Source: Dysgonomonas sp. Marseille-P4361 (GTDB taxonomy: Bacteria; Bacteroidota; Bacteroidia; Bacteroidales; Dysgonomonadaceae). From it: 64,000 nucleotides of DNA. A model generated the notes under the pieces. That model was not told the DNA's origin. It ran no database searches and was given only the letters and a program-made list of their open reading frames with translations. The stretch spans positions 248,001-312,000 of the forward strand of contig NZ_OPYL01000001.1 of the NCBI RefSeq assembly GCF_900343125.1. The letters are read 5' to 3'. This document shows, piece after piece, positions 1 through 64,000 of this stretch; position 1 is the stretch's first letter; each line of letters begins with the position of its first letter. Position numbers and translations under genes: made by a program.

Positions 1-666
1 GTTACAGAAACTCTCCCTCACAATCTGTCTACCGATATTCTTCAAGAATATTTCAACAATTTCTTAAGCATAGTAACGCTGGATTATATAGAAGATTCGT
101 TAGAAGATACTCAGCCCGAAGTAAAACAGATAATGGATGAATTCTCCGATGGGCTTTTATTATATGCCGTAAAGGACAAAAACATATGGTCGCGTAGCAA
201 AACGGACGAAGAGGGTCTCGATAGATGTTTCAAAGCGAACAAGAAAAAATACAAACTAGACAACCCTAAATACAAAGGGATAATAATTTTCGCAAAGGAT
301 GAAAAAAGCTTAGCTGATGCTGAAAAAATTGCGACAAAAGAAAAGACCATAGAGAAGATTTTAGATAAAATAAAAAGACTAAACAAAGACTCTATCGTGG
401 TAAAAATAGGACCCGGAGTATGGGAAAAAGGAGAGAATCAGTATATAGACTATAAAATATATGGAGGTAAAAAGCCTAAAGCTTTACCTGACCTTCCCTT
501 CTTTTCTGTAGTAGGCAAAGAAATAAAGACTCCGGAAGATTATCGCGATGTAAGAACGGCAGTTGAAGCAGACTATCAACAAGAGCTGGAAAAGGAATGG
601 GATACGTATCTATCGAACAAATACAAAGTCTCTATGAATAAATCTGTAATAGAGTCTATAAAATGA
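1..666 (+). CDS. PpiC/SurA-type peptidyl-prolyl isomerase, 3' part
   Basis: The reading frame is open from base 1, so the gene starts upstream of the window; the first in-frame ATG at 133 is internal. About 221 C-terminal residues are visible. The part before residue 45 carries a helical YFNNFL segment like the SurA-type N-terminal fold. The C-terminus (KEWDTYLSNKYKVSMNKSV) has the Trp/Tyr-Lys-Val ending common in Bacteroidales periplasmic PPIases. The expected role is a periplasmic chaperone or prolyl isomerase for outer-membrane proteins. Its stop overlaps the next start (ATGA, 663-666), so the two are translationally coupled. The domain call is from family resemblance of a partial protein. 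Confidence 0.7.
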   Translation, partial: VTETLPHNLSTDILQEYFNNFLSIVTLDYIEDSLEDTQPEVKQIMDEFSDGLLLYAVKDKNIWSRSKTDEEGLDRCFKANKKKYKLDNPKYKGIIIFAKDEKSLADAEKIATKEKTIEKILDKIKRLNKDSIVVKIGPGVWEKGENQYIDYKIYGGKKPKALPDLPFFSVVGKEIKTPEDYRDVRTAVEADYQQELEKEWDTYLSNKYKVSMNKSVIESIK

Positions 667-1526
667 AAAAAACAATTACAATAGTTATCACAGCCATCCT
701 GCTCTGTCTTTTTTCATGTAGTGAAAAAAAGGGGGAAAGCGTTGATATGAACCAGTCCCCTATAGTTACAGTAAACGAGAACACGCTATATAAGGCTGAC
801 ATAGAAACAGTCATCCCTAAAGGTCTGTCCAAAGAGGACAGCACCAAGTATGCTTCTACGTATATCGATATGTGGATCGGGGAGCAGCTGATGTATGATA
901 AAGCTCAGCAAAACATTACAAACAAGGACGAAATAAATACCTTGGTAGAAAATTATAGGAAATCATTAATATCCAATACATATCAGGAACAACTATTGAA
1001 ACAACAACTCTCACAATCAATCAGTGAGAATGAACTGAAAACATTTTATGAACAAAATAAAGATAAAATAAAGCTCGAAGATAATATCATAAAAGGGTTG
1101 TTTCTAAAAATTCCGGTAGAATCTTCTCAGTTAAAGAATTTTGAGAAATGGTATAAACAAGGGACTAGTGATGCAATCGAAAACATTGAAAAAAACACAT
1201 TGCAAAATGCTGTTGCCTATGAATATTTTTACGATAGATGGGTAGACTTTGACGACATAATGGACAACATCCCTTCCGACATAGCAGATAGGGGACAGTT
1301 CCTAAAAACAAATAAAAATGTAGAAGCCAAAGACTCTGCATTTGTCTATCTAGTGAATATCAAAGAATACAAACTGGGGGGAGATGAAGCTCCATATGAA
1401 TATGTAAAAACGCAGTTGAAAGAAATATTTATTGAACACCGAAAAGCAGATTTCTTAAAACAGGTTCAAAAGGATCTTTACGAAAAAGCAATCGCAGAAG
1501 ATGAGATTAAGTTTTATAATAAATAG
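663..1526 (+). CDS. SurA-like lipoprotein lacking a clear parvulin domain
   Basis: 287 aa. Starts with a lipoprotein signal: hydrophobic stretch then LFSC with Cys19 as the likely lipidated residue. The middle (about residues 60-140) is a helical region resembling the SurA/PpiC N-terminal chaperone fold. I see no convincing parvulin (rotamase) domain with its GG.LG and F..AF signatures, unlike the gene at 1594. It overlaps the upstream PPIase by 4 bases and precedes the SurA homologue, so it is probably a membrane-anchored partner in outer-membrane protein folding. The function is inferred from sequence type and position. Confidence 0.65.
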   Translation: MKKTITIVITAILLCLFSCSEKKGESVDMNQSPIVTVNENTLYKADIETVIPKGLSKEDSTKYASTYIDMWIGEQLMYDKAQQNITNKDEINTLVENYRKSLISNTYQEQLLKQQLSQSISENELKTFYEQNKDKIKLEDNIIKGLFLKIPVESSQLKNFEKWYKQGTSDAIENIEKNTLQNAVAYEYFYDRWVDFDDIMDNIPSDIADRGQFLKTNKNVEAKDSAFVYLVNIKEYKLGGDEAPYEYVKTQLKEIFIEHRKADFLKQVQKDLYEKAIAEDEIKFYNK

Positions 1527-1593
1527 AATATAACTTCTTTTTCTTCGTTAAGAGAAAAAGTGAGACATATTCACTATATTTACGCAATTTTTA

Positions 1594-3006
1594 ATGAAAT
1601 ACATAAACATGATAAGAAAAGCAGGAAAACTTGTTTTATTCACTCTATTCCTTGGCTCAAGCCTTCTTGGCAAAGCTCAGGACAGTAATGACAATGTAGT
1701 AGATAAAATAATTTGGATAGTGGGCGACGAAGCTATCCTTAAGTCGGATATAGAGAAGTCCCGTATGCTTATTTTATCTAGAGGTGGACGCATCGAAGGA
1801 GACCCATACTGTTTTATTCCTGAACAGTTGGCTGTACAAAAGCTATTCCTCGACCAAGCAAAGATAGATAGTATAACTGTACCTATGTCAAATGTCAACA
1901 GAGCCGTTGCTCAGCAAGAGAAAAACGTTATAGATAATTTGGGTTCGAAAGAAAAGGCAGAAGAATATCTTAATGCAACAATGACTCAACTGAAAGAGGA
2001 ATGGAGAGAAGAGATCAAGAACAACTTTATGGTTGAAGAAGCTCAAAAAAACATCGTTGGCAAAAAAGGAGCTCTTACTCCATCTGAAGTACGAAAATAT
2101 TATGCTCAGTTGCCAAAAGACAGCTTACCTTATATCCCAACAACAGTAGAACTGCAAATTATTACGAATGAGCCTGTTGTACCTCAGTCTGAGATAGACA
2201 AGGTAAAAGAACGTCTGCGCGACTTTACTGAAAGAGTAAACAACGGACAAAGCTTTTCTTCTTTAGCTATTATGTATTCAGAAGAACCGGGTGCAGCACA
2301 AACCGGAGGCGAATTAGGATTCAGAGGTAGAGCCGAATGGGTACCTGAATTCTCCAACATGGCATTCTCTCTTACCGACCCTAAAAAAGTTTCGAACATA
2401 GTTGAGACTGAATACGGATTCCACATCATCCAATTGATAGAGCGTAGAGGTGACCTGCTCAATGCACGTCATATTCTTTTGCAACCAAAAGTTCCGGCAG
2501 AGTCTTTCCAAAAAGCGACTGCAAAAATGGATACAATAGTAGACCTTATCCACAAAGGAGAGATCACATTCGAAGATGCAACTCCTTTTTCTTTCGATAA
2601 AGACACACGGAACAATAACGGGCTGATGGTAAATCGCAAAGGTACAAGTTCAAATTACGGTACTCCTCGCTTCCAGATGGAAGACCTTTCTAAAGAAATG
2701 GCACTCGTTGTAGATACAATGAAAGTAGGACAGGTATCAGCCCCATTCAAAATAAGATTAGAAAAGAACAACAAAGAAGTTATAGCCATCGTTAAACTCA
2801 AAAACAGAGTAGACCGACATATAGCTAACGTTTCCGACGACTATCAGATATTGAAGGAGATTGTGGAACAAAAGAAACAACAAGAAATTCTGGCTAAATG
2901 GCTACAAGACAAAATTAAAGACACATATATATACATTGACAAGGATTGGAGAAATTGCGACTTTCAATATTCAGGTTGGATAAAAGACGAAGAAGAGAAC
3001 AATTGA
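1594..3006 (+). CDS. Periplasmic chaperone/peptidyl-prolyl isomerase SurA-like
   Basis: 470 aa with an N-terminal signal peptide ending near KAQ (residue 29). ATG 1594 is used; a second ATG at 1609 is also possible and keeps the signal peptide. A SurA N-terminal chaperone region (about 35-160) is followed by a parvulin domain (about 175-285) with GGELGFRGR and GFHIIQL motifs, then a second more divergent PpiC-like region (about 290-400). SurA proteins escort unfolded outer-membrane proteins through the periplasm and isomerise prolyl bonds. Only 10 bases separate it from the OstA-like gene, so the two are probably co-transcribed in an outer-membrane biogenesis block. Confidence 0.85.
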   Translation: MKYINMIRKAGKLVLFTLFLGSSLLGKAQDSNDNVVDKIIWIVGDEAILKSDIEKSRMLILSRGGRIEGDPYCFIPEQLAVQKLFLDQAKIDSITVPMSNVNRAVAQQEKNVIDNLGSKEKAEEYLNATMTQLKEEWREEIKNNFMVEEAQKNIVGKKGALTPSEVRKYYAQLPKDSLPYIPTTVELQIITNEPVVPQSEIDKVKERLRDFTERVNNGQSFSSLAIMYSEEPGAAQTGGELGFRGRAEWVPEFSNMAFSLTDPKKVSNIVETEYGFHIIQLIERRGDLLNARHILLQPKVPAESFQKATAKMDTIVDLIHKGEITFEDATPFSFDKDTRNNNGLMVNRKGTSSNYGTPRFQMEDLSKEMALVVDTMKVGQVSAPFKIRLEKNNKEVIAIVKLKNRVDRHIANVSDDYQILKEIVEQKKQQEILAKWLQDKIKDTYIYIDKDWRNCDFQYSGWIKDEEENN

Positions 3007-3016
3007 TCATAAAAAC

Positions 3017-4933
3017 GTGCTAGACAAATTCTTAAAATATTTTTTGCAAAGGCATAGAATACCGCTTGTGAGTGTTCTATGCCTCATTGCTCTTTATGTT
3101 TCTGCTCAAACAGCTATTTCTCCGAGATTCGATCTCGAAGAGTTGCCCGTACAGCAAACACCTCAAAACCCTCAGAAAAAGAAAGACGACCCGAAATCAC
3201 CCGTAAAAGTTATTGAAATAATAAAAGCGGACTCTGGATTCTGGAACAGAGGACAAAGTTTACAGATACTAAAACATAACGTTGTACTCTTTCACGAAGG
3301 AGCCTTTTTGTATTGCGATAGCGCCTATTATTATTCAAACATGAATACATTCGAGGCTTTCGATAATGTTAGGATGGAACAAGGCGACACCTTATTCCTG
3401 TATGGAAGTTATATCCATTACGATGGTAATACCAGACTGGCTAAAGTAAGAGAAAACGTTAGACTGGAACACTCTCCGGCTGACAAGAGCAATCCCGTAA
3501 CCTTGTTCACGGATAGCCTCAATTACGACCGCACATTAAATGTTGGCTATTATTTTGATGGAGGTATGCTAGTCGATTCCCTAAATGATCTTACTTCTTT
3601 TTGGGGACAATACGAGCCTAGTTTCAAAATGGCAACATTCAGAGATAGTGTAATTCTGACGAACCCCAATTTTAAATTATATTCTGACGAACTTAAGTAC
3701 GATACAGACAAAAGAATTGCCTTATTCTCCACTCCTACTACGATAGTGTCCGACAGTGGAACAATATACACAAGCAACGGATGGTATAATACAGCCACAG
3801 AGGAATCTCTACTGCTTGACCAATCGCGAATAGTAAACAAAGAGGGAAATCGCTTCCTTAGCGGAGACTCTATCTTTTATTATAAAAATGAAGGATATGG
3901 AGAAGTATTTGGTCATATGTTTTTACAAGACACAACCGACCGCGTTATACTAATAGGGAATTATGGTTATTACAATGAACTAAAAAATTATGCAATGGCG
4001 ACAGACTCTGCTTATTGCATCGAATATTCTCAAGGAGATAGCCTATTTGCTCATGCCGACACCTTGAAACTAATAACAGTTACAGATAGCATCTATCCAA
4101 GAAAACTTGAGTTAAAAAAGGAAATTCAGCCTAAACCTTTAGATTCGGCTTCAATAAATGAGAGTCCGTCTGATTCGTTGATCTTCGATATATCCAACCC
4201 TCTAGGCTTAGACTCCGTTCCGCCACTACAAGAAGATTTGGCTACAAAACCTGCTGAACTTGATTCTATCTCGTCATTAGCTGTGGCTGATACAACGCTA
4301 TTGACATACCGTATTCTGAAAGCTTATAGAAATGTACGATTCTATCGATCGGATATACAAGGCATTTGTGACTCCTTGCAGTTTAGCTCCAAAGACTCTA
4401 TCCTGCATATGTATAAAGATCCCGTTCTGTGGAATACCAACAGACAGTTATCCGGTGATACTATTGATATCTTTATGAATGATAGCACTATTGATTACAT
4501 GCATATAAAAAACCATGCATTCTCTATAGAAGAAAAAGACTCTATCCATTTTAACCAGTTAAAGAGTAGATCTTTAAAAATATTCTTCAAGAATAAAAAA
4601 GTAAATCAAGTGTTAGCTGAAGGAAATGTAGAAACAATCACATACCCCGAAGAGAAAGATGGGCAACTAAGTGGCTTGCTTAATTGGCTCGAGGGAAGCT
4701 ATCTTCGCATCAACATGAAAGATGGTAAATTCGAACGTCTCGCAGCCTGGCCAAAGCCTGTTGGTAAAACAACACCGTTTCACTTAGCCACACCCGATCA
4801 ATTAAGACTGACAGAATTTTTCTGGTACGACTACCTTCGCCCTCTCAACAAAGACGACATTTTCCGAAGGTCTGTCAGAAAGAGTACAGATGTTAGACCA
4901 AAACGCTCTGCCATTTTCGACAGAGAAGATTAA
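3017..4933 (+). CDS. OstA/LptA-like organic solvent tolerance protein
   Basis: 638 aa, starting at GTG 3017, which gives a hydrophobic N-terminal segment (about residues 10-29) ending in VSAQ. The body is rich in short beta repeats of the OstA/LptA type (for example [19 protein letters not shown] near residue 100 and a similar unit near 275). It is much longer than E. coli LptA (about 185 aa), as is usual for the Bacteroidota OstA-like proteins. LptA-family proteins form the periplasmic bridge that moves LPS to the outer membrane. The position directly after SurA and 13 bases before mutL fits an envelope operon. Confidence 0.75.
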
Positions 4934-4946
4934 GTACACATACAAA

Positions 4947-6794
4947 ATGAGCGATATAATACACCTTCTACCCGATTCAATAGCTAACCAGATTGCAGCC
5001 GGAGAAGTTATCCAACGTCCTGCGTCTGTTGTAAAAGAGCTAATTGAAAACGCAATTGATGCCGGAGCCGACAGCATACAACTGATAATAAAAGATGCCG
5101 GCAGAACCCTTATTCAGGTTATCGATAACGGAAAAGGAATGTCTGCTACAGATGCTCGCATGGCTTTCGAGCGTCATGCCACCTCTAAGATCAGACAAGC
5201 AGATGATCTTTTTGCACTGAGAACGATGGGCTTTAGAGGAGAAGCTCTTCCATCCATTTCGGCTATTGCGCAGATTGAGCTAAAAACCCGCAGGGAAGAA
5301 GATGAGCTAGGCACCTACATTCAGATAGCAGGCTCAAGAGTAGAGGCTCAGGAAAGTATTGCCTGCCCGGTAGGAAGCAATTTTTCTGTCAAAAATATAT
5401 TCTTCAATGTACCAGCTCGCCGCAAATTCTTAAAGTCGAACGACACCGAACGCCGAAATATACTCACAGAACTTGAACGTATTGTATTGGTCAATCCTCA
5501 AATAGAGTTTTCTTTCATAGATAATGATATTGAGGTGCTCAAATACCCTGCATGCAACTTACGCCAGAGGGTTGTAAATGTTGTAGGTAAAAATTTCAAC
5601 CAGCAACTAATCTCCATTGATGTAGAAACATCTCTGGCTAAAATAACAGGATTCGTCGGTAAGCCTGAGTCGGCACGCAAAACAAGAGCTTTGCAATACT
5701 TCTTTGTAAACGGGAGATATATGCGTCACCCTTATTTCAACAAAGCCATAACAAATGCTTTTGATCCACTGATTCCTTCGGGCGAAAACCCGAACTACTT
5801 CATCTACTTAACCGTCGACCCGTCGACGATAGATGTCAATATACACCCTACCAAGACAGAAATTAAGTTTGAAAATGAGCAACCTATATGGCAGATATTA
5901 TCCGCTGCTGTAAAGGAAGCTCTCGGCAAGTTTAATGAAGTACCGACGATCGACTTCGATACGGAAGGTGCTATCGATATTCCTATCCACGACCCATCTA
6001 AAAATGTTGCACAACCCAGAGTAAATGTAGACCCGTCATACAATCCTTTCAAAAGTACGGCGCCAAGTACAGGCTATCAACGTCCGAAACTCGATTGGGA
6101 ACAATTTTATGAAGGATTTGAGAGTGAAAAGAAAACGCAAAGTACAATTTTCTCATCGGATGAAGACATTGATATTTTCAGCAGTGGAAATAGTGAGCAA
6201 GAAGAAGAGAATGTAGAAACTACATCTACAGACATTATCGTTCACTATCAATATAAGAGTAAATATATACTCACCTCTGTCAAATCGGGATTGATGCTGA
6301 TAGATCAACACCGTGCACATATACGCATCTTGTTCGATCAGTTTTTGGCTCAGATAAAACAAAAAAGAGGCATTTCCCAACGTACTCTGTTTCCCGAAAT
6401 AGTAGAACTTTCGCCTTCCGAAGCAGCCATGATACCATATCTCATTGAAGATCTGGAAGCCGTAGGATTCGATCTCAGCAACCTTGGCAATAATGCTTTT
6501 GCCATCAATGGGGTTCCATCCGAAATTTCAAATATCGATGCAGTACAACTGATACATAACATGATTGGGAAAAGTGTAGATTCGGGTAGCGATATAAAGG
6601 AAGAAATACAAGAAACATTAGCCTTGTCTATGGCTACTGTGGCCTCTATTCCTTATGGGCACAAGTTGTCTGATGAAGAAATGAATAAAGTAGTAGATCA
6701 GCTATTTGCTTCCCCTTCACATAAATATACTCCTGACGGAAAGACAATCATCTCGCTGCTGGAAGATGAAACTATCGACAAAATGTTTAGATAA
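4947..6794 (+). CDS. mutL: DNA mismatch repair protein MutL
   Basis: 615 aa from ATG 4947; an in-frame upstream start at 4890 would overlap the previous gene and adds non-homologous residues. The GHKL ATPase motifs are intact: [11 protein letters not shown] (Asn35 binds Mg-ATP), DNGKGM, ATSKI and GFRGEAL. The transducer domain contains NGRYMRHP. MutL links MutS mismatch recognition to downstream strand processing. In the C-terminal dimerisation domain the DQHA(x)2E(x)4E endonuclease motif reads [10 protein letters not shown] (around residue 452), so the metal-binding glutamates are missing and nicking activity is not expected from this site. Confidence 0.97.
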
Positions 6795-6856
6795 CAGAAC
6801 TGTAACAAACAGCCCTTTTTAATTCTTTATAAATATTTTATCAGATAGATAATCAT

Positions 6857-6864
6857 TACCTTTG
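6857..6864 (+). promoter_or_regulatory. Candidate -7 box (TACCTTTG) for the patatin gene
   Basis: TACCTTTG matches the Bacteroidota -7 consensus TAnnTTTG and lies 27 bases before ATG 6892. No clear TTTG -33 element is found about 20 bases upstream, so this is a half-site call. Confidence 0.35.
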
Positions 6865-6891
6865 CCTCAAATTATACGACATCGTTTCAAG

Positions 6892-7695
6892 ATGAATGAT
6901 ACGAAATACAAATATAAGTTAGGTATTGCGTTGAGCGGAGGAGGAGCAAAGGGATTTGCACACTTGGGAGCATTAAAGGCACTAAACGACAGAGGGCTTT
7001 ACCCTGAGGTTATTTCAGGAACCAGTGCCGGGGCCTTTGCCGGCGTTTTTTATGCAGACGGATATGCGCCTGACGAAATCATTCATTTTTTCAAGAATAA
7101 AGCTTTCAGAGAATTTGTTGGATTTTCAATTCCACATGGAGGATTCTTCAAGAGTGATGGCTTACACTCCTTTCTGAAAAAACACCTCAGAGCAAAAACC
7201 TTCGAAGATCTGAAACTCCCTTTATACGTTACGGCTACTGATATAGAGTTTGGCGAAAGTAAAACCTTCTCTTCCGGAGCTTTAATTCCTACAATCATAG
7301 CATCATGCTCTGTTCCCATTATTTTCAGACCGGTTGAGATCAAGGGACATTACTATGTAGATGGCGGCTTGTTTAAGAACTTCCCTGTCTCTACTATCCG
7401 AAAGGAGTGCATGAAGATTATCGGAGTCAATGTTAGTCCGTTAACTAAATCGGAATACAAAAGTTCTATTAAATATGTGGCAGAGCGTTCATTTCATTAC
7501 ATGTCGGGGTCAAATACCCTTCTGGACAGAAACCTCTGCGATTATCTGATAGAATCGTCCGACCTATTCGGATATTCAATGTTCGATCTGGATCATGTAG
7601 AAGAGATTTACCTCACTGGCTATGATCTTACAAAAAAATTCCTTGAAGAAAAGGAAGCCTTGTTTAAGAAAGATTTTCCTCATATATTTATATAA
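6892..7695 (+). CDS. Patatin-like phospholipase
   Basis: 267 aa from ATG 6892; an upstream in-frame TTG at 6862 overlaps the likely promoter box. Patatin hallmarks are complete: oxyanion loop GGGAKG (16-21), nucleophile elbow GTSAG with Ser45, and the DGG motif with Asp157 forming the Ser-Asp dyad. There is no signal peptide, so the enzyme (RssA-like, about the same length) is probably cytoplasmic or membrane-associated, hydrolysing acyl esters of lipids. It is followed 26 bases later by an amylase gene with no evident functional tie. Confidence 0.92.
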   Translation: MNDTKYKYKLGIALSGGGAKGFAHLGALKALNDRGLYPEVISGTSAGAFAGVFYADGYAPDEIIHFFKNKAFREFVGFSIPHGGFFKSDGLHSFLKKHLRAKTFEDLKLPLYVTATDIEFGESKTFSSGALIPTIIASCSVPIIFRPVEIKGHYYVDGGLFKNFPVSTIRKECMKIIGVNVSPLTKSEYKSSIKYVAERSFHYMSGSNTLLDRNLCDYLIESSDLFGYSMFDLDHVEEIYLTGYDLTKKFLEEKEALFKKDFPHIFI

Positions 7696-7721
7696 AATAA
7701 GACTTTACAAATTAAGACAAT

Positions 7722-9413
7722 ATGAAAGAGAAAATATTTATATATCAAGTTCTTCCCAGATTGTTTGGTAACGACAATAACACAAACATAGAAAATGGGA
7801 CATTAGCAGAAAACGGGGTAGGTAAACTTTCGGCTTTTGATACTAAAGCCCTGAAAGAGATCAAGAAGATGGGATTCTCTCATATCTGGTACACAGGCTT
7901 GCTCGAACACGCTTCTAAAACAGACTATTCTGCTCATGGGATTCCTGCCGATCATCCCGATGTGGTAAAAGGAATTGCGGGTTCACCATATGCAATACGT
8001 GATTATTATGATATTTCTCCCGATTTAGCAGACAATATAGACCATCGCATCAAGGAATTTGAACAATTGGTGGAACGTACACATAAGAATGGAATGAAAG
8101 TGATTATCGATTTTGTTCCTAATCATGTAGCCAGATATTATCATTCGGATGCAAAACCTAAGAAAGTAAATGATTTCGGGAAGAAAGACAATACAGATGT
8201 ATCCTTCGATCCGGACAACAACTTCTACTATATACCCAATCAACAGTTAGAACTTCAATTTCCTGTGCTACAAGGAGAAGAAGCATATAAGGAGTTCCCC
8301 GCTAAAGTGACAGGAAACGACTGTTTTACCAACAAGCCTACGATAAACGATTGGTACGAAACAGTCAAACTAAATTACGGAGTAGACTACAACAACAATA
8401 GATCGACTACCTTTACTCCCATCCCCGATACCTGGCTTAAGATGAGAGACATCTTATTATACTGGACAGCCAAAGGCGTAGATGGTTTCCGTTGCGATAT
8501 GGCAGAAATGGTTCCCGTTGAATTTTGGAATTGGGTAATACCTAAAGTTAAGGCAAAGAACAAGTCCCTGATATTTATCGCCGAAGTGTACAATCCTGCT
8601 CAATACAACAACTATGTTCACTGGGGATTATTTGACTATTTGTACGACAAGGTTGATCTATACGACACCTTGCGAGATGTGATCTGCGGATACAAACCAA
8701 CTTCGGATATTACTTTTTGCTGGCAACGCATAGATGGGCTGCAAGACAAGATGCTCAATTTCCTAGAGAACCATGACGAACAACGAATTGCTTCGGACTT
8801 TTTCGCAGGCGATCCGTTCAAGGCTATACCGGGAATGCTTATTAGTGCCACAATAAGTACAAGCCCTGTAATGGTCTATTTTGGTCAAGAGTTAGGAGAA
8901 AGAGGAATGGACAAAGAAGGCTTTAGTGGGCTTGATGGTAGAACAACTATCTTCGATTATTGGTCAGTAGATACAATACGCCAATGGCGAAACAATGGAG
9001 CATATGGAAATACGGGATTATCTGACAGCCAGAAAAAGCTACGCGAACAGTATCTTCAAATTATAAAAATAGCAAAAGAAGAAGCTTCTATAACTTCGGG
9101 TAAGTTCTTCGATCTGATGTATGCGAATTATGAAAACCCAAGTTTTGACTCAACCAAGCAGTACGCATTCCTACGCTCGGAAGGTAAAGAATTTGTACTT
9201 GTAATAGCTAACTTTTCGTCTCAAACCGAGAATGTAGCCGTGCAAATTCCGGAGGAGGCATACGATTATATGCAAATAGATCCGGAACAAATTAATCAAG
9301 CAAAAGAGTTATTCTCGAAGAAGAAATTTCCCCTAAAATCCGGCTGGAATAAAGAGTTGCAAATAGAGTTAGAACCCTATTCGGGAAAAATCATTAAATT
9401 TTATGCAAATTAA
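7722..9413 (+). CDS. Cytoplasmic GH13 alpha-amylase family enzyme
   Basis: 563 aa without a signal peptide. GH13 signatures are in order: DFVPNHV (region I), GFRCDMAE with nucleophile Asp259, FIAEVY with acid/base Glu288, and ENHDEQR with Asp352. A C-terminal beta domain follows the barrel (about 470-563). Retaining alpha-glucan hydrolysis or transglycosylation in the cytoplasm is expected, probably on maltodextrin or glycogen. Substrate specificity cannot be read from sequence. It sits between the patatin gene and prs. Confidence 0.92.
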   Translation: MKEKIFIYQVLPRLFGNDNNTNIENGTLAENGVGKLSAFDTKALKEIKKMGFSHIWYTGLLEHASKTDYSAHGIPADHPDVVKGIAGSPYAIRDYYDISPDLADNIDHRIKEFEQLVERTHKNGMKVIIDFVPNHVARYYHSDAKPKKVNDFGKKDNTDVSFDPDNNFYYIPNQQLELQFPVLQGEEAYKEFPAKVTGNDCFTNKPTINDWYETVKLNYGVDYNNNRSTTFTPIPDTWLKMRDILLYWTAKGVDGFRCDMAEMVPVEFWNWVIPKVKAKNKSLIFIAEVYNPAQYNNYVHWGLFDYLYDKVDLYDTLRDVICGYKPTSDITFCWQRIDGLQDKMLNFLENHDEQRIASDFFAGDPFKAIPGMLISATISTSPVMVYFGQELGERGMDKEGFSGLDGRTTIFDYWSVDTIRQWRNNGAYGNTGLSDSQKKLREQYLQIIKIAKEEASITSGKFFDLMYANYENPSFDSTKQYAFLRSEGKEFVLVIANFSSQTENVAVQIPEEAYDYMQIDPEQINQAKELFSKKKFPLKSGWNKELQIELEPYSGKIIKFYAN

Positions 9414-9497
9414 CATCCCTTAAGTGGTTTGTTTTTGCTAATTTTGCACTTTATATAAATACATATCAAACTCATATCTAAAAGACTTATTGTTAGA

Positions 9498-10436
9498 ATG
9501 GAAAGTAACGTACCTTTTAAGATTTTTTCGGGGACAAATTCCCGTTATTTAGCTGAAAAAATTTGTGCTAGTTTAGGATGTCCTCTTGGGAAAATGAACA
9601 TTGAGCGTTTTGCCGATGGAGAATTCTCTGTTTCTTATGAAGAGTCTATCAGAGGGGCTCAAGTATTTTTGGTACAATCTACCTTCCCATCGTCAGACAA
9701 CTTAATGGAACTATTGCTAATGATAGATGCAGCAAAGAGAGCATCGGCTCATTCTATCGTAGCTGTTATCCCTTATTTTGGTTGGGCGAGACAAGATAGA
9801 AAAGATAAACCTCGTGTATCTATAGGAGCAAAACTTATTGCAGACATGCTTAGTGCAGCCGGCATCGACCGTCTTATCACAATGGACTTACATGCAGACC
9901 AGATCCAAGGCTTCTTCAATGTTCCGGTTGACCATCTTTATGCTTCTGCTATTTTTGTTGATTACATTAATACATTAGACAAAGAAAATTTAGTAATAGC
10001 AACACCAGACGTAGGTGGAACAAAACGTGCCAGCTCATACGCTAAGTATTTTGGAATACCAATGGTTATTTGCTACAAACTAAGAAAAAAAGCAAACGAA
10101 ATATCTGAGATGCAAATCATCGGAGATGTTACAGGAATGGATGTACTTCTTGTTGACGACATCGTTGATACTGCGGGAACTATAACAAAAGCGGCTGACC
10201 TGATGATGGCTAGCGGAGCTCGTTCGGTTCGTGCAGTTGCCAGTCATGCCGTTATGTCTGACCCTGCATCGGAACGTGTAGATCTATCCGGATTGACAGA
10301 AATGGTATTTACTGACAGTATTCCTTACTCTAAGAAATGCGAAAAAGTAACTGTTCTTTCTGTAGCAGATGTATTTGCTAACTCTATCCGTAGAGTTCTT
10401 TCTAACGAATCGATCAGTTCGCTATACGTATTATAA
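9498..10436 (+). CDS. prs: Ribose-phosphate pyrophosphokinase
   Basis: 312 aa, the usual length for class I PRPP synthetase. It makes PRPP from ribose 5-phosphate and ATP for purine, pyrimidine, histidine and NAD synthesis. Visible motifs are FADGE near residue 38, the ATP-binding YFGWARQDRK, the TMDLHADQIQGFF flexible-loop region, and the PRPP loop VLLVDDIVDTAGT. It is followed by a strong terminator at 10462, so it ends its own transcript. A TAATTTTG -7-like box lies at 9439-9446. Confidence 0.97.
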   Translation: MESNVPFKIFSGTNSRYLAEKICASLGCPLGKMNIERFADGEFSVSYEESIRGAQVFLVQSTFPSSDNLMELLLMIDAAKRASAHSIVAVIPYFGWARQDRKDKPRVSIGAKLIADMLSAAGIDRLITMDLHADQIQGFFNVPVDHLYASAIFVDYINTLDKENLVIATPDVGGTKRASSYAKYFGIPMVICYKLRKKANEISEMQIIGDVTGMDVLLVDDIVDTAGTITKAADLMMASGARSVRAVASHAVMSDPASERVDLSGLTEMVFTDSIPYSKKCEKVTVLSVADVFANSIRRVLSNESISSLYVL

Positions 10437-10461
10437 AAAAAGAAAAACGAATGAATATAGA

Positions 10462-10486
10462 AGAGAGGCCTTGAGCCTCTCTTTTT
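10462..10486 (+). terminator. Rho-independent terminator after prs
   Basis: AGAGAGGC (10462-10469) pairs with GCCTCTCT (10475-10482) around a CTTGA loop and is followed by a T run. Confidence 0.85.
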
Positions 10487-10497
10487 CATTTGTCAAA

Positions 10498-10529
10498 TTT
10501 GTATATATCAGCAATTAAAGATATTTTTG
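10498..10529 (+). promoter_or_regulatory. Bacteroidota-type promoter for psd-pssA
   Basis: TTTG at 10498-10501 (-33) and TATTTTTG at 10522-10529 (-7, consensus TAnnTTTG) are separated by exactly 20 bases, the spacing typical of the Bacteroides primary sigma factor. The psd ATG follows 35 bases after the -7 box. This is the only site in the window where I find both elements well placed. Confidence 0.65.
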
Positions 10530-10564
10530 CATGTCACATGAAATATCTTACATAAAACAAACTA

Positions 10565-11230
10565 ATGAAAGTTCATCACGAAGGACGCGACGTTTTAGTT
10601 ACTTACTTTATCATACTACTGCTTCTGAATGGAGCATTGTGGTATTTCTTTCGTCTTCATGCTCTATCATATATCATTGGAGCTGTTTCTATTGCTCTAT
10701 TTTTAGTCGTATTAAATTTTTACAGAAGCCCATACAGGCGCTTTAAAGGAGATACTAAGAATACAGTTGTAGCTTCTGCCGATGGAAAGATAGTGGCGAT
10801 TGAGGAAGTTTACGAGGGGGAATATTTTAAAGACAAAAGAATTATCGTTTCTATCTTTATGTCGCCATTTAATGTTCATGCTAACTGGTACCCCATCAAT
10901 GGGAAAGTACTCATGTCGAAACACCACGATGGACGCTTCATGGCAGCATATCTACCTAAGTCGAGTACAGAAAATGAACGTTCGACAGTGGTTATGGAAA
11001 CCGAAGACGGGAAGCATCAATTGCTGCTAAGACAAGTAGCAGGTGCAATGGCTCGCCGTATTGTTACATATGCTCAGGAAGGAACAGTAGCACATATTGA
11101 TGAACATTTAGGTTTTATAAAACTTGGTTCACGTGTCGATGTATATCTACCATTAGGAACTGAGATCTTGGTAGAAATGGACCAGAAGGTAACCGGCAAC
11201 CAAACGGTGATTGCAAAATTCAAAGAATAA
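10565..11230 (+). CDS. psd: Phosphatidylserine decarboxylase, short form
   Basis: 221 aa. It decarboxylates phosphatidylserine to phosphatidylethanolamine in the inner membrane. The N-terminus has one or two hydrophobic segments (about 13-55). The self-cleavage site that creates the pyruvoyl group is in KLGSRVDVYLP: cleavage between Gly188 and Ser189 would give a large beta chain and a small alpha chain. The length and a GS rather than LGST site mark it as the short, soluble-domain class common in Bacteroidota and archaea. Its stop shares one base with the start of pssA, matching their consecutive steps. Confidence 0.95.
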   Translation: MKVHHEGRDVLVTYFIILLLLNGALWYFFRLHALSYIIGAVSIALFLVVLNFYRSPYRRFKGDTKNTVVASADGKIVAIEEVYEGEYFKDKRIIVSIFMSPFNVHANWYPINGKVLMSKHHDGRFMAAYLPKSSTENERSTVVMETEDGKHQLLLRQVAGAMARRIVTYAQEGTVAHIDEHLGFIKLGSRVDVYLPLGTEILVEMDQKVTGNQTVIAKFKE

Positions 11231-11946
11231 TGAAAAAACATATACCAAATCTACTAACCTCTCTCAATCTATTCTCAGGATGCATCGCCTCAGTTATGGC
11301 TTTTCAGGGAGAATATCTATGGGTGGTTGTATTTGTAATTATCGCAGCCCTTTTTGACTTTTCTGATGGCTTCGCAGCTCGCTTATTAAAAGCATACTCT
11401 CCGATGGGAAAGGAATTAGATTCTCTTGCCGACATGGTAAGTTTTGGTGTTGCGCCCAGCTTAACAGTATTCACTTTCCTTCGAGGGCATTTAAGTATAA
11501 TAACTGACAATCCACTGATTACGGAATATCTACCATATATAGCTTTTCTGTTAGCAATTTTTTCAGCTCTCAGACTTGCCAAATTCAATATAGACGAACG
11601 ACAGACAGAATCATTCATAGGATTAAACACTCCTGCAAATGCCTTGTTCTGGATTAGTTTTTGCTACGGATTAGTCAACACCGTTCCCGTTATATCACCA
11701 ATGCTAATTTATCTTGTCCTAGTGGCAATATTAGTATTCTCCTCTCTGATGGTATCTGAGATTCCGATGTTTTCACTCAAAATAAAGAGCTTAAAGTTCA
11801 AAGGAAACGAACAACGTTATTTCCTAGCCCTATTCTTTATTGTACTTATCTATTTCTTAGGGATTTTAGGTATCGCAGGAGGAATCTTATTATACATTTC
11901 TTTGTCAATAATAAACAGTCGTACTCAACCGGCAACCAGTAAATAG
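11230..11946 (+). CDS. pssA: CDP-diacylglycerol-serine O-phosphatidyltransferase
   Basis: 238 aa integral membrane protein with about six hydrophobic helices. It transfers phosphatidyl from CDP-diacylglycerol to serine, supplying the substrate of Psd. The CDP-alcohol phosphatidyltransferase motif DGx2ARx8Gx3Dx3D is perfect: Asp46-Gly47, Ala50-Arg51, Gly60, Asp64, Asp68. The start overlaps the psd stop by one base, so the pair is a two-gene phosphatidylethanolamine operon read in reverse pathway order. Confidence 0.96.
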   Translation: MKKHIPNLLTSLNLFSGCIASVMAFQGEYLWVVVFVIIAALFDFSDGFAARLLKAYSPMGKELDSLADMVSFGVAPSLTVFTFLRGHLSIITDNPLITEYLPYIAFLLAIFSALRLAKFNIDERQTESFIGLNTPANALFWISFCYGLVNTVPVISPMLIYLVLVAILVFSSLMVSEIPMFSLKIKSLKFKGNEQRYFLALFFIVLIYFLGILGIAGGILLYISLSIINSRTQPATSK

Positions 11947-12049
11947 AGTATATTTTACATACAATATTATCATTTTTTCGTCCAAAAGCTTGTCTATATC
12001 GGCAAAAAACAGTAATATTGCATCCGATTTCAGGGAAACCCAAAAATCA

Positions 12050-12123
12050 GGTCCTATAGCTCAGTTGGTTAGAGCACATGACTCATAATCATGGGGTCCT
12101 TGGTTCAAGCCCAAGTGGGACCA
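12050..12123 (+). tRNA. tRNA-Met (anticodon CAT)
   Basis: A full cloverleaf folds: acceptor GGTCCTA/TGGGACC with one G-T pair, D arm GCTC..GAGC, anticodon stem CATGA/TCATG with loop CTCATAA (CAT at 12084-12086), T arm CTTGG-TTCAAGC-CCAAG, discriminator A. CCA is not encoded. Loop and body resemble elongator Met. A lysidine-modified tRNA-Ile(CAT) cannot be fully excluded from sequence alone. Confidence 0.93.
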
Positions 12124-12132
12124 CTCAATATG

Positions 12133-12166
12133 AAGCAGTTAAGATAAATATCTTAGCTGCTTTTTT
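12133..12166 (+). terminator. Terminator after tRNA-Met
   Basis: AAGCAGTTAAGAT (12133-12145) pairs with ATCTTAGCTGCTT (12150-12162) with one G-T pair, loop AAAT, ending in a run of six T. Confidence 0.85.
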
Positions 12167-12270
12167 ATTTAATAAAAGAGAATCACTAATAGTCTCTTTT
12201 CCCTATATCAAAAATTATGAGCAAATTTTGTTAACTTTACAACAAAAGCACATTCACACATAACACTACA

Positions 12271-14088
12271 ATGAATCCGACAAAAGACTTACCCCAAACT
12301 ACACAAAAAGTAAATACGAAGAAATCAGTTACAAAAATCATCCTCATTCTATCCCTATGCCTAACTTCGTACAACCTTTTAGCACAAGAAGGTTCAAAAA
12401 AAGTAATTGATAGTCTAACAGTAAGAGTAGAAACTCTTTCAGGAAAAGAAAAGCTGGAGGCGTTAACGGAACTTGGACGAATAGAATTTGTTACTCCAAA
12501 TTTGCTATCCAGAGCACAAGACATAGAGAATGAAGCCAAGAAACAAAAAGATAGTCACTATTTACTGACAGCTTACACCTACAAGATGGGATATTATTTT
12601 CGGGTGTACAATCCTGACAGCATCAATCATTATATAAAATTATCAGAACCAATAGCCAGAATATTGCCATTTACCGATAAGGCGGTAAATCGCTATGAAT
12701 ACAATAAGTCGCTTTCCTATCTGCTAAGAGGATTATACGACTTAGCTTTAATCAATCAAAAACGACATTTGGAAAGAGTAGAGCAAGCAGGAGATGTAGA
12801 CCCCAAAATACACCTCGGCATATACATGAATCTAGGTAACACATATTATCTAATGGAAAAATATGGAGAAGCTCAAAGAAAGTTCAAAGAGGCTCTAAAA
12901 TATAGCCGACTGAGTAAAAACGAAAAACTAAACGAAGTAGCAATTTTATCATTAATAGCACATAGCAGCAGCCAATCCAATAATCATAAAGAGGCTACAC
13001 AATATAATGATTCCATTAGACAAATTCTAAATGAATTTGGAACTACATTTTCCCCCGAATTTGTTTCAACGCAAAAAGCCATTGCGGATATACTTGATAT
13101 ACAAATCAGTCTTGGATTGAAAGATTTAAAAAAAGCGAAAGAACTAATTAAAAACTTTTCGCAAGAGTCTGACGATAAGATTAAAAAATCACTAAAGCCT
13201 GACTATAACAAGATTCTTGCTTCTTATTTTTCTGCAACGCATGAATACGACAAAGCATTGGATTATATAGAACAAAATATTGACCAATACGGCGCAGAGC
13301 AAAGAATATTTGTATTGCCTCCTTATTTTAAAGAAAAGGCTTCTTTATTATATGACAAACAGAAATACAAGCTCGCTTATAATGAACTTCTTAAAGCTAC
13401 AAATCTTGCCGACTCAATAAATGATAGTCATTCAGCCATACAACTAGACGAGTTAGCAACCATATACGAGCTTAATTTGAAAGAGGCTGAGATTGCAAGA
13501 ACTAGAACTCAATTAAAGTTTTCACAAACTATTATAATTGCACTCATTGTTGTTGCTATTCTTCTTTTAACTATTGCCCTGATTATTAGGAATAACTTTG
13601 CAAAGCAAAAAACTAAAAACAATGTCCTTTTTAAACAGCAAGAGGAATTAAGTAAGAATATAAATTACTATAAAAAAATGATAATAGATAAGGCAAACAC
13701 CAATTCTATTAACATCAACCCTCTTTTTCAACAATTAGAAGAATACATGCTTAAAGAAGAAGCCTATAAAGACCCAAATATAAACAGGGAGGATCTGGCT
13801 TCAACCTTAGGCACCAATAGACAATATTTAGGCTCTGCTATCAAAGAAGAAACAGGGCTAACTTTTACAGGATACATCAACAAGTACAGGCTCGAAAATG
13901 CCAGAAAACTACTACTAGAAAATAAGGATATATCAATTGATGACATCATTGTAGAATGTGGATATTCTTCTCGATCCACATTCCATCGCCTATTTAAAGA
14001 ATATTATGGGATGGCACCACATGAACTTAAACTAGCTTCCATATCTCTTCAAAAAGAAATAATAGAAGAAGAGATGGATGATTTGTAG
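12271..14088 (+). CDS. TPR sensor with transmembrane segment and AraC-type DNA-binding domain
   Basis: 605 aa. An N-terminal signal or anchor (about 20-38, ending LLAQ) leads to a TPR-rich sensory region (about 100-400, for example MNLGNTYYLMEKYGEAQRKF). A transmembrane helix follows at about 421-441, then a coiled stretch and a C-terminal AraC-type double HTH (about 500-595; ECGYSSRSTFHRLFKEYYG is the second helix pair and signature). The architecture is a one-protein signal-transduction regulator that senses outside or in the periplasm and binds DNA inside. It precedes the exported FISUMP protein at 14275, a possible target. The ligand is unknown. Confidence 0.88.
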   Translation: MNPTKDLPQTTQKVNTKKSVTKIILILSLCLTSYNLLAQEGSKKVIDSLTVRVETLSGKEKLEALTELGRIEFVTPNLLSRAQDIENEAKKQKDSHYLLTAYTYKMGYYFRVYNPDSINHYIKLSEPIARILPFTDKAVNRYEYNKSLSYLLRGLYDLALINQKRHLERVEQAGDVDPKIHLGIYMNLGNTYYLMEKYGEAQRKFKEALKYSRLSKNEKLNEVAILSLIAHSSSQSNNHKEATQYNDSIRQILNEFGTTFSPEFVSTQKAIADILDIQISLGLKDLKKAKELIKNFSQESDDKIKKSLKPDYNKILASYFSATHEYDKALDYIEQNIDQYGAEQRIFVLPPYFKEKASLLYDKQKYKLAYNELLKATNLADSINDSHSAIQLDELATIYELNLKEAEIARTRTQLKFSQTIIIALIVVAILLLTIALIIRNNFAKQKTKNNVLFKQQEELSKNINYYKKMIIDKANTNSININPLFQQLEEYMLKEEAYKDPNINREDLASTLGTNRQYLGSAIKEETGLTFTGYINKYRLENARKLLLENKDISIDDIIVECGYSSRSTFHRLFKEYYGMAPHELKLASISLQKEIIEEEMDDL

Positions 14089-14274
14089 CTTTGACGCTAA
14101 ATAAAAACGAGCATACAGACCCATCTAATGCCATGTATATTAAACGATTGCTTATTTGAAAAAATAGATTGCTGATATAAGACACTTGTTTTATTTGATA
14201 ATATTTCCTTCGTGTCTCAGAAGGAACTGAGTTTTTATATTGTAGGGTTCCTTGTGATCATAAAACTTTCCAAC

Positions 14275-15501
14275 ATGAGACAAACTTTACTTTTTTTTGC
14301 CTTTTTGTTTATAATGGGGCAAGCACACGCACAAGTAACTATCGGATCGGGAATAGAACCCAACAAAGGAGCTTTATTGGATCTGAAAGAAAATGACAAA
14401 TCTGAGGCTAATTCCACTAAAGGCTTAGGGCTTCCCAGAGTACAATTAACAACTATCTACACACTAGAGGATATAGATCCCGGACTAGATGTAGACAAGC
14501 ACATTGGGCTAACTATTTATGTCCCGGAGGAATTTGAGAACAGTTGCCCAGGGGTGTATGTATGGACAGGCACTGAATGGCAGGGACTAAATACAGATGC
14601 TTCGAGGATACCCGATATTATCACTGTAACAGATATCGACGGGAACAGTTATACGGCAAAGCTTTTCAATAAAAAAGGGTGTAAACGAGGCACATATTGG
14701 TTTACAAGCAACTTGAGAACAACAAGATATAACGATGGCTCATCTTTACTACATCCTGCATATTTCTCAGCAGCAATATCTTATGTAGAGGATTATCCTT
14801 ACGATGAAAATAGTACAGCCAATCTTCATCGAGTAAAAAGTAAAAGTGATATATCTACAACAAAGGTGATGTCCTATCTACTAAATGGACAAGAAATAAA
14901 AGTTACAGAAGATGCATTCGTCTCTAAATTTGGATTACAGTACAACTACACTACAGTTTTTGGTTCAGGTGCTACCGAAAATGGCGAAAGATTATGTCCT
15001 GAAGGCTGGAAAGTACCCAGAATAGAGGAGTGGGTCGGCTTATTTGAAGAAATAACCGGAGTTTCTGGTGGCGGTTCAGCAAATATAGCTATCCCTTATT
15101 TGTTTGAAAGCAATGATTTATACGAGCCAAGTGATGCAAGAGAAGCATTCGCACCAGACAAATTAAACTCATTTGGGCAGTTAGATATGCCTCATCCTGA
15201 TGCAAATGCTTCTCCGTACACAAGAGTTCCGACGAATATGGGGGGATATCCGACAGGGGATAAGAATAATTCAGGAATGAACATTTATCCGGCAGGTCTT
15301 CTCAGAATGGATGTCATAGATAGAGCAGGTATTCCTCCACGAGGATTAGACTGTAACTTTGGTGCTCAAGCCGCCTTAATAGAAAAACAAAATGGAGCTA
15401 TAGGGTTGATAACTGGGAAGAAAAACATCTCGGGATGGGGCGATGAATTCAGGAAAAATGGCGCTGCAGCAAATGTGCGTTGTATAAAAGTTATTGAATA
15501 A
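14275..15501 (+). CDS. Exported FISUMP-type (Fibrobacter paralogous domain) protein
   Basis: 408 aa from ATG 14275, which gives a clean signal peptide ending AHAQ; the longer in-frame start at 14212 has no signal logic. After the signal comes VTIGSGIEPNKGALLDL, a phrase common in Bacteroidota surface proteins. A C-terminal domain follows with YTAKLFNKKGCKRGTYW, CPEGWKVPR and a final VRCIK, resembling the FISUMP domain found in many Bacteroidota exported proteins. A surface or outer-membrane location is inferred; biochemical function is unknown. It lies downstream of a TPR-AraC regulator. Confidence 0.7.
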   Translation: MRQTLLFFAFLFIMGQAHAQVTIGSGIEPNKGALLDLKENDKSEANSTKGLGLPRVQLTTIYTLEDIDPGLDVDKHIGLTIYVPEEFENSCPGVYVWTGTEWQGLNTDASRIPDIITVTDIDGNSYTAKLFNKKGCKRGTYWFTSNLRTTRYNDGSSLLHPAYFSAAISYVEDYPYDENSTANLHRVKSKSDISTTKVMSYLLNGQEIKVTEDAFVSKFGLQYNYTTVFGSGATENGERLCPEGWKVPRIEEWVGLFEEITGVSGGGSANIAIPYLFESNDLYEPSDAREAFAPDKLNSFGQLDMPHPDANASPYTRVPTNMGGYPTGDKNNSGMNIYPAGLLRMDVIDRAGIPPRGLDCNFGAQAALIEKQNGAIGLITGKKNISGWGDEFRKNGAAANVRCIKVIE

Positions 15502-15524
15502 ATTCCACTAATTATACTCCAAAG

Positions 15525-15555
15525 AAAGAGATACCATTCAGGTGTCTCTTTTCTT
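15525..15555 (+). terminator. Terminator between converging genes
   Basis: AAAGAGATACC (15525-15535) pairs with GGTGTCTCTTT (15541-15551), loop ATTCA, followed by TTCTT. The reverse strand is also T-rich after the stem, so it may serve the DUF4184 gene too. Confidence 0.75.
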
Positions 15556-15571
15556 CTGTAAGTTAAATACA

Positions 15572-16291
15572 CTATGAACTACTCCTAGAGCAGAACACCC
15601 TCATCAGGATTGGAGTTATCACAAGAGCTATGAAAGAGGCTGATATAGCTGTTACAATCACATGCCCATATTGCCTATAATTCAATCCGAACAATAACCT
15701 TAGAGCGACTATAAGCAAAACGATGGATACAAAAAAGATCCAGTAATAAGGATTAACTTCCGTTTTCTTAACCGAGTCATTACATGGTAGCTTCCAAATA
15801 ACAAAAGCTCCCAAGAGGGTACTGCTATGTTGTAAAACCTTGTAGACAGGTACAGTTAAAATGTCACTGCTTAAAAAAGATGCTTTCTCTACAAAGAAAC
15901 CCGTTTCGTGCGTAAAACTATCCCATAATAGATGAGAAAATATTCCAATCAAAGCACAAGTTACAACAACAAGCCAATTCTTTATAAAATAGTTCTTCCA
16001 ATCAAAGCGGTTAAAAGGCTTCAACCTAGCCTGAAGAGTATAAGGAATATTATTATACAAACTATTCCTAATCAAACTGTGAAAAACAAATGCGATCAAA
16101 ATTGTCAGAGGTAGATCGAACCAAAACACACCCAATAGTGTATGACTATAGTCACTCTGTATCCTCATCCTTATAAAGTACTCAAAATCAGGCGCCATAC
16201 TTCCAATAGCCAAAGCTGTAACAGAAAACCACTTTCGCTGTACATAGAGCATTGGCAAAAAGAGAGAAGGATGAGAAAGAGTAAAAGGCAT
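15572..16291 (-). CDS. DUF4184 family membrane protein
   Basis: 239 aa with about six hydrophobic segments. The N-terminus (MPFTLSHP...) followed by a conserved APDFEYF around residue 34 and HLLWDSFTH around residue 128 are features of the DUF4184 integral membrane family. The His/Asp-rich motifs at membrane edges recall metal-dependent membrane hydrolases, but no activity is established that I know of. It converges on the FISUMP gene and is followed in its own direction by no close partner. Confidence 0.75.
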   Translation of the reverse strand: MPFTLSHPSLFLPMLYVQRKWFSVTALAIGSMAPDFEYFIRMRIQSDYSHTLLGVFWFDLPLTILIAFVFHSLIRNSLYNNIPYTLQARLKPFNRFDWKNYFIKNWLVVVTCALIGIFSHLLWDSFTHETGFFVEKASFLSSDILTVPVYKVLQHSSTLLGAFVIWKLPCNDSVKKTEVNPYYWIFFVSIVLLIVALRLLFGLNYRQYGHVIVTAISASFIALVITPILMRVFCSRSSS

Positions 16292-16338
16292 ATTCTGTTC
16301 TATAATAGGAGTTAATGATAATTACTGCAATAATATAA

Positions 16339-16368
16339 AGAAAAAGCGAGAGCATAACGCCCTCGCTT
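16339..16368 (-). terminator. Terminator after the DUF1080 fusion gene
   Basis: On the minus strand AAGCGAG pairs with CTCGCTT (16362-16368 with 16344-16350) with an inner GC extension, followed by TTTTTCTTT. It lies 23 bases past the stop. Confidence 0.75.
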
Positions 16369-16390
16369 CATTATTTAAAGATTCTGCTTA

Positions 16391-17878
16391 TCAGAATTTA
16401 GCCTTCACATAAGGATGATTTAGCAAATAGCCTAAACTCATTTCTACACTTTCTATTGGTTTATAATCATATTGTTCTACTTCTACAACAAGGTTTTCAA
16501 CACCAGCCAACTCTGCATTTTTGAATACTGTTGCAAAATCTACAAGACCACTTTCACCAAGTTCTTTACGATCTTTCACATGCAATAGTTTAAAACGTCC
16601 AGGATATCTTTTGAAATATTCAACCGGACCTTGTTGAGCCATCACAGACCAATAAATATCAAGTTCGAAGAATACCAACTCCGGATCTGTATTCTCTAAC
16701 ATAAAGTCATACATTACTTTTCCTTCAGGCTTAGTAGTAAACTCCGAAGCATGGTTGTGATATCCGAATTTAATTCCGGCTTGTTTACATTTCTCTCCTA
16801 TTATATTAAATAAATCGCAAACTTTCTTTAGATGATCTAAAGTCTTAGGATGATGCATGCCTGGAACCACCAGATATTTCATCCCAGCTTCTTTATGAGC
16901 AGCAATACATTGATCCCACCATTTCATTGTTGCATCAGAAAACAGTTCATCCGGATTGGAAGGGATATTACCAGTATGAGAAGACAAAGACTCTAGTCCT
17001 ACTGCTTCAAGTTTAGCTTTGTATTCTGCTGGCGACATACCATAAAAACGTCCATCGCCATAACTAGCAGCCTCAACTTGTTTATAACCCATATCTGCCA
17101 CAGCCTTAATCACGCCGTCAAAATTGTTCTTAATATCATCTCTCAATGAATAAAGCTGCAAACCTATTGTCTTAGTAATAGGTTTAATCTTTATGTTACG
17201 GAAGGCAACCTCATCACCGTGGTCTTGTAATGCAATTTTACCTTTTTGGAATTTACCAAAGTCACTACCTTTGAATTTGCTGTTATCAACCAACTCTTTC
17301 CACTCAGCTCCACCAAGAAGCACATTTGCAGTAACAACACCGTTTAGCCAGAAAGTAACTTGTCCGTCTTTTTTCAATATTCTTACTTCATTCCATTCGC
17401 CTACTGCTTTTGGTTTTGATGTTTCTTTTGCGTCAATCAGGTCATACATTGATCCTGCCAAGTGGCTCGGATCGTGTCTGTCTGCTGCATCTATATTATC
17501 CAGAACCTGCATCTCGATACCTGTAACAAAAGCCCATCTATAATCAGGTTGCTCTTTTACTCCTATAAAGATTCCGCTATTCCCTCCTTTACTAATCTTC
17601 CATTCCATACGAAGATCGTAATTATCAAATTCTTCTTCTGTTACAATATCACCGCCTTTTTTACCTTCAGCTTTTTTAAATTTCAATTCCCCGCCATCTG
17701 TAGTCCATGCAGAAGGGAATCCGGTGCCGTTATAAGAACGCCATCCTGTGGATGTTTTTCCATCAAATAATAATTTCCAGCCTTCTTTAACTTCTTCAGC
17801 AGTTAAAGTATTGGCTTTTTGGGCATTTACTGTACCAACAGCAAACACGACCAAGAGTAATGTAAGAATTTTTCTCAT
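16391..17878 (-). CDS. Exported fusion: DUF1080 (3-keto-disaccharide hydrolase family) plus sugar isomerase/epimerase TIM barrel
   Basis: 495 aa with a signal peptide (cleavage near VNAQ, residue 20). Residues about 30-232 form the DUF1080 concanavalin-like domain: LFDGKTSTGWRSY, then GGNSGIFIG, and EWNEVRI. Residues about 236-495 form a xylose-isomerase-like TIM barrel (AP-endonuclease-2 superfamily) with GLQLYSLRD, YHNHASEF and VVEVEQYDY, which supply likely metal ligands. Both families have been tied to glycan breakdown through 3-keto sugar intermediates, so one polypeptide may catalyse successive steps. The substrate is unknown. The gene stands alone between a DUF4184 gene and the OPT transporter. 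Confidence 0.85.
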   Translation of the reverse strand: MRKILTLLLVVFAVGTVNAQKANTLTAEEVKEGWKLLFDGKTSTGWRSYNGTGFPSAWTTDGGELKFKKAEGKKGGDIVTEEEFDNYDLRMEWKISKGGNSGIFIGVKEQPDYRWAFVTGIEMQVLDNIDAADRHDPSHLAGSMYDLIDAKETSKPKAVGEWNEVRILKKDGQVTFWLNGVVTANVLLGGAEWKELVDNSKFKGSDFGKFQKGKIALQDHGDEVAFRNIKIKPITKTIGLQLYSLRDDIKNNFDGVIKAVADMGYKQVEAASYGDGRFYGMSPAEYKAKLEAVGLESLSSHTGNIPSNPDELFSDATMKWWDQCIAAHKEAGMKYLVVPGMHHPKTLDHLKKVCDLFNIIGEKCKQAGIKFGYHNHASEFTTKPEGKVMYDFMLENTDPELVFFELDIYWSVMAQQGPVEYFKRYPGRFKLLHVKDRKELGESGLVDFATVFKNAELAGVENLVVEVEQYDYKPIESVEMSLGYLLNHPYVKAKF

Positions 17879-18050
17879 TTTTAATTAATTAGATTATAGT
17901 GTTTCGATATTAGTTTATCTTCCACATATGGATAAAATGAAATTCAGACTTGGTAGTCCTAGAAAACTTCATTCTGATTCATGGTATTGCATAAAAAAAG
18001 ATCTACAAATATAACTTTTCTATTGCAATTTGTAACAAGGATAAAAACAA

Positions 18051-18083
18051 AAAAAGAGGCAAGATTGCGAAATCTCACCTCTT
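18051..18083 (-). terminator. Terminator after the OPT transporter gene
   Basis: On the minus strand AAGAGG and CCTCTT (18078-18083 with 18054-18059) close a stem extended by AGATT/AATCT, followed by seven T. Confidence 0.7.
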
Positions 18084-18109
18084 CTTATATTATAAAACTT
18101 AATCAATGC

Positions 18110-20128
18110 TTAGTTTTTCTTTGCTTTCATCGCAGCACTTCCAAAGTAGAATATTATTGCAGCATACATAACCAATGAAAGAATTTGAGCTAAATTTCCA
18201 TTTGTCCATTCATCATTCACGAAATTGAACTCGAAATAACGCAACAACGCACTTATCACACCCATCAATGCTCCACCGGCAATGAAGCCGGAGGCAATAA
18301 GAGTTCCTCTTTCTAGACGCGCCGCATTCAGATCCTGATCTTTACTACGACTACCTACATATGAGTTTATAGCACCTCCGATCAATAACGGAATATTTAA
18401 GTGGAAAGGAATAAACATACCTAAAGCAAAAGCTAGAGCCGGAACTTTCATGAAGTTGAGAACGAGAGCTATCAGGGCTCCAATTCCATAAAGCACCCAA
18501 GGCGCACGCGTTCCGGACATAAGAGGATCTATAACTGCGGCCATAGCATTAGCCTGAGGTGCAACAAGAGCACCCTCTCCTGTAAAACCAAAAGTATCGT
18601 TAAGAACAATCATCACTCCACCAACAGTCGCAGCAGAAATCAGAGTTCCCAAGAATTTCCAAGATTGCTGTTTAGCCGGAGTAGACCCTATCCAGTAGCC
18701 CACTTTAAGATCCGTAATAAAACCTCCCGCCATCGACAACGCGGTGCATACTACACCTCCGATAATCAATGCTGCAACCATTCCAGTAGTTCCTTTCAGT
18801 CCTACAGCCACCAAAATAACAGAAGCTAATATCAGTGTCATCAGCGTCATCCCCGAAACAGGATTACTTCCTACAATGGCAATTGCATTGGCTGCAACTG
18901 TAGTAAACAAGAATGCGATAATAGCAACAAGCAATATCGCTATAATTGCAAAGAACAGATTATGAATAACCCCTAACCAAAAGAATATAAATGTAGCTAT
19001 CAACGCCAAGATTACTCCAATAGAGATAATCTTCATAGAAATATCACGCTGGGTGCGTTTCTCTTCTTTCGTCAATTCTTTTTTATTTCCTTTTAGTTCC
19101 TTAGATGCCAAACCTACAGCACTCTTAATGATTGGCCACGATTTAACGATACCAATTATACCCGCCATCGCTATACCTCCGATACCAATATGACGAGCCA
19201 TAGTAGCAAAGATCACTTCTGGACTAGCTCCTGCAATTCCTCCAACAAGATCTCCTCCTGCTAAATACGGAGCAGGATTAATTGTCTCTAATAGTGTATC
19301 ACCTAAGAATGGGAATAGAGGAACCAACACAAACCATACAAGTGCAGAACCCGCACAGATAATAGCTGCATATTTCAATCCTACAATATAACCAAGACCA
19401 AGCACCGCAGCACCTACGTTTACACTGAATAAAACTTTGGCTTTATTTGCTAAAGTCTCACCAAAAGGTAATACTCTGGAAGTAAACACTTCGGACCATG
19501 TTCCAAAGGTGGCAATAATAAAATCGTAAAGACCTCCTATCAAACCTGCAAAAATAAGTGGCTTTGCCTGATCGCCTCCTTTTTCACCCGAAACCAATAC
19601 TTGAGTTGTAGCTGTTGCCTCTGGGAATGGATACTTCCCATGCATCTCTGATACAAAGTATTTACGGAAAGGTATCAGAAACAGTATACCTAATATCCCT
19701 CCAAGCAGAGAGCTGAAAAATACCTGAAAAAATTGCACAGATATTTCCGGATATTTTGCCTGTAATATATAAAGAGCCGGCAATGTAAATATAGCTCCTG
19801 CTACTATCACACCACTACTGGCTCCAATAGATTGGATAATCACATTTTCACCTAAAGCATTTTTACGCTTAGTGGCTGTTGAAAGACCTACGGCAATGAT
19901 GGCAATAGGAATCGCTGCTTCGAACACCTGTCCTACTTTCAGCCCCAGATAGGCCGCAGCTGCACTAAATATCACAGCCATTACCAGTCCCCAAAACACA
20001 GACCACGGCGTTACTTCTTTATATACTTTATTGGGAGACATTATCGGCTGATACTCTTCCCCTTCTTTCAGTTCGCGGAAAGCATTTTCCGGCAATCCGG
20101 CTACTTTCTCTTCATTCTCTGTTTTCAC
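18110..20128 (-). CDS. OPT family oligopeptide transporter
   Basis: 672 aa, almost entirely hydrophobic helices (about 14-16) after a 35-residue cytoplasmic N-terminus. The GLKVGQVFEAAIP segment near residue 65 and the general layout match the prokaryotic OPT family, whose members take up oligopeptides or metal-chelate compounds using the proton gradient. Length is typical. A TAGTTTTG -7 box lies at 20191-20198 on this strand. The gene is flanked by terminators and appears monocistronic. Confidence 0.9.
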   Translation of the reverse strand: MKTENEEKVAGLPENAFRELKEGEEYQPIMSPNKVYKEVTPWSVFWGLVMAVIFSAAAAYLGLKVGQVFEAAIPIAIIAVGLSTATKRKNALGENVIIQSIGASSGVIVAGAIFTLPALYILQAKYPEISVQFFQVFFSSLLGGILGILFLIPFRKYFVSEMHGKYPFPEATATTQVLVSGEKGGDQAKPLIFAGLIGGLYDFIIATFGTWSEVFTSRVLPFGETLANKAKVLFSVNVGAAVLGLGYIVGLKYAAIICAGSALVWFVLVPLFPFLGDTLLETINPAPYLAGGDLVGGIAGASPEVIFATMARHIGIGGIAMAGIIGIVKSWPIIKSAVGLASKELKGNKKELTKEEKRTQRDISMKIISIGVILALIATFIFFWLGVIHNLFFAIIAILLVAIIAFLFTTVAANAIAIVGSNPVSGMTLMTLILASVILVAVGLKGTTGMVAALIIGGVVCTALSMAGGFITDLKVGYWIGSTPAKQQSWKFLGTLISAATVGGVMIVLNDTFGFTGEGALVAPQANAMAAVIDPLMSGTRAPWVLYGIGALIALVLNFMKVPALAFALGMFIPFHLNIPLLIGGAINSYVGSRSKDQDLNAARLERGTLIASGFIAGGALMGVISALLRYFEFNFVNDEWTNGNLAQILSLVMYAAIIFYFGSAAMKAKKN

Positions 20129-20214
20129 TCGTTAGCTATTTTATTAAGATTAATTGATTTTGATACAATTGGTTCACTTTTAGAGAAACACAAAACTACG
20201 TTTTTTCTTGAAAA

Positions 20215-20239
20215 GAAAAAAGCCATCCTAAGATGGCTT
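20215..20239 (-). terminator. Terminator after the small membrane protein gene
   Basis: On the minus strand AAGCCATC (20239-20232) pairs with GATGGCTT (20227-20220) around a 4-base loop and is followed by TTTTTC. It lies 25 bases after the stop of the 150-aa gene. Confidence 0.8.
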
Positions 20240-20264
20240 CCTATATATTTCTAAACTTTTCTTC

Positions 20265-20717
20265 TTAATCGTTGTGATATGGGATATTTTTAAATTCGCA
20301 CAATTCCATCACTTTTGCTTTTACAGCAAGAAGATCTTCATATTTTAACGGTAGCAAATCCAGTTTTTGTTGCTTTTGTCCTCCATTTAGCTGAAAGGTA
20401 ATGTATCCCGGTCCTATATTCACTCTGCTGACATTCACCCAATCGATAGCAAAACTTTTCTTACCCGGAATATTAGATGTTATAGAGTTATTACTCATAC
20501 TCAATATTGGAGCAGGCTGCCAAACCGTATTCTTAAGGATAAGAATCGCTCCTGCCACAAAGCAGAGAAGCCCTAAATAAAACAGGACATTGAAATTGTC
20601 TGCTAGCCCTTCTTTCACACAGTTATAAAGCCCGTAAGCGGCAAAGTATGAGAAGATAATAATATTAGCAACTCTTCCTTTTTTAGATATTTCGTAATTT
20701 ATAGTTAATTCTTCCAT
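20265..20717 (-). CDS. Small membrane protein with PH-like C-terminal domain
   Basis: 150 aa. Two hydrophobic helices (about 18-36 and 45-62) are followed by a soluble C-terminal half (about 70-150) with an alternating beta pattern (ILSMSNNSITSNI, AIDWVNVSRVNIG, YITFQL) that suggests a bacterial PH-like fold. I do not recognise a named family. A TATTTTTG -7 box at 20743-20750 precedes it, and it ends at its own terminator, so it is a single-gene unit. No function is proposed. Confidence 0.6.
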   Translation of the reverse strand: MEELTINYEISKKGRVANIIIFSYFAAYGLYNCVKEGLADNFNVLFYLGLLCFVAGAILILKNTVWQPAPILSMSNNSITSNIPGKKSFAIDWVNVSRVNIGPGYITFQLNGGQKQQKLDLLPLKYEDLLAVKAKVMELCEFKNIPYHND

Positions 20718-20802
20718 AATTGTTTCTTTTTATACAAAGATGCAAAAATACAGAGATATTCTATACTTTCTTTATTCAATAAGTTTATAAAATCAACCTT
20801 TT

Positions 20803-22035
20803 TCACTCTACAAAAACCTTTTTAATTGCTTCCAAATATCCATAACCAAACACATTGCATGGTTGCAGATAACTTGTTTCTGTCCATTCGTTCCAGCTAT
20901 TAATCGTAATCAGAGGCACCTGATCTGGATGATTATCCGCATATTCTTTTGCCATTCGGAGTGCTTTTTCGAAGTTCTCGGGAGTATTATTTTTCACAAC
21001 AGCACTCTTTTCTATTCGCGGACTATTATCCCATCCCACACTGATGTGTGGATAATATTTTAGATCGAAAGTATTATCAATATGAGTCCATTCTTTTTTC
21101 ACTGCGTCCATTATGGTCATGTAATCCTCATTTACATTGGTAAAGTGAGCAAATTGGTAATGCGTTGCACTCGTAAACCCTAGTTTTTTAACAAAATCAT
21201 TTTGAGGGTTTGTGGTTTTACTTCCATCAAAACCACTATAGTTTACATTTACACTCCACATTGTCAGCTGTAAATCCAAACCCGGAAATCCAGCTTTTTT
21301 AGTTTCCGATTCGAACCACTTCAGTGCATCAATCGTTTCATCTATTCCACCCAAGCCCTCTATTAATTGAGGAACATCATAAATCATAAAAACGGGCTTA
21401 CCATCTATGGTATAATATTGAGGATGCTTAAAGTATTTTTCTATATTACGTTTGCATATTTTCTCAAATTCCTGCCTGTCAACTTTTCCCGTCCATATGA
21501 CGTTATGCTCATCAAGTCTTGAAATGCGGGTATCCCATGTGTTCACAACTTCGTGATTAGCCCACATCAGATAAAACTTCATTTTATCGACATTAGCAGC
21601 TTTCAAAAAACCATTATTAAGGGTTGTCTCCATAAAGGGGCGCCCATCGTACCAATACCAATCAAAAATAAAAACATTTACTCCATGCTTAGTTGCTGCC
21701 TCAATTTCCATTTCCATAACAGAAGGATCTGCTTCATTGATATATCCCCACAGAGGTTTACGATTCCAGTAATGTCCAGGGTAACGCTGTTGAACAGTTG
21801 CAACAGTTTCCCATTCGCCTATTCCCATAGGCCAAAACGGGCGCAGACGAGGATCATCCGACGCATAGGCTGGATACAAAAAAGCTGCTATATCATATTT
21901 TTTCTTTGGCGTGGAGGAAGCTTTCTTTTGAGCACAAACGACAGTAGTGCCTATAAATAGGAGTAATATAACAAGCGAGAATTTATAAACTATTCTTTTT
22001 ACTAATTTTTCTCGTTTATAGCCAGACTCTTTCAT
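20803..22035 (-). CDS. GH99-like/WbsX-type exported protein
   Basis: 410 aa. Basic N-terminus, hydrophobic stretch (about 15-33) and VCAQ make a signal peptide. The catalytic-like domain has AAFLYPAY, FIFDWYWYDGRP, FYLMWANHE and the C-terminal INSWNEWTE, all typical of the glycoside hydrolase 99-like TIM barrel also annotated as WbsX in polysaccharide loci. GH99 enzymes are endo-alpha-mannosidases or mannanases, so a secreted glycan-active enzyme is likely; the linkage is not predictable. A TATCTTTG -7 box is at 22075-22082 on this strand. Confidence 0.8.
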   Translation of the reverse strand: MKESGYKREKLVKRIVYKFSLVILLLFIGTTVVCAQKKASSTPKKKYDIAAFLYPAYASDDPRLRPFWPMGIGEWETVATVQQRYPGHYWNRKPLWGYINEADPSVMEMEIEAATKHGVNVFIFDWYWYDGRPFMETTLNNGFLKAANVDKMKFYLMWANHEVVNTWDTRISRLDEHNVIWTGKVDRQEFEKICKRNIEKYFKHPQYYTIDGKPVFMIYDVPQLIEGLGGIDETIDALKWFESETKKAGFPGLDLQLTMWSVNVNYSGFDGSKTTNPQNDFVKKLGFTSATHYQFAHFTNVNEDYMTIMDAVKKEWTHIDNTFDLKYYPHISVGWDNSPRIEKSAVVKNNTPENFEKALRMAKEYADNHPDQVPLITINSWNEWTETSYLQPCNVFGYGYLEAIKKVFVE

Positions 22036-22154
22036 GGTATAAAATATTAAGGTTAGTTACATTGAGCATTTTCTCAAAGATACAAACCTTAAAATATTTT
22101 CTCCCCTATTATTAATACAAAAGCATTAAAGAATATAAAATTTAAAGACCTCGT

Positions 22155-22910
22155 CTATTTACAAATATCTTTAATAACCAAGCCCGCTAGAGTAAAACCA
22201 AAAATGGCAGTTATATGAACTAACGTGCCGTTGATTTGAGCTTTTTTACTAGGATTGTCTAGTTTCAACAAAGCAGATCGTTTCGATTCGTCTGTCTCGT
22301 AAACATCACCTTTATTTTCCAACAATTCGTCACTATAGACACACAAGAACTTCTTGGAAGGCTTAGTTCCTTCTTTCATCTTTCGTCTAAGAGCTGCTGC
22401 CAAAGGACAACCTTGTACCTTCCAAAATTCTGCAACTTTGATTCGCGTAGGATCCATCTTAAGGGCTGCACCCATCGAGGAAAAAAGCTTCGCTTTGGTG
22501 CGTGTTGCTGTACGGATCAAATGGACTTTATATTTAAGACTGTCTATTGCATCGATTATATAATCATACGAGTCGAGTTGATACGACTCGTATGTATCTT
22601 CGTTATACACATCTGCTATAGCTGTAATTTCGGCTTCAGGATTAATATCCAATAATCTTTCTTTCAGAGCATCTACCTTATTTATCCCTATGGTTTTAGT
22701 AGTAGCCATCAACTGTCTGTTGATATTTGTTTCACATACCTTATCGGCATCAACAATAGTCAGATGTTTCACTCCAACCCTGATTAAACTTTCGGCACAC
22801 CAGCTTCCGACTCCCCCTACACCAAACAATATAACTCGTACCTGTCTGAGATCATTCATCTTATCTTGTCCAAGTAATCTTTCTGTACGATCAAAAATAT
22901 CGCTATACAT
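22155..22910 (-). CDS. tcdA: tRNA threonylcarbamoyladenosine dehydratase (TcdA)
   Basis: 251 aa ThiF/E1-like protein. The nucleotide-binding GVGGVGSW (about 31-38) and DADKVCETNINRQ (about 56-68) are the family's Rossmann loop and adenylation signature. TcdA (also called CsdL/YgdL) uses ATP to cyclise t6A at position 37 of ANN-decoding tRNAs. The C-terminal hydrophobic segment, a membrane anchor seen in this subfamily, is present (about 230-248). It has its own TATTTTTG -7 box at 22943-22950. Confidence 0.88.
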   Translation of the reverse strand: MYSDIFDRTERLLGQDKMNDLRQVRVILFGVGGVGSWCAESLIRVGVKHLTIVDADKVCETNINRQLMATTKTIGINKVDALKERLLDINPEAEITAIADVYNEDTYESYQLDSYDYIIDAIDSLKYKVHLIRTATRTKAKLFSSMGAALKMDPTRIKVAEFWKVQGCPLAAALRRKMKEGTKPSKKFLCVYSDELLENKGDVYETDESKRSALLKLDNPSKKAQINGTLVHITAIFGFTLAGLVIKDICK

Positions 22911-23028
22911 AATTGTATTAAATGTTTTATTTTTCAGGGGGACAAAAATACAACAAATTAGCTATAACACATTTGGTTGTGTTATATTTCTATCAATATT
23001 AACAATAGAGCCGGAAGCTTGGAAGTCC

Positions 23029-24423
23029 TTACTCTAGTACCAGTTCAATCACTGGTATTTCTACATTCGGACGCTCTACCGGAAGCTGAATAAACACATC
23101 GTCACTCTGACCGAACTCCGTCATATTGCCTCCTCCGGCTTCTATACCCGACACTTTAGGACTGCTAAACTTAAGCTCTGAATCATCATTGAGAAGTTGG
23201 GCATATTTGAATTTCCCCTTATAGCCTTTTAGCTGAAGAGATTTGAAAGGCCACTCTAAGACATGAATATACAGTCTTTTCTTTTCAGGATTATAAGTTA
23301 AGAAGCAGTTCTGCGGTCTAGAAAATTCGTCGGGAGCTTGCGTACATCCATATATTGATCTGCTATGAAATTTCATCCACTGAGCAATAGCATCAAGTCT
23401 TTCGTTTGCCCTATCATCAAAAACACCTCTTGCTGTTGGTCCTACATTTAATAATAAATTACCTCCTTTGCTAACTGTTTCTATCAACATCGTTATCAAC
23501 TGATGAGGGCTTTTCCATGTATATTCGTCACGATAATAGCCCCACGAACCTGAAAATGTCTGACATGTCTCCCAAGGGATTCTCTCTCCGTTCAGCGTAG
23601 GCCATTCGCTTGGCATAAATTGTTCGGGCGTAAAATAATCCCATCCCCATGTCGTATGGTTCAGGTCCATTCTATTGTCTACGATAACATTAGGCATCAG
23701 GCTACGCACATGTTTCAACAAAGACTCAGAGTCCCATTCTTTATGTCCTTTACCGCCTTCTCCCGGATACGAAAAATCGAGAAAGAGTTCATCTATTTGC
23801 CCGAACTCAGTCAATAACTCTGTCAGTTGATCTTTCATGTATTGGCGATACTTCGTCATATCACGATTTTTATTCTCCTCTTTCCAATTTTCCGGTTTAT
23901 CGGGATGCATATTATCGTATGTAAAGTGCGGATGATGCCAATCGATCAACGAATAATAAAAACCGATCCGAATGCCCTCCGCTCTGAATGCATCTACAAA
24001 AGGTTTTAGAATATCTTTTCCGTATGGTGTATTCGTTATTTTATAGTCCGTATGCTTAGTATCCCACATACAAAAACCGTCATGATGCTTTGTCGTCAAT
24101 ACAACATATTTCATTCCTGCAGCTTTAGCCTTTGCTGCCCATTCTTTCGGGTCATAAAGATCCGGATTGAAAAGTTCCTGATATTTTTTATACTCTGATT
24201 TAGAGATACGCTCACGGTTCTGTACCCACTCGTGGCGGGCAGGTAATGCATATATGCCCCAATGAATAAACATCCCAAAGCGGTCGTGTGTCCACCACTC
24301 CATCCGTTTTTCCTTTTCAGCTTTTGTTTCTTTTGCCCACGACGGAACATTTTCTTCCTGAGCATGAATCACGAAAGAAAAAGAAGTAAAGAGTAAAATA
24401 AGCGATACGATAGTCTTTTTCAT
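23029..24423 (-). CDS. GH29 alpha-L-fucosidase
   Basis: 464 aa with a signal peptide ending IHAQ. GH29 motifs are clear: RFGMFIHWGIYALP (49-61), TTKHHDGFCMWDT (110-122) and the nucleophile region ELFLDFSYPG with Asp216. GH29 enzymes are retaining exo-fucosidases acting on host or plant glycans. The acid/base position varies within GH29 and I cannot assign it. It is transcribed towards tcdA and is a solitary gene, but it fits the terminal-sugar-removing enzymes at 30981-43488. Confidence 0.93.
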   Translation of the reverse strand: MKKTIVSLILLFTSFSFVIHAQEENVPSWAKETKAEKEKRMEWWTHDRFGMFIHWGIYALPARHEWVQNRERISKSEYKKYQELFNPDLYDPKEWAAKAKAAGMKYVVLTTKHHDGFCMWDTKHTDYKITNTPYGKDILKPFVDAFRAEGIRIGFYYSLIDWHHPHFTYDNMHPDKPENWKEENKNRDMTKYRQYMKDQLTELLTEFGQIDELFLDFSYPGEGGKGHKEWDSESLLKHVRSLMPNVIVDNRMDLNHTTWGWDYFTPEQFMPSEWPTLNGERIPWETCQTFSGSWGYYRDEYTWKSPHQLITMLIETVSKGGNLLLNVGPTARGVFDDRANERLDAIAQWMKFHSRSIYGCTQAPDEFSRPQNCFLTYNPEKKRLYIHVLEWPFKSLQLKGYKGKFKYAQLLNDDSELKFSSPKVSGIEAGGGNMTEFGQSDDVFIQLPVERPNVEIPVIELVLE

Positions 24424-24621
24424 AATACGATTTTAGGTTAGAGTTATATTGGAATTTATACTAATCATAACATTTTAGGGCATTCACATAAAATCAAAAA
24501 CGTATATATTATCCAAAGAAGCGACAAGGGGCTTGCAACCTGTTATTGCGCAATGGATAATAGCATACACAAGATCAGTGCAAATTACAAAAAAAAATGT
24601 CCCTACAAAAAAATAATCATG

Positions 24622-24629
24622 TATCTTTG
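24622..24629 (+). promoter_or_regulatory. Candidate -7 box (TATCTTTG) for purD
   Basis: TATCTTTG matches TAnnTTTG and lies 29 bases before the purD ATG. The -33 region is weak (TGTC in place of TTTG). Confidence 0.4.
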
Positions 24630-24658
24630 CTTACTAAACAAAATACTAACATTACCAT

Positions 24659-25930
24659 ATGAACATTTTATTATTAGGAAGCGGAGGACGCGAAAATGCT
24701 TTAGCATGGAAGATCAAACAAAGCTCGAAAGTAGACAATCTTTATGTTGCACCGGGAAATGCGGGAACACATCTGATTGCTCAAAACATTGACCTTTCTT
24801 CAACAGATTTTCCTGCCATAAAAGACTTCGTTTTAAACAATGATATTCACATGGTAGTAGTTGGACCAGAAGAACCTTTAGTGAGAGGAATCTATGATTT
24901 TTTCATAAATGATGAAACGATCAAACACATTCCGGTTATAGGTCCATCAAAAGAAGGCGCTCAACTAGAAGGAAGTAAAGACTTCGCTAAACAGTTCATG
25001 GCTCGTCACTCTATCCCTACAGCAAAGTACCAGAGCTTTACTTTAGATCAACTAAACGATGCGTATGCTTTTCTTGAACAACTGGAAGCACCTTACGTAC
25101 TCAAAGCAGACGGTTTAGCCGCAGGAAAAGGTGTATTAATCATCAATGACCTAGACGAAGCTAAAAAAGAACTGAAAGAAATGCTTAGCGGAATGTTTGG
25201 AGATGCAAGCAAGACTGTTGTAATAGAAGAGTTTCTTTCGGGTATCGAATGCTCTGTTTTTGTTCTTACAGATGGTGAATCTTATAAAATACTTCCTGTA
25301 GCCAAAGACTATAAACGAATAGGAGAAGGCGATACAGGACTAAACACGGGAGGTATGGGAGCTGTTTCTCCTGTATCATTTGCTGATGATGTTTTCATGC
25401 AAAAAGTAGAGCAGCGCATTGTTATCCCGACTGTAGAAGGTCTGAAAAAAGATAAAATCGACTATAAAGGGTTCATCTTCCTTGGCCTGATTGAGGTAAA
25501 AGGAGAACCTATGGTAATAGAATACAATGTGAGAATGGGAGACCCCGAGACTGAGGTGGTAATGCCACGCATCAAATCTGACTTTGTTGATTTACTAGAA
25601 GGGGTTGCGACTAAGACTCTACATGAAAAGGACTTAGAGATTGACAGCAGATATGCCGTTACTGTTATGCTTGTTTCAGGAGGTTATCCTGGTGATTATG
25701 AGAAAGGCAAAGAAATAACAGGATTGCAGTCTGTTACAGACAGTATTCTTTTCCATGCAGGCACAAAATTATCTGACGATAAAGTTTTAACAAACGGAGG
25801 GCGTGTTATAGCTATCAGTTCGTATGGAAATACAAAAGAAGAAGCCCTTAACCTATCGTTCAAAAATGCTGAAAAAATAACATACGATAAAAAATATTAT
25901 AGAAAAGATATAGGATTCGACCTAAAATAA
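24659..25930 (+). CDS. purD: Phosphoribosylamine-glycine ligase
   Basis: 423 aa, standard length for GAR synthetase. It joins glycine to phosphoribosylamine with ATP, the second step of purine synthesis. Motifs: [15 protein letters not shown] at the N-terminus, [15 protein letters not shown]-grasp loop GLAAGKGV (about 151-158), and the metal-binding [13 protein letters not shown] (about 281-293). The following membrane-protein gene starts 3 bases after the stop, so they are co-transcribed. Confidence 0.97.
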
Positions 25931-25933
25931 TAA

Positions 25934-26944
25934 ATGGCAGCAGCACCTCGATTTTATAGAAAATATATTGCTACAGGAAACGGCTTCCTGTTCTTTGCCA
26001 TTTTCTATGCCATTTTCATCCGCTGCTTCTATTTTCTAAACTTTGGTGCTCCGGTAACTAACAATGGCGAGAATTACCTATGGGATCCTATAGCTGACTG
26101 GTTTAATAATGGTTATATCTCACTGGCTTGTAGTTCTATCATTGTTGCAATTATCGCATTTCTGGCTGCACACATCAACAATAAATACCTGCTGATAAGG
26201 CAAAAGACATTATTACCATCAGCTTTTATCATACTGCTTTTCAGCAGTCAGCCTTCGTTCGTATGCATGTCGGGAGAATTTATCAGTGCATTAATCACAG
26301 TGTTTATCCTGTCGATGTTATTTGCATCATACAATATCGAGCGCAAACAAGATATAGCATTCCAAGCGAGCTTTATGCTAGCTTTGTCTAGTCTATTTTC
26401 TATCTCAGCTATTATTTACCTTCCTATATTATGGGTGGGAATGGCAGTTATAAGATCATTTAACTTCAGAGCTTTTCTTGCTTCTATACTAGGTATATTT
26501 ATCATATATTTCCCTGCTTTTTCCTGGTTCTTACTAACAGACCAGCTGCAGGACTTTCTCACTCCTATTACAAATACTTTTGCATCTAATTTCTCCACCA
26601 TACCTATCCTTTCTTATAATATTAATGAGTGGGTAATTCTAGCCTGCGGACTATTATTATTGCTGATTACAATCAGTGACTACTATATCAACCGCCACAA
26701 GGATAGAATAAAGATTAGGAACTACTTTAATCTGCTTTTTACATTAGTTATTTATACTTTTATCATATTCCTCTTTTTGAATATTAATTCGCATTTGCAT
26801 CTATTTGCTATTTTCACAGCCGGTGCTTTTATGCTCTCACACTTTTTTGCATTGGTGGAAACGAGAACCGGAAACATCCTCTTTTATTTTGTCTTATTAC
26901 TATATCTAGCAGTAAGTCTTTCTCCCTTTTTTATAACAGGATGA
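25934..26944 (+). CDS. Multi-pass membrane protein, DUF6427-like
   Basis: 336 aa with about nine to ten transmembrane helices and very short loops. The SGEFISALITVFIL segment and the ILWVGMAVIRSFNFRAFLAS stretch recall the Bacteroidota-restricted DUF6427 membrane family. No catalytic motif is obvious. It begins 3 bases after purD and is followed by a DUF4251 lipoprotein gene, a grouping I associate with Bacteroidales genomes but cannot verify here. Function unknown. Confidence 0.6.
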   Translation: MAAAPRFYRKYIATGNGFLFFAIFYAIFIRCFYFLNFGAPVTNNGENYLWDPIADWFNNGYISLACSSIIVAIIAFLAAHINNKYLLIRQKTLLPSAFIILLFSSQPSFVCMSGEFISALITVFILSMLFASYNIERKQDIAFQASFMLALSSLFSISAIIYLPILWVGMAVIRSFNFRAFLASILGIFIIYFPAFSWFLLTDQLQDFLTPITNTFASNFSTIPILSYNINEWVILACGLLLLLITISDYYINRHKDRIKIRNYFNLLFTLVIYTFIIFLFLNINSHLHLFAIFTAGAFMLSHFFALVETRTGNILFYFVLLLYLAVSLSPFFITG

Positions 26945-27010
26945 ACATTTTATAGGCAGTAGCGTTTAATAATTAATCTTTTACGCTAATTTAATGAAAG
27001 GACCACAAAC

Positions 27011-27481
27011 ATGAGAAACATTTTCATTTTTACACTCTTCAGTTTTTTTCTTTTTAGTTGTAAAACGAGTGATGGTCTATCTAAAGAGCAAAAAATTGCT
27101 CAAATGACAGAAAAGATAGAGGGTCAAGCATATATTTTCAACGCACAAAAGGCTCTACCTTTAGCCGGACGCTCTGTTGACATAAACTACAGCTATCAAT
27201 TAAAAGTTTCTAAAGACACTATCTCGGCCTATCTCCCTTATTTTGGAAGAGCATATACAGCTCCTATATCTAATGATGATGCCGGAGTAAAATTCACTAG
27301 TACAGATTTCGAGTATTCTCTCAGCCCTGAGAAAAATGGCACTTGGAATATCAAAATCAAGATAAATGACAGCCAATCAAAATATCGCCTTTTCTTAAAG
27401 ATTGGCAATAGCGGGAAGGCTACATTAAATGTTCAAGACAATAGAAGGCAATCTATTTCCTATTATGGGCAAATAGAATAA
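27011..27481 (+). CDS. DUF4251 family lipoprotein
   Basis: 156 aa. A lipoprotein signal ends LFSC with Cys17. The mature part contains SVDINYSYQLKVSKDTISAYLPYFGRAYTA split around residues 55-84, the characteristic conserved stretch of DUF4251, and ends in an immunoglobulin-like beta pattern. Members are small outer-membrane or periplasmic lipoproteins of Bacteroidota with no known role. It lies 66 bases downstream of the DUF6427-like gene. Confidence 0.75.
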   Translation: MRNIFIFTLFSFFLFSCKTSDGLSKEQKIAQMTEKIEGQAYIFNAQKALPLAGRSVDINYSYQLKVSKDTISAYLPYFGRAYTAPISNDDAGVKFTSTDFEYSLSPEKNGTWNIKIKINDSQSKYRLFLKIGNSGKATLNVQDNRRQSISYYGQIE

Positions 27482-27597
27482 ATAATATTATTTCAGATTC
27501 TTTCACCGTTTTTTAGGGATAAAAGTCATATATTTGGAAAATTATTATTTATTTCGCATTCCTGAAAAGGAAAGCCAAATATTTTTTGAATATTTTT

Positions 27598-28647
27598 ATG
27601 CATATATCCTTCACTGCAGAGCAAATTGCTACAGTATTAAACGGGACGATAGAAGGCGACTCTTCTGTCGTAGTAAATAATTTTTCCAAGATAGAAGAAG
27701 GAAAGCCAGGCACTTTAACATTTCTAGCAAATCCGAAATATACACATTACATATATACTACAGAAGCGAGTATTGTGCTAGTGAATAACGATTTTAAAGC
27801 AGAGCATCCTATAAAGGCTACTTTAATTCGTTGTTTTAATGCGTATGCAGCTTTGGCTATTTTGTTAGATCTCGTAGAAAAGTCGAAACCTCAGAAAAGT
27901 GGAATAGAACAAATGTCTCACATTGCATCAAGTGCTAAACTGGGGGAGAATGTTTATATCGGGTCCTTCGCCTACATTGCTGATAATGTGAAAATTGGAG
28001 ATAATTCGAAAATATATCCACAAGTATATATTGGCGAAAATGTTGAAATTGGAACTAATACAACTATATATCCTGGAGTAAAAATTTATTCCGGCTGTAA
28101 ACTAGGTAGCAACTGTATCATACATGCGGGAACTGTAATCGGAAGCGATGGCTTTGGTTTTGCTCCTCAAGACGATGGTACCTATAAAAAAATACCTCAG
28201 TTGGGTATTGTTATTGTAGAAGATGATGTTGAAATAGGAGCTAACACAACTATTGACAGAGCTGTTATGGATGCAACAATTGTCCGTAAAGGGGTTAAAC
28301 TAGATAATCTTATACAGGTTGCTCATAATGTTGAAATTGGAGAAAACACTGTGATGGCTGCCCAAGTAGGGATATCGGGTTCTACAAAAGTAGGGAAACA
28401 GTGTATGATTGGAGGTCAAGTAGGATTGGGCGGACATATTTCAATTGGAGATAATGTCAATATTGGAGCACAATCGGGCATCATTAGTAATATAAAACCT
28501 GATGCTAAAATTTTAGGATCACCAGCGATTCCTGTAAAAGATTTCTTCAGATCAAGTGTTGTATTTCCAAAACTACCTGAAATATATCGTCAATTAGCTC
28601 AATTACAAAAAGAAATTGAGGAACTCAAATCGAACCAAAATAAATAG
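27598..28647 (+). CDS. lpxD: UDP-3-O-(3-hydroxyacyl)glucosamine N-acyltransferase
   Basis: 349 aa from ATG 27598; an in-frame TTG at 27586 is less likely. LpxD adds the second hydroxyacyl chain in lipid A synthesis, in the cytoplasm. An N-terminal uridine-binding domain (about 1-100) precedes a left-handed beta-helix of hexapeptide repeats (about 105-315). The catalytic His243 lies in [15 protein letters not shown]. The C-terminus is a coiled helix rich in Gln/Glu. It leads an lpxD-lpxC/fabZ-lpxA operon (12- and 19-base gaps). A TATATTTG box is at 27529-27536. Confidence 0.96.
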
Positions 28648-28659
28648 TAAAGCATAGAA

Positions 28660-30045
28660 ATGAGCAAACAACATACGCTTAAAGGCAGTTTCACGCTAAA
28701 CGGAAAAGGTTTACATACAGGACTACCTATCACTATCACATTCAATCCAGCACCAGATAATTTCGGATACAAAATAAAAAGAATAGACCTTGAAGGGCAA
28801 CCTGTCATCGATGCAATCGCTGAAAATGTAGGAAACACCCAACGAGGAACAGTACTAATCAAAGATAATGTTTTCATTAGTACAATCGAACATGCAATGG
28901 CCGCTCTTTATGCATTGAGAGTAGACAATTGTTTGATTGAAGTAAATGCTCCTGAATTCCCTATTCTAGACGGTAGTTCTATTCAATACGTAAATGAAAT
29001 AAGAAGAGTAGGATTACAAGAACAGACGGAAGAAAGAGACTATTTCATCGTACGCCACAAAATGGAGGTAGTAGACGAAGAAACCGGATCGAAATTGACA
29101 TTATTACCAGACGATCGTTTTTGTATCAATTCTTTTATTGAGTTTGAATCAAAATACATCCCAAATCAATCGGCAACACTAGAACATCTTGATGATTTCG
29201 AAACCGAAATTGCAAACTCAAGAACGTTTGTTTTTGTTCGTGAAATACAGAAGCTTAGAGATGCAGGACTTATAAAAGGAGGTGACCTGGATAATGCGAT
29301 TGTAATATACGAGCGTCAAATATCTCAGGAAGATCTTGACAGCTTAGCTGACTTGCTTGGAGTTCCACACAAGGATGCATCTGAGTTAGGATATTTAAAC
29401 AATAAGCAAATTTATTACCCTAACGAACCGGCAAGACATAAGCTTCTTGATATCATCGGAGATATGGCTTTGATAGGCAAGCCAATCAAAGGACGTATCA
29501 TTGCAACACGCCCTGGACATAAAATAAACAACAAACTGGCACGTTTAATTCGTAAGCAATTAAAATTAAACGAAGTGCAGCCTCCTATCTACAACCCAAA
29601 CCAAGAACCTGTATTCGACATCAATCGTATCAAGGAATTACTACCTCACAGATATCCATTCCTTATGGTTGATAAGGTTATTGAAATTGGAGAAAAGTAT
29701 ATTGTCGGTATTAAAAATATAACAACTAACGAACCATTCTTCCAAGGGCATTTCCCGCAAGAACCTGTAATGCCCGGAGTTCTTCAGGTAGAAGCCATGG
29801 CTCAGGTGGGAGGTTTACTTGTTTTATCTCAAATAGAAGAACCTGAAAAGTATTCTACTTATTTTCTAAAAATAGACAATGTCAAGTTTAGAAATAAAGT
29901 AGTCCCTGGTGATACTCTGGTGTTCAGACTAAACTTAATTTCTGAAATACGAAGAGGTATAGCAATCATGAAAGGCTATGCTTTCATCGGAGATAAATTA
30001 GTATCTGAAGCAGAGTTTACGGCTCAAATCATTAAGAATAAATAA
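28660..30045 (+). CDS. lpxC/fabZ: Bifunctional LpxC deacetylase / FabZ dehydratase
   Basis: 461 aa fusion. Residues 1 to about 305 are LpxC, the zinc UDP-3-O-acyl-GlcNAc deacetylase that commits flux to lipid A; Zn-site motifs IEHAMAAL (His78) and HKLLDIIGDMAL are present. Residues about 318-461 are FabZ, the 3-hydroxyacyl-ACP dehydratase, with PHRYPFLMVD (His330) and GHFPQEPVMPGVLQVEAMAQ. The fusion is characteristic of Bacteroidota and couples two enzymes that compete for the hydroxyacyl-ACP pool. It lies between lpxD and lpxA. Confidence 0.97.
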   Translation: MSKQHTLKGSFTLNGKGLHTGLPITITFNPAPDNFGYKIKRIDLEGQPVIDAIAENVGNTQRGTVLIKDNVFISTIEHAMAALYALRVDNCLIEVNAPEFPILDGSSIQYVNEIRRVGLQEQTEERDYFIVRHKMEVVDEETGSKLTLLPDDRFCINSFIEFESKYIPNQSATLEHLDDFETEIANSRTFVFVREIQKLRDAGLIKGGDLDNAIVIYERQISQEDLDSLADLLGVPHKDASELGYLNNKQIYYPNEPARHKLLDIIGDMALIGKPIKGRIIATRPGHKINNKLARLIRKQLKLNEVQPPIYNPNQEPVFDINRIKELLPHRYPFLMVDKVIEIGEKYIVGIKNITTNEPFFQGHFPQEPVMPGVLQVEAMAQVGGLLVLSQIEEPEKYSTYFLKIDNVKFRNKVVPGDTLVFRLNLISEIRRGIAIMKGYAFIGDKLVSEAEFTAQIIKNK

Positions 30046-30064
30046 ACTATCAGTTTTATTATAT

Positions 30065-30850
30065 ATGTCAAATATATCTAACCAAGCATTCATTCATCCT
30101 GAAGCTAAATTAGGAGAAAATGTTATTGTTGAAGCTTTTGCTTTTATTGACAGAAATGTTGAGATAGGCGATGGTTGTCATATAATGTCTGGAGCGAATA
30201 TAAGATCCGGATCTCGTATGGGCAAAAACTGTCGTGTTTTTCCCGGAGCTGTAGTAGCCGGAATCCCTCAAGACCTGAAATTTAAAGGAGAGGAAACTCT
30301 TGCAATCGTAGGAGATAATACCACTATAAGAGAATGCGTCACTATAAATAGGGGTACTGCATCTAAAGGTCATACCACAGTAGGTAACAACTGTTTGTTA
30401 ATGGCATATAGCCACGTAGCGCACGATTGCGAAGTAAACGACTTTGTTATCTTAGGAAATGCAACACAACTGGCTGGAGAAGTAGAAGTAGATCACCACG
30501 CTATTTTGAGTGGAGGAACTTTAGTTCACCAATTTACCCGAATCGGAGCACATGTAATGATACAAGGAGGAACCCGCTTGGGCAAAGATATCCCTCCATA
30601 TATTATTGCAGGACGCGAGCCGGTTTGCTATTCAGGGGTAAACCTTATTGGGCTAAGAAGACATGCTTTCTCAAATGAGAAAATCAATGAGATCCAAGAA
30701 ATATACAGGACTATTTATCAATCAGGATTTAATGTTTCTGATGCAATGAATAAAATTGAGAAAGATTTTGAAGAAACTCCAGAGATGAAAATCATTGTTG
30801 ATTTTGTTAAGAATTCTCCACGAGGAATTGTCAGAGGATACATGGGATAA
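30065..30850 (+). CDS. lpxA: UDP-N-acetylglucosamine acyltransferase
   Basis: 261 aa, the typical LpxA length. It catalyses the first acylation of UDP-GlcNAc in lipid A synthesis. The hexapeptide-repeat beta-helix fills residues 1-185, with catalytic His120 in SHVAHDC and the GIPQDLKF loop at 67-74. The helical C-terminal domain (about 190-261) follows. It ends the lipid A operon before a strong terminator. Confidence 0.97.
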   Translation: MSNISNQAFIHPEAKLGENVIVEAFAFIDRNVEIGDGCHIMSGANIRSGSRMGKNCRVFPGAVVAGIPQDLKFKGEETLAIVGDNTTIRECVTINRGTASKGHTTVGNNCLLMAYSHVAHDCEVNDFVILGNATQLAGEVEVDHHAILSGGTLVHQFTRIGAHVMIQGGTRLGKDIPPYIIAGREPVCYSGVNLIGLRRHAFSNEKINEIQEIYRTIYQSGFNVSDAMNKIEKDFEETPEMKIIVDFVKNSPRGIVRGYMG

Positions 30851-30870
30851 TTTCCCCTACTAATATATCT

Positions 30871-30906
30871 AAAAAGCTCAGACTATGGTTATAGTCTGAG
30901 CTTTTT
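30871..30906 (+). terminator. Terminator after lpxA
   Basis: AAAAAGCTCAGACTAT (30871-30886) pairs with ATAGTCTGAGCTTTTT (30891-30906) around GGTT, a perfect 16-bp stem with flanking A and T runs. Confidence 0.92.
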
Positions 30907-30913
30907 ATTAAGT

Positions 30914-30943
30914 AAAACCCAAGTCATAAAAGAACGACTTGGG
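30914..30943 (-). terminator. Terminator of the minus-strand glycan operon
   Basis: CCCAAGTC (30918-30925) pairs with GACTTGGG (30936-30943); read on the minus strand the stem is followed by TTTTAC. It lies 37 bases beyond the end of the GH110-like gene. Confidence 0.75.
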
Positions 30944-30980
30944 CTTCACCACTTCTAATCAAACTATTAACTTTAAAGAA

Positions 30981-32714
30981 CTATTCTTCGATTGTTATAT
31001 TATCGCTTGTTGTTATTGCAAACCGCCTCGTTTCGTCTCTAACATATTCATACTTATCTGACATTTCTACTTTATTATTTTTAAAAGTGAATCCGTCAAC
31101 ACAGTATAAGTATGCAATACAAGGATCAAAGATTTTGAATGTATTATTTTCGACCTTAATATTTCTATGATAACGACTTGTTTCTCTGTCTTTATCTATA
31201 CGTGTACCTACTCCGATACAGCCAATACCCCATGTGTCATTTCCAAAATTACAGTTATCAAAGACATTATTAGTGATTGTCACATCACGTACCCCCGATT
31301 GTTCGTACCAGTAATAGCCATCACCTTCGAATAGGATTGCAGAACCCGGAGTGTGGAAATAGTTCTTATCAATTACTATTTTACCTCTCGACCCTAACAA
31401 TAATCCTCTGGCTCTGTTATTTTGAATAGTACATCCTTGAATCAGAACTTCAGGAAAGAAATCTACATTAGCTACAGGGTCTTTTAATTTGGCTTCGGCA
31501 GGTATTGCCTCAGTAAATGTAACAAGCGTTGTTTCCTTATTAAGACGTCTCACATCAGCAACTGTACGTGTACCCATAGAGATTAAGCTCCTAGAGTCTT
31601 CGAACTCTAAAGTCATTCCTTTCTTTATAAAATCGAATCCATGTTGCTGACGATGTTTCAATCTTACAATAATCTCGGTAGGTGAAACGATTTTGTCAAT
31701 CACAGCATAGATACCATGTATATTTGTAGCATCGTCTTTTTGATTTTCGAATAAACAATCAATCATTCTTAAGTATCCCGAGCAGTTCACAAAATGAGTA
31801 GCATCAGCTGTAGCACTAATCATGCGACCTCCATCAGGACGAGGAGAAACAAACACCTTATTCAGTTCAATGTCTTTTGTTCGTTGTGCAATAACGCCCA
31901 TTCCTCCACAATGGTAGATATTAATATTTTCAAGAAGTACATTCTCTGAATCTGATATGGTAAACGCAGGAATCAATCTGTTGGCCGCACCAAATACGAT
32001 GATATTGCCATTGCGCCCTACTACACCTTCCTCATATACTCTGACTACATCATCGCTTAATTTTTCAGCTTGCAAAGCTCCTTTCCACAACCAGCGGTCG
32101 AAAGCCTTAAATTCTGTTTCTCTCTTTTCTGTATTAAATTCAAGCAAACTGCCATAAGGATAAACTGTTCCGTTGGCGTCCTTGAAACGTAGAGCTTCAC
32201 TTCTTACTTCATAAGGAAACTCGTCACTAAAGGTAAGGTCTACATAACCTTTTCCGCTGCCAACAATAACCCCTTCCGAGTGGAATGGTCGCTTATAGTC
32301 AATCTTAAGATTGCGTATTGTAACCGACTTAGAATTATCAAGTAAGAATGGACAAACAAAACCCTCTAATATGAATTCAGAATCATTTCCTTCTATTTCG
32401 AGACCATCGACACCCGTAAGATCGAAAAGGAAAGCTTTTAACCCGGCATCATTATTACTCACAAATACATATTTTTCGGATGCATAAGAAGGTGTAACTC
32501 GATAGGTAGCTTTAGGAAAGACAAGCTTGCTGACCTTATTTTTCTTACAATATTCTAAAGCATCCCTGATAGCCAAAGTTGCATCAAAGGTTGACGACTT
32601 GAGAGAGTCTGCCTCTATGTAGTCTGCCATATTTACTTCCTTTACTATTTGTTCGCAAGAAGTATTAAATAACATACAACATAAGGTAATCAGTACAAAT
32701 ATTATTTTTTTCAT
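30981..32714 (-). CDS. GH110-like alpha-1,3-galactosidase, lipoprotein (beta-helix)
   Basis: 577 aa. A lipoprotein signal ends FNTSC with Cys20, so the enzyme is likely tethered to the outer membrane. The rest is a right-handed parallel beta-helix. The region ADATHFVNCSG (Asp304) and QKDDATNIHGIY (Asp327, Asp328) resembles the active-site strand of GH110 exo-alpha-1,3-galactosidases, which remove galactose from blood-group B or linear alpha-Gal epitopes. It is the last gene of a four-gene operon, starting 10 bases after the GH97 stop. Other beta-helix hydrolase families are possible; the GH110 call is from motif memory. Confidence 0.72.
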   Translation of the reverse strand: MKKIIFVLITLCCMLFNTSCEQIVKEVNMADYIEADSLKSSTFDATLAIRDALEYCKKNKVSKLVFPKATYRVTPSYASEKYVFVSNNDAGLKAFLFDLTGVDGLEIEGNDSEFILEGFVCPFLLDNSKSVTIRNLKIDYKRPFHSEGVIVGSGKGYVDLTFSDEFPYEVRSEALRFKDANGTVYPYGSLLEFNTEKRETEFKAFDRWLWKGALQAEKLSDDVVRVYEEGVVGRNGNIIVFGAANRLIPAFTISDSENVLLENINIYHCGGMGVIAQRTKDIELNKVFVSPRPDGGRMISATADATHFVNCSGYLRMIDCLFENQKDDATNIHGIYAVIDKIVSPTEIIVRLKHRQQHGFDFIKKGMTLEFEDSRSLISMGTRTVADVRRLNKETTLVTFTEAIPAEAKLKDPVANVDFFPEVLIQGCTIQNNRARGLLLGSRGKIVIDKNYFHTPGSAILFEGDGYYWYEQSGVRDVTITNNVFDNCNFGNDTWGIGCIGVGTRIDKDRETSRYHRNIKVENNTFKIFDPCIAYLYCVDGFTFKNNKVEMSDKYEYVRDETRRFAITTSDNITIEE

Positions 32715-32724
32715 CCTATTTTAG

Positions 32725-34731
32725 TTATTTAGTTCTCGTTAGTTTAGCGATATACCCTCCTCCTTTAGTCATCTTAGCTGACAATTTCTTCGAAGAGCTT
32801 AATTTTAGAGATGTTTTTTTATAATCAGAAGCTACCTTATCTGCATTTACCCCATCCTCGAATATTTCTACCTCATATTCCCCGTCAGACAAAAACGACA
32901 AATCAAGATTCAGTTCTCTGCTATTCCAGTCGGTAAGCGAAGCCACATACCACACATCGCCACTGCGGCGGGCAATAGAGATATATTCGCCTATTTTTCC
33001 GTTCAGCGCAACCGTCTCATCCCAAACAGTAGGAATAGATGTGATAAAATCGGTACACTCTTGCTCTTTCTCATAGTTGCTAGGACTGTCGCAAAGCATA
33101 TTTAGAGGAGACTCTAATATCACATAAAGAGCCAATTGTCGGCATCGTGTACCCTGACTCATCGGTTCGGTATATATGGGCTTATAGTTCTTCTTTATCG
33201 CGTTACGCATCGCTCCTTGCGTATAATCTAAAGGTCCTGCCACCATTCTGATGAATGGTATAGTTACATCATATACCACCTGATCGGTAGTATCCACTGC
33301 CCATTTCATTTCCTCGAGTCCATGCACTCCTTCAAAATTCAAGACATTAGGGTAAGTTCGCTGCAAACCGGTAGGTTTATAGCTTCCATGAAAATTGACC
33401 AATAGATTATATTTTGCAGCTATAGCAGCAGCATCTCTATGAAACTTCACCATTTTTTGATCGTCCCGATCCATAAAGTCAAGCTTAAACCCTTTGACTC
33501 CTTTTGCCGAGTAGTGCTTACAAATCCCTTCAATATCTTTATTAAATCCATAATATCCAGCCCATAAAATGATCCCTACATTGCGTTCTTTAGCATAAGC
33601 AATTAAACCATCCAAGTCTATTTCAGGAACAACCTGATACAGATCAGCAATATTAGGAACAGACCAACCTTCGTCTAAAATGACATATTCAATCCCGTTT
33701 TTGGAAGCGAAATCGATATAGTATTTATATGTTTCATTATTGATCCCCGTTTCGAAGTCAACTCCATACAGATTCCAGTTATTCCACCAGTCCCAAGCTA
33801 CCTTCCCTGGTTTTATCCAAGACGTATCATCTACTTTTGATGCCGAAGCCAGCTTGTACACTATGTCGCTATTTGCTAATTCATGATCTTCTTCAGCAAT
33901 AATGACTGTTCGCCAAGGAAACTCTGTAGGTCCATCAACCTTTGCAATAAAAGATTCTCTTTCTGTAACTTCACCCGAAAGACCCCTTACGGCAATTTTC
34001 TCTGCTTTGGGATAAGTTGCAAAAACGCCTTTTATAGAAAGGGAATTATCCGAATTCCACAGATACATTCCAGGATAGTCCATCAAATCGGCTTCTGTAA
34101 TGCAAAGTTTTTTCCCATTATTAGCCTCAACCACAACAGGTGCATAAGATATTCGCTTGTTATCCCATTCCGAAACATTCAAATGCGTGTATGTGTTTTG
34201 GAAAGCACTGTAAAATTGAGACTCAATAGATCCATCCTTTCTTCTGGCTTTGGAGTATGAAATATATACCTTCTGATCGGAAGGAAGATTAAATTTAGCA
34301 ATCTCATCCTGAATAACTAAAGGCTTATTTTGTGTATATACGAAACGATAGGCCACACCATCTTCATAAGCTCTGAAAATCACATCATAACCTCCTTTGA
34401 ATTGTATTGTTAGTTCGTTATAACGATTCTCAATTTCTTTTTTCTTATAAATAGCCGTAGTTATTTTTTCATCTACCGATTTCGTTTTAGCTTTTGCTAT
34501 TTTAGGATTTATACCAAATCCACCTCCTCCCTGAAACAGCAGGGCAATAGGAGAATTAGCAATCATTTCACTTCCTTCGTGAGATACTGCATACTGTATT
34601 TTCTCTTTATCAACTTCTACTTTGACTTCAATCTGACCATCAGGTGATTTCAGCGAGTAGTTTTTTTGAGCAAATATAAAGTTTGTTGTAATGCACAAAA
34701 GGAAGAAAGAGATGAATGTTAATCTTTTCAT
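32725..34731 (-). CDS. GH97 glycoside hydrolase, probably retaining alpha-galactosidase type
   Basis: 668 aa with a signal peptide ending IFAQ. The GH97 N-terminal beta domain (about 24-280) includes SPDGQIEVKVEV; the TIM barrel contains YVILDEGWS (349-357), GFKLDFMDRDDQ (414-425) and NFEGVHG (465-471). GH97 has inverting (SusB-type) and retaining branches. Asp418 in LDFMDRDDQ sits where retaining GH97 alpha-galactosidases carry their nucleophile, and Glu467 is a candidate acid/base. That favours exo-alpha-galactosidase activity, consistent with its GH110-like neighbour. The mechanism call is inference from motifs. Confidence 0.88.
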   Translation of the reverse strand: MKRLTFISFFLLCITTNFIFAQKNYSLKSPDGQIEVKVEVDKEKIQYAVSHEGSEMIANSPIALLFQGGGGFGINPKIAKAKTKSVDEKITTAIYKKKEIENRYNELTIQFKGGYDVIFRAYEDGVAYRFVYTQNKPLVIQDEIAKFNLPSDQKVYISYSKARRKDGSIESQFYSAFQNTYTHLNVSEWDNKRISYAPVVVEANNGKKLCITEADLMDYPGMYLWNSDNSLSIKGVFATYPKAEKIAVRGLSGEVTERESFIAKVDGPTEFPWRTVIIAEEDHELANSDIVYKLASASKVDDTSWIKPGKVAWDWWNNWNLYGVDFETGINNETYKYYIDFASKNGIEYVILDEGWSVPNIADLYQVVPEIDLDGLIAYAKERNVGIILWAGYYGFNKDIEGICKHYSAKGVKGFKLDFMDRDDQKMVKFHRDAAAIAAKYNLLVNFHGSYKPTGLQRTYPNVLNFEGVHGLEEMKWAVDTTDQVVYDVTIPFIRMVAGPLDYTQGAMRNAIKKNYKPIYTEPMSQGTRCRQLALYVILESPLNMLCDSPSNYEKEQECTDFITSIPTVWDETVALNGKIGEYISIARRSGDVWYVASLTDWNSRELNLDLSFLSDGEYEVEIFEDGVNADKVASDYKKTSLKLSSSKKLSAKMTKGGGYIAKLTRTK

Positions 34732-34757
34732 TTTCGAACGGTTAAATCTATTATTTA

Positions 34758-36236
34758 CTATTTAGGTTTAAATATTTCTTCTTGGGGAATCTCCCAATTA
34801 TCTGTTCTGAATGGTAATAATGGAATGCCAAATGTTGTTACTACATTAGCTTCCGAAAAGTTTGTAAAAGCATATCGAACCGCAACCGGATCAGAAACCT
34901 GATCGGACGAAACTTCTATCTGGTTTTTCCACCAAAGAAATCTGGCTTTTGCCGGATAGAATTTTTGGTCTTCTCCTGCTATTTCAAAACCTTTAATAGC
35001 CATTACCCCAGTATCAGTAAATCCTGCCAAGCTGTTAGGTTCCATAGCATCGCCCGAAGTAGATACATTATTGAAAGAAAGCAATATGCCTTTTTCTGTT
35101 TTCTCCATGCTCTTATAGGTAGGTGATCCAAGAGGAAGTCCAGATATATTATAATCTCTGCTCAAAGCCAAGAATGCCAATCTCTGTCCTACTTCTTCTT
35201 TGAAAGGAGGATGTATATTTGTGGGATGTCCTATGTCTGTAGAGCCGGCGATACCTGTATATGGTACTTCAGATACTACCTGAGTCTGAGCTTCAATCGT
35301 CAATGCCAATGAGCGGTAGTTTGGACCATCGTAGTTGAAAGGCGCAAGTTGTACCATGTAAAATGGCATTTTCTCATCACCCCACAATTTTCTCCATAGA
35401 GAAATCATCGATTTATGTAATTCTTTGTAATCAAAATAAGCTTCTCTGTTAGATTCTCCCTGATACCAGATAAATCCTTTAGCTGTATAGTTTATCAAAG
35501 GAAGAACCATTCCATTGAACAGACGTGCAGGCTTGGATTCATCTCCTTTGCCCGAAAAAGCTAAGTCTTGTCTGATACCCGCTGTATTCTTTATGCTCTC
35601 TTCGGACATCCATGCTTCTATTTTAGAACCTCCCCAATTGGTAGTAATAAGGCCGATAGGAATATCTAATGCTTGATTCAACACACGTCCGAAATAATAT
35701 GCAACAGCAGAGAACGAACTAACCGATTCGTAGTTAGATACCAGCCATTTTCCTCCTTTACAGTCAGTCTGAGGTTCATCTACAGAATTTCTTTGCACTG
35801 TAAACATTCTGATATTTGGGTATTTCGGTGCTTCAAGAATTGCTTCAAGTCCTCCTTTATTAGGTTGATTGATGAAGCCACACATAGGAAACTCCATGTT
35901 TGACTGACCAGAACAGATCCAAACCTCGCCTAAAAGAATATCTCTGAGGACAAGTTCTTCTCCGTCACTAATCGTAATCGTATAAGGTCCTCCGGCATCG
36001 CCCGTAGAAACGGTAGCAATCCAGTTACCATCCTTATCGGACTTAGCCTTGTAAGTTTGATTGTTCCATGAAGTTGTAATGGTTACATCTTTTTTCAGTG
36101 TGGTACTTCCCCAAAGCTTCACTTCGGTATTACGTTGCAACACCATATGGTCTCCAACAAGTAGGGGTAATTCGATCTTTGCAAAAACTGAAGATACAGC
36201 TAGCAAACAGGCAAACAATAACATTAATTTTTTCAT
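34758..36236 (-). CDS. Sialate O-acetylesterase family protein
   Basis: 492 aa with a signal peptide ending VFAK. The SGNH-type nucleophile motif SGQSNMEFP has Ser112. A second conserved block, FIWYQGESN (about residue 255), and the late DIGHPTNIHP supply the Asp/His dyad region. The family (SASA, formerly DUF303) removes O-acetyl groups from sialic acids or other carbohydrates in the periplasm. In this operon it would clear acetyl groups that block exo-glycosidases. It is 26 bases upstream of the GH97 start and 24 bases downstream of the metallopeptidase gene. Confidence 0.88.
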   Translation of the reverse strand: MKKLMLLFACLLAVSSVFAKIELPLLVGDHMVLQRNTEVKLWGSTTLKKDVTITTSWNNQTYKAKSDKDGNWIATVSTGDAGGPYTITISDGEELVLRDILLGEVWICSGQSNMEFPMCGFINQPNKGGLEAILEAPKYPNIRMFTVQRNSVDEPQTDCKGGKWLVSNYESVSSFSAVAYYFGRVLNQALDIPIGLITTNWGGSKIEAWMSEESIKNTAGIRQDLAFSGKGDESKPARLFNGMVLPLINYTAKGFIWYQGESNREAYFDYKELHKSMISLWRKLWGDEKMPFYMVQLAPFNYDGPNYRSLALTIEAQTQVVSEVPYTGIAGSTDIGHPTNIHPPFKEEVGQRLAFLALSRDYNISGLPLGSPTYKSMEKTEKGILLSFNNVSTSGDAMEPNSLAGFTDTGVMAIKGFEIAGEDQKFYPAKARFLWWKNQIEVSSDQVSDPVAVRYAFTNFSEANVVTTFGIPLLPFRTDNWEIPQEEIFKPK

Positions 36237-36260
36237 ACAATAAGATTTAAGAAAACAAAA

Positions 36261-37613
36261 CTATTTTTCTGCTAATGATTGCTCTATCAATTTCATCTCC
36301 TCCGGCGTATAACATGTAATAACAACATCTTCTCCGGCAGCTTCAGACACATGACTTAAGAAATAGAGCAATTTTTCATATGAGGTTTTTAACTCTTTTT
36401 CGGGCATATTATTACAGTCATATAGCTTTTTAAAGGCTTTCTCATAAACTTCCCATCCATACTTTTCCTTTATACGAAGGAATGTATAATGCAGGGCATC
36501 TCCATTGTTTTTCGCAATTTTCTGACCTAAGGTTTCATCGTAAAAGATCTTGTAATAATCAATTATATCACGACCTTTATATAGAACATCTCGCTGGCTT
36601 ACAGTACCACCACAATCCTCTATAGCATATGACATCCTAAAGTTAGCAAAAATCTCATCATTCCAATTCCAATAATTACATCCCATTGCAGTTCCTACTG
36701 AAAAAACATGTCCAATCTCATGTAAAATGCCAAAAGACCAATCATCATTGTCTCTATATTTTTCAAGAGATTCTGCTATTTTCACATTATTATTCCAAAG
36801 AATAGGATTTCCAGCTAGTGCCCAATAGCCTTTCTCTACTCCCGGTGTTGTTAATATATCCAGCTTTTTGCCTTGGTAAGGAACTCCTCCAATTAATTTC
36901 TCATACGATTTATAGATAAGATCCAGCTTGGTAACCCAAGACTGTATTTCTTCATCAGAAATACTCTTTTTATCTACATCTACCATGAAACGAACATGTT
37001 CACCTTCGAAAACCTGAATCTGATCTGCCGGAGTTTTCTCCAATATTACATCATCAAACCATGCTGTGCCTTTGGCTGTACCTCCATTAGTTGTTCCTCC
37101 ATGAAAGCCCAATCTACAGCACAACTCGGCTTTGCCTGTTTCATTCGCTATAAAGTCAATATAAACCTCTTGCCAATCATTAGTCCCATGTATAAACTTC
37201 GAAGCATTCCATATCTGGTTCGAATTCTCCATATTGACTGTTAATATCGCCCCTCTACCCTCCTCTACATTTTCGGTTTTTATCTTAGCCTTCATGCGAT
37301 AGAGAGTGCCCGGCTCTAAGTTTTCGACAACCTGACTAATATACAATTCTCCTCTTTCTGTATTGGTTATTTTATAGCAACCTGAGTTATCAACTCCTCC
37401 GTCTGTCAACAAAGAAAAATTATCTTTAAACTCCTCTTCGTTTATTTTCCATTTAGCTATTTGTTCAGTATCGGAACTAAAATCTTCATAAAAAATTTTG
37501 GAGTCGTCTTTCTTTACACATTGTGTTGTTAGAAGTAAAAAGATAGATAAGAAGGCAAGAAGAAGAGCTTTTACTTTCAATGTCTTTGGTCTTATAGCAA
37601 AGAGAGGTTTCAT
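36261..37613 (-). CDS. HEXXH metallopeptidase-like lipoprotein with N-terminal carbohydrate-binding-like domain
   Basis: 450 aa. The signal ends LTTQC with Cys32. Residues about 38-195 form a beta-sandwich like carbohydrate-binding modules (GTLYRMKAKIKT, GTAWFDDVILEK). The C-terminal half holds LHEIGHVF (His298, Glu299, His302) and, 17 residues on, Glu320 in NDEIFANF, a gluzincin-like zinc site. The spacing fits the M60/enhancin-type HEXXHx(8,28)E pattern, whose members cleave mucin-type O-glycoproteins. Leading an operon of glycan exo-enzymes supports a glycoprotein target. M60 membership is unproven. Confidence 0.7.
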   Translation of the reverse strand: MKPLFAIRPKTLKVKALLLAFLSIFLLLTTQCVKKDDSKIFYEDFSSDTEQIAKWKINEEEFKDNFSLLTDGGVDNSGCYKITNTERGELYISQVVENLEPGTLYRMKAKIKTENVEEGRGAILTVNMENSNQIWNASKFIHGTNDWQEVYIDFIANETGKAELCCRLGFHGGTTNGGTAKGTAWFDDVILEKTPADQIQVFEGEHVRFMVDVDKKSISDEEIQSWVTKLDLIYKSYEKLIGGVPYQGKKLDILTTPGVEKGYWALAGNPILWNNNVKIAESLEKYRDNDDWSFGILHEIGHVFSVGTAMGCNYWNWNDEIFANFRMSYAIEDCGGTVSQRDVLYKGRDIIDYYKIFYDETLGQKIAKNNGDALHYTFLRIKEKYGWEVYEKAFKKLYDCNNMPEKELKTSYEKLLYFLSHVSEAAGEDVVITCYTPEEMKLIEQSLAEK

Positions 37614-37879
37614 ATATTCAGTGATTTTAGGTACATATAAAAAAGTCGCGTTTCCGTTTTCATAGTAAGTAGACAGTATTTTCTACAAGTTTTAGCTTTT
37701 AAGAAAACTATTTCCTTTCTTTGCGAAGTTAAAACTTATATAATACGATAAACGATCGGGAGGCAATCAAAGTAGCTTGTAATACACACAATAAATTATA
37801 AATAATTATATATCTATAACTTACACCTGCTAGTCGTCATCTCTTAAGTAGATTTATTTAACATTAAAAGCACGAGAAA

Positions 37880-39478
37880 ATGAAGCACATTACTACCTTA
37901 TTTATTATCCTTTTCTGTTCAAATGCAGTTCAAGCAAATAATACTGAACTCTTGCTTAAAGAACTGGATTCGAAGCTTTCGAATAGAGAATACTATATGA
38001 ACCTGAAGGAAAAAAGAGTAGACAGTCTCAAAAACATGCTTTCTCATTCTTTGCCTTTGATTGAACAATACAGAATAAATAGAAAAATATATGACGAATA
38101 TGCAAATTACAATGCAGAGCTCGCTTCTCAATATATTTTTAAGAATAAAATTCTTACCGATTCTCTAAACAGTCCTGCTCTGCTGGTAGATAATAAACTA
38201 TGTTATGCCGAATTGCTTTCCACCTCAGGGCTCATAAAGGAAGCGATGGATGTAATCGTAACAATCAATCGTGCTGATGTTTCGGAAGATATGCTCTCCA
38301 AATACTATGAGACTCTATCCTGGGTTTACAGAAAAGCAAGCACCTATGCAAATGACTCTATTTTTGCTCCAAGCTATCTAAAGACTGGACAATTATATAC
38401 TGATTCGGCCTATATACATACACCTCCCAATACAATCGAATCAATCTATCTTAAAGGATACATTTTAATGGAAAGAAACGAAATAGATGAAGCAGAGGAG
38501 GCCTTACTGGAAGTGTATAATAAAACAGCGGTAAATACCCGTATATACGCTATTATTACTTACTACTTATCCACCATCTATATGAAAAAGGGGAATATAG
38601 ATAAATATGAAGAATTTCTGATCAGGTCAGCAATATCAGATCAAGAATGCGCCTTAAAAGAGAACTTAGCCTTACAATCATTAGCTTTTTACCTATATCA
38701 ATATAGCCCAGAGGATCTGGATAGAGCACATAGATATATCCAGTTTTCGATGAGTGACGCTCAATTTTACAATAATCGAGTAAGGGCTGTGCAAATAGGG
38801 CAGAAGCTACCTATTATTGTATCTGCCTTTCAGGATAAGGTAGATGCGGAAAATGGCAAATTAAAGATATCTTTAGTTATCATTTCACTTCTTGCTTTAT
38901 TGACTGTTGCAACCATTATATACATCTATGGACAAGTGAAGGTATTAAACAGTAAACAAGACGAACTGCGAAAACTGAATACTCAATTAACCGAGCTTAA
39001 TGCCGATTTGCACAAAGCAAATAAGACAAAAGAGGAGTATGTCAGCATCTTTGCCGACCTATGTTCTTCTTACATAGATCAGATGGATAGATACAGAAAA
39101 ATGGTTGCCCATAAAATTGCCGCAAATCAGATAAACGACCTGATCAATACAGTTAAATCTTCAGAGAAAATAGATTCTGTTTTATCCGATTTTTTCCAAA
39201 TATTCGATAAGTCTTTCCTTAATCTGTACCCTAATTTTATTAAAGACTTAAATGCTCTATTGCACGAAAAAGAACAGATTGTCTTGAAAGACGGAGAATT
39301 GCTGAATGCTGAACTAAGAATATTTGCGCTAATAAGACTAGGAATATCCAATAGCTCCAGCATCGCTCTATTTTTACGGTATTCACCACAGACGATATAT
39401 AACTATCGAACAAGAATACGAAACAAAGCCATCAATAGAGAAAGCTTTGAAGAAGATATTATGCATATCGGTATATAA
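37880..39478 (+). CDS. TPR-TM regulator with C-terminal DUF6377/HTH region
   Basis: 532 aa. A signal peptide (to about residue 19, VQAN) precedes a TPR-like helical sensor region (about 25-310), a transmembrane helix (about 331-352), a coiled coil (about 355-385) and a C-terminal domain. That domain ends LIRLGISNSSSIALFLRYSPQTIYNYRTRIRNKA, which reads as a LuxR-like helix-turn-helix. This layout matches the Bacteroidota DUF6377 regulators often found beside polysaccharide-use genes. It is divergent from the metallopeptidase operon (266-base gap) and upstream of a GH110-like gene, so it is the likely regulator of both arms. Confidence 0.82.
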   Translation: MKHITTLFIILFCSNAVQANNTELLLKELDSKLSNREYYMNLKEKRVDSLKNMLSHSLPLIEQYRINRKIYDEYANYNAELASQYIFKNKILTDSLNSPALLVDNKLCYAELLSTSGLIKEAMDVIVTINRADVSEDMLSKYYETLSWVYRKASTYANDSIFAPSYLKTGQLYTDSAYIHTPPNTIESIYLKGYILMERNEIDEAEEALLEVYNKTAVNTRIYAIITYYLSTIYMKKGNIDKYEEFLIRSAISDQECALKENLALQSLAFYLYQYSPEDLDRAHRYIQFSMSDAQFYNNRVRAVQIGQKLPIIVSAFQDKVDAENGKLKISLVIISLLALLTVATIIYIYGQVKVLNSKQDELRKLNTQLTELNADLHKANKTKEEYVSIFADLCSSYIDQMDRYRKMVAHKIAANQINDLINTVKSSEKIDSVLSDFFQIFDKSFLNLYPNFIKDLNALLHEKEQIVLKDGELLNAELRIFALIRLGISNSSSIALFLRYSPQTIYNYRTRIRNKAINRESFEEDIMHIGI

Positions 39479-39673
39479 TACATATCGGTAAAACAAGGTA
39501 CTAATTTGACTACTTTAATAATTAAGAACAAAACACATTTGTCACTGTATACCAGCATATTAAACTCATACATACTCTTATTACATCTACTTTAACTCTG
39601 ACAGAAGTATTTTTAATCAAAGAGATGTAGTAATTTGCAACTAATTAAACCTTTTGAAGTACCATTATTGGTG

Positions 39674-39689
39674 CTCATGACAACATGAG
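39674..39689. promoter_or_regulatory. Inverted repeat upstream of the second GH110-like gene
   Basis: CTCATG and CATGAG flank a 4-base ACAA spacer, ending 24 bases before ATG 39714. It could be an operator half-site pair for the adjacent regulator or a leader hairpin; a 6-bp repeat may also arise by chance. Confidence 0.25.
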
Positions 39690-39713
39690 TTAACCAAACT
39701 AAAAACACATCAA

Positions 39714-41426
39714 ATGAATACCTTTAGGAACTATCTTTTATGTACTTTTTTACTGACATCCACTCTTCTTAGTTTTGGATTTAGTAAAGGAGAATCTACA
39801 ATAAAAACAATATATTTATCTTCATACGGAGCAATCCCAAATGATGACATTGATGACTCTAACGCCTTCAGAGCTGCTCTTGATGAATGCAGAAAACATC
39901 CTGGAACTACTTTAGTTATTGAACCCGGTGATTATAATTTCAAAAACGAGCAAGCCCTTAATTTTGAATATAAAGCCATCAATGGGCAATATGGGGAAAA
40001 TGTGCAAGGACATTTCTTTAAGCCTAACGGAGAGTATGTAATTGCGCTTGACTTTGACAGCTTTAAAGACATCACTATTCAAGCTCAGGGAGTTACCCTT
40101 ATTCAAGAAGGGTGGTACGAAGCTGTTTCTATTACCAATGCTGAAAATGTGACTATAAACGGATTGACATTAATACACAAGCGTCCTCCCTTCACTACCG
40201 GAAAAATAGTAAATTCGACCCCAGATTATTTCGACATGAGAATAGACACACTCAAATACCCGTTTCTTACCGACAAGATAACTGGTAGAGTACATTTTCA
40301 TGATGTAGAAAAACAACGAATCTATACAGGAGGAAGAGTAGAGAAGAAAGAACTGATAGACAGAGAGACAATCCGCTTGCATACAAAAACTCAGCCTAAA
40401 GTAAACGACCTTTGTATATTACGCCATTCGGCACATAACAGAGCAGGAATCCTCATCAAAGAATCTTCTAATATAAGCATCGAAAATGTAACAATCCACT
40501 CTCATCCGGGAATGGGAATCGTAGGACATAGATCTGAAAACATTACAATGAGAAATCTTCAAGTCGTTCCGGCTCCGGGTACTGTAACGTCTACAAATAC
40601 GGATGCTACTCATTTCACCAGCTGCAAAGGAAAAATTCTTTTCGATGCATGCAAATTTGGAGGACAAGGCGATGACTGCACAAATGTACATAACTACTAT
40701 TGGAGTGTGTATAAAGAATCGGGCAATACTGTAAGAGTAACCGTAGAAAATGCCGACCTGCATGCCCTATCTCTTGACTATCCTGATATTGGCGACACCA
40801 TTGCTTTAGTATCTAGAGATAAACTTACACCTGTAGAATATTATATAACCAAAGAAGTTAAAACATCTAAGGAAAAATGGGAAGTTCTTGTTACTCTGGA
40901 TAAACCATTAAAATATAATCCCGAAGAATATTATATGACCAACCTTACAAGACGTCCGGCTGTAGAGATTGTCAACAATGTGGTAAGAAGCCATATGGCA
41001 AGAGCATACCTGATCAAATCTAGGAATGTGAAAATACAAGGAAATGTAATTCAAAGCAGCAGTGGTTCAGCCATACAGCTTGGAGCAGAAGCTAGTTGGA
41101 GAGAGAGCGGACCAGTAGAGAATGTCCTGATAGAAAACAATTGGATCATAGGTTGCGGATACGGGCATGGTCGACAAAAGGGGAGTGCAATCAGCGCCGA
41201 GGTTAATGGGGTGAAAGTGAAATCAGACCAACTAAATAAAAACATCATTATCCGAAACAATGTAATAGAAGCCGAAGGCATTAGTGCTATTTATATTTCG
41301 GGAACAGATGGAGTAGAGATCACAAATAACAAAATATCAGGAAGCGAAGAAGCTATACTTGTAGAAAACTCCAAACACGTAACAATAGAAAACAACGGAA
41401 AACTTCCATTTAGAATAAATGATTAA
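39714..41426 (+). CDS. GH110-like alpha-galactosidase, exported (beta-helix)
   Basis: 570 aa with a signal peptide (about 1-24, ending FSKG) and no lipobox, unlike its paralogue at 30981. A beta-helix fold is suggested by many short NV.I.NN units through the C-terminus. TDATHFTSCKG (Asp297) and GQGDDCTNVHNYY (Asp320, Asp321) align with the corresponding GH110-type motifs of the first copy. Expected to remove terminal alpha-galactose outside the cell. The two copies share the active-site motifs but differ widely elsewhere, so they are old paralogues. The next gene starts 22 bases later. Confidence 0.68.
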   Translation: MNTFRNYLLCTFLLTSTLLSFGFSKGESTIKTIYLSSYGAIPNDDIDDSNAFRAALDECRKHPGTTLVIEPGDYNFKNEQALNFEYKAINGQYGENVQGHFFKPNGEYVIALDFDSFKDITIQAQGVTLIQEGWYEAVSITNAENVTINGLTLIHKRPPFTTGKIVNSTPDYFDMRIDTLKYPFLTDKITGRVHFHDVEKQRIYTGGRVEKKELIDRETIRLHTKTQPKVNDLCILRHSAHNRAGILIKESSNISIENVTIHSHPGMGIVGHRSENITMRNLQVVPAPGTVTSTNTDATHFTSCKGKILFDACKFGGQGDDCTNVHNYYWSVYKESGNTVRVTVENADLHALSLDYPDIGDTIALVSRDKLTPVEYYITKEVKTSKEKWEVLVTLDKPLKYNPEEYYMTNLTRRPAVEIVNNVVRSHMARAYLIKSRNVKIQGNVIQSSSGSAIQLGAEASWRESGPVENVLIENNWIIGCGYGHGRQKGSAISAEVNGVKVKSDQLNKNIIIRNNVIEAEGISAIYISGTDGVEITNNKISGSEEAILVENSKHVTIENNGKLPFRIND

Positions 41427-41448
41427 TTAATTCTTCAAAATAAAAGAC

Positions 41449-43488
41449 ATGGTAAAACACATCAAAACAATTGTTCTATTACTCATCGTACCATTACTTA
41501 CAATGGCTCAAACACAATGGAATGTTGAATCAGAAAGCAGTATTGTCTGGAATATAGACAATAAAAATATTCCGCACTATGATCATATCGAAATGAGTGG
41601 ATTAAAAATGTCATCAGTGCTCAGATATGGTGTCAATCCTAATGGCTCTTTTCAACTAGAGAGATCGATGGTTTGGCCTATGCTTCGTACATTGCCAAAC
41701 AACACACATGCCAGTCTGATGCAACGCTTTGCAATAGACTATCCTTCACTTCTTTTGGTTAACGGCTTAACGTTAAACAACGAAAAAGTGAAACAGATAA
41801 AACTGGACGGAAGACTATCTGTTGTCAGTGATTTCTGTACAGGCTATGTAAACACCGGCGCAGCCAGAAAAAGAACTCCTGTCCCTGTAGTTGAAGTCAC
41901 TCGCTCGTTCTTCCCTTCTACTGACAAGCCAATGCTATGCGAACAGTATACTGTAAAAAACATTACCAGCAAACCAATAACTGTAGTTGTTCCAACTCAT
42001 CACAACGAGTATAAAACCGATCCTGCTAAAGGAAAAGACGGCAGTTATACTATTGTTACTTCTATACAAAAAGAGGATAGTAAACTATACCAACTACAAC
42101 CGGGAGAAGAAATCAAATTCCATGCTACAGTACAAGCTTACAAAAAAGGAGAAAGCGAAATACAAGCAAATGTAGCACAAGAGCAAGAAGCCAGATTAAA
42201 ATATATAAACGAAGTAACTTCTAATCTGGAGTTTATCTCTCCTGATAAAACATTGAATACAGCTTTCAGCTTTGCTAAGGTAAGAGCTTCGGAAAGTATT
42301 TATGAAACAGCGGGCGGACTAATGCATGGTCCTGGAGGAGAGTCGTATTATGCAGCAATATGGGCTAACGACCAGGCTGAATACGTAAATCCATTCTTCC
42401 CATTCCTGGGATATGCTACAGGAAACGAGTCTGCATATAATTCGTTCAAGCATTTCGCACGTTTTATGAATCCTGAATATAAGGCTATTCCTAGTTCAAT
42501 CATTGCTGAAGGAACTGACATATGGGCCGGAGTAGGAGACAGAGGAGATGCTGCTATGGTCGCTTACGGAGCATCAAGATACGCATTAACTAACGCTGAT
42601 ATTAATGAGGCTAAAGAACTTTGGCCGTTGATAGAATGGTGTCTCGAATATTCGAAACGCAATCTGAATGCTCAGGGTGTAGTAAACTCAAATACTGATG
42701 AATTAGAAGGACGATTCCCTTCGGGAGATGCTAACCTTTGTACTTCAAGCTTGTATTACGACGCTCTTCTCACTTCTAGTTATTTAGCAAAAGAATTGGG
42801 CAAAAATGCTCAGGCAAAACAATACAAAAAACAAGCTGATGCTCTTAAGAAAGCAATCAACTCGTATTTCGGAGCAACAGTAGAAGGTTTTGACACCTAT
42901 CAGTATTATGATGGCAACGATATTCTACGTTCGTGGATCTGTATCCCGCTGACAGTAAACATTTATGACAAAAAAGAAGGTACAATCGACGCTCTATTCT
43001 CTCCTAGACTGTGGACTAAAGATGGATTATTAACTCAGGCAGGAACTGAAACATTCTGGGATCGCTCTACTCTTTATGCATTGCGTGGAGTGTATGCTGC
43101 CGGAGCAAGGGAGAGAGCAACAGAATACATGAAACATTACTCTCAACAACGTCTGTTAGGCGATCACGTTCCTTACCCGATTGAGGCTTGGCCGGAAGGA
43201 AGTCAAAGACATTTGTCGGCAGAGAGTGGGCTATATTGCCGCATCGTTACAGAAGGTATCTTTGGTATTAGACCAACCGGATTCAAAACATTTGACCTTA
43301 CTCCGCAATTGCCTAACGAATGGGATAACATGGAATTGAAAAATATCAGGGCTTTTGATTCTAAACCATTCAATATATCTATCTCTAGAGTAAATGGAGA
43401 TAACATAAAGATAACTATTGAGAGAGATAGCAAAGTAATAAAAACAATCAATAGCAAAAACGGAGAAACAAAAGCGATAAAACTTTAA
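41449..43488 (+). CDS. Exported protein, candidate six-hairpin (alpha/alpha)6 glycosidase
   Basis: 679 aa with a signal peptide ending TMAQ. An N-terminal beta-sandwich-like part (about 20-250) is followed by a helical domain (about 270-600) with HGPGGESYYAAIWANDQAEYVNP cut by short loops, IIAEGTDIWAGVGDRGDAAM, and EAWPEGSQRHLSAESGLY. This pattern of acidic and aromatic residues between helices is that of (alpha/alpha)6 glycosidases, and the C-terminus returns to beta. I cannot assign a GH family. Candidate catalytic acids are in the AEGTDIW and WPEGSQRH segments. It is co-directional with the GH110-like gene and closed by a strong terminator. Confidence 0.6.
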   Translation: MVKHIKTIVLLLIVPLLTMAQTQWNVESESSIVWNIDNKNIPHYDHIEMSGLKMSSVLRYGVNPNGSFQLERSMVWPMLRTLPNNTHASLMQRFAIDYPSLLLVNGLTLNNEKVKQIKLDGRLSVVSDFCTGYVNTGAARKRTPVPVVEVTRSFFPSTDKPMLCEQYTVKNITSKPITVVVPTHHNEYKTDPAKGKDGSYTIVTSIQKEDSKLYQLQPGEEIKFHATVQAYKKGESEIQANVAQEQEARLKYINEVTSNLEFISPDKTLNTAFSFAKVRASESIYETAGGLMHGPGGESYYAAIWANDQAEYVNPFFPFLGYATGNESAYNSFKHFARFMNPEYKAIPSSIIAEGTDIWAGVGDRGDAAMVAYGASRYALTNADINEAKELWPLIEWCLEYSKRNLNAQGVVNSNTDELEGRFPSGDANLCTSSLYYDALLTSSYLAKELGKNAQAKQYKKQADALKKAINSYFGATVEGFDTYQYYDGNDILRSWICIPLTVNIYDKKEGTIDALFSPRLWTKDGLLTQAGTETFWDRSTLYALRGVYAAGARERATEYMKHYSQQRLLGDHVPYPIEAWPEGSQRHLSAESGLYCRIVTEGIFGIRPTGFKTFDLTPQLPNEWDNMELKNIRAFDSKPFNISISRVNGDNIKITIERDSKVIKTINSKNGETKAIKL

Positions 43489-43533
43489 GACCAGCGATAA
43501 GTTAATTTTTTTACAGATTACAAATCACTCTTC

Positions 43534-43573
43534 GAGTCCAGTGAGTATTGATTATTCGCTGGGCTCTTTTTTT
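43534..43573 (+). terminator. Terminator of the plus-strand glycan arm
   Basis: GAGTCCAG (43534-43541) pairs with CTGGGCTC (43559-43566), with further pairing inside, followed by seven T. Confidence 0.8.
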
Positions 43574-43711
43574 ATCTAAGTAGCCCCTAAACAAAATACA
43601 TAGTCCTCCTGTCACACGATAGAAGGACTATTTTGCAAGAGTTCCACCCTTAAATTGATAATATATTTAGATAGAATTCATGTTTTTATCAAATCTTTAT
43701 CAGTTATTTCG

Positions 43712-43719
43712 TATTTTTG
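43712..43719 (+). promoter_or_regulatory. Candidate -7 box (TATTTTTG) for valS
   Basis: TATTTTTG fits TAnnTTTG and ends 30 bases before the valS ATG. No TTTG is found at the ideal -33 distance. Confidence 0.4.
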
Positions 43720-43749
43720 CTCCTCAGTAAATAATTTTGACCACTAATT

Positions 43750-46371
43750 ATGGAAATTGCAAGTAAATACAATCCTATCGAAGTAGAGGATAAATGGTAT
43801 AAGTACTGGTTGGAAAGCAGATTCTTCCACTCAGAGCCAGACAATCGTGAACCATATACAATTGTTATACCCCCTCCTAACGTCACAGGTGTCCTACATA
43901 TGGGACATATGTTGAACAATACGATTCAGGATATACTTGTCCGCCGTGCCCGTATGCAAGGCAAAAATGCATGCTGGGTTCCCGGTACAGACCACGCTTC
44001 TATCGCAACAGAGGCGAAGGTGGTAGCAAAATTGGCATCCGAGGGGGTTAATAAAAACGACCTTTCCCGCGATGAATTCTTGAAACATGCCTGGGACTGG
44101 ACTCACAAACATGGAGGTATTATCCTTGAACAGTTGAAGAAACTGGGTGCTTCGTGCGACTGGGACAGGACTTGTTTCACTATGGATGAGAAACGTTCCG
44201 AGAGCGTATTGAAAGTATTTGTAGACTTATACAACAAAGGTCTTATCTATCGCGGCGTAAGAATGGTTAACTGGGATCCGGCTGCTCAAACAGCAATTTC
44301 GGACGAAGAGGTTATCCATCAAGAAGTGCATGGCAAATTGTACTATGTAAAATATAAGGTTGAAGGAGAGGACGGTTACATCGTAGTAGCAACTACCCGC
44401 CCTGAAACAATCTTTGGTGATATCGCGGTTTGTATCAACCCGAATGACCCTAAGACAGCTCACATGAAAGGCAAAAAGGTGATTGTACCGATTGCTAATC
44501 GTGCAGTTCCTATTATTGAGGATGAATACGTTGATGTAGAATTCGGAACAGGCTTCTTGAAAGTGACTCCTGCTCACGATGTGAACGACTATATGCTGGG
44601 AGAAAAATACAATCTGGAAGGGATTGACATATTTAATGATAATGGGACATTGAATGCTCATGGTCTTCAGTACGAAGGAATGGATCGCTTCGATGTTCGC
44701 AAGAAAATAGAAAAAGACCTTGAAGAACTGGGACTACTGGATAAGGTAGAAAACTATACCAATAGCGTAGGTTTCTCGGAGCGTACTCGTGTTCCTATCG
44801 AGCCAAAGCTATCGATGCAATGGTTCCTAAAAATGGAAAATCTTGCTAAACCAGCATTAGATGCAGTGGAAAATGACACCATCAAATTTCATCCGGCTAA
44901 ATTCAAAAATACATACCGCCACTGGATGGAAAACATCAAAGACTGGAACATAAGCCGTCAGCTTTGGTGGGGACATCGTATTCCTGCATATTATCTTCCG
45001 GAGGGAGGTTTTGTAGTAGCCTTGACAGACGAAGAAGCGTTGGAAAAAGCACGCAAAGAAACAGGAAACAACAACCTGCAACTATCCGACCTTCGTCAGG
45101 ATGAAGATTGCCTCGACACGTGGTTCTCTTCATGGTTGTGGCCTATATCTGTTTTCGATGGCATCAACAATCCAGAAAACGAAGATATCAATTATTATTA
45201 TCCGACTAACGACCTAGTTACCGGACCAGATATTATTTTCTTCTGGGTGGCACGTATGATCATGGCAGGGTACGAATACAGAGGAAAAGCTTGTTTCGAG
45301 AATGTGTACTTTACCGGTATCGTAAGAGATAAGGAAGGTCGCAAGATGTCGAAACAACTAGGCAACTCGCCTGACCCAATCGAGTTGATGGACAAATATG
45401 GTGCAGATGGTGTTCGCATGGGACTGTTACTTACTGCTCCTGCAGGAAATGACTTACCTTTCGACGAAGGTCTTTGCGAACAAGGTCGTAATTTTAACAA
45501 TAAAATATGGAATGCTTTCCGTCTGGTAAAAGGATGGGAAGTGAGCGATAGCATCGAACAACCAGAGTCTGCTAAAATAGCAATCAATTGGTTCGAGAAT
45601 ATATTGGCTAAGACTGTAGCTGAATTAGACGATTCGTTCAAGAAATATAAATTGTCTGAAGCCTTGATGACTGTTTACAAACTATTCTGGGACGAGTTCT
45701 CGTCTTGGTATCTGGAAATGGTAAAACCTGCTTATCAACAGCCAATAGACAAGAAAACATATGAAGCTACACTAGGCTTCTTCGATTCTCTTCTTCGCCT
45801 GCTTCATCCATTTATGCCTTTCATCACAGAGGAATTGTGGCAAGCTCTTGCTCGACGTGAAGAAGGTGAAAGCATCATGGTAGCAGCAATGCCAAGCAAT
45901 ACTTCTTACAATAAAGACCTTATTGCAGCATTCGAAAAGGTAAAAGAGACTATTGCCGGAGTGAGAACTGTTCGTCTCCAAAAGAATATTTCGAACAGAG
46001 AAGAACTGTCTCTTGAGGTTATAGGAGAATATTCAGCAGCATTTGATAGTGTTATTTCCAAAATGGGAAATCTATCTTCTATCAATGTCGTAACAGAGAA
46101 GAACCCAACTGCTGTATCTTTTCTTGTTGGTACTACAGAATTTTCGGTTCCTCTTGGCAGCAATATTGATGTAGAGGCTGAATTGAAAAAACTAAACGAG
46201 GAGCTTGTTTATCTACAAGGCTTCCTGGTATCGGTAGACAAGAAGCTTAGCAATGAGAAATTTGTAGCCAATGCTAAACCTGAGATTGTGGAGAATGAAC
46301 GCAAGAAACAAGCTGATGCCGAGAGCAAAATACAGACTATAAAAGAGAGCATTGCTAACCTAAGCAAATAA
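43750..46371 (+). CDS. valS: Valyl-tRNA synthetase
   Basis: 873 aa class I aminoacyl-tRNA synthetase. The ATP-binding HIGH-type motif is HMGH (50-53) in [13 protein letters not shown], and the KMSKS-type loop is KMSKQ beginning at Lys532. The editing (CP1) domain lies about 150-350 with [10 protein letters not shown]. The C-terminal coiled-coil arm (about 810-873, rich in Lys/Glu) is typical of ValRS. It is a monocistronic gene between terminators. Confidence 0.98.
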
Positions 46372-46389
46372 CTTCTCTCTACAGATAAA

Positions 46390-46423
46390 ATAAGCGCTAT
46401 AATCGAATGATTATAGCGCTTAT
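46390..46423. terminator. Bidirectional terminator between valS and the membrane-Nudix gene
   Basis: A perfect 15-bp inverted repeat (ATAAGCGCTATAATC at 46390-46404) with loop GAAT sits between two converging genes. The T tracts on either side are only moderate. Confidence 0.75.
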
Positions 46424-46441
46424 TCTATTATATATACGATT

Positions 46442-47560
46442 CTAATTATTCAGTGTAATATCTGATTTCATCAGCACCATATTCTTCAAATATTCAAATT
46501 CCAGTTCGAAGCATTCACTAAATATTTCATCGGCAAAGGCTTCTTCCATTTGCTTAACAGTCCAGAACTTCCCTCCCATTTTACCTTCGCGTTTTACCAT
46601 ATCTTCGTTATCAACTTCTGCAACAAACAAAAAGATCAAGCGCTTCGTGTTATCATTCTCGAAAACATACTTTAAAATAAAGCGTAACGATACATTTATA
46701 TTATCGCCGATCATTTGTTTTATACTGTTTCGGGCTGCAAGATTGATTTCATGATTGAATAGCATATATTTCTCGAAAGGATAGTCTAATTTTCCCGGAC
46801 TAAGAATATCATCCACTGCTCTTTCCTGCAAATAGACTTTAGACTTTGATACTAAAGCAACCCTCACAATCGGGTGCAGAAAACGGTTCTTCATATTCAT
46901 CGAAACACACTTGGCTATCTTTCCTGTAACTTCTCCTTTTTCGGTAACAATAGGAAGCCATTCTTCTCGTTTGAGTTTAGATGCTAGCTTGCTTACCTTG
47001 ACAGCTTGATATATACTGATTGCTAATAATATCACTATCGGAGCTACGCAAAAAATAAGCATTTCCCAAACTTTCACATGGTTGTTGAACACAAGCTGAC
47101 GATAGAGGATTATGCAGAAGATATGTATCGTAAGCAGATACTGAATCAGAGCTACTGATGCATAATACTCACCAAGCAAAGCCTTCTGAAACGAGCTTTT
47201 CTTACGAAAAAACACTGTTGATACATAGGTCTTACTAGCTCGTAACACCATAAACAAAGTAATAATAATTATCTCGCAAACAACAATATAAGTATGTATT
47301 TTAGCCACATACTCATTCGTCAGTATCCATGCTAAAAAGGTTATTAATAATGCTATTCCTGAAATATAGAACGACATACTAAAACCCCGTGTCCGATAAA
47401 ACAATCGAACTAGAATTTCCCCTCCTATAGCAACTAACACAGCTATTGCTATAGCATATTCTTCATACATCTGCAATGCATGCAATACAATGTAGAGAAT
47501 AAAAGGGAGCAACCCTATAACAGGGTTGGAGATATATTTTTTCAAACCTTTGCTAATCAT
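46442..47560 (-). CDS. Multi-pass membrane protein with degenerate C-terminal Nudix domain
   Basis: 372 aa from ATG 47560; an in-frame TTG at 47566 is less likely. Residues 1 to about 200 hold six to seven transmembrane helices. Residues about 205-372 resemble an IPP-isomerase-like Nudix fold: LPIVTEKGEVTGK, then LHPIVRVALV and VYLQER. The Nudix box (GX5EX7REUXEEXGU) is not preserved: where REUXEE is expected the sequence reads NSIKQM. Hydrolase activity is therefore unlikely and a ligand-sensing role is possible. It is a lone gene, convergent with valS. Confidence 0.65.
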   Translation of the reverse strand: MISKGLKKYISNPVIGLLPFILYIVLHALQMYEEYAIAIAVLVAIGGEILVRLFYRTRGFSMSFYISGIALLITFLAWILTNEYVAKIHTYIVVCEIIIITLFMVLRASKTYVSTVFFRKKSSFQKALLGEYYASVALIQYLLTIHIFCIILYRQLVFNNHVKVWEMLIFCVAPIVILLAISIYQAVKVSKLASKLKREEWLPIVTEKGEVTGKIAKCVSMNMKNRFLHPIVRVALVSKSKVYLQERAVDDILSPGKLDYPFEKYMLFNHEINLAARNSIKQMIGDNINVSLRFILKYVFENDNTKRLIFLFVAEVDNEDMVKREGKMGGKFWTVKQMEEAFADEIFSECFELEFEYLKNMVLMKSDITLNN

Positions 47561-47714
47561 GCCCAATTATATTAACAAAGAAAGAGTCATACAAGAAATA
47601 TGTATAAATATAACTTTATTGATGACAAACCAATAAAAGGTCTAGTATAACTCATTCTTCTGTAGCTATTACTTAAACAACTAGTATAGAATTTTGTTTG
47701 CTAGATCACTTATT

Positions 47715-48206
47715 TTATTTAGGCTCTTGTACTTGTTTAGATTTGAAAGTAACAAACTTATTAACAACGAATTGCATTGCAGCGACAAAACATGTGGCAA
47801 TAATCTTTGCATACATCTCATCAATCTGAAATTTACCAACAAGTAATGTAATCAACATAGTGCTGATCACTAAGCCTATAGCTGCAATCCCAACGAATGA
47901 TAAAAATCGCTGAAACTTATTGTCTGTCACCTTAAATGTAAAATAGCTATTCAGAATGAAATTATTTGTTATTGCAAGGAGCGAACTTATAACGTGGGAA
48001 ACATCCGCATCTATCACATAAAGAGGAATCTTGTCTCCTAAAAAATCTCTTATGTAAATAGAAAATGGGTATTGGACAGAAAACTTCACAGCAAGCAGAT
48101 AAAACACTCCCATGTCTATCACCATTCCTACCGATCCGACTATGCCGTATTTTACTAATTCACGAAGTCCTTTCTTCTTTGTCAGATCCTTAACCTGCTT
48201 CTTCAT
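47715..48206 (-). CDS. GtrA family membrane protein
   Basis: 163 aa, four transmembrane helices. The N-terminal ELVKYGIVGSVGMVIDMGVFYLL split around residues 15-37 and the late ATCFVAAMQFVVNKFVTFK are the GtrA signatures. GtrA-like proteins are thought to help move polyprenyl-linked sugars across the inner membrane for cell-surface glycosylation. It follows a GT39-type glycosyltransferase by 29 bases, the usual partner type, so the two are probably one operon. Confidence 0.9.
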   Translation of the reverse strand: MKKQVKDLTKKKGLRELVKYGIVGSVGMVIDMGVFYLLAVKFSVQYPFSIYIRDFLGDKIPLYVIDADVSHVISSLLAITNNFILNSYFTFKVTDNKFQRFLSFVGIAAIGLVISTMLITLLVGKFQIDEMYAKIIATCFVAAMQFVVNKFVTFKSKQVQEPK

Positions 48207-48235
48207 CCGTATTTTTATGTAGTTTATTATGCTTT

Positions 48236-49990
48236 TTACTTTTTCTTTATTCTAAAGAAGAGCATCTCACTTTTGTTCTCATTATATTTATCGCTTGATT
48301 CCAGCAGAGTGAAATCGTAGCGGTCTCCATATTCTTTCTTAATGTCTTCTACGCAATATTGTAACATTAAAAAATAACCTACTTCAGGAGATTCCTTATC
48401 AATATTCTTAAACATATTACCTAAATAGAAATTCAATGCGTATTGATTATTATAATCCTTAAGGCGGTTTGTCACATACACGTTATCTTTCAACTCATAT
48501 TCTTTTAAAAGTTTTTCGGCAAAAGTTCGTGCAGAGTAGGCATTTTTAAAGCCTGGCAACAGATACGCATCTAAGAATAAGTTAATAGCCAACATCAGAC
48601 CAAATCCGGCCATTAATATTTTTACATTAATTTTCTTACTCAGAAGATAGGTAGTATTCCCTATTGCTAATAATAAGACAGAAACTCCAAACAATCCCCA
48701 CCAGCCGGGATTGATGAACTCATCCGAGAATATTTTAAAATCGCGCAATGTACGTTCTCTTTTAGAAATATGATGAGCTAGTTCTTCAACGTTAATAACC
48801 CCAACAAAGGCTAAGAACAATATGATTACTGCAAATATACTTATCCCTAGCAGAATAGAAGTAGAAATACGTACTGCCATCGGTTTCATTTCGGTTAAGA
48901 AAAGGAAGAAGCGAGCCATAAAAATAGCGATGAAAGGATATATCAACATGATATACACACTTCTCTTGGAAGCCGGAATAGTAAAGAAGACAAGAGCTAC
49001 TACTATAATTATAAGGCTATACAACAAAGGGGTTTCCATAGTAAGAAGCTTCTGAAAAAAGGTCTTTATTGTTCCCTCTGGTTTCTTATACTGTATAAAA
49101 AATAAAGAAACGAACAACAAAATTGTCCATGGAAGGAAACCTGACAATAATGTTACAGGATAGTAATACCAAGGGTTTTCTACACCTAGATTGTAATCTA
49201 TCCCCAATTCTTCTGTACCGATGCGTAAGAATCGTCCAAAATTTTCGGCAAACACTTTGGTAAGAAATGCTTCTCCTTGTATTTGATAAGCAGCATAATA
49301 CCATATGGCCGGAATAATTAGTGCAGAAAGCATAATCGCAAGGCTCTTAAATGTAGCTTTGAAAAAGTTTTCTCGTTGAGTTAACAAGAACACGCCGAAA
49401 ATAGCACATGGCAGTAATGCGCCTACCGGACCTTTAGACAAAGTCGCAACACTCAGTAATAACCAAACGGAGACAAGCTGACCAAGCCGTTTTTTCTCAT
49501 ACCATGTATACATCTGAATAAGTGCCGATACCATAAGCGTTGTCAGTAGCATATCGATACGTGTTGTCATAGCAGCACGATGCAACTCGAAGCAAGTAAT
49601 CATAATTAAGCAGGCGACAAATGCCTCTAACGTCGGTCTGCGCCTTGCAAAGAACATAAAACAGACACCAACCATTGCGATAAATGCCAAGGCTGAAGGA
49701 AGTCGTGAGGTAAAAGGCGTTACTTCTCCGTCATTTAAAGCTAAAGAGAATCCTGCTATCAACCAGTGTGTAAGAGGTGGTTTGTATGCAAACTCATCAG
49801 CATAACTGGAAGGGATGATCCATTCTCCTTTCTCAATCATAGATATTGCAAGAGCAGCCTCTCGTGGTTCTCCTTTCGTATAAAAATCTCCTAAGCCGAT
49901 CCAAGGTAGAGTAGATAGTGTAGCTATTAACAAAATCAGCAAAAGCGGTTTTTGCAGATAAAGAGTCTGTAAGAAATGCGTTTTTTTCAT
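48236..49990 (-). CDS. GT39/ArnT-like membrane glycosyltransferase
   Basis: 584 aa with about twelve transmembrane helices and a soluble C-terminus. The first periplasmic loop carries YTKGEPREAALA (about 34-45), the acidic motif found in the GT39/GT83 family, then YKPPLTHWL. Such enzymes use polyprenyl-phosphate sugars to modify lipid A, proteins or other acceptors at the periplasmic face. The acceptor is unknown. The operon with GtrA supports lipid-linked sugar use. A TATCTTTG -7 box is at 50014-50021 on this strand, 23 bases upstream. Confidence 0.88.
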   Translation of the reverse strand: MKKTHFLQTLYLQKPLLLILLIATLSTLPWIGLGDFYTKGEPREAALAISMIEKGEWIIPSSYADEFAYKPPLTHWLIAGFSLALNDGEVTPFTSRLPSALAFIAMVGVCFMFFARRRPTLEAFVACLIMITCFELHRAAMTTRIDMLLTTLMVSALIQMYTWYEKKRLGQLVSVWLLLSVATLSKGPVGALLPCAIFGVFLLTQRENFFKATFKSLAIMLSALIIPAIWYYAAYQIQGEAFLTKVFAENFGRFLRIGTEELGIDYNLGVENPWYYYPVTLLSGFLPWTILLFVSLFFIQYKKPEGTIKTFFQKLLTMETPLLYSLIIIVVALVFFTIPASKRSVYIMLIYPFIAIFMARFFLFLTEMKPMAVRISTSILLGISIFAVIILFLAFVGVINVEELAHHISKRERTLRDFKIFSDEFINPGWWGLFGVSVLLLAIGNTTYLLSKKINVKILMAGFGLMLAINLFLDAYLLPGFKNAYSARTFAEKLLKEYELKDNVYVTNRLKDYNNQYALNFYLGNMFKNIDKESPEVGYFLMLQYCVEDIKKEYGDRYDFTLLESSDKYNENKSEMLFFRIKKK

Positions 49991-50205
49991 CTAGATTGAG
50001 AATTTTGAGAGGACAAAGATAAATCATTTATGATTAAAAATGAATTGATTAGTGAAAGAACTCCATTTTAATAAGGAGAGAGCATCAATGGTAAAATATA
50101 CAATAGGTTCCCTTGTATCGAAAATTATAGTATTTTTACCCAAATAAGAGAATATAATACTCTCTATTAGATAAAAACAACTAAACCAAATATTTATCAA
50201 TATCC

Positions 50206-52449
50206 ATGAAAAGAAAAATTTTCATCTCTCTTATTCTTCTTTGTTGCATTGCAGTAACTGCACCTATTTACTCTCAGTCGACAAAGAAAGAAGCTGTAGA
50301 CTATGTGAATCCATACATTGGGAACATCAGTCACTTATTGGTTCCCACATATCCCACTATTCATTTACCCAATGCTATGTTGCGGGTGTACCCTGAACGT
50401 GGCGACTTTACGTCTGACCTGATAAAAGGGCTGCCTATAGTGGTAACCAGCCATCGTGGTTCTTCGGCATTCAATCTGAGTCCAACTCAAAAAAAGAACG
50501 AAGAATTGAGCAGAGTGATAAGCTATTCTTACGACAATGAGAAAATTACTCCGTATGATTATTCCGTATACCTTGACGAAGAACATGTCGATGTTCAATA
50601 CGCCTTGTCAACCCACAGTGGTGTATATAATTTCCAATTTGAGAATTATGGCGAATGTAAACTTGTCATTAATACCAACAACGGCATTCTCGAAAATTCA
50701 GGAAAAACGATTAGCGGATATCAAACTATAAGTGGAAATACCAAGATATACCTCTTTGCTGAAACTGATAAGCAACCAAAGAGAACATATGCCCTACAAA
50801 AAGAAGCTACTGAAAAAACAACCGGAACGAAGACTTTTGTTCTGGAATTTGGAAACGAAAAGAATATTAATCTTCGTTATGGAATATCTTTCATCAGTGC
50901 AGAACAAGCTAAGGAAAATCTTAAAAGCAACAAAACAGGTTTTGACGTCAAAGAGGTTGCAAATATCGGACGTAAAATATGGAATGAAACCTTGAGCAAA
51001 ATTGCGATAGAAGGAGGTTCGGAAGACGAAAAAACAATATTTTACACATCCTTATACCGCACCTATGAACGTATGATCAATATCTCGGAAGGAGACAAAT
51101 ACTATAGCGCTTTTGATGGAAATATCCACAACGATGCTACTCCGTTCTATACCGACGATTGGATTTGGGATACATACAGAGCAACGCACCCACTACGCAA
51201 TCTGATCGAACCTGAGATGGAAATAGATATGATAAAATCATATATACGCATGGCTCAGCAATCGATGAACGGATGGATGCCTACTTTCCCTGAGGTAACG
51301 GGAGACAGCCATCGTATGAATGGTAATCATGCTGTAGCTGTTATCTGGGATGCTTATTGCAAAGGACTGACAAACTTTGATCTGGAAGCGGCATACAATG
51401 CGTGTAAAGGAGCTATTACAGAAAAAACTCTTCTTCCTTGGCTGAAAATTCCTCTTACCGAGTTGGATATAATATATAAGGAGAAAGGCTATTTCCCGGC
51501 ACTACAACCTAATCAGCCTGAGACATGCAAAGAAGTACATAGATTTGAAAAAAGACAATCTATTTCTGTCATGCTGGGTAACAGTTACGACAACTGGTGT
51601 CTGGCTCAGATTGCTAAATATTTAGGCAAGAACGAAGACTATAAAGATTTCATGAAAATGGCTTATTCTTACCGCAATGTATATAATCACGAAACAGGGT
51701 TCTTCCACCCTAAAGATGCAGATGGCAATTTTGTAGAGCCATTCGATTACAAATTTTCAGGGGGACAAGGAGCTCGTGACTATTACGGAGAAAATAATGC
51801 TTGGATCTACAGATGGGATGTACAACACAATCCTGCAGACCTGATAGATCTTATGGGCGGAAAAGAATCTTTTATCAACAACTTGAATCAGACTTTCAGA
51901 GAATCGCTGGGAAGAAGTAAATATGATTTTTATCACCAACTTCCCGACCATACTGGTAATGTTGGTCAATTCTCGATGGCTAACGAGCCTTGTCTACATA
52001 TCCCATATTTATACAATTATGCCGGTCAGCCTTGGATGACTCAAAAACGAATTCGTACACTATTAGACCAATGGTTTAGAAACGACCTGATGGGAATTCC
52101 CGGCGATGAAGACGGAGGTGGTATGACAGCTTTTGTGGTATTCTCTATGACGGGTTTCTATCCTGTTACACCTGGGTCGCCAACATACAACATAGGTAGT
52201 CCTGTGTTTAAAGAAGCAAAACTTAATCTGGGAAATGGAAAATATTTTGAGATTATTGCCGAAAACTACGATCCTGACAATAAATACATACAATCGGCTA
52301 AACTGAACGGAAAAGAATGGAATAAGCCTTGGTTCAGCCACGACGATATAAAAGATGGAGGAAAATTAGTCCTAGTAATGGGAAATAAAGCCAATAAAGC
52401 TTGGGGTGCATCTGACGATGCTGTTCCACCTTCTGCCGAGAAGATATAA
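50206..52449 (+). CDS. GH92 family glycoside hydrolase (alpha-mannosidase-like), divergent
   Basis: 747 aa, signal peptide ending YSQS. AVDYVNPYIGN (about 29-39) is the GH92 opening, and the C-terminal block MANEPCLHIPYLYNYAGQPW followed by GDEDGGGMTAFVVFS (633-647) matches the catalytic half. GH92 enzymes are calcium-dependent exo-alpha-mannosidases on N-glycans or yeast mannan. Two departures stand out: the usual glycine/histidine-rich GTGGHGHT.PGA stretch after the opening is replaced, and the usual GNxD of the catalytic loop reads GDED. Specificity may therefore differ. It is followed by a strong terminator. Confidence 0.85.
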   Translation: MKRKIFISLILLCCIAVTAPIYSQSTKKEAVDYVNPYIGNISHLLVPTYPTIHLPNAMLRVYPERGDFTSDLIKGLPIVVTSHRGSSAFNLSPTQKKNEELSRVISYSYDNEKITPYDYSVYLDEEHVDVQYALSTHSGVYNFQFENYGECKLVINTNNGILENSGKTISGYQTISGNTKIYLFAETDKQPKRTYALQKEATEKTTGTKTFVLEFGNEKNINLRYGISFISAEQAKENLKSNKTGFDVKEVANIGRKIWNETLSKIAIEGGSEDEKTIFYTSLYRTYERMINISEGDKYYSAFDGNIHNDATPFYTDDWIWDTYRATHPLRNLIEPEMEIDMIKSYIRMAQQSMNGWMPTFPEVTGDSHRMNGNHAVAVIWDAYCKGLTNFDLEAAYNACKGAITEKTLLPWLKIPLTELDIIYKEKGYFPALQPNQPETCKEVHRFEKRQSISVMLGNSYDNWCLAQIAKYLGKNEDYKDFMKMAYSYRNVYNHETGFFHPKDADGNFVEPFDYKFSGGQGARDYYGENNAWIYRWDVQHNPADLIDLMGGKESFINNLNQTFRESLGRSKYDFYHQLPDHTGNVGQFSMANEPCLHIPYLYNYAGQPWMTQKRIRTLLDQWFRNDLMGIPGDEDGGGMTAFVVFSMTGFYPVTPGSPTYNIGSPVFKEAKLNLGNGKYFEIIAENYDPDNKYIQSAKLNGKEWNKPWFSHDDIKDGGKLVLVMGNKANKAWGASDDAVPPSAEKI

Positions 52450-52470
52450 GATTTTAGAATATTAATTTTC

Positions 52471-52515
52471 AATAATAGCCTTTTCTTAAAAAATAGAAAG
52501 GGCTATTATTTTATT
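52471..52515 (+). terminator. Terminator after the GH92 gene
   Basis: A 16-bp stem (52471-52486 with 52495-52510, one G-T pair) starting AATAATAGCC, 8-base loop, then TTATTC. Confidence 0.85.
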
Positions 52516-52697
52516 CTTTATACAGAAAATAAGGTACTGGTTTACAAAGAAGAACATCTCACTCAGAATCATTTTCACTTCATAAGCACAGCTCTTAAGG
52601 AATCTAAAAGAATGTCATAGTTTTTCGAAAACAGAGGAAAAAATATGAGAATAAATAATTATTCCTTAATTTTGAATTGGAGTATTTGTAAGATGTT

Positions 52698-53291
52698 ATG
52701 GAAAATAGAGTAAAATTATCGGTTCTGGGGTTTTCTTTTAATCAAACTCAATCTGGTGCGTACGGACTAGTTCTTTCGGAAGAGGGAGGTGTGCGCCGCC
52801 TGATGGTTATTGTAGGAACTCCTGAAGCTCAATCCATTGCATTCAAACTACAAGATTCTGCACCACCAAGACCTCTTACTCACGATCTTATTAAGACCAT
52901 TCTTTCTCAACTGAATGTAACTCTGCGTGAAGTCGAAATCTATAAATATGAGGATGGCATCTTCTTTTCCAGAATAATTTTGGAACAAGAGGATAAAGTC
53001 ATTCAGTTAGAATCCAGAACTTCTGATGCTGTAGCAATAGCCTTAAGAACGCAATCTCCAATCTATACTACAGAACAGATAATGAAAGACCACTCCATTG
53101 TCTTTGACGAGAATGCTGCAAAAGAAACAACCAAAGAAGAAGAGGTGGAAGAAACTAAAAAGGAGATAGATTATTCTTTACTCAACAAAAGCGAATTGGA
53201 AGCTTTATTACAAGAGGCTGTAGCCGGAGAAAACTATGAATTGGCTTCGCTCCTACGCGACGAACTGGACAAGAAAAAGAACAAAGAATAA
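52698..53291 (+). CDS. Bifunctional nuclease (BFN/DUF151) family protein with UVR motif
   Basis: 197 aa. Residues about 1-130 are the BFN (DUF151) domain: LVLSEEGGVRRLMVIVG, then PRPLTHDLI and SRTSDAVAIALRT. A Glu/Lys-rich linker (about 140-160) joins a C-terminal UvrB/C-type UVR motif, LEALLQEAVAGENYELASLL. BFN proteins have reported nuclease activity in plants and are widespread in bacteria with unclear roles; the UVR motif suggests protein contacts. It is a single-gene unit with a TAATTTTG-like box at 52667-52674. Confidence 0.85.
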   Translation: MENRVKLSVLGFSFNQTQSGAYGLVLSEEGGVRRLMVIVGTPEAQSIAFKLQDSAPPRPLTHDLIKTILSQLNVTLREVEIYKYEDGIFFSRIILEQEDKVIQLESRTSDAVAIALRTQSPIYTTEQIMKDHSIVFDENAAKETTKEEEVEETKKEIDYSLLNKSELEALLQEAVAGENYELASLLRDELDKKKNKE

Positions 53292-53337
53292 CCTGTGAAA
53301 TATACTTTGTTTATCCTCAGGACGTCTATTCAATTAT

Positions 53338-54807
53338 TCAATCTAAACTAAGCTCACTTACATCCGATATCCCCTTTCGGTTGAACAGTATGCGGTATTT
53401 TTTATAATATTCGCTGCTTTCCGACTTACACTGTATGATAAAATATAATGCATACATCTTCTTCCCTTCAATGGTCATAAAACCATTTTCTTTGTCAGAC
53501 AAATAGAGAGGAATATACGCATTGTCCATCTTCAGCGTGAAGTTTGTAAGGTTAAATCTTGTAATATCATTTATCCCCGACAAGCGATATTCTTTATACT
53601 GCTCTAGATCGTCTTTTGAGAGACTGACCCACTTGCGATATAAAATTATTTTCTCATCATACACCTGATTTTCAGCTTCTACCAGAGGACTTCTAGCACG
53701 CATATTTTTCACTTCTTCGGGAAGTTTTTCCTCATCCATAAAATCAAAGGCTTCTTTGATCCAGCCAATTTCCTGTTTACGAATACTTAGTTTGAGTTTC
53801 GAATCGTAGTATCTTTTCCCTAGCTGCGAAGAGAAATAATAACGCATTACTTCTTTGATTCTGTCTTTAAAAATGTAACTGAAAACAAGTATAATAAACA
53901 AGTCGGTAGTAAAATTACCAAAACGCTGAGTGGCAAAGAATGAGATAACTGTAGCAAAAATCATAGAGATACCCGCTGCAATTCCATAATAGAACTGCTG
54001 AGCGATGAAACCATCTTTTTTCTTAATTATTTGAAGGAAGAGGTCACTCTCAACAAACTTTTTCAGAATATTTCGCTGTGTAATGACCAGGCTGTTATGC
54101 TTCTCGTCTCCTTCCTTAAGCAGCATGAAACCTTTTTCCTTTTTATGAGAGAGTTCTTCCTCAATAAGCTGGTGCAGTATCGGTTTTACAGCTTCGAAAG
54201 CTGCTACACCTTTCAGTTTTCTCATCAGTTGGAAAGTATGCTGTTCGATTACATTCCCAAGAAAGTCGTCTCCGAAGAGGAAAAATTCTTGCTTCTCTTT
54301 CGACACTTCCGAGTTGAATAGTACAGACCACATACCTCTATATCTGGCAGCAATCTCTCGCACATCGTCTACATAGTTCTTTATATTCAACTCTATAATA
54401 GCATCATCAGCCTTTGCATTTATCTCCTGTACATTGCGACGTAATGCACTTTTCAGGATACTGACAAACATTTTTACCTGATAGATATAGCTTTCGGTTA
54501 TGATCTCATCAGTAGGATTATCTATCAAAGAATGAATTGCTTTATTCAGGCGAGGAAGGGGTCCCCTCCCCTCTGTGAGAATCTCTTTCAGTGTATATAC
54601 AGGGGTAATAAGACGTAAGTTGTTCTTAACATCTTTATAAAAGTCTTCTTTCGAATAAGTAGAGCGATTGATATCAAGGCTATTGGGCAGGAATATCCAC
54701 GTATTGATTTTGAACTCATTGATATCTTCAGGGTTCTTGTCTGTGATAAACCCTATCTTGAATTCTAAAGAAAAATTATCATGAACTTTTTCTTGTATAT
54801 CAATCAT
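53338..54807 (-). CDS. Uncharacterised two-TM protein
   Basis: 489 aa, not recognised. The N-terminal region (about 1-250) is soluble and mixed helix/strand, followed by two close transmembrane helices (about 265-312, AAGISMIFATVISFF and TDLFIILVFSYIF) and a further soluble region to the C-terminus with beta-rich segments. No catalytic motif is apparent. Its start overlaps the stop of the CYTH gene by 8 bases, so the two are translationally coupled and may act on the same process. No function is proposed. Confidence 0.7.
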   Translation of the reverse strand: MIDIQEKVHDNFSLEFKIGFITDKNPEDINEFKINTWIFLPNSLDINRSTYSKEDFYKDVKNNLRLITPVYTLKEILTEGRGPLPRLNKAIHSLIDNPTDEIITESYIYQVKMFVSILKSALRRNVQEINAKADDAIIELNIKNYVDDVREIAARYRGMWSVLFNSEVSKEKQEFFLFGDDFLGNVIEQHTFQLMRKLKGVAAFEAVKPILHQLIEEELSHKKEKGFMLLKEGDEKHNSLVITQRNILKKFVESDLFLQIIKKKDGFIAQQFYYGIAAGISMIFATVISFFATQRFGNFTTDLFIILVFSYIFKDRIKEVMRYYFSSQLGKRYYDSKLKLSIRKQEIGWIKEAFDFMDEEKLPEEVKNMRARSPLVEAENQVYDEKIILYRKWVSLSKDDLEQYKEYRLSGINDITRFNLTNFTLKMDNAYIPLYLSDKENGFMTIEGKKMYALYFIIQCKSESSEYYKKYRILFNRKGISDVSELSLD

Positions 54808-55279
54808 TCCTAGTCCAGTTTATGAATGGATTCTTTGTCAAGGAAGCATTGTAATATCGTTTATCTCCGGTAACCTCCTCTCCCAGCCAATCCGGTTTCT
54901 CAAATAGTTCGCCTTCGTCTGACAGCTCTACCTCAGATACAATCAGTCCTTCGTTCTCCCCGCGAAATACATCTACCTCAAAGGTATGATTGCCGGCAGG
55001 CACATAATACCTGACTTTATCAATAATTCCTGGTTCACAAAGTTGGAGAAGCTCTTTAGCCTCAGTAACGGGAATTTCTTTCTCCCACTCGTAGCGAGAT
55101 AGTCCCGATTCGTTACTTAGCCCTTTGATTGTAAGGTAAGCTTTTTTGCCTTTCACCCGGATGCGGACAGATCGCTCAGGTACGGAAGATAGATAACCTT
55201 GAATTATCTCTTCCTGAGAAGATGCATCTTTTTTGAAATCACCTTTTACCAGAAACTTGCGTTCTATCTCTAGTGACAT
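54800..55279 (-). CDS. CYTH domain (triphosphate tunnel metalloenzyme) protein
   Basis: 159 aa from ATG 55279; an in-frame TTG at 55285 is less likely. The CYTH signature EIERKFLV is at residues 4-11. RIRVKGKKAYLTIKG, RYEWEKEI and GLIVSEVELSDEGE provide the alternating basic and acidic residues of the tunnel. Such small bacterial TTM proteins hydrolyse inorganic tripolyphosphate or nucleoside triphosphates with divalent metal. It is coupled to the uncharacterised two-TM gene and begins 12 bases from the DUF4831 gene's end. Confidence 0.9.
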   Translation of the reverse strand: MSLEIERKFLVKGDFKKDASSQEEIIQGYLSSVPERSVRIRVKGKKAYLTIKGLSNESGLSRYEWEKEIPVTEAKELLQLCEPGIIDKVRYYVPAGNHTFEVDVFRGENEGLIVSEVELSDEGELFEKPDWLGEEVTGDKRYYNASLTKNPFINWTRND

Positions 55280-55290
55280 GAGCAAAAGAA

Positions 55291-56376
55291 TTATTGTATA
55301 ATTTGCTTAATTGCACCCAGATCAGGATAGAAAATAACTTTTATAGGTTGTTTCTTATTGTCGAACATTTTCTCTACCAATACATCCTGAATGCCATATT
55401 GAACAACATCAACTTCTTTTTGCGTAAGGTTTCGACCTTCATACGAGATTTGTAAAGCGGCCTTTCCGGGAATGTTATAGACGATACCCGACGAAAATTT
55501 CTTTTCCATCTCTTTTTCTTCTTTCGGCGTTAACACTTGTGCTTCTCTAGGCTCTTTATTTTTTAACGAAAGAAAAACAGGAGCTCCTGAAAGGTCATTA
55601 GCTTCTACTATTCCTAGCTTAGACGAGAAACGGAAAATAATGCGGTTGTCTATATTCTTATCATCAGGGATAATCGTAATTTCTTTATGTATAACCTCAG
55701 ATTCTTCCGATCCTGCAAACATAGCGGTCAAAGCTTTTTCTTGTTCTTCGAGTTGCGACATCACCAATTTGTATGCTTCACCATCGGGTGGCATATTATC
55801 TGCCTCACCTGTAAGAATGTTATTGCGGCTTTCGCGCAAACGATAAATTTGCTTCGCTATTAGTTCTGCTTGTTTAGCTGTAGAACCTGCTCTTAATATT
55901 TCTTCCGATAGGAAACTTTTTGGATTAGGAAGCGGTGCTTTCTTTACAGAAGTATCTGTGGTAGATTCTGCTTTAGGGAATGTATAGTCATCGTTTATTG
56001 AGCAGATCAATCCTTCCTTTGTCAAGGTTACAAAAGGTGAAACTGTATTGGATCGAAACTCAACAAGATAGGTTTTATCATTATCAACAACACCCTTAGT
56101 TGTTGCATCTACACTGTTTAAAGCGTATGTAATGCCACTTTCTGTAATAGGGTTGGATATATTAAGGTAACGTTCGGCAAATTGATAAAACTCGCCTACC
56201 TTTTTATTTGTCTTGGTATAGCTTACCGATATGGTGATTGCTGTTCGTGGAAGCGAATATGCTACTCCATAATTATTGCTCTTTACCGCACTCATTTTAA
56301 CAGTACTCTGCGCAGATACAGAGTTCGTTCCAATTGTAAGAAAAGCAAGCAAAAACAGACTTATACAGTATCTCAT
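55291..56376 (-). CDS. DUF4831 family exported protein
   Basis: 361 aa with a signal peptide ending VSAQ. GVAYSLPRTAITISVSYTK (about 37-55) and an FYQFAERYL segment are the conserved opening of DUF4831, a Bacteroidota periplasmic family without known activity. The rest alternates beta strands with a helical middle (about 150-215, KSFLSEEILRAGSTAKQAE). It leads an operon with the CYTH and two-TM genes. A TAGCTTTG -7 box at 56406-56413 lies 29 bases upstream. Confidence 0.78.
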   Translation of the reverse strand: MRYCISLFLLAFLTIGTNSVSAQSTVKMSAVKSNNYGVAYSLPRTAITISVSYTKTNKKVGEFYQFAERYLNISNPITESGITYALNSVDATTKGVVDNDKTYLVEFRSNTVSPFVTLTKEGLICSINDDYTFPKAESTTDTSVKKAPLPNPKSFLSEEILRAGSTAKQAELIAKQIYRLRESRNNILTGEADNMPPDGEAYKLVMSQLEEQEKALTAMFAGSEESEVIHKEITIIPDDKNIDNRIIFRFSSKLGIVEANDLSGAPVFLSLKNKEPREAQVLTPKEEKEMEKKFSSGIVYNIPGKAALQISYEGRNLTQKEVDVVQYGIQDVLVEKMFDNKKQPIKVIFYPDLGAIKQIIQ

Positions 56377-56464
56377 AAGTTCTTTCTTTTAAAATCTTAA
56401 TAGGACAAAGCTACATATTTTTTGTGAATTTTTCTATCTACTACTCAGCAGATATGTGGTCGAA

Positions 56465-56496
56465 AAGAAAAAGTCTTCCGGACATCCGGAAGACTT
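56465..56496 (-). terminator. Terminator after the DUF3108 gene
   Basis: A perfect 11-bp stem (AAGTCTTCCGG at 56471-56481 with CCGGAAGACTT at 56486-56496), loop of four; on the minus strand it is followed by TTTTTC. Confidence 0.88.
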
Positions 56497-56504
56497 CTCC
56501 AATC

Positions 56505-57332
56505 TTATTTTGCTTTCACCGGATGTTTCGTTCCCTTATAGCTCTTCAATATAGCTCGTGTAGAGCCAACATTTAGTTTCGAATCTAATCGGACCGGCAT
56601 TCGGTTGTCATCGTTGGTAATATACACTTTCATCGCCTCTTCTTTATCTTCAAAGGCTTTATCGCTGATATTCTGAAGACTTAACACCAATTTTATACAA
56701 CTATATGTTTTGTCATCATTGGCTTTCATATTTTCAATACCCTGATATTCGATAATCATGCGAGCCTTTCTTTTTCCTGTTACAAAGTCAACGCTAGTTT
56801 CATCACCTTTCTTCATCTTCGAGAAGTCTAGTGTGCGGGCATAAAACACCACACTCACCATATCATAGACACAAGTATTATTGTATTGAAGTACCTCATC
56901 GAAGCGCGGCTCTTCATTCTTTATACGCTTGGTATGAATATCAATCTCTCCACCCGATTTGTAAGTATAAGTCATATTTTCTATTGTATGATCTTTCCCT
57001 TCTTTCGCATTTTTGTAGAATGCCAGAGGAATCAAATCTTTGGTCGTATAGCACATCAGTGTATCGTTGATTGTAAATACCTTATTAGCCATACCTGTTG
57101 ATACGGCAGAAAGAGCCATTTTGTAAGCGCTTTTGCCATTATATTGTTCGGAAGTTGTTTTTAAAGTAGATACTCCAGCTTTAGTATTCACCAAACCCCA
57201 TTTGAAATATAAATCGTAGGTAAGCTCTTCGCCTGCCTGAAACTGTTTATTTACAACCTTACATTGAGCTTGAGCATCGTGTGCTATAAGCAATATCAAT
57301 GTTAACATGGACAGAATAATCTTCTTTGTCAT
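56505..57332 (-). CDS. DUF3108 family exported protein
   Basis: 275 aa with a signal peptide ending AQAQ. The mature part opens FQAGEELTYDLYFKWGLVNT and continues as an antiparallel beta barrel-like pattern with AMKVYITNDDNRMPVRLD near residue 235, as in DUF3108 periplasmic proteins. The role is unknown; the fold is related to proteins carrying lipid-like ligands (LolA-like), which is only suggestive. It lies 48 bases downstream of the Ig-like lipoprotein gene and ends at a strong terminator. Confidence 0.78.
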   Translation of the reverse strand: MTKKIILSMLTLILLIAHDAQAQCKVVNKQFQAGEELTYDLYFKWGLVNTKAGVSTLKTTSEQYNGKSAYKMALSAVSTGMANKVFTINDTLMCYTTKDLIPLAFYKNAKEGKDHTIENMTYTYKSGGEIDIHTKRIKNEEPRFDEVLQYNNTCVYDMVSVVFYARTLDFSKMKKGDETSVDFVTGKRKARMIIEYQGIENMKANDDKTYSCIKLVLSLQNISDKAFEDKEEAMKVYITNDDNRMPVRLDSKLNVGSTRAILKSYKGTKHPVKAK

Positions 57333-57380
57333 CTTCTTGCTTTTTTAAGTTAAACAATCAACCAAACATACTCCGCATTC

Positions 57381-59378
57381 TTATCTTCGCTGAGATCCTT
57401 GCAACTGAGGGTTCTCCATTTCTCGAACTCTGTTCTGCTCTTCAGTTTTACGGTCTCTCTCTTTTTGTTCCCGTTCTTGCATTTTTTTCTTCCTCGCTTC
57501 TCTCTCTTCGGGTTTTTGCTTGGTTATTTCCATTGGTTTTTGTTTTGCAATGGTAGATACATCAACTACCCAAGGTTCCGACTCGTTATCGATAGCCCAA
57601 AAAGCCTTAATCTCGAAAGACCCCGGATAATAACATACCATTTCGGGTTGTCGCCCGGTATAGAAATCTCCGGTATCCCATACTCCGTTATTATTTTCGT
57701 CCAATATTATACGAGCATAATACGTTCCAGGAGGAAGATCTCTGAAGACAACCACGTTATCTTTGACTCTGGATTTTCGAATTGGTTTATCCGACTTATC
57801 TAAAAGTTCTATAAAAGCAGGGATAGAATCTATTCCGGCTACCATTACAGCTAGCTGACCATACTGATCTTCAGCCTTGACTTTAAAGTCTTGTTTATAC
57901 TTATTATTCCAAAGCCCGTAGATACTATAAACTCTGGCTGAGTCTATCTCCATACGGTATTCACCTCCATAAACCCACTTGTGGCGAAGAGAATATTTGC
58001 GTCCGTTGAGGCTATCTGGCACAAACTGGTAATCTACATCGGAATAAATAGTATCGACTTTTTGCTGCAATTTTATTTTCGATTTCAGATCGCCCTCTAC
58101 CGGCTCGTCAAACTCGAGAAGAATATCTTTGAAAGTATCCCATGAAGCGTTTAGGTCACATTTCATATTAAGGAAAGTTATTTTAGGAGTCTTACCCTCA
58201 CGCAAATCTTTTTCTTGCTGCTCCTTCTCTTTTTGTAGTTCCTTTTCTGTTTTCTTCCGGGTTCTATCTATGAGTTTTAACGTATCTGTATAAGGCACAA
58301 CCTGATTCAAGGAATCTGTCCGAGGATAGGTAATCTTAAACGTTAACGTATCTGTTTTCACCAGTTCCTGATCTTTAATCCAGTAGATAAGCGTATCGTT
58401 CTTAGCTGTTTTTTCCAGCACGTACCAATCTTTATCTCCATCAAAACTAAGAGGCTCCAATACCGGCATCTCTGTAGGAGAGCCAAAAAACAGGCTTATC
58501 TTATTCGGAGTACGTTCATACTTCTGAAGGTATTGTCTGCCAAAAGCAGATTTAAAAGATCTCATTACAATATTATCGGGTAAGAAGCGCGTATATTCTA
58601 TCGCTTTAATAGTATCGATAACTAGCTTTGAGGTATCAACATATAAGGTATCGTAACGCATATCGCGCATTGAAGAAGGCTCAATCTGCGTTTCGAAAAA
58701 GGCAATTGCATTAGATGGGTTTGTATACATGTACTCGCGGCTAGGATCATCCAGCGCATATAGTCTGTATGTTCCGGGTGCAACACCGCGTATGGCAAAA
58801 TCGCCCGTTTCACCCGTTTTACCTATTCTATCGAAACGAATTTTAGTAAATGCCGTATCATCCAGATTAGAATGCAAGCCTACATATATCCCTTTTACCG
58901 GCTCCAGATTATCAGCAGTAAGTACCTTTCCTGAGATAACCATCGAATCTACAACATCGCCCGTTGAAAAAGAAAAAGAAAAATTCTCCAGAGGGTTACC
59001 CTCATTGTTGTCTTTGATAGCGCTTGTAAAATCGATCGTATAGGTTGTGTTTTCAAGCAATGTATCTTTCAGCTCAACAGTCAATCTTCTATTCACTGAC
59101 TGGATTACAGGAAATGTTTTTTGAGGAGGGGTAATAATAACGTTTTCTGAAGGTTTTTCGAGTGTTACATTTTCATCAAATTCGAAAACAATCTTCCCTT
59201 TTTCGACATTAGTCGCATTAAAGTTTGGAGTCGTTTTTACAATTTTAGGCGGATCGAAGTCCATTTCGCCTCCTTCGGGTGTAGACATATTTGCACAAGC
59301 TACCAAAGAAGCTATTATAATACCCAACACAAGGCTGAGAATTGTATATTTTTTCAAGAATTGCATCATCTGTTTCAT
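57381..59378 (-). CDS. Ig-like (Big_5) domain lipoprotein
   Basis: 665 aa. The signal ends SLVAC with Cys28. Residues about 40-140 form a bacterial Ig-like domain (PPKIVKTTPNFNATNVEKGK then VFEFDENVTLEKP). A carboxypeptidase-regulatory-like beta domain follows (about 150-220, GKVLTADNLEPVKGIYVGL), and a third beta module lies near 575-610 (DLPPGTYYARIILDENNNGVWD). The C-terminus (about 625-665) is a highly charged Lys/Glu/Arg tail. A structural or surface scaffold is likely. A TATTTTTG box lies only 12 bases from the ATG. Confidence 0.8.
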   Translation of the reverse strand: MKQMMQFLKKYTILSLVLGIIIASLVACANMSTPEGGEMDFDPPKIVKTTPNFNATNVEKGKIVFEFDENVTLEKPSENVIITPPQKTFPVIQSVNRRLTVELKDTLLENTTYTIDFTSAIKDNNEGNPLENFSFSFSTGDVVDSMVISGKVLTADNLEPVKGIYVGLHSNLDDTAFTKIRFDRIGKTGETGDFAIRGVAPGTYRLYALDDPSREYMYTNPSNAIAFFETQIEPSSMRDMRYDTLYVDTSKLVIDTIKAIEYTRFLPDNIVMRSFKSAFGRQYLQKYERTPNKISLFFGSPTEMPVLEPLSFDGDKDWYVLEKTAKNDTLIYWIKDQELVKTDTLTFKITYPRTDSLNQVVPYTDTLKLIDRTRKKTEKELQKEKEQQEKDLREGKTPKITFLNMKCDLNASWDTFKDILLEFDEPVEGDLKSKIKLQQKVDTIYSDVDYQFVPDSLNGRKYSLRHKWVYGGEYRMEIDSARVYSIYGLWNNKYKQDFKVKAEDQYGQLAVMVAGIDSIPAFIELLDKSDKPIRKSRVKDNVVVFRDLPPGTYYARIILDENNNGVWDTGDFYTGRQPEMVCYYPGSFEIKAFWAIDNESEPWVVDVSTIAKQKPMEITKQKPEEREARKKKMQEREQKERDRKTEEQNRVREMENPQLQGSQRR

Positions 59379-59455
59379 TCTAAATTAACGCAAAAATACA
59401 ATGTTTTGTACAAATAAGTATTTGTGAGTATATAAAATAGCTTAACAAGGCGCTT

Positions 59456-60091
59456 TTATCTGTTTGATTTAGCAAGTATAAGTTGACTTTCGTTTCCCAT
59501 ATTAAAGAGCAGGTCGATGATACTCATATTATCAACGAAGCCGAATTTCTGGTCAAATACCTGATAGTAGGGTACAGACTTGAAGGCTGGATCTGTTTCT
59601 GTCCAGTCTTTTTTAGGGTGTATAACTTCTCTTAAGTCTAATTCGTCCGACAGGAACTTGGTCTGATAGGAGTCTGTATAAACAATTTCGGGAAGCTTAA
59701 TCCGTAAAATCTCTAGGATAAGCATCCTTAACTCTTCATTAAAGTCGAACAGAAATGAATATTTTTTATGATAAAACGGATAAAAATCGTCTTGATAATA
59801 TTCGAAAAAGGGGGTTGAATTGTATGCCGAAACAATCGCATTCCAGTGCATATGCTGCCAGTTGCCATGTTCTGCAATACGGATATCCTTCATCTGAGTT
59901 TTCTCTTTCGACGAATGCACAACTGGTATGGATAACGCAATAGGCCCGTTTGCCGATACTATGGAACAACGATTTCGGTATGTTTGCTTGATATAGTTAT
60001 CATGCTGTTCGATACAAATACGATCAGCAAGAAGAAACTTCGCATAATACTGAATCGGCGCCAGATATGCAGATGACAGATATATATTCAT
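59456..60091 (-). CDS. WbqC family protein
   Basis: 211 aa, no signal. The opening YLSSAYLAPIQYYAKFLLAD and the middle NWQHMHWNAIVSAYNSTPFF match the WbqC-like family, known from polysaccharide loci but also conserved in core Bacteroidota operons. The biochemical role is not established; nearby Trp/His/Tyr-rich motifs suggest a ligand pocket. It starts 13 bases after the signal-peptidase-like gene, ending the dapB-lepB operon run. Confidence 0.85.
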   Translation of the reverse strand: MNIYLSSAYLAPIQYYAKFLLADRICIEQHDNYIKQTYRNRCSIVSANGPIALSIPVVHSSKEKTQMKDIRIAEHGNWQHMHWNAIVSAYNSTPFFEYYQDDFYPFYHKKYSFLFDFNEELRMLILEILRIKLPEIVYTDSYQTKFLSDELDLREVIHPKKDWTETDPAFKSVPYYQVFDQKFGFVDNMSIIDLLFNMGNESQLILAKSNR

Positions 60092-60104
60092 TTATATTAT
60101 TTGA

Positions 60105-60926
60105 TCATTTAATAACTTTAAAACTACGGTTGGGGTGGGCTGAAGTATCAGGGTTGTACCATACGAAACGGGCTCTGCCGATCACATTTTTAAAGGGGAT
60201 GAAGCCTATCGTGCGAGAGTCCAGCATATTTTGAGGGTTGTCAGACAACATCCAATAATAATCATCTTCGAAAGTGTACGCATCTTGCTCTGCCCCATCC
60301 ATAAACAACCTTCCGTCCTCAATGGAAACATTATCTCCCTGCTCCTGCTCAATTGTCCGTTTATATATTATAAGATTCTTACTATCCAGATCGATTGTCA
60401 TGCCCTTTGCCGGAACAATAATTGAGGTTGCATAATCTATACTATCAACTATCTCTTTTACAGATAGTTGACCAAAACGAACAGAACCCTTATCTGAGAC
60501 AAAAGGTAAACCATTCTGTATCAACACAGTATCTTTTGGAAGAGCTATACATCTGTTCAATATAAGCGAACGCTTGTCTAAAGGCTTATCTATAGCCGAA
60601 GGATCATTGAACAAGACGATTTCATTTCTGCCTATTTGACCTGTAAAAAGTCTTGCATAAGGCAGTTGTATTGCTGTGGAATATGACTTCTTTCCCCACA
60701 GATTATCGAATGTAAAAGGGACAGTAAGTATAGTTATGGGTAGACGAATGCCATATGCAGTTTTATCAATTAAGATTCTGTCCTCAGAGAATAAAGCATT
60801 CTCCATCTGCGAAGAGGAAACAGTAAAAGGTTCAATAAAGAAAGAACGTATACATAAAACGATGAGCAAAGTAATCAATATTACTTTGCCCAAATAAACG
60901 TATATGTTCCTTTTTGTTGAAGACAT
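60105..60926 (-). CDS. Signal peptidase I homologue lacking both catalytic residues
   Basis: 273 aa from ATG 60926 (a TTG at 60941 is in frame). One N-terminal membrane anchor (about 12-31) precedes an S26-type domain. Ungapped alignment to E. coli LepB around Ser90 (PSGSMMPTL) and to the neighbouring LepB places Gln40 (SSSQMENAL) at the nucleophile. The Lys general base in KRCVGLPGE is Asn124 in NRCIALPKD. The later GDNRxNSxDSR box is SDNPQNMLDSR. The fold is retained but peptide cleavage is not expected. It starts 26 bases after lepB and precedes wbqC, so it may be an accessory subunit. Confidence 0.85.
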   Translation of the reverse strand: MSSTKRNIYVYLGKVILITLLIVLCIRSFFIEPFTVSSSQMENALFSEDRILIDKTAYGIRLPITILTVPFTFDNLWGKKSYSTAIQLPYARLFTGQIGRNEIVLFNDPSAIDKPLDKRSLILNRCIALPKDTVLIQNGLPFVSDKGSVRFGQLSVKEIVDSIDYATSIIVPAKGMTIDLDSKNLIIYKRTIEQEQGDNVSIEDGRLFMDGAEQDAYTFEDDYYWMLSDNPQNMLDSRTIGFIPFKNVIGRARFVWYNPDTSAHPNRSFKVIK

Positions 60927-60952
60927 TATTTCATTCCTCAATTAAGTTGAAA

Positions 60953-62500
60953 TCATTTTTTGTTCCCGGTGGTAAATAGTCTGTCCCATCTGATTCTTCC
61001 ACTAAACCATCCTTTATCTTTATCAAGAGACAACCATATAAACAGAGGTTTCCCCACGATATGATCTTCAGGTACAAATCCCCATGAACGAGAGTCGGCA
61101 GAGTTATCTCTGTTGTCTCCCATCATGAAAAAATAGTCGAATTTGAAAGTATAAGAATCGGCTTGTTCACCATTGATGTACACTTTACCATCTCGATAGT
61201 CAAACTCGTTATGCTCGTAGTTTTTGATACAACGGGCGTAAGCTGCAACTTTATAATCTACATCTGTATCAAACTTGATTGTTTCCCCTTTAGCCGGTAT
61301 CCACAAATCAGGGAAATCACCGGGGGCTACCTTCATGTCATATGTGATTGGATAGATATCTTGTTGAGCATAAAGAGGCATCCCATTTAAAGCATTTATT
61401 GAACGATAGTATTCATTCAAGGGAATAACCTTTTTCACAAATGGTTTTTGCTTAAGCTCTTCAACCATCCCTTTAGTCATATTCACATGAGAGTACAAGT
61501 ATTCAACATCTGATCCATAAGTAGGGAAGAACTGCCTCCATACAGAAGTCGTATCTATTGCATTAAGATCATATGGTGTTGATATACTTTTTATATCATC
61601 TTCGCTTATGCCCAAAGCGGAAAAAGTAGAAGGGGATATTGGCTGTCCACTCACTTGTACGAAATAGAATAATTGCATTTCTTTAGGTGACTCAATAGGT
61701 TTCCCATCAATATTTACAATGTCATCTTTGATAGAGATAGTCTCACCTGGTAAACCGACACAGCGTTTTACGTAATTCTCTCTTCTATCTACCGGACGGT
61801 AAACAATATCACCATACACATCTTTACGCGCATGAACGATAGGACGTCCTTCGTTTATACTTTGAATATTTGAGCGCTGATTAGTTACATCAGAAACACT
61901 CCCTGCATCTTTACAAAGAAGGTAATAATCCCTATTTTGCATATTTACAGCAACAGTATCGCCCGAAGGATAGTTGAATACAACAATATCGTTGCGCTCA
62001 ATTTGTCCTGTACCTTTAAATCTTTTATACTCTAGTTGAGGTTTCTCCAAATAAGATTTGATTCCAAATACAGGAAATGTGTGCTGCATCAAAGGCAACG
62101 ACAATGGAGTCATAGGCGAGCGCGCTCCATAACTCACCTTGCTAACACATAGGAAGTCTCCTACAAGAAGTGATTTCTCGAGTGAAGAACTTGGAATTTG
62201 ATAATTCTGAAAGAAGAAAGTGTTTATAATCCATACGCCCACTAAGGCAAACAGAATTGCATCAACCCAGTCAAGCACTTTTCTCAGAGAAGGATTTTTT
62301 GCATTCCTCCAGCCACTCCAAGGGATAAACTTAGTGATGTATATATCTATAAAAACCGGAATTAGGATCAATACAGCCCAATAGCCTGTCCACAACACAA
62401 ACAGAACACAAAGAACACATGCAATGATTGCATATATCCATTGTCTGATCCCCGGTTTACGTTTTTCTGATTTATTATTCTGATCTGTAGTTTTTTCCAT
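60953..62500 (-). CDS. lepB: Signal peptidase I
   Basis: 515 aa, much longer than E. coli LepB (324 aa). Hydrophobic segments lie at about 21-55 and 80-97. The catalytic nucleophile is Ser106 in IPSSSLEKSLLVGD and the general base Lys245 in YVKRCVGLPGE; the C-terminal MGDNRDNSADSRSWGFVP box is intact. The extra length is mostly an insertion of about 150 residues between the Lys motif and that box. It removes signal peptides from exported proteins at the inner membrane. It begins 6 bases after dapB and is followed by a degenerate paralogue. Confidence 0.96.
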   Translation of the reverse strand: MEKTTDQNNKSEKRKPGIRQWIYAIIACVLCVLFVLWTGYWAVLILIPVFIDIYITKFIPWSGWRNAKNPSLRKVLDWVDAILFALVGVWIINTFFFQNYQIPSSSLEKSLLVGDFLCVSKVSYGARSPMTPLSLPLMQHTFPVFGIKSYLEKPQLEYKRFKGTGQIERNDIVVFNYPSGDTVAVNMQNRDYYLLCKDAGSVSDVTNQRSNIQSINEGRPIVHARKDVYGDIVYRPVDRRENYVKRCVGLPGETISIKDDIVNIDGKPIESPKEMQLFYFVQVSGQPISPSTFSALGISEDDIKSISTPYDLNAIDTTSVWRQFFPTYGSDVEYLYSHVNMTKGMVEELKQKPFVKKVIPLNEYYRSINALNGMPLYAQQDIYPITYDMKVAPGDFPDLWIPAKGETIKFDTDVDYKVAAYARCIKNYEHNEFDYRDGKVYINGEQADSYTFKFDYFFMMGDNRDNSADSRSWGFVPEDHIVGKPLFIWLSLDKDKGWFSGRIRWDRLFTTGNKK

Positions 62501-62506
62501 TATCTG

Positions 62507-63223
62507 TTAAAAATTAAGCATATCCTTCATACCTAAAAAACCTTTCTTACCCTTGGCGAACTCTGCTGCAACAACTGCCCCCAGAGCGAAACCTTTACGG
62601 CTCTTCGCATCATGCTTGATGCTTATTACGTCCGCATCAGATTCATATACGATTTCATGTATCCCCGGAACTTCTCCCTCTCTAATGCAATGAATGGCGA
62701 GATCCGATGGCTTACTTTCTGTTTCGAGAATCCAATTCTCTTTCCTTTCTACATTATCTAAAACACCTTCTGCTAAGGTTATTGCTGTCCCGCTAGGGGC
62801 ATCCAGTTTATGTATATGGTGAGTTTCTTCCATACTGACATTATAGTCAGGATAATCATTCATTATCTTAGCCAGATACTTATTCAATGCAAAGAAAATA
62901 TTTACTCCCAAGCTATAATTAGATGCATAGAAGAATGTTTTACCATCTTCTTCGCAAGCTTTCTTCACCTCATCCAGATGATCGAGCCAGCCTGTTGTGC
63001 CTGCTACTACCGCCACATTAGCTTCGAAACACTTATGATAGTTCTCTATCGCACTATCGGGGGTCGAAAACTCGATTGCAATATCTGCACTTTTAAATGC
63101 ATCCGAATCAAAATCGTGACGATTATTTACATCTATTATAGAAACTATTTTATGACCTCTGCCAAGAGCAATCTTTTCTATCTCATGCCCCATTTTGCCA
63201 TATCCGATAAGTGCAATATTCAT
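62507..63223 (-). CDS. dapB: 4-hydroxy-tetrahydrodipicolinate reductase
   Basis: 238 aa. It reduces hydroxy-tetrahydrodipicolinate in lysine and meso-diaminopimelate synthesis. The N-terminal Rossmann loop is IGYGKMGHEI (6-15). The catalytic region ETHHIHKLDAPSGTAITLAE carries the conserved His-His and KxxxPSGTA binding site. It is slightly shorter than E. coli DapB (273 aa), as usual in Bacteroidota. A TATATTTG -7 box at 63257-63264 is 33 bases upstream, so this is the promoter-proximal gene of the dapB-lepB run. Confidence 0.96.
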   Translation of the reverse strand: MNIALIGYGKMGHEIEKIALGRGHKIVSIIDVNNRHDFDSDAFKSADIAIEFSTPDSAIENYHKCFEANVAVVAGTTGWLDHLDEVKKACEEDGKTFFYASNYSLGVNIFFALNKYLAKIMNDYPDYNVSMEETHHIHKLDAPSGTAITLAEGVLDNVERKENWILETESKPSDLAIHCIREGEVPGIHEIVYESDADVISIKHDAKSRKGFALGAVVAAEFAKGKKGFLGMKDMLNF

Positions 63224-63357
63224 ATTGAAAGTTAGTTAATTGACGTCTAAAGCTTACAAATATACACAAAAACTTATTCTTCTAAGATTTCGTTTTCAAT
63301 TTATCCGAGTTTATAAGTTTTTTTAATTATCTGTGCCTTTTCCTAGAGTAATGATGG

Positions 63358-64000
63358 TTAACTTTTATATAGTTTGTGTGCTATCAACCGAGCTTCAGCC
63401 CTGTTAGGTTTGTTCGTTTCGGTGTAAGGTAAAGTATCTAATAAGAAGATGGCTTTGGGTATCCAATATGGAGGCAGTAACTCCTTGCAAATAGAGTGTA
63501 TCTGAGAGCTTGTATAAATTCCTTTCTTCACCAATAATACTACAGCTTCTCCAAATTTAGTATCCTGAGCCGAAGTAATCACATATTCACCAGAGAGTGA
63601 CTTACTAAGCAAACGCTCGACTTCTTCGATCTGTATCTTGATTCCTCCACTATTGATAATATTATCTACACGTCCTAGAATACGAAATTGTCCTTGCTCG
63701 TTGATCTCTGCCACATCGTTTGTCGCGAGGACTTCCTGTGTAATCAGAGGAGCTTCTATCTTTAGCGTCTGGTTTTCCGAAAGGCTAATAGCTACACCCT
63801 CAAAAGGGGTATACCATTCTGATGCAGACTTTCCATTTATACATCGAAGGGCAATGTGAGACAGTGTTTCGGTCATGCCGTAAGTAGACCATATAGCATG
63901 AGGAAAATTCGCTAATTCGTTAGATAGAGTAGCATCAACAGCACCGCCGCCAATGATAAGATGTTGAATACGCCTCAATTTTTCTCGTTGTTTATTATCT
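63358..64000 (-). CDS. menE: o-Succinylbenzoate-CoA ligase, C-terminal part (partial)
   Basis: The frame stays open to the window edge, so the 5' end lies beyond 64000; a TTG at 63978 is internal. About 214 residues are visible. The adenylate-forming motifs are STYGMTETLSHIALR, then GRVDNIINSGGIKIQIEEVE (cap domain hinge) and the C-terminal Lys within TETNKPNRAE. MenE activates o-succinylbenzoate to its CoA ester in menaquinone synthesis. The short length of the visible C-terminal region matches the compact MenE class rather than long-chain acyl-CoA ligases, but other AMP ligases are possible. Confidence 0.82.
   Translation of the reverse strand, partial: DNKQREKLRRIQHLIIGGGAVDATLSNELANFPHAIWSTYGMTETLSHIALRCINGKSASEWYTPFEGVAISLSENQTLKIEAPLITQEVLATNDVAEINEQGQFRILGRVDNIINSGGIKIQIEEVERLLSKSLSGEYVITSAQDTKFGEAVVLLVKKGIYTSSQIHSICKELLPPYWIPKAIFLLDTLPYTETNKPNRAEARLIAHKLYKS

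Follow-up and report, generated by a model that had tools for sequence, protein, structure and literature searches.

The window, the whole 64,000-nucleotide stretch of Dysgonomonas DNA that was analysed, carries on its minus strand a gene (60105..60926) for a 273 amino acid protein of the S26 family without the Ser/Lys dyad of signal peptidase I (SPase I). This gene lies 26 bases behind lepB (60953..62500, minus strand), which specifies a 515 amino acid SPase I retaining the dyad (Ser106 and Lys245) and the GDNR box, and 13 bases before a WbqC-like gene (PF08889; 59456..60091, minus strand). Upstream of lepB is a dapB-like gene on the same strand (62507..63223), the name not being drawn from the family search; this and the WbqC-like gene are conserved neighbours. 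Judging by the short gaps, lepB and the pseudo-signal-peptidase gene probably share a transcript; a scan of the locus for promoters and terminators returned signals at chance level. The ATG at 60926 is taken as the start codon in preference to an upstream TTG, the start in the list of open reading frames, and is backed by the conserved N-terminus of the orthologues.

The product contains a PF10502 domain (residues 12–257, E-value=1.4e-24), which LepB matches as well, and scores 97 bits against TIGR02227, the NCBIfam equivalog model for signal peptidase I, where the cut-off is 47. Its membership of the S26 family rests on this profile evidence and on a predicted model with the SPase fold (pLDDT 71, the loop before Gln40 being weak). 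A search for the family across the entire genome turned up no S26 gene besides this one and lepB. The open reading frame, its coordinates and the S26 homology had been correctly assigned in the preliminary description of this DNA.

The catalytic columns were placed by alignment to LepB and, using phmmer, to E. coli SPase I, whose catalytic residues are given as Ser90 and Lys145 (PMC4049620). The column of Ser90 is occupied by Gln40 (codon CAG, 60807..60809, minus strand), that of the general base Lys145 by Asn124 (codon AAC, 60555..60557, minus strand), and box E reads SDNP (residues 228–231; 60234..60245, minus strand) instead of GDNR, all as first described. The gapless alignment to LepB which had been claimed holds around both catalytic sites but not over the whole length, since BLASTP returned two blocks, an N-terminal one with 28% identity over 182 columns and a C-terminal one with 35% over 93. 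The predicted model contains a single N-terminal membrane-anchor helix (residues 3–30; 60837..60920, minus strand), whereas E. coli SPase I, in which both catalytic residues are present, has two. LepB of the operon differs from its paralogue in the dyad, the GDNR box, an insertion of 150 residues and, by eye, more hydrophobic N-terminal stretches. The hydrophobic cleft and residues of the Arg146, Asp273 and Asp280 type are kept in the paralogue; Ser88, Arg146, Gly272, Asp273, Ser278, Asp280 and Arg282 are numbered in the E. coli SPase I scheme.

Copies of the gene were found in 29 of the 101 genomes searched in the window's family (window included), 19 of them among 25 genomes of the same genus and 10 in three other genera. 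Gln occupies the nucleophile column in all 29, with the frames intact, which rules out local decay or an assembly error as its origin. The base column holds Ser in 23, Gly in three, Cys in two and Asn in the window copy; Lys is thus absent throughout. Of the two replacements that had been proposed for an orthologue alignment, Gln is conserved in the family and Asn is peculiar to the window. A predominance of Ser and Lys among the orthologues, the pattern that would have pointed to local decay, was looked for in the alignment and not seen. LepB sequences of at least 420 residues have both Ser and Lys in 131 of 131 cases. Among Tannerellaceae-type copies (loci L083–L131, from Parabacteroides, other Tannerellaceae and a few unplaced records; 49 loci, of which L126 is partial, leaving n=48) the nucleophile column is Ala in 29, Ser in 18 and Thr in one, and the base column is Ser in 45, Gly in three and never Lys, so that some lineages do without Gln. 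Elsewhere in the order Gln again occupies the nucleophile column, paired with a base residue that is Ala, Gly, Ser or Thr; other copies there have Cys, Gly, Ala or Ser. Within the clade described below, Gln is found in five family labels besides that of the window and was probably the early state of this column.

Two phylogenies were constructed with the catalytic columns removed from consideration. A quick tree of 177 rows split 146 second-type sequences from 31 LepB rows with an SH-aLRT of 100. In a PMSF tree built from a selection of 82 rows (10 LepB and 72 second S26 copies), 44 of the 72 second copies, none of them with Lys, formed a single clade (bootstrap 100, SH-aLRT 100) which spans at least 10 family labels (f1, f3, f21, f23, f30, f59, f60, f91, f108 and f109) as well as named Tannerellaceae. 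Nine Lys-less rows fell outside it (L046, L049, L051, L052, L156, L162, L164, L165 and L171); these belong to a second group with mostly DDNR boxes and varied residues at the nucleophile column, from which it follows that second copies have lost Lys and Ser on more than one occasion. Parsimony on the 146 rows of the quick tree required nine changes for Lys versus not Lys and 17 for Ser versus not Ser. Fitch parsimony gave Gln as the ancestral nucleophile state of the 103-row main clade of that tree; with a node support of 47, an origin from Gln is probable at most.

Second S26 genes with a DDNR box also occur in other families of the order (e.g. L037, L041, L043, L046, L047, L050, L144, L161 and L166); the nucleophile column of this group holds Lys, Arg, Asn, Leu, Met or Glu, pointing to repeated loss of the nucleophile, and the base Lys is often kept. 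Two loci have a third S26 open frame, with a GDNRHHS box, on the far side of lepB (L170:2-229 and L171:2873-3199), both frames being cut off by the limits of the sequence examined. For L165 (G376:C279:21440-22399) two results disagree: three in-frame TAA codons according to the genome search, an unbroken 325 amino acid frame according to the ORF scan.

The 78 named relatives of the locus among the matches listed belong mostly to Dysgonomonas, followed by Parabacteroides, Tannerella and other Tannerellaceae. Of these, 76 have wbqC downstream and 71 have the dapB-like gene upstream of lepB, some loci ending too early for either to be seen. Five records titled Prevotella sp. (L055, L057, L058, L063 and L074) have a Dysgonomonas-type locus and a LepB that groups with Dysgonomonas, and their labels look wrong. 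Wherever the contig is long enough, clade members lie close behind lepB, with gaps of up to 240 bases between open frames. Among best second-type matches, a part of those returned by overlapping order-wide searches of 149 and 393 genomes, 55 of the 71 countable copies are close behind lepB (one at 642 bases); 53 of these lack Ser or Lys and two have both. No lepB was found upstream in the stretch for the other 16, of which 13 keep both residues and three do not. The association of adjacency with dyad loss (Fisher p 9e-10) is overstated by this value, since the tree affords only 2–5 independent pairs and the matches were ranked by dead-copy queries, which favours dead copies; it may reflect a single piece of history.

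The gene is by no means universal. Within the genus 22 genomes gave an S26 match, and three of these (G019, G160 and G175) have LepB only; three further genomes of the genus, 51–74% complete, gave no S26 match. It is also absent from a large sister group, in which lepB runs into wbqC. Altogether 67 genomes of the family have an S26 match and no paralogue; among 24 of these that were inspected, wbqC stands directly after lepB in 22 and 239 bases behind it in another, and in the last no wbqC was found, distances being measured between open frames. Mapping of the loss on the LepB tree requires four changes, three of them forced by well-supported branches, and the sister of the window's own LepB (L182) comes from a genome that has lost the paralogue. 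Several losses, including that in the nearest LepB relative, indicate that the gene is dispensable.

Nei–Gojobori analysis of the 30 closest pairs from 77 genomes, some with dS near saturation, gave dN/dS values of 0.04–0.30 for the pseudo-signal-peptidase gene and 0.03–0.17 for lepB, i.e. a constraint about half that on lepB. Twenty-eight pairs are of Tannerellaceae type, one is from f23 (L081/L082) and one from Dysgonomonas (L068/L077, 0.04), so that for the window's genus the argument depends on this last pair together with the conservation of columns. The window copy is 37–56% identical to those of 26 relatives, whose LepB proteins are 48–72% identical to that of the window. A deletion in a variable internal region has cost it about 44 residues. 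Fifty-one columns are shared by 27 or all 28 of the other family copies; only one of them is broken in the window copy, which therefore, despite the deletion, looks trimmed rather than rotting.

These observations are best explained if the gene specifies an ancient, maintained and catalytically dead paralogue of LepB, useful but, given the lineages that have lost it, not essential; we put the probability of this reading at about one in two. The earlier proposal of a maintained pseudoprotease is borne out by the single well-supported clade, purifying selection, conserved place in the operon and kept fold. Such a protein might bind exported chains or LepB without cutting, its periplasmic cleft still holding peptide, and might in this way help to handle preproteins beside LepB. 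The gene losses, the weaker constraint and the derivation of nearly all dN/dS pairs from Tannerellaceae speak against it, as do the Ala, Ser or Thr of Tannerellaceae at the nucleophile column, a rate covariation with LepB that hardly exceeds that with WbqC (see below) and the middling confidence of the predicted model; the losses of Lys and Ser in second copies outside the clade show that the dyad is easily lost in this position.

The same losses, among them that in L182, are what would be expected of a slow relic, a tandem duplicate of lepB which lost its activity, is merely tolerated and is on its way out. The weaker constraint, the missing internal residues and the independent loss of Ser or Lys in other second copies of the order are in keeping with it as well. 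A relic would hardly retain low dN/dS and intact frames across a clade of at least 10 families, Gln in 29 of 29 copies, and all but one of the 51 family-conserved columns in the window copy; we regard this explanation as unlikely.

Equally doubtful is that the protein is a dedicated subunit of a LepB complex, required for the stability or site choice of LepB in the manner, conceptually, of the accessory subunits of the eukaryotic signal peptidase complex. The position of the gene close behind lepB in clade members with enough contig favours this, and in a test of rate covariation across 72 genomes the LepB–pseudo-SPase pair had the highest partial rho of six pairs (0.41). That between WbqC and the pseudo-SPase was 0.38, so that the value barely exceeds the one for a neighbouring gene and reveals nothing specific. 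The preliminary description had suggested that the long insertion in LepB (residues 252–401; 61298..61747, minus strand) might serve as docking surface for the paralogue. This idea was not sustained: the insertion is kept in 24 loci without the paralogue at nearly equal length (141–159 residues, median 144) to that in 25 loci with it (142–174, median 152). The two groups can be told apart at no more than four columns of LepB and moreover follow the tree.

An enzyme with another chemistry, in which Ser39, Lys55 or the Ser of the base column takes over, is very improbable. Lys55 is invariant in 110 of 110 copies, but equally so in LepB (131 of 131), and is thus probably structural. Ser is found at position 39 in just 14 of the 29 family copies, and the base column varies between Ser, Gly, Ala, Cys, Asn and Thr. 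Column conservation accordingly makes either a nucleophile shifted to Ser39 or a replacement base unlikely. Least credible of all is that Gln40 is the +1 residue of a LepB cleavage site from which a periplasmic form is released, since cleavage at this point would take away the front part of the cleft and in 10 of the 29 family copies the –1 position is taken by Pro, Val, Leu, Arg or Ile, none of which SPase I is known to accept. In its favour are the location of Gln40 after the membrane helix in the predicted model and the Q-rule, by which most SPase I substrates carry Gln at +1 (PMC10653852, PMC5837995).

Catalytically dead homologues of SPase I have been described before. The closest in arrangement to the maintained paralogue proposed here is SpsA of S. 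aureus, the inactive homologue of SpsB, whose gene spsA adjoins spsB; it belongs to a Gram-positive bacterium, the window gene to the Bacteroidota, and to our knowledge no conserved Gln is known at its nucleophile column. The likeness is one of arrangement: there, as here, the dyad is lost and the gene stands beside that of the active enzyme. In the published description SpsA lacks two conserved catalytic residues and is dispensable (PMC12445088). SipA/LepA of Streptococcus pyogenes shares with the window protein the SPase fold and the dead dyad, and may be regarded as the best experimental precedent for a dead SPase with a function. According to PMC4049620 its Ser and Lys are replaced by Asp and Gly, the cleft is kept and pilus assembly depends on the protein; the authors report that peptide binding was not detected in vitro. 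It differs in its replacements (Asp/Gly as against Gln and Asn or Ser in the present family) and in its setting, a pilus operon with a class-B sortase, whereas the immediate neighbours of the window gene are lepB and the WbqC-like gene.

The presence of Gln in the nucleophile seat is suggestive of a link to the Q-rule. In Bacteroidetes, as reported, about 71% of SPase I substrates have Gln at +1, which an inner-membrane cyclase converts to pyroglutamate, and Tannerella forsythia obeys the same rule (PMC10653852, PMC5837995). The boldest reading would give Gln40 a positive role, the protein acting as a non-cutting reader of preproteins with +1 Gln, or as a mimic of substrate or product, and handing the N-terminal Gln exposed by LepB to the glutaminyl cyclase. 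Since Tannerellaceae have Ala or Ser at this column and T. forsythia follows the rule, it is retained only as such and is a long shot; if true, the protein would be the factor, so far missing, that couples signal peptide removal to pyroglutamate formation.

Dead SPase homologues as such are known; what is new is a widespread clade, linked to lepB and with a conserved Gln, for which no account was found in the open-access literature on Bacteroidales. One practical consequence is that the dead copy is named signal peptidase I by TIGR02227, and automatic annotation would over-count active enzymes. The described dead homologues that were found, SpsA and SipA, are Gram-positive, whereas here a pseudo-SPase is kept in many families of one order of Bacteroidota, a phylum in which signal peptide cleavage is succeeded by cyclisation of the N-terminal Gln. 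The role of a non-cutting signal peptidase can be tested in cultured relatives such as Dysgonomonas and Parabacteroides.
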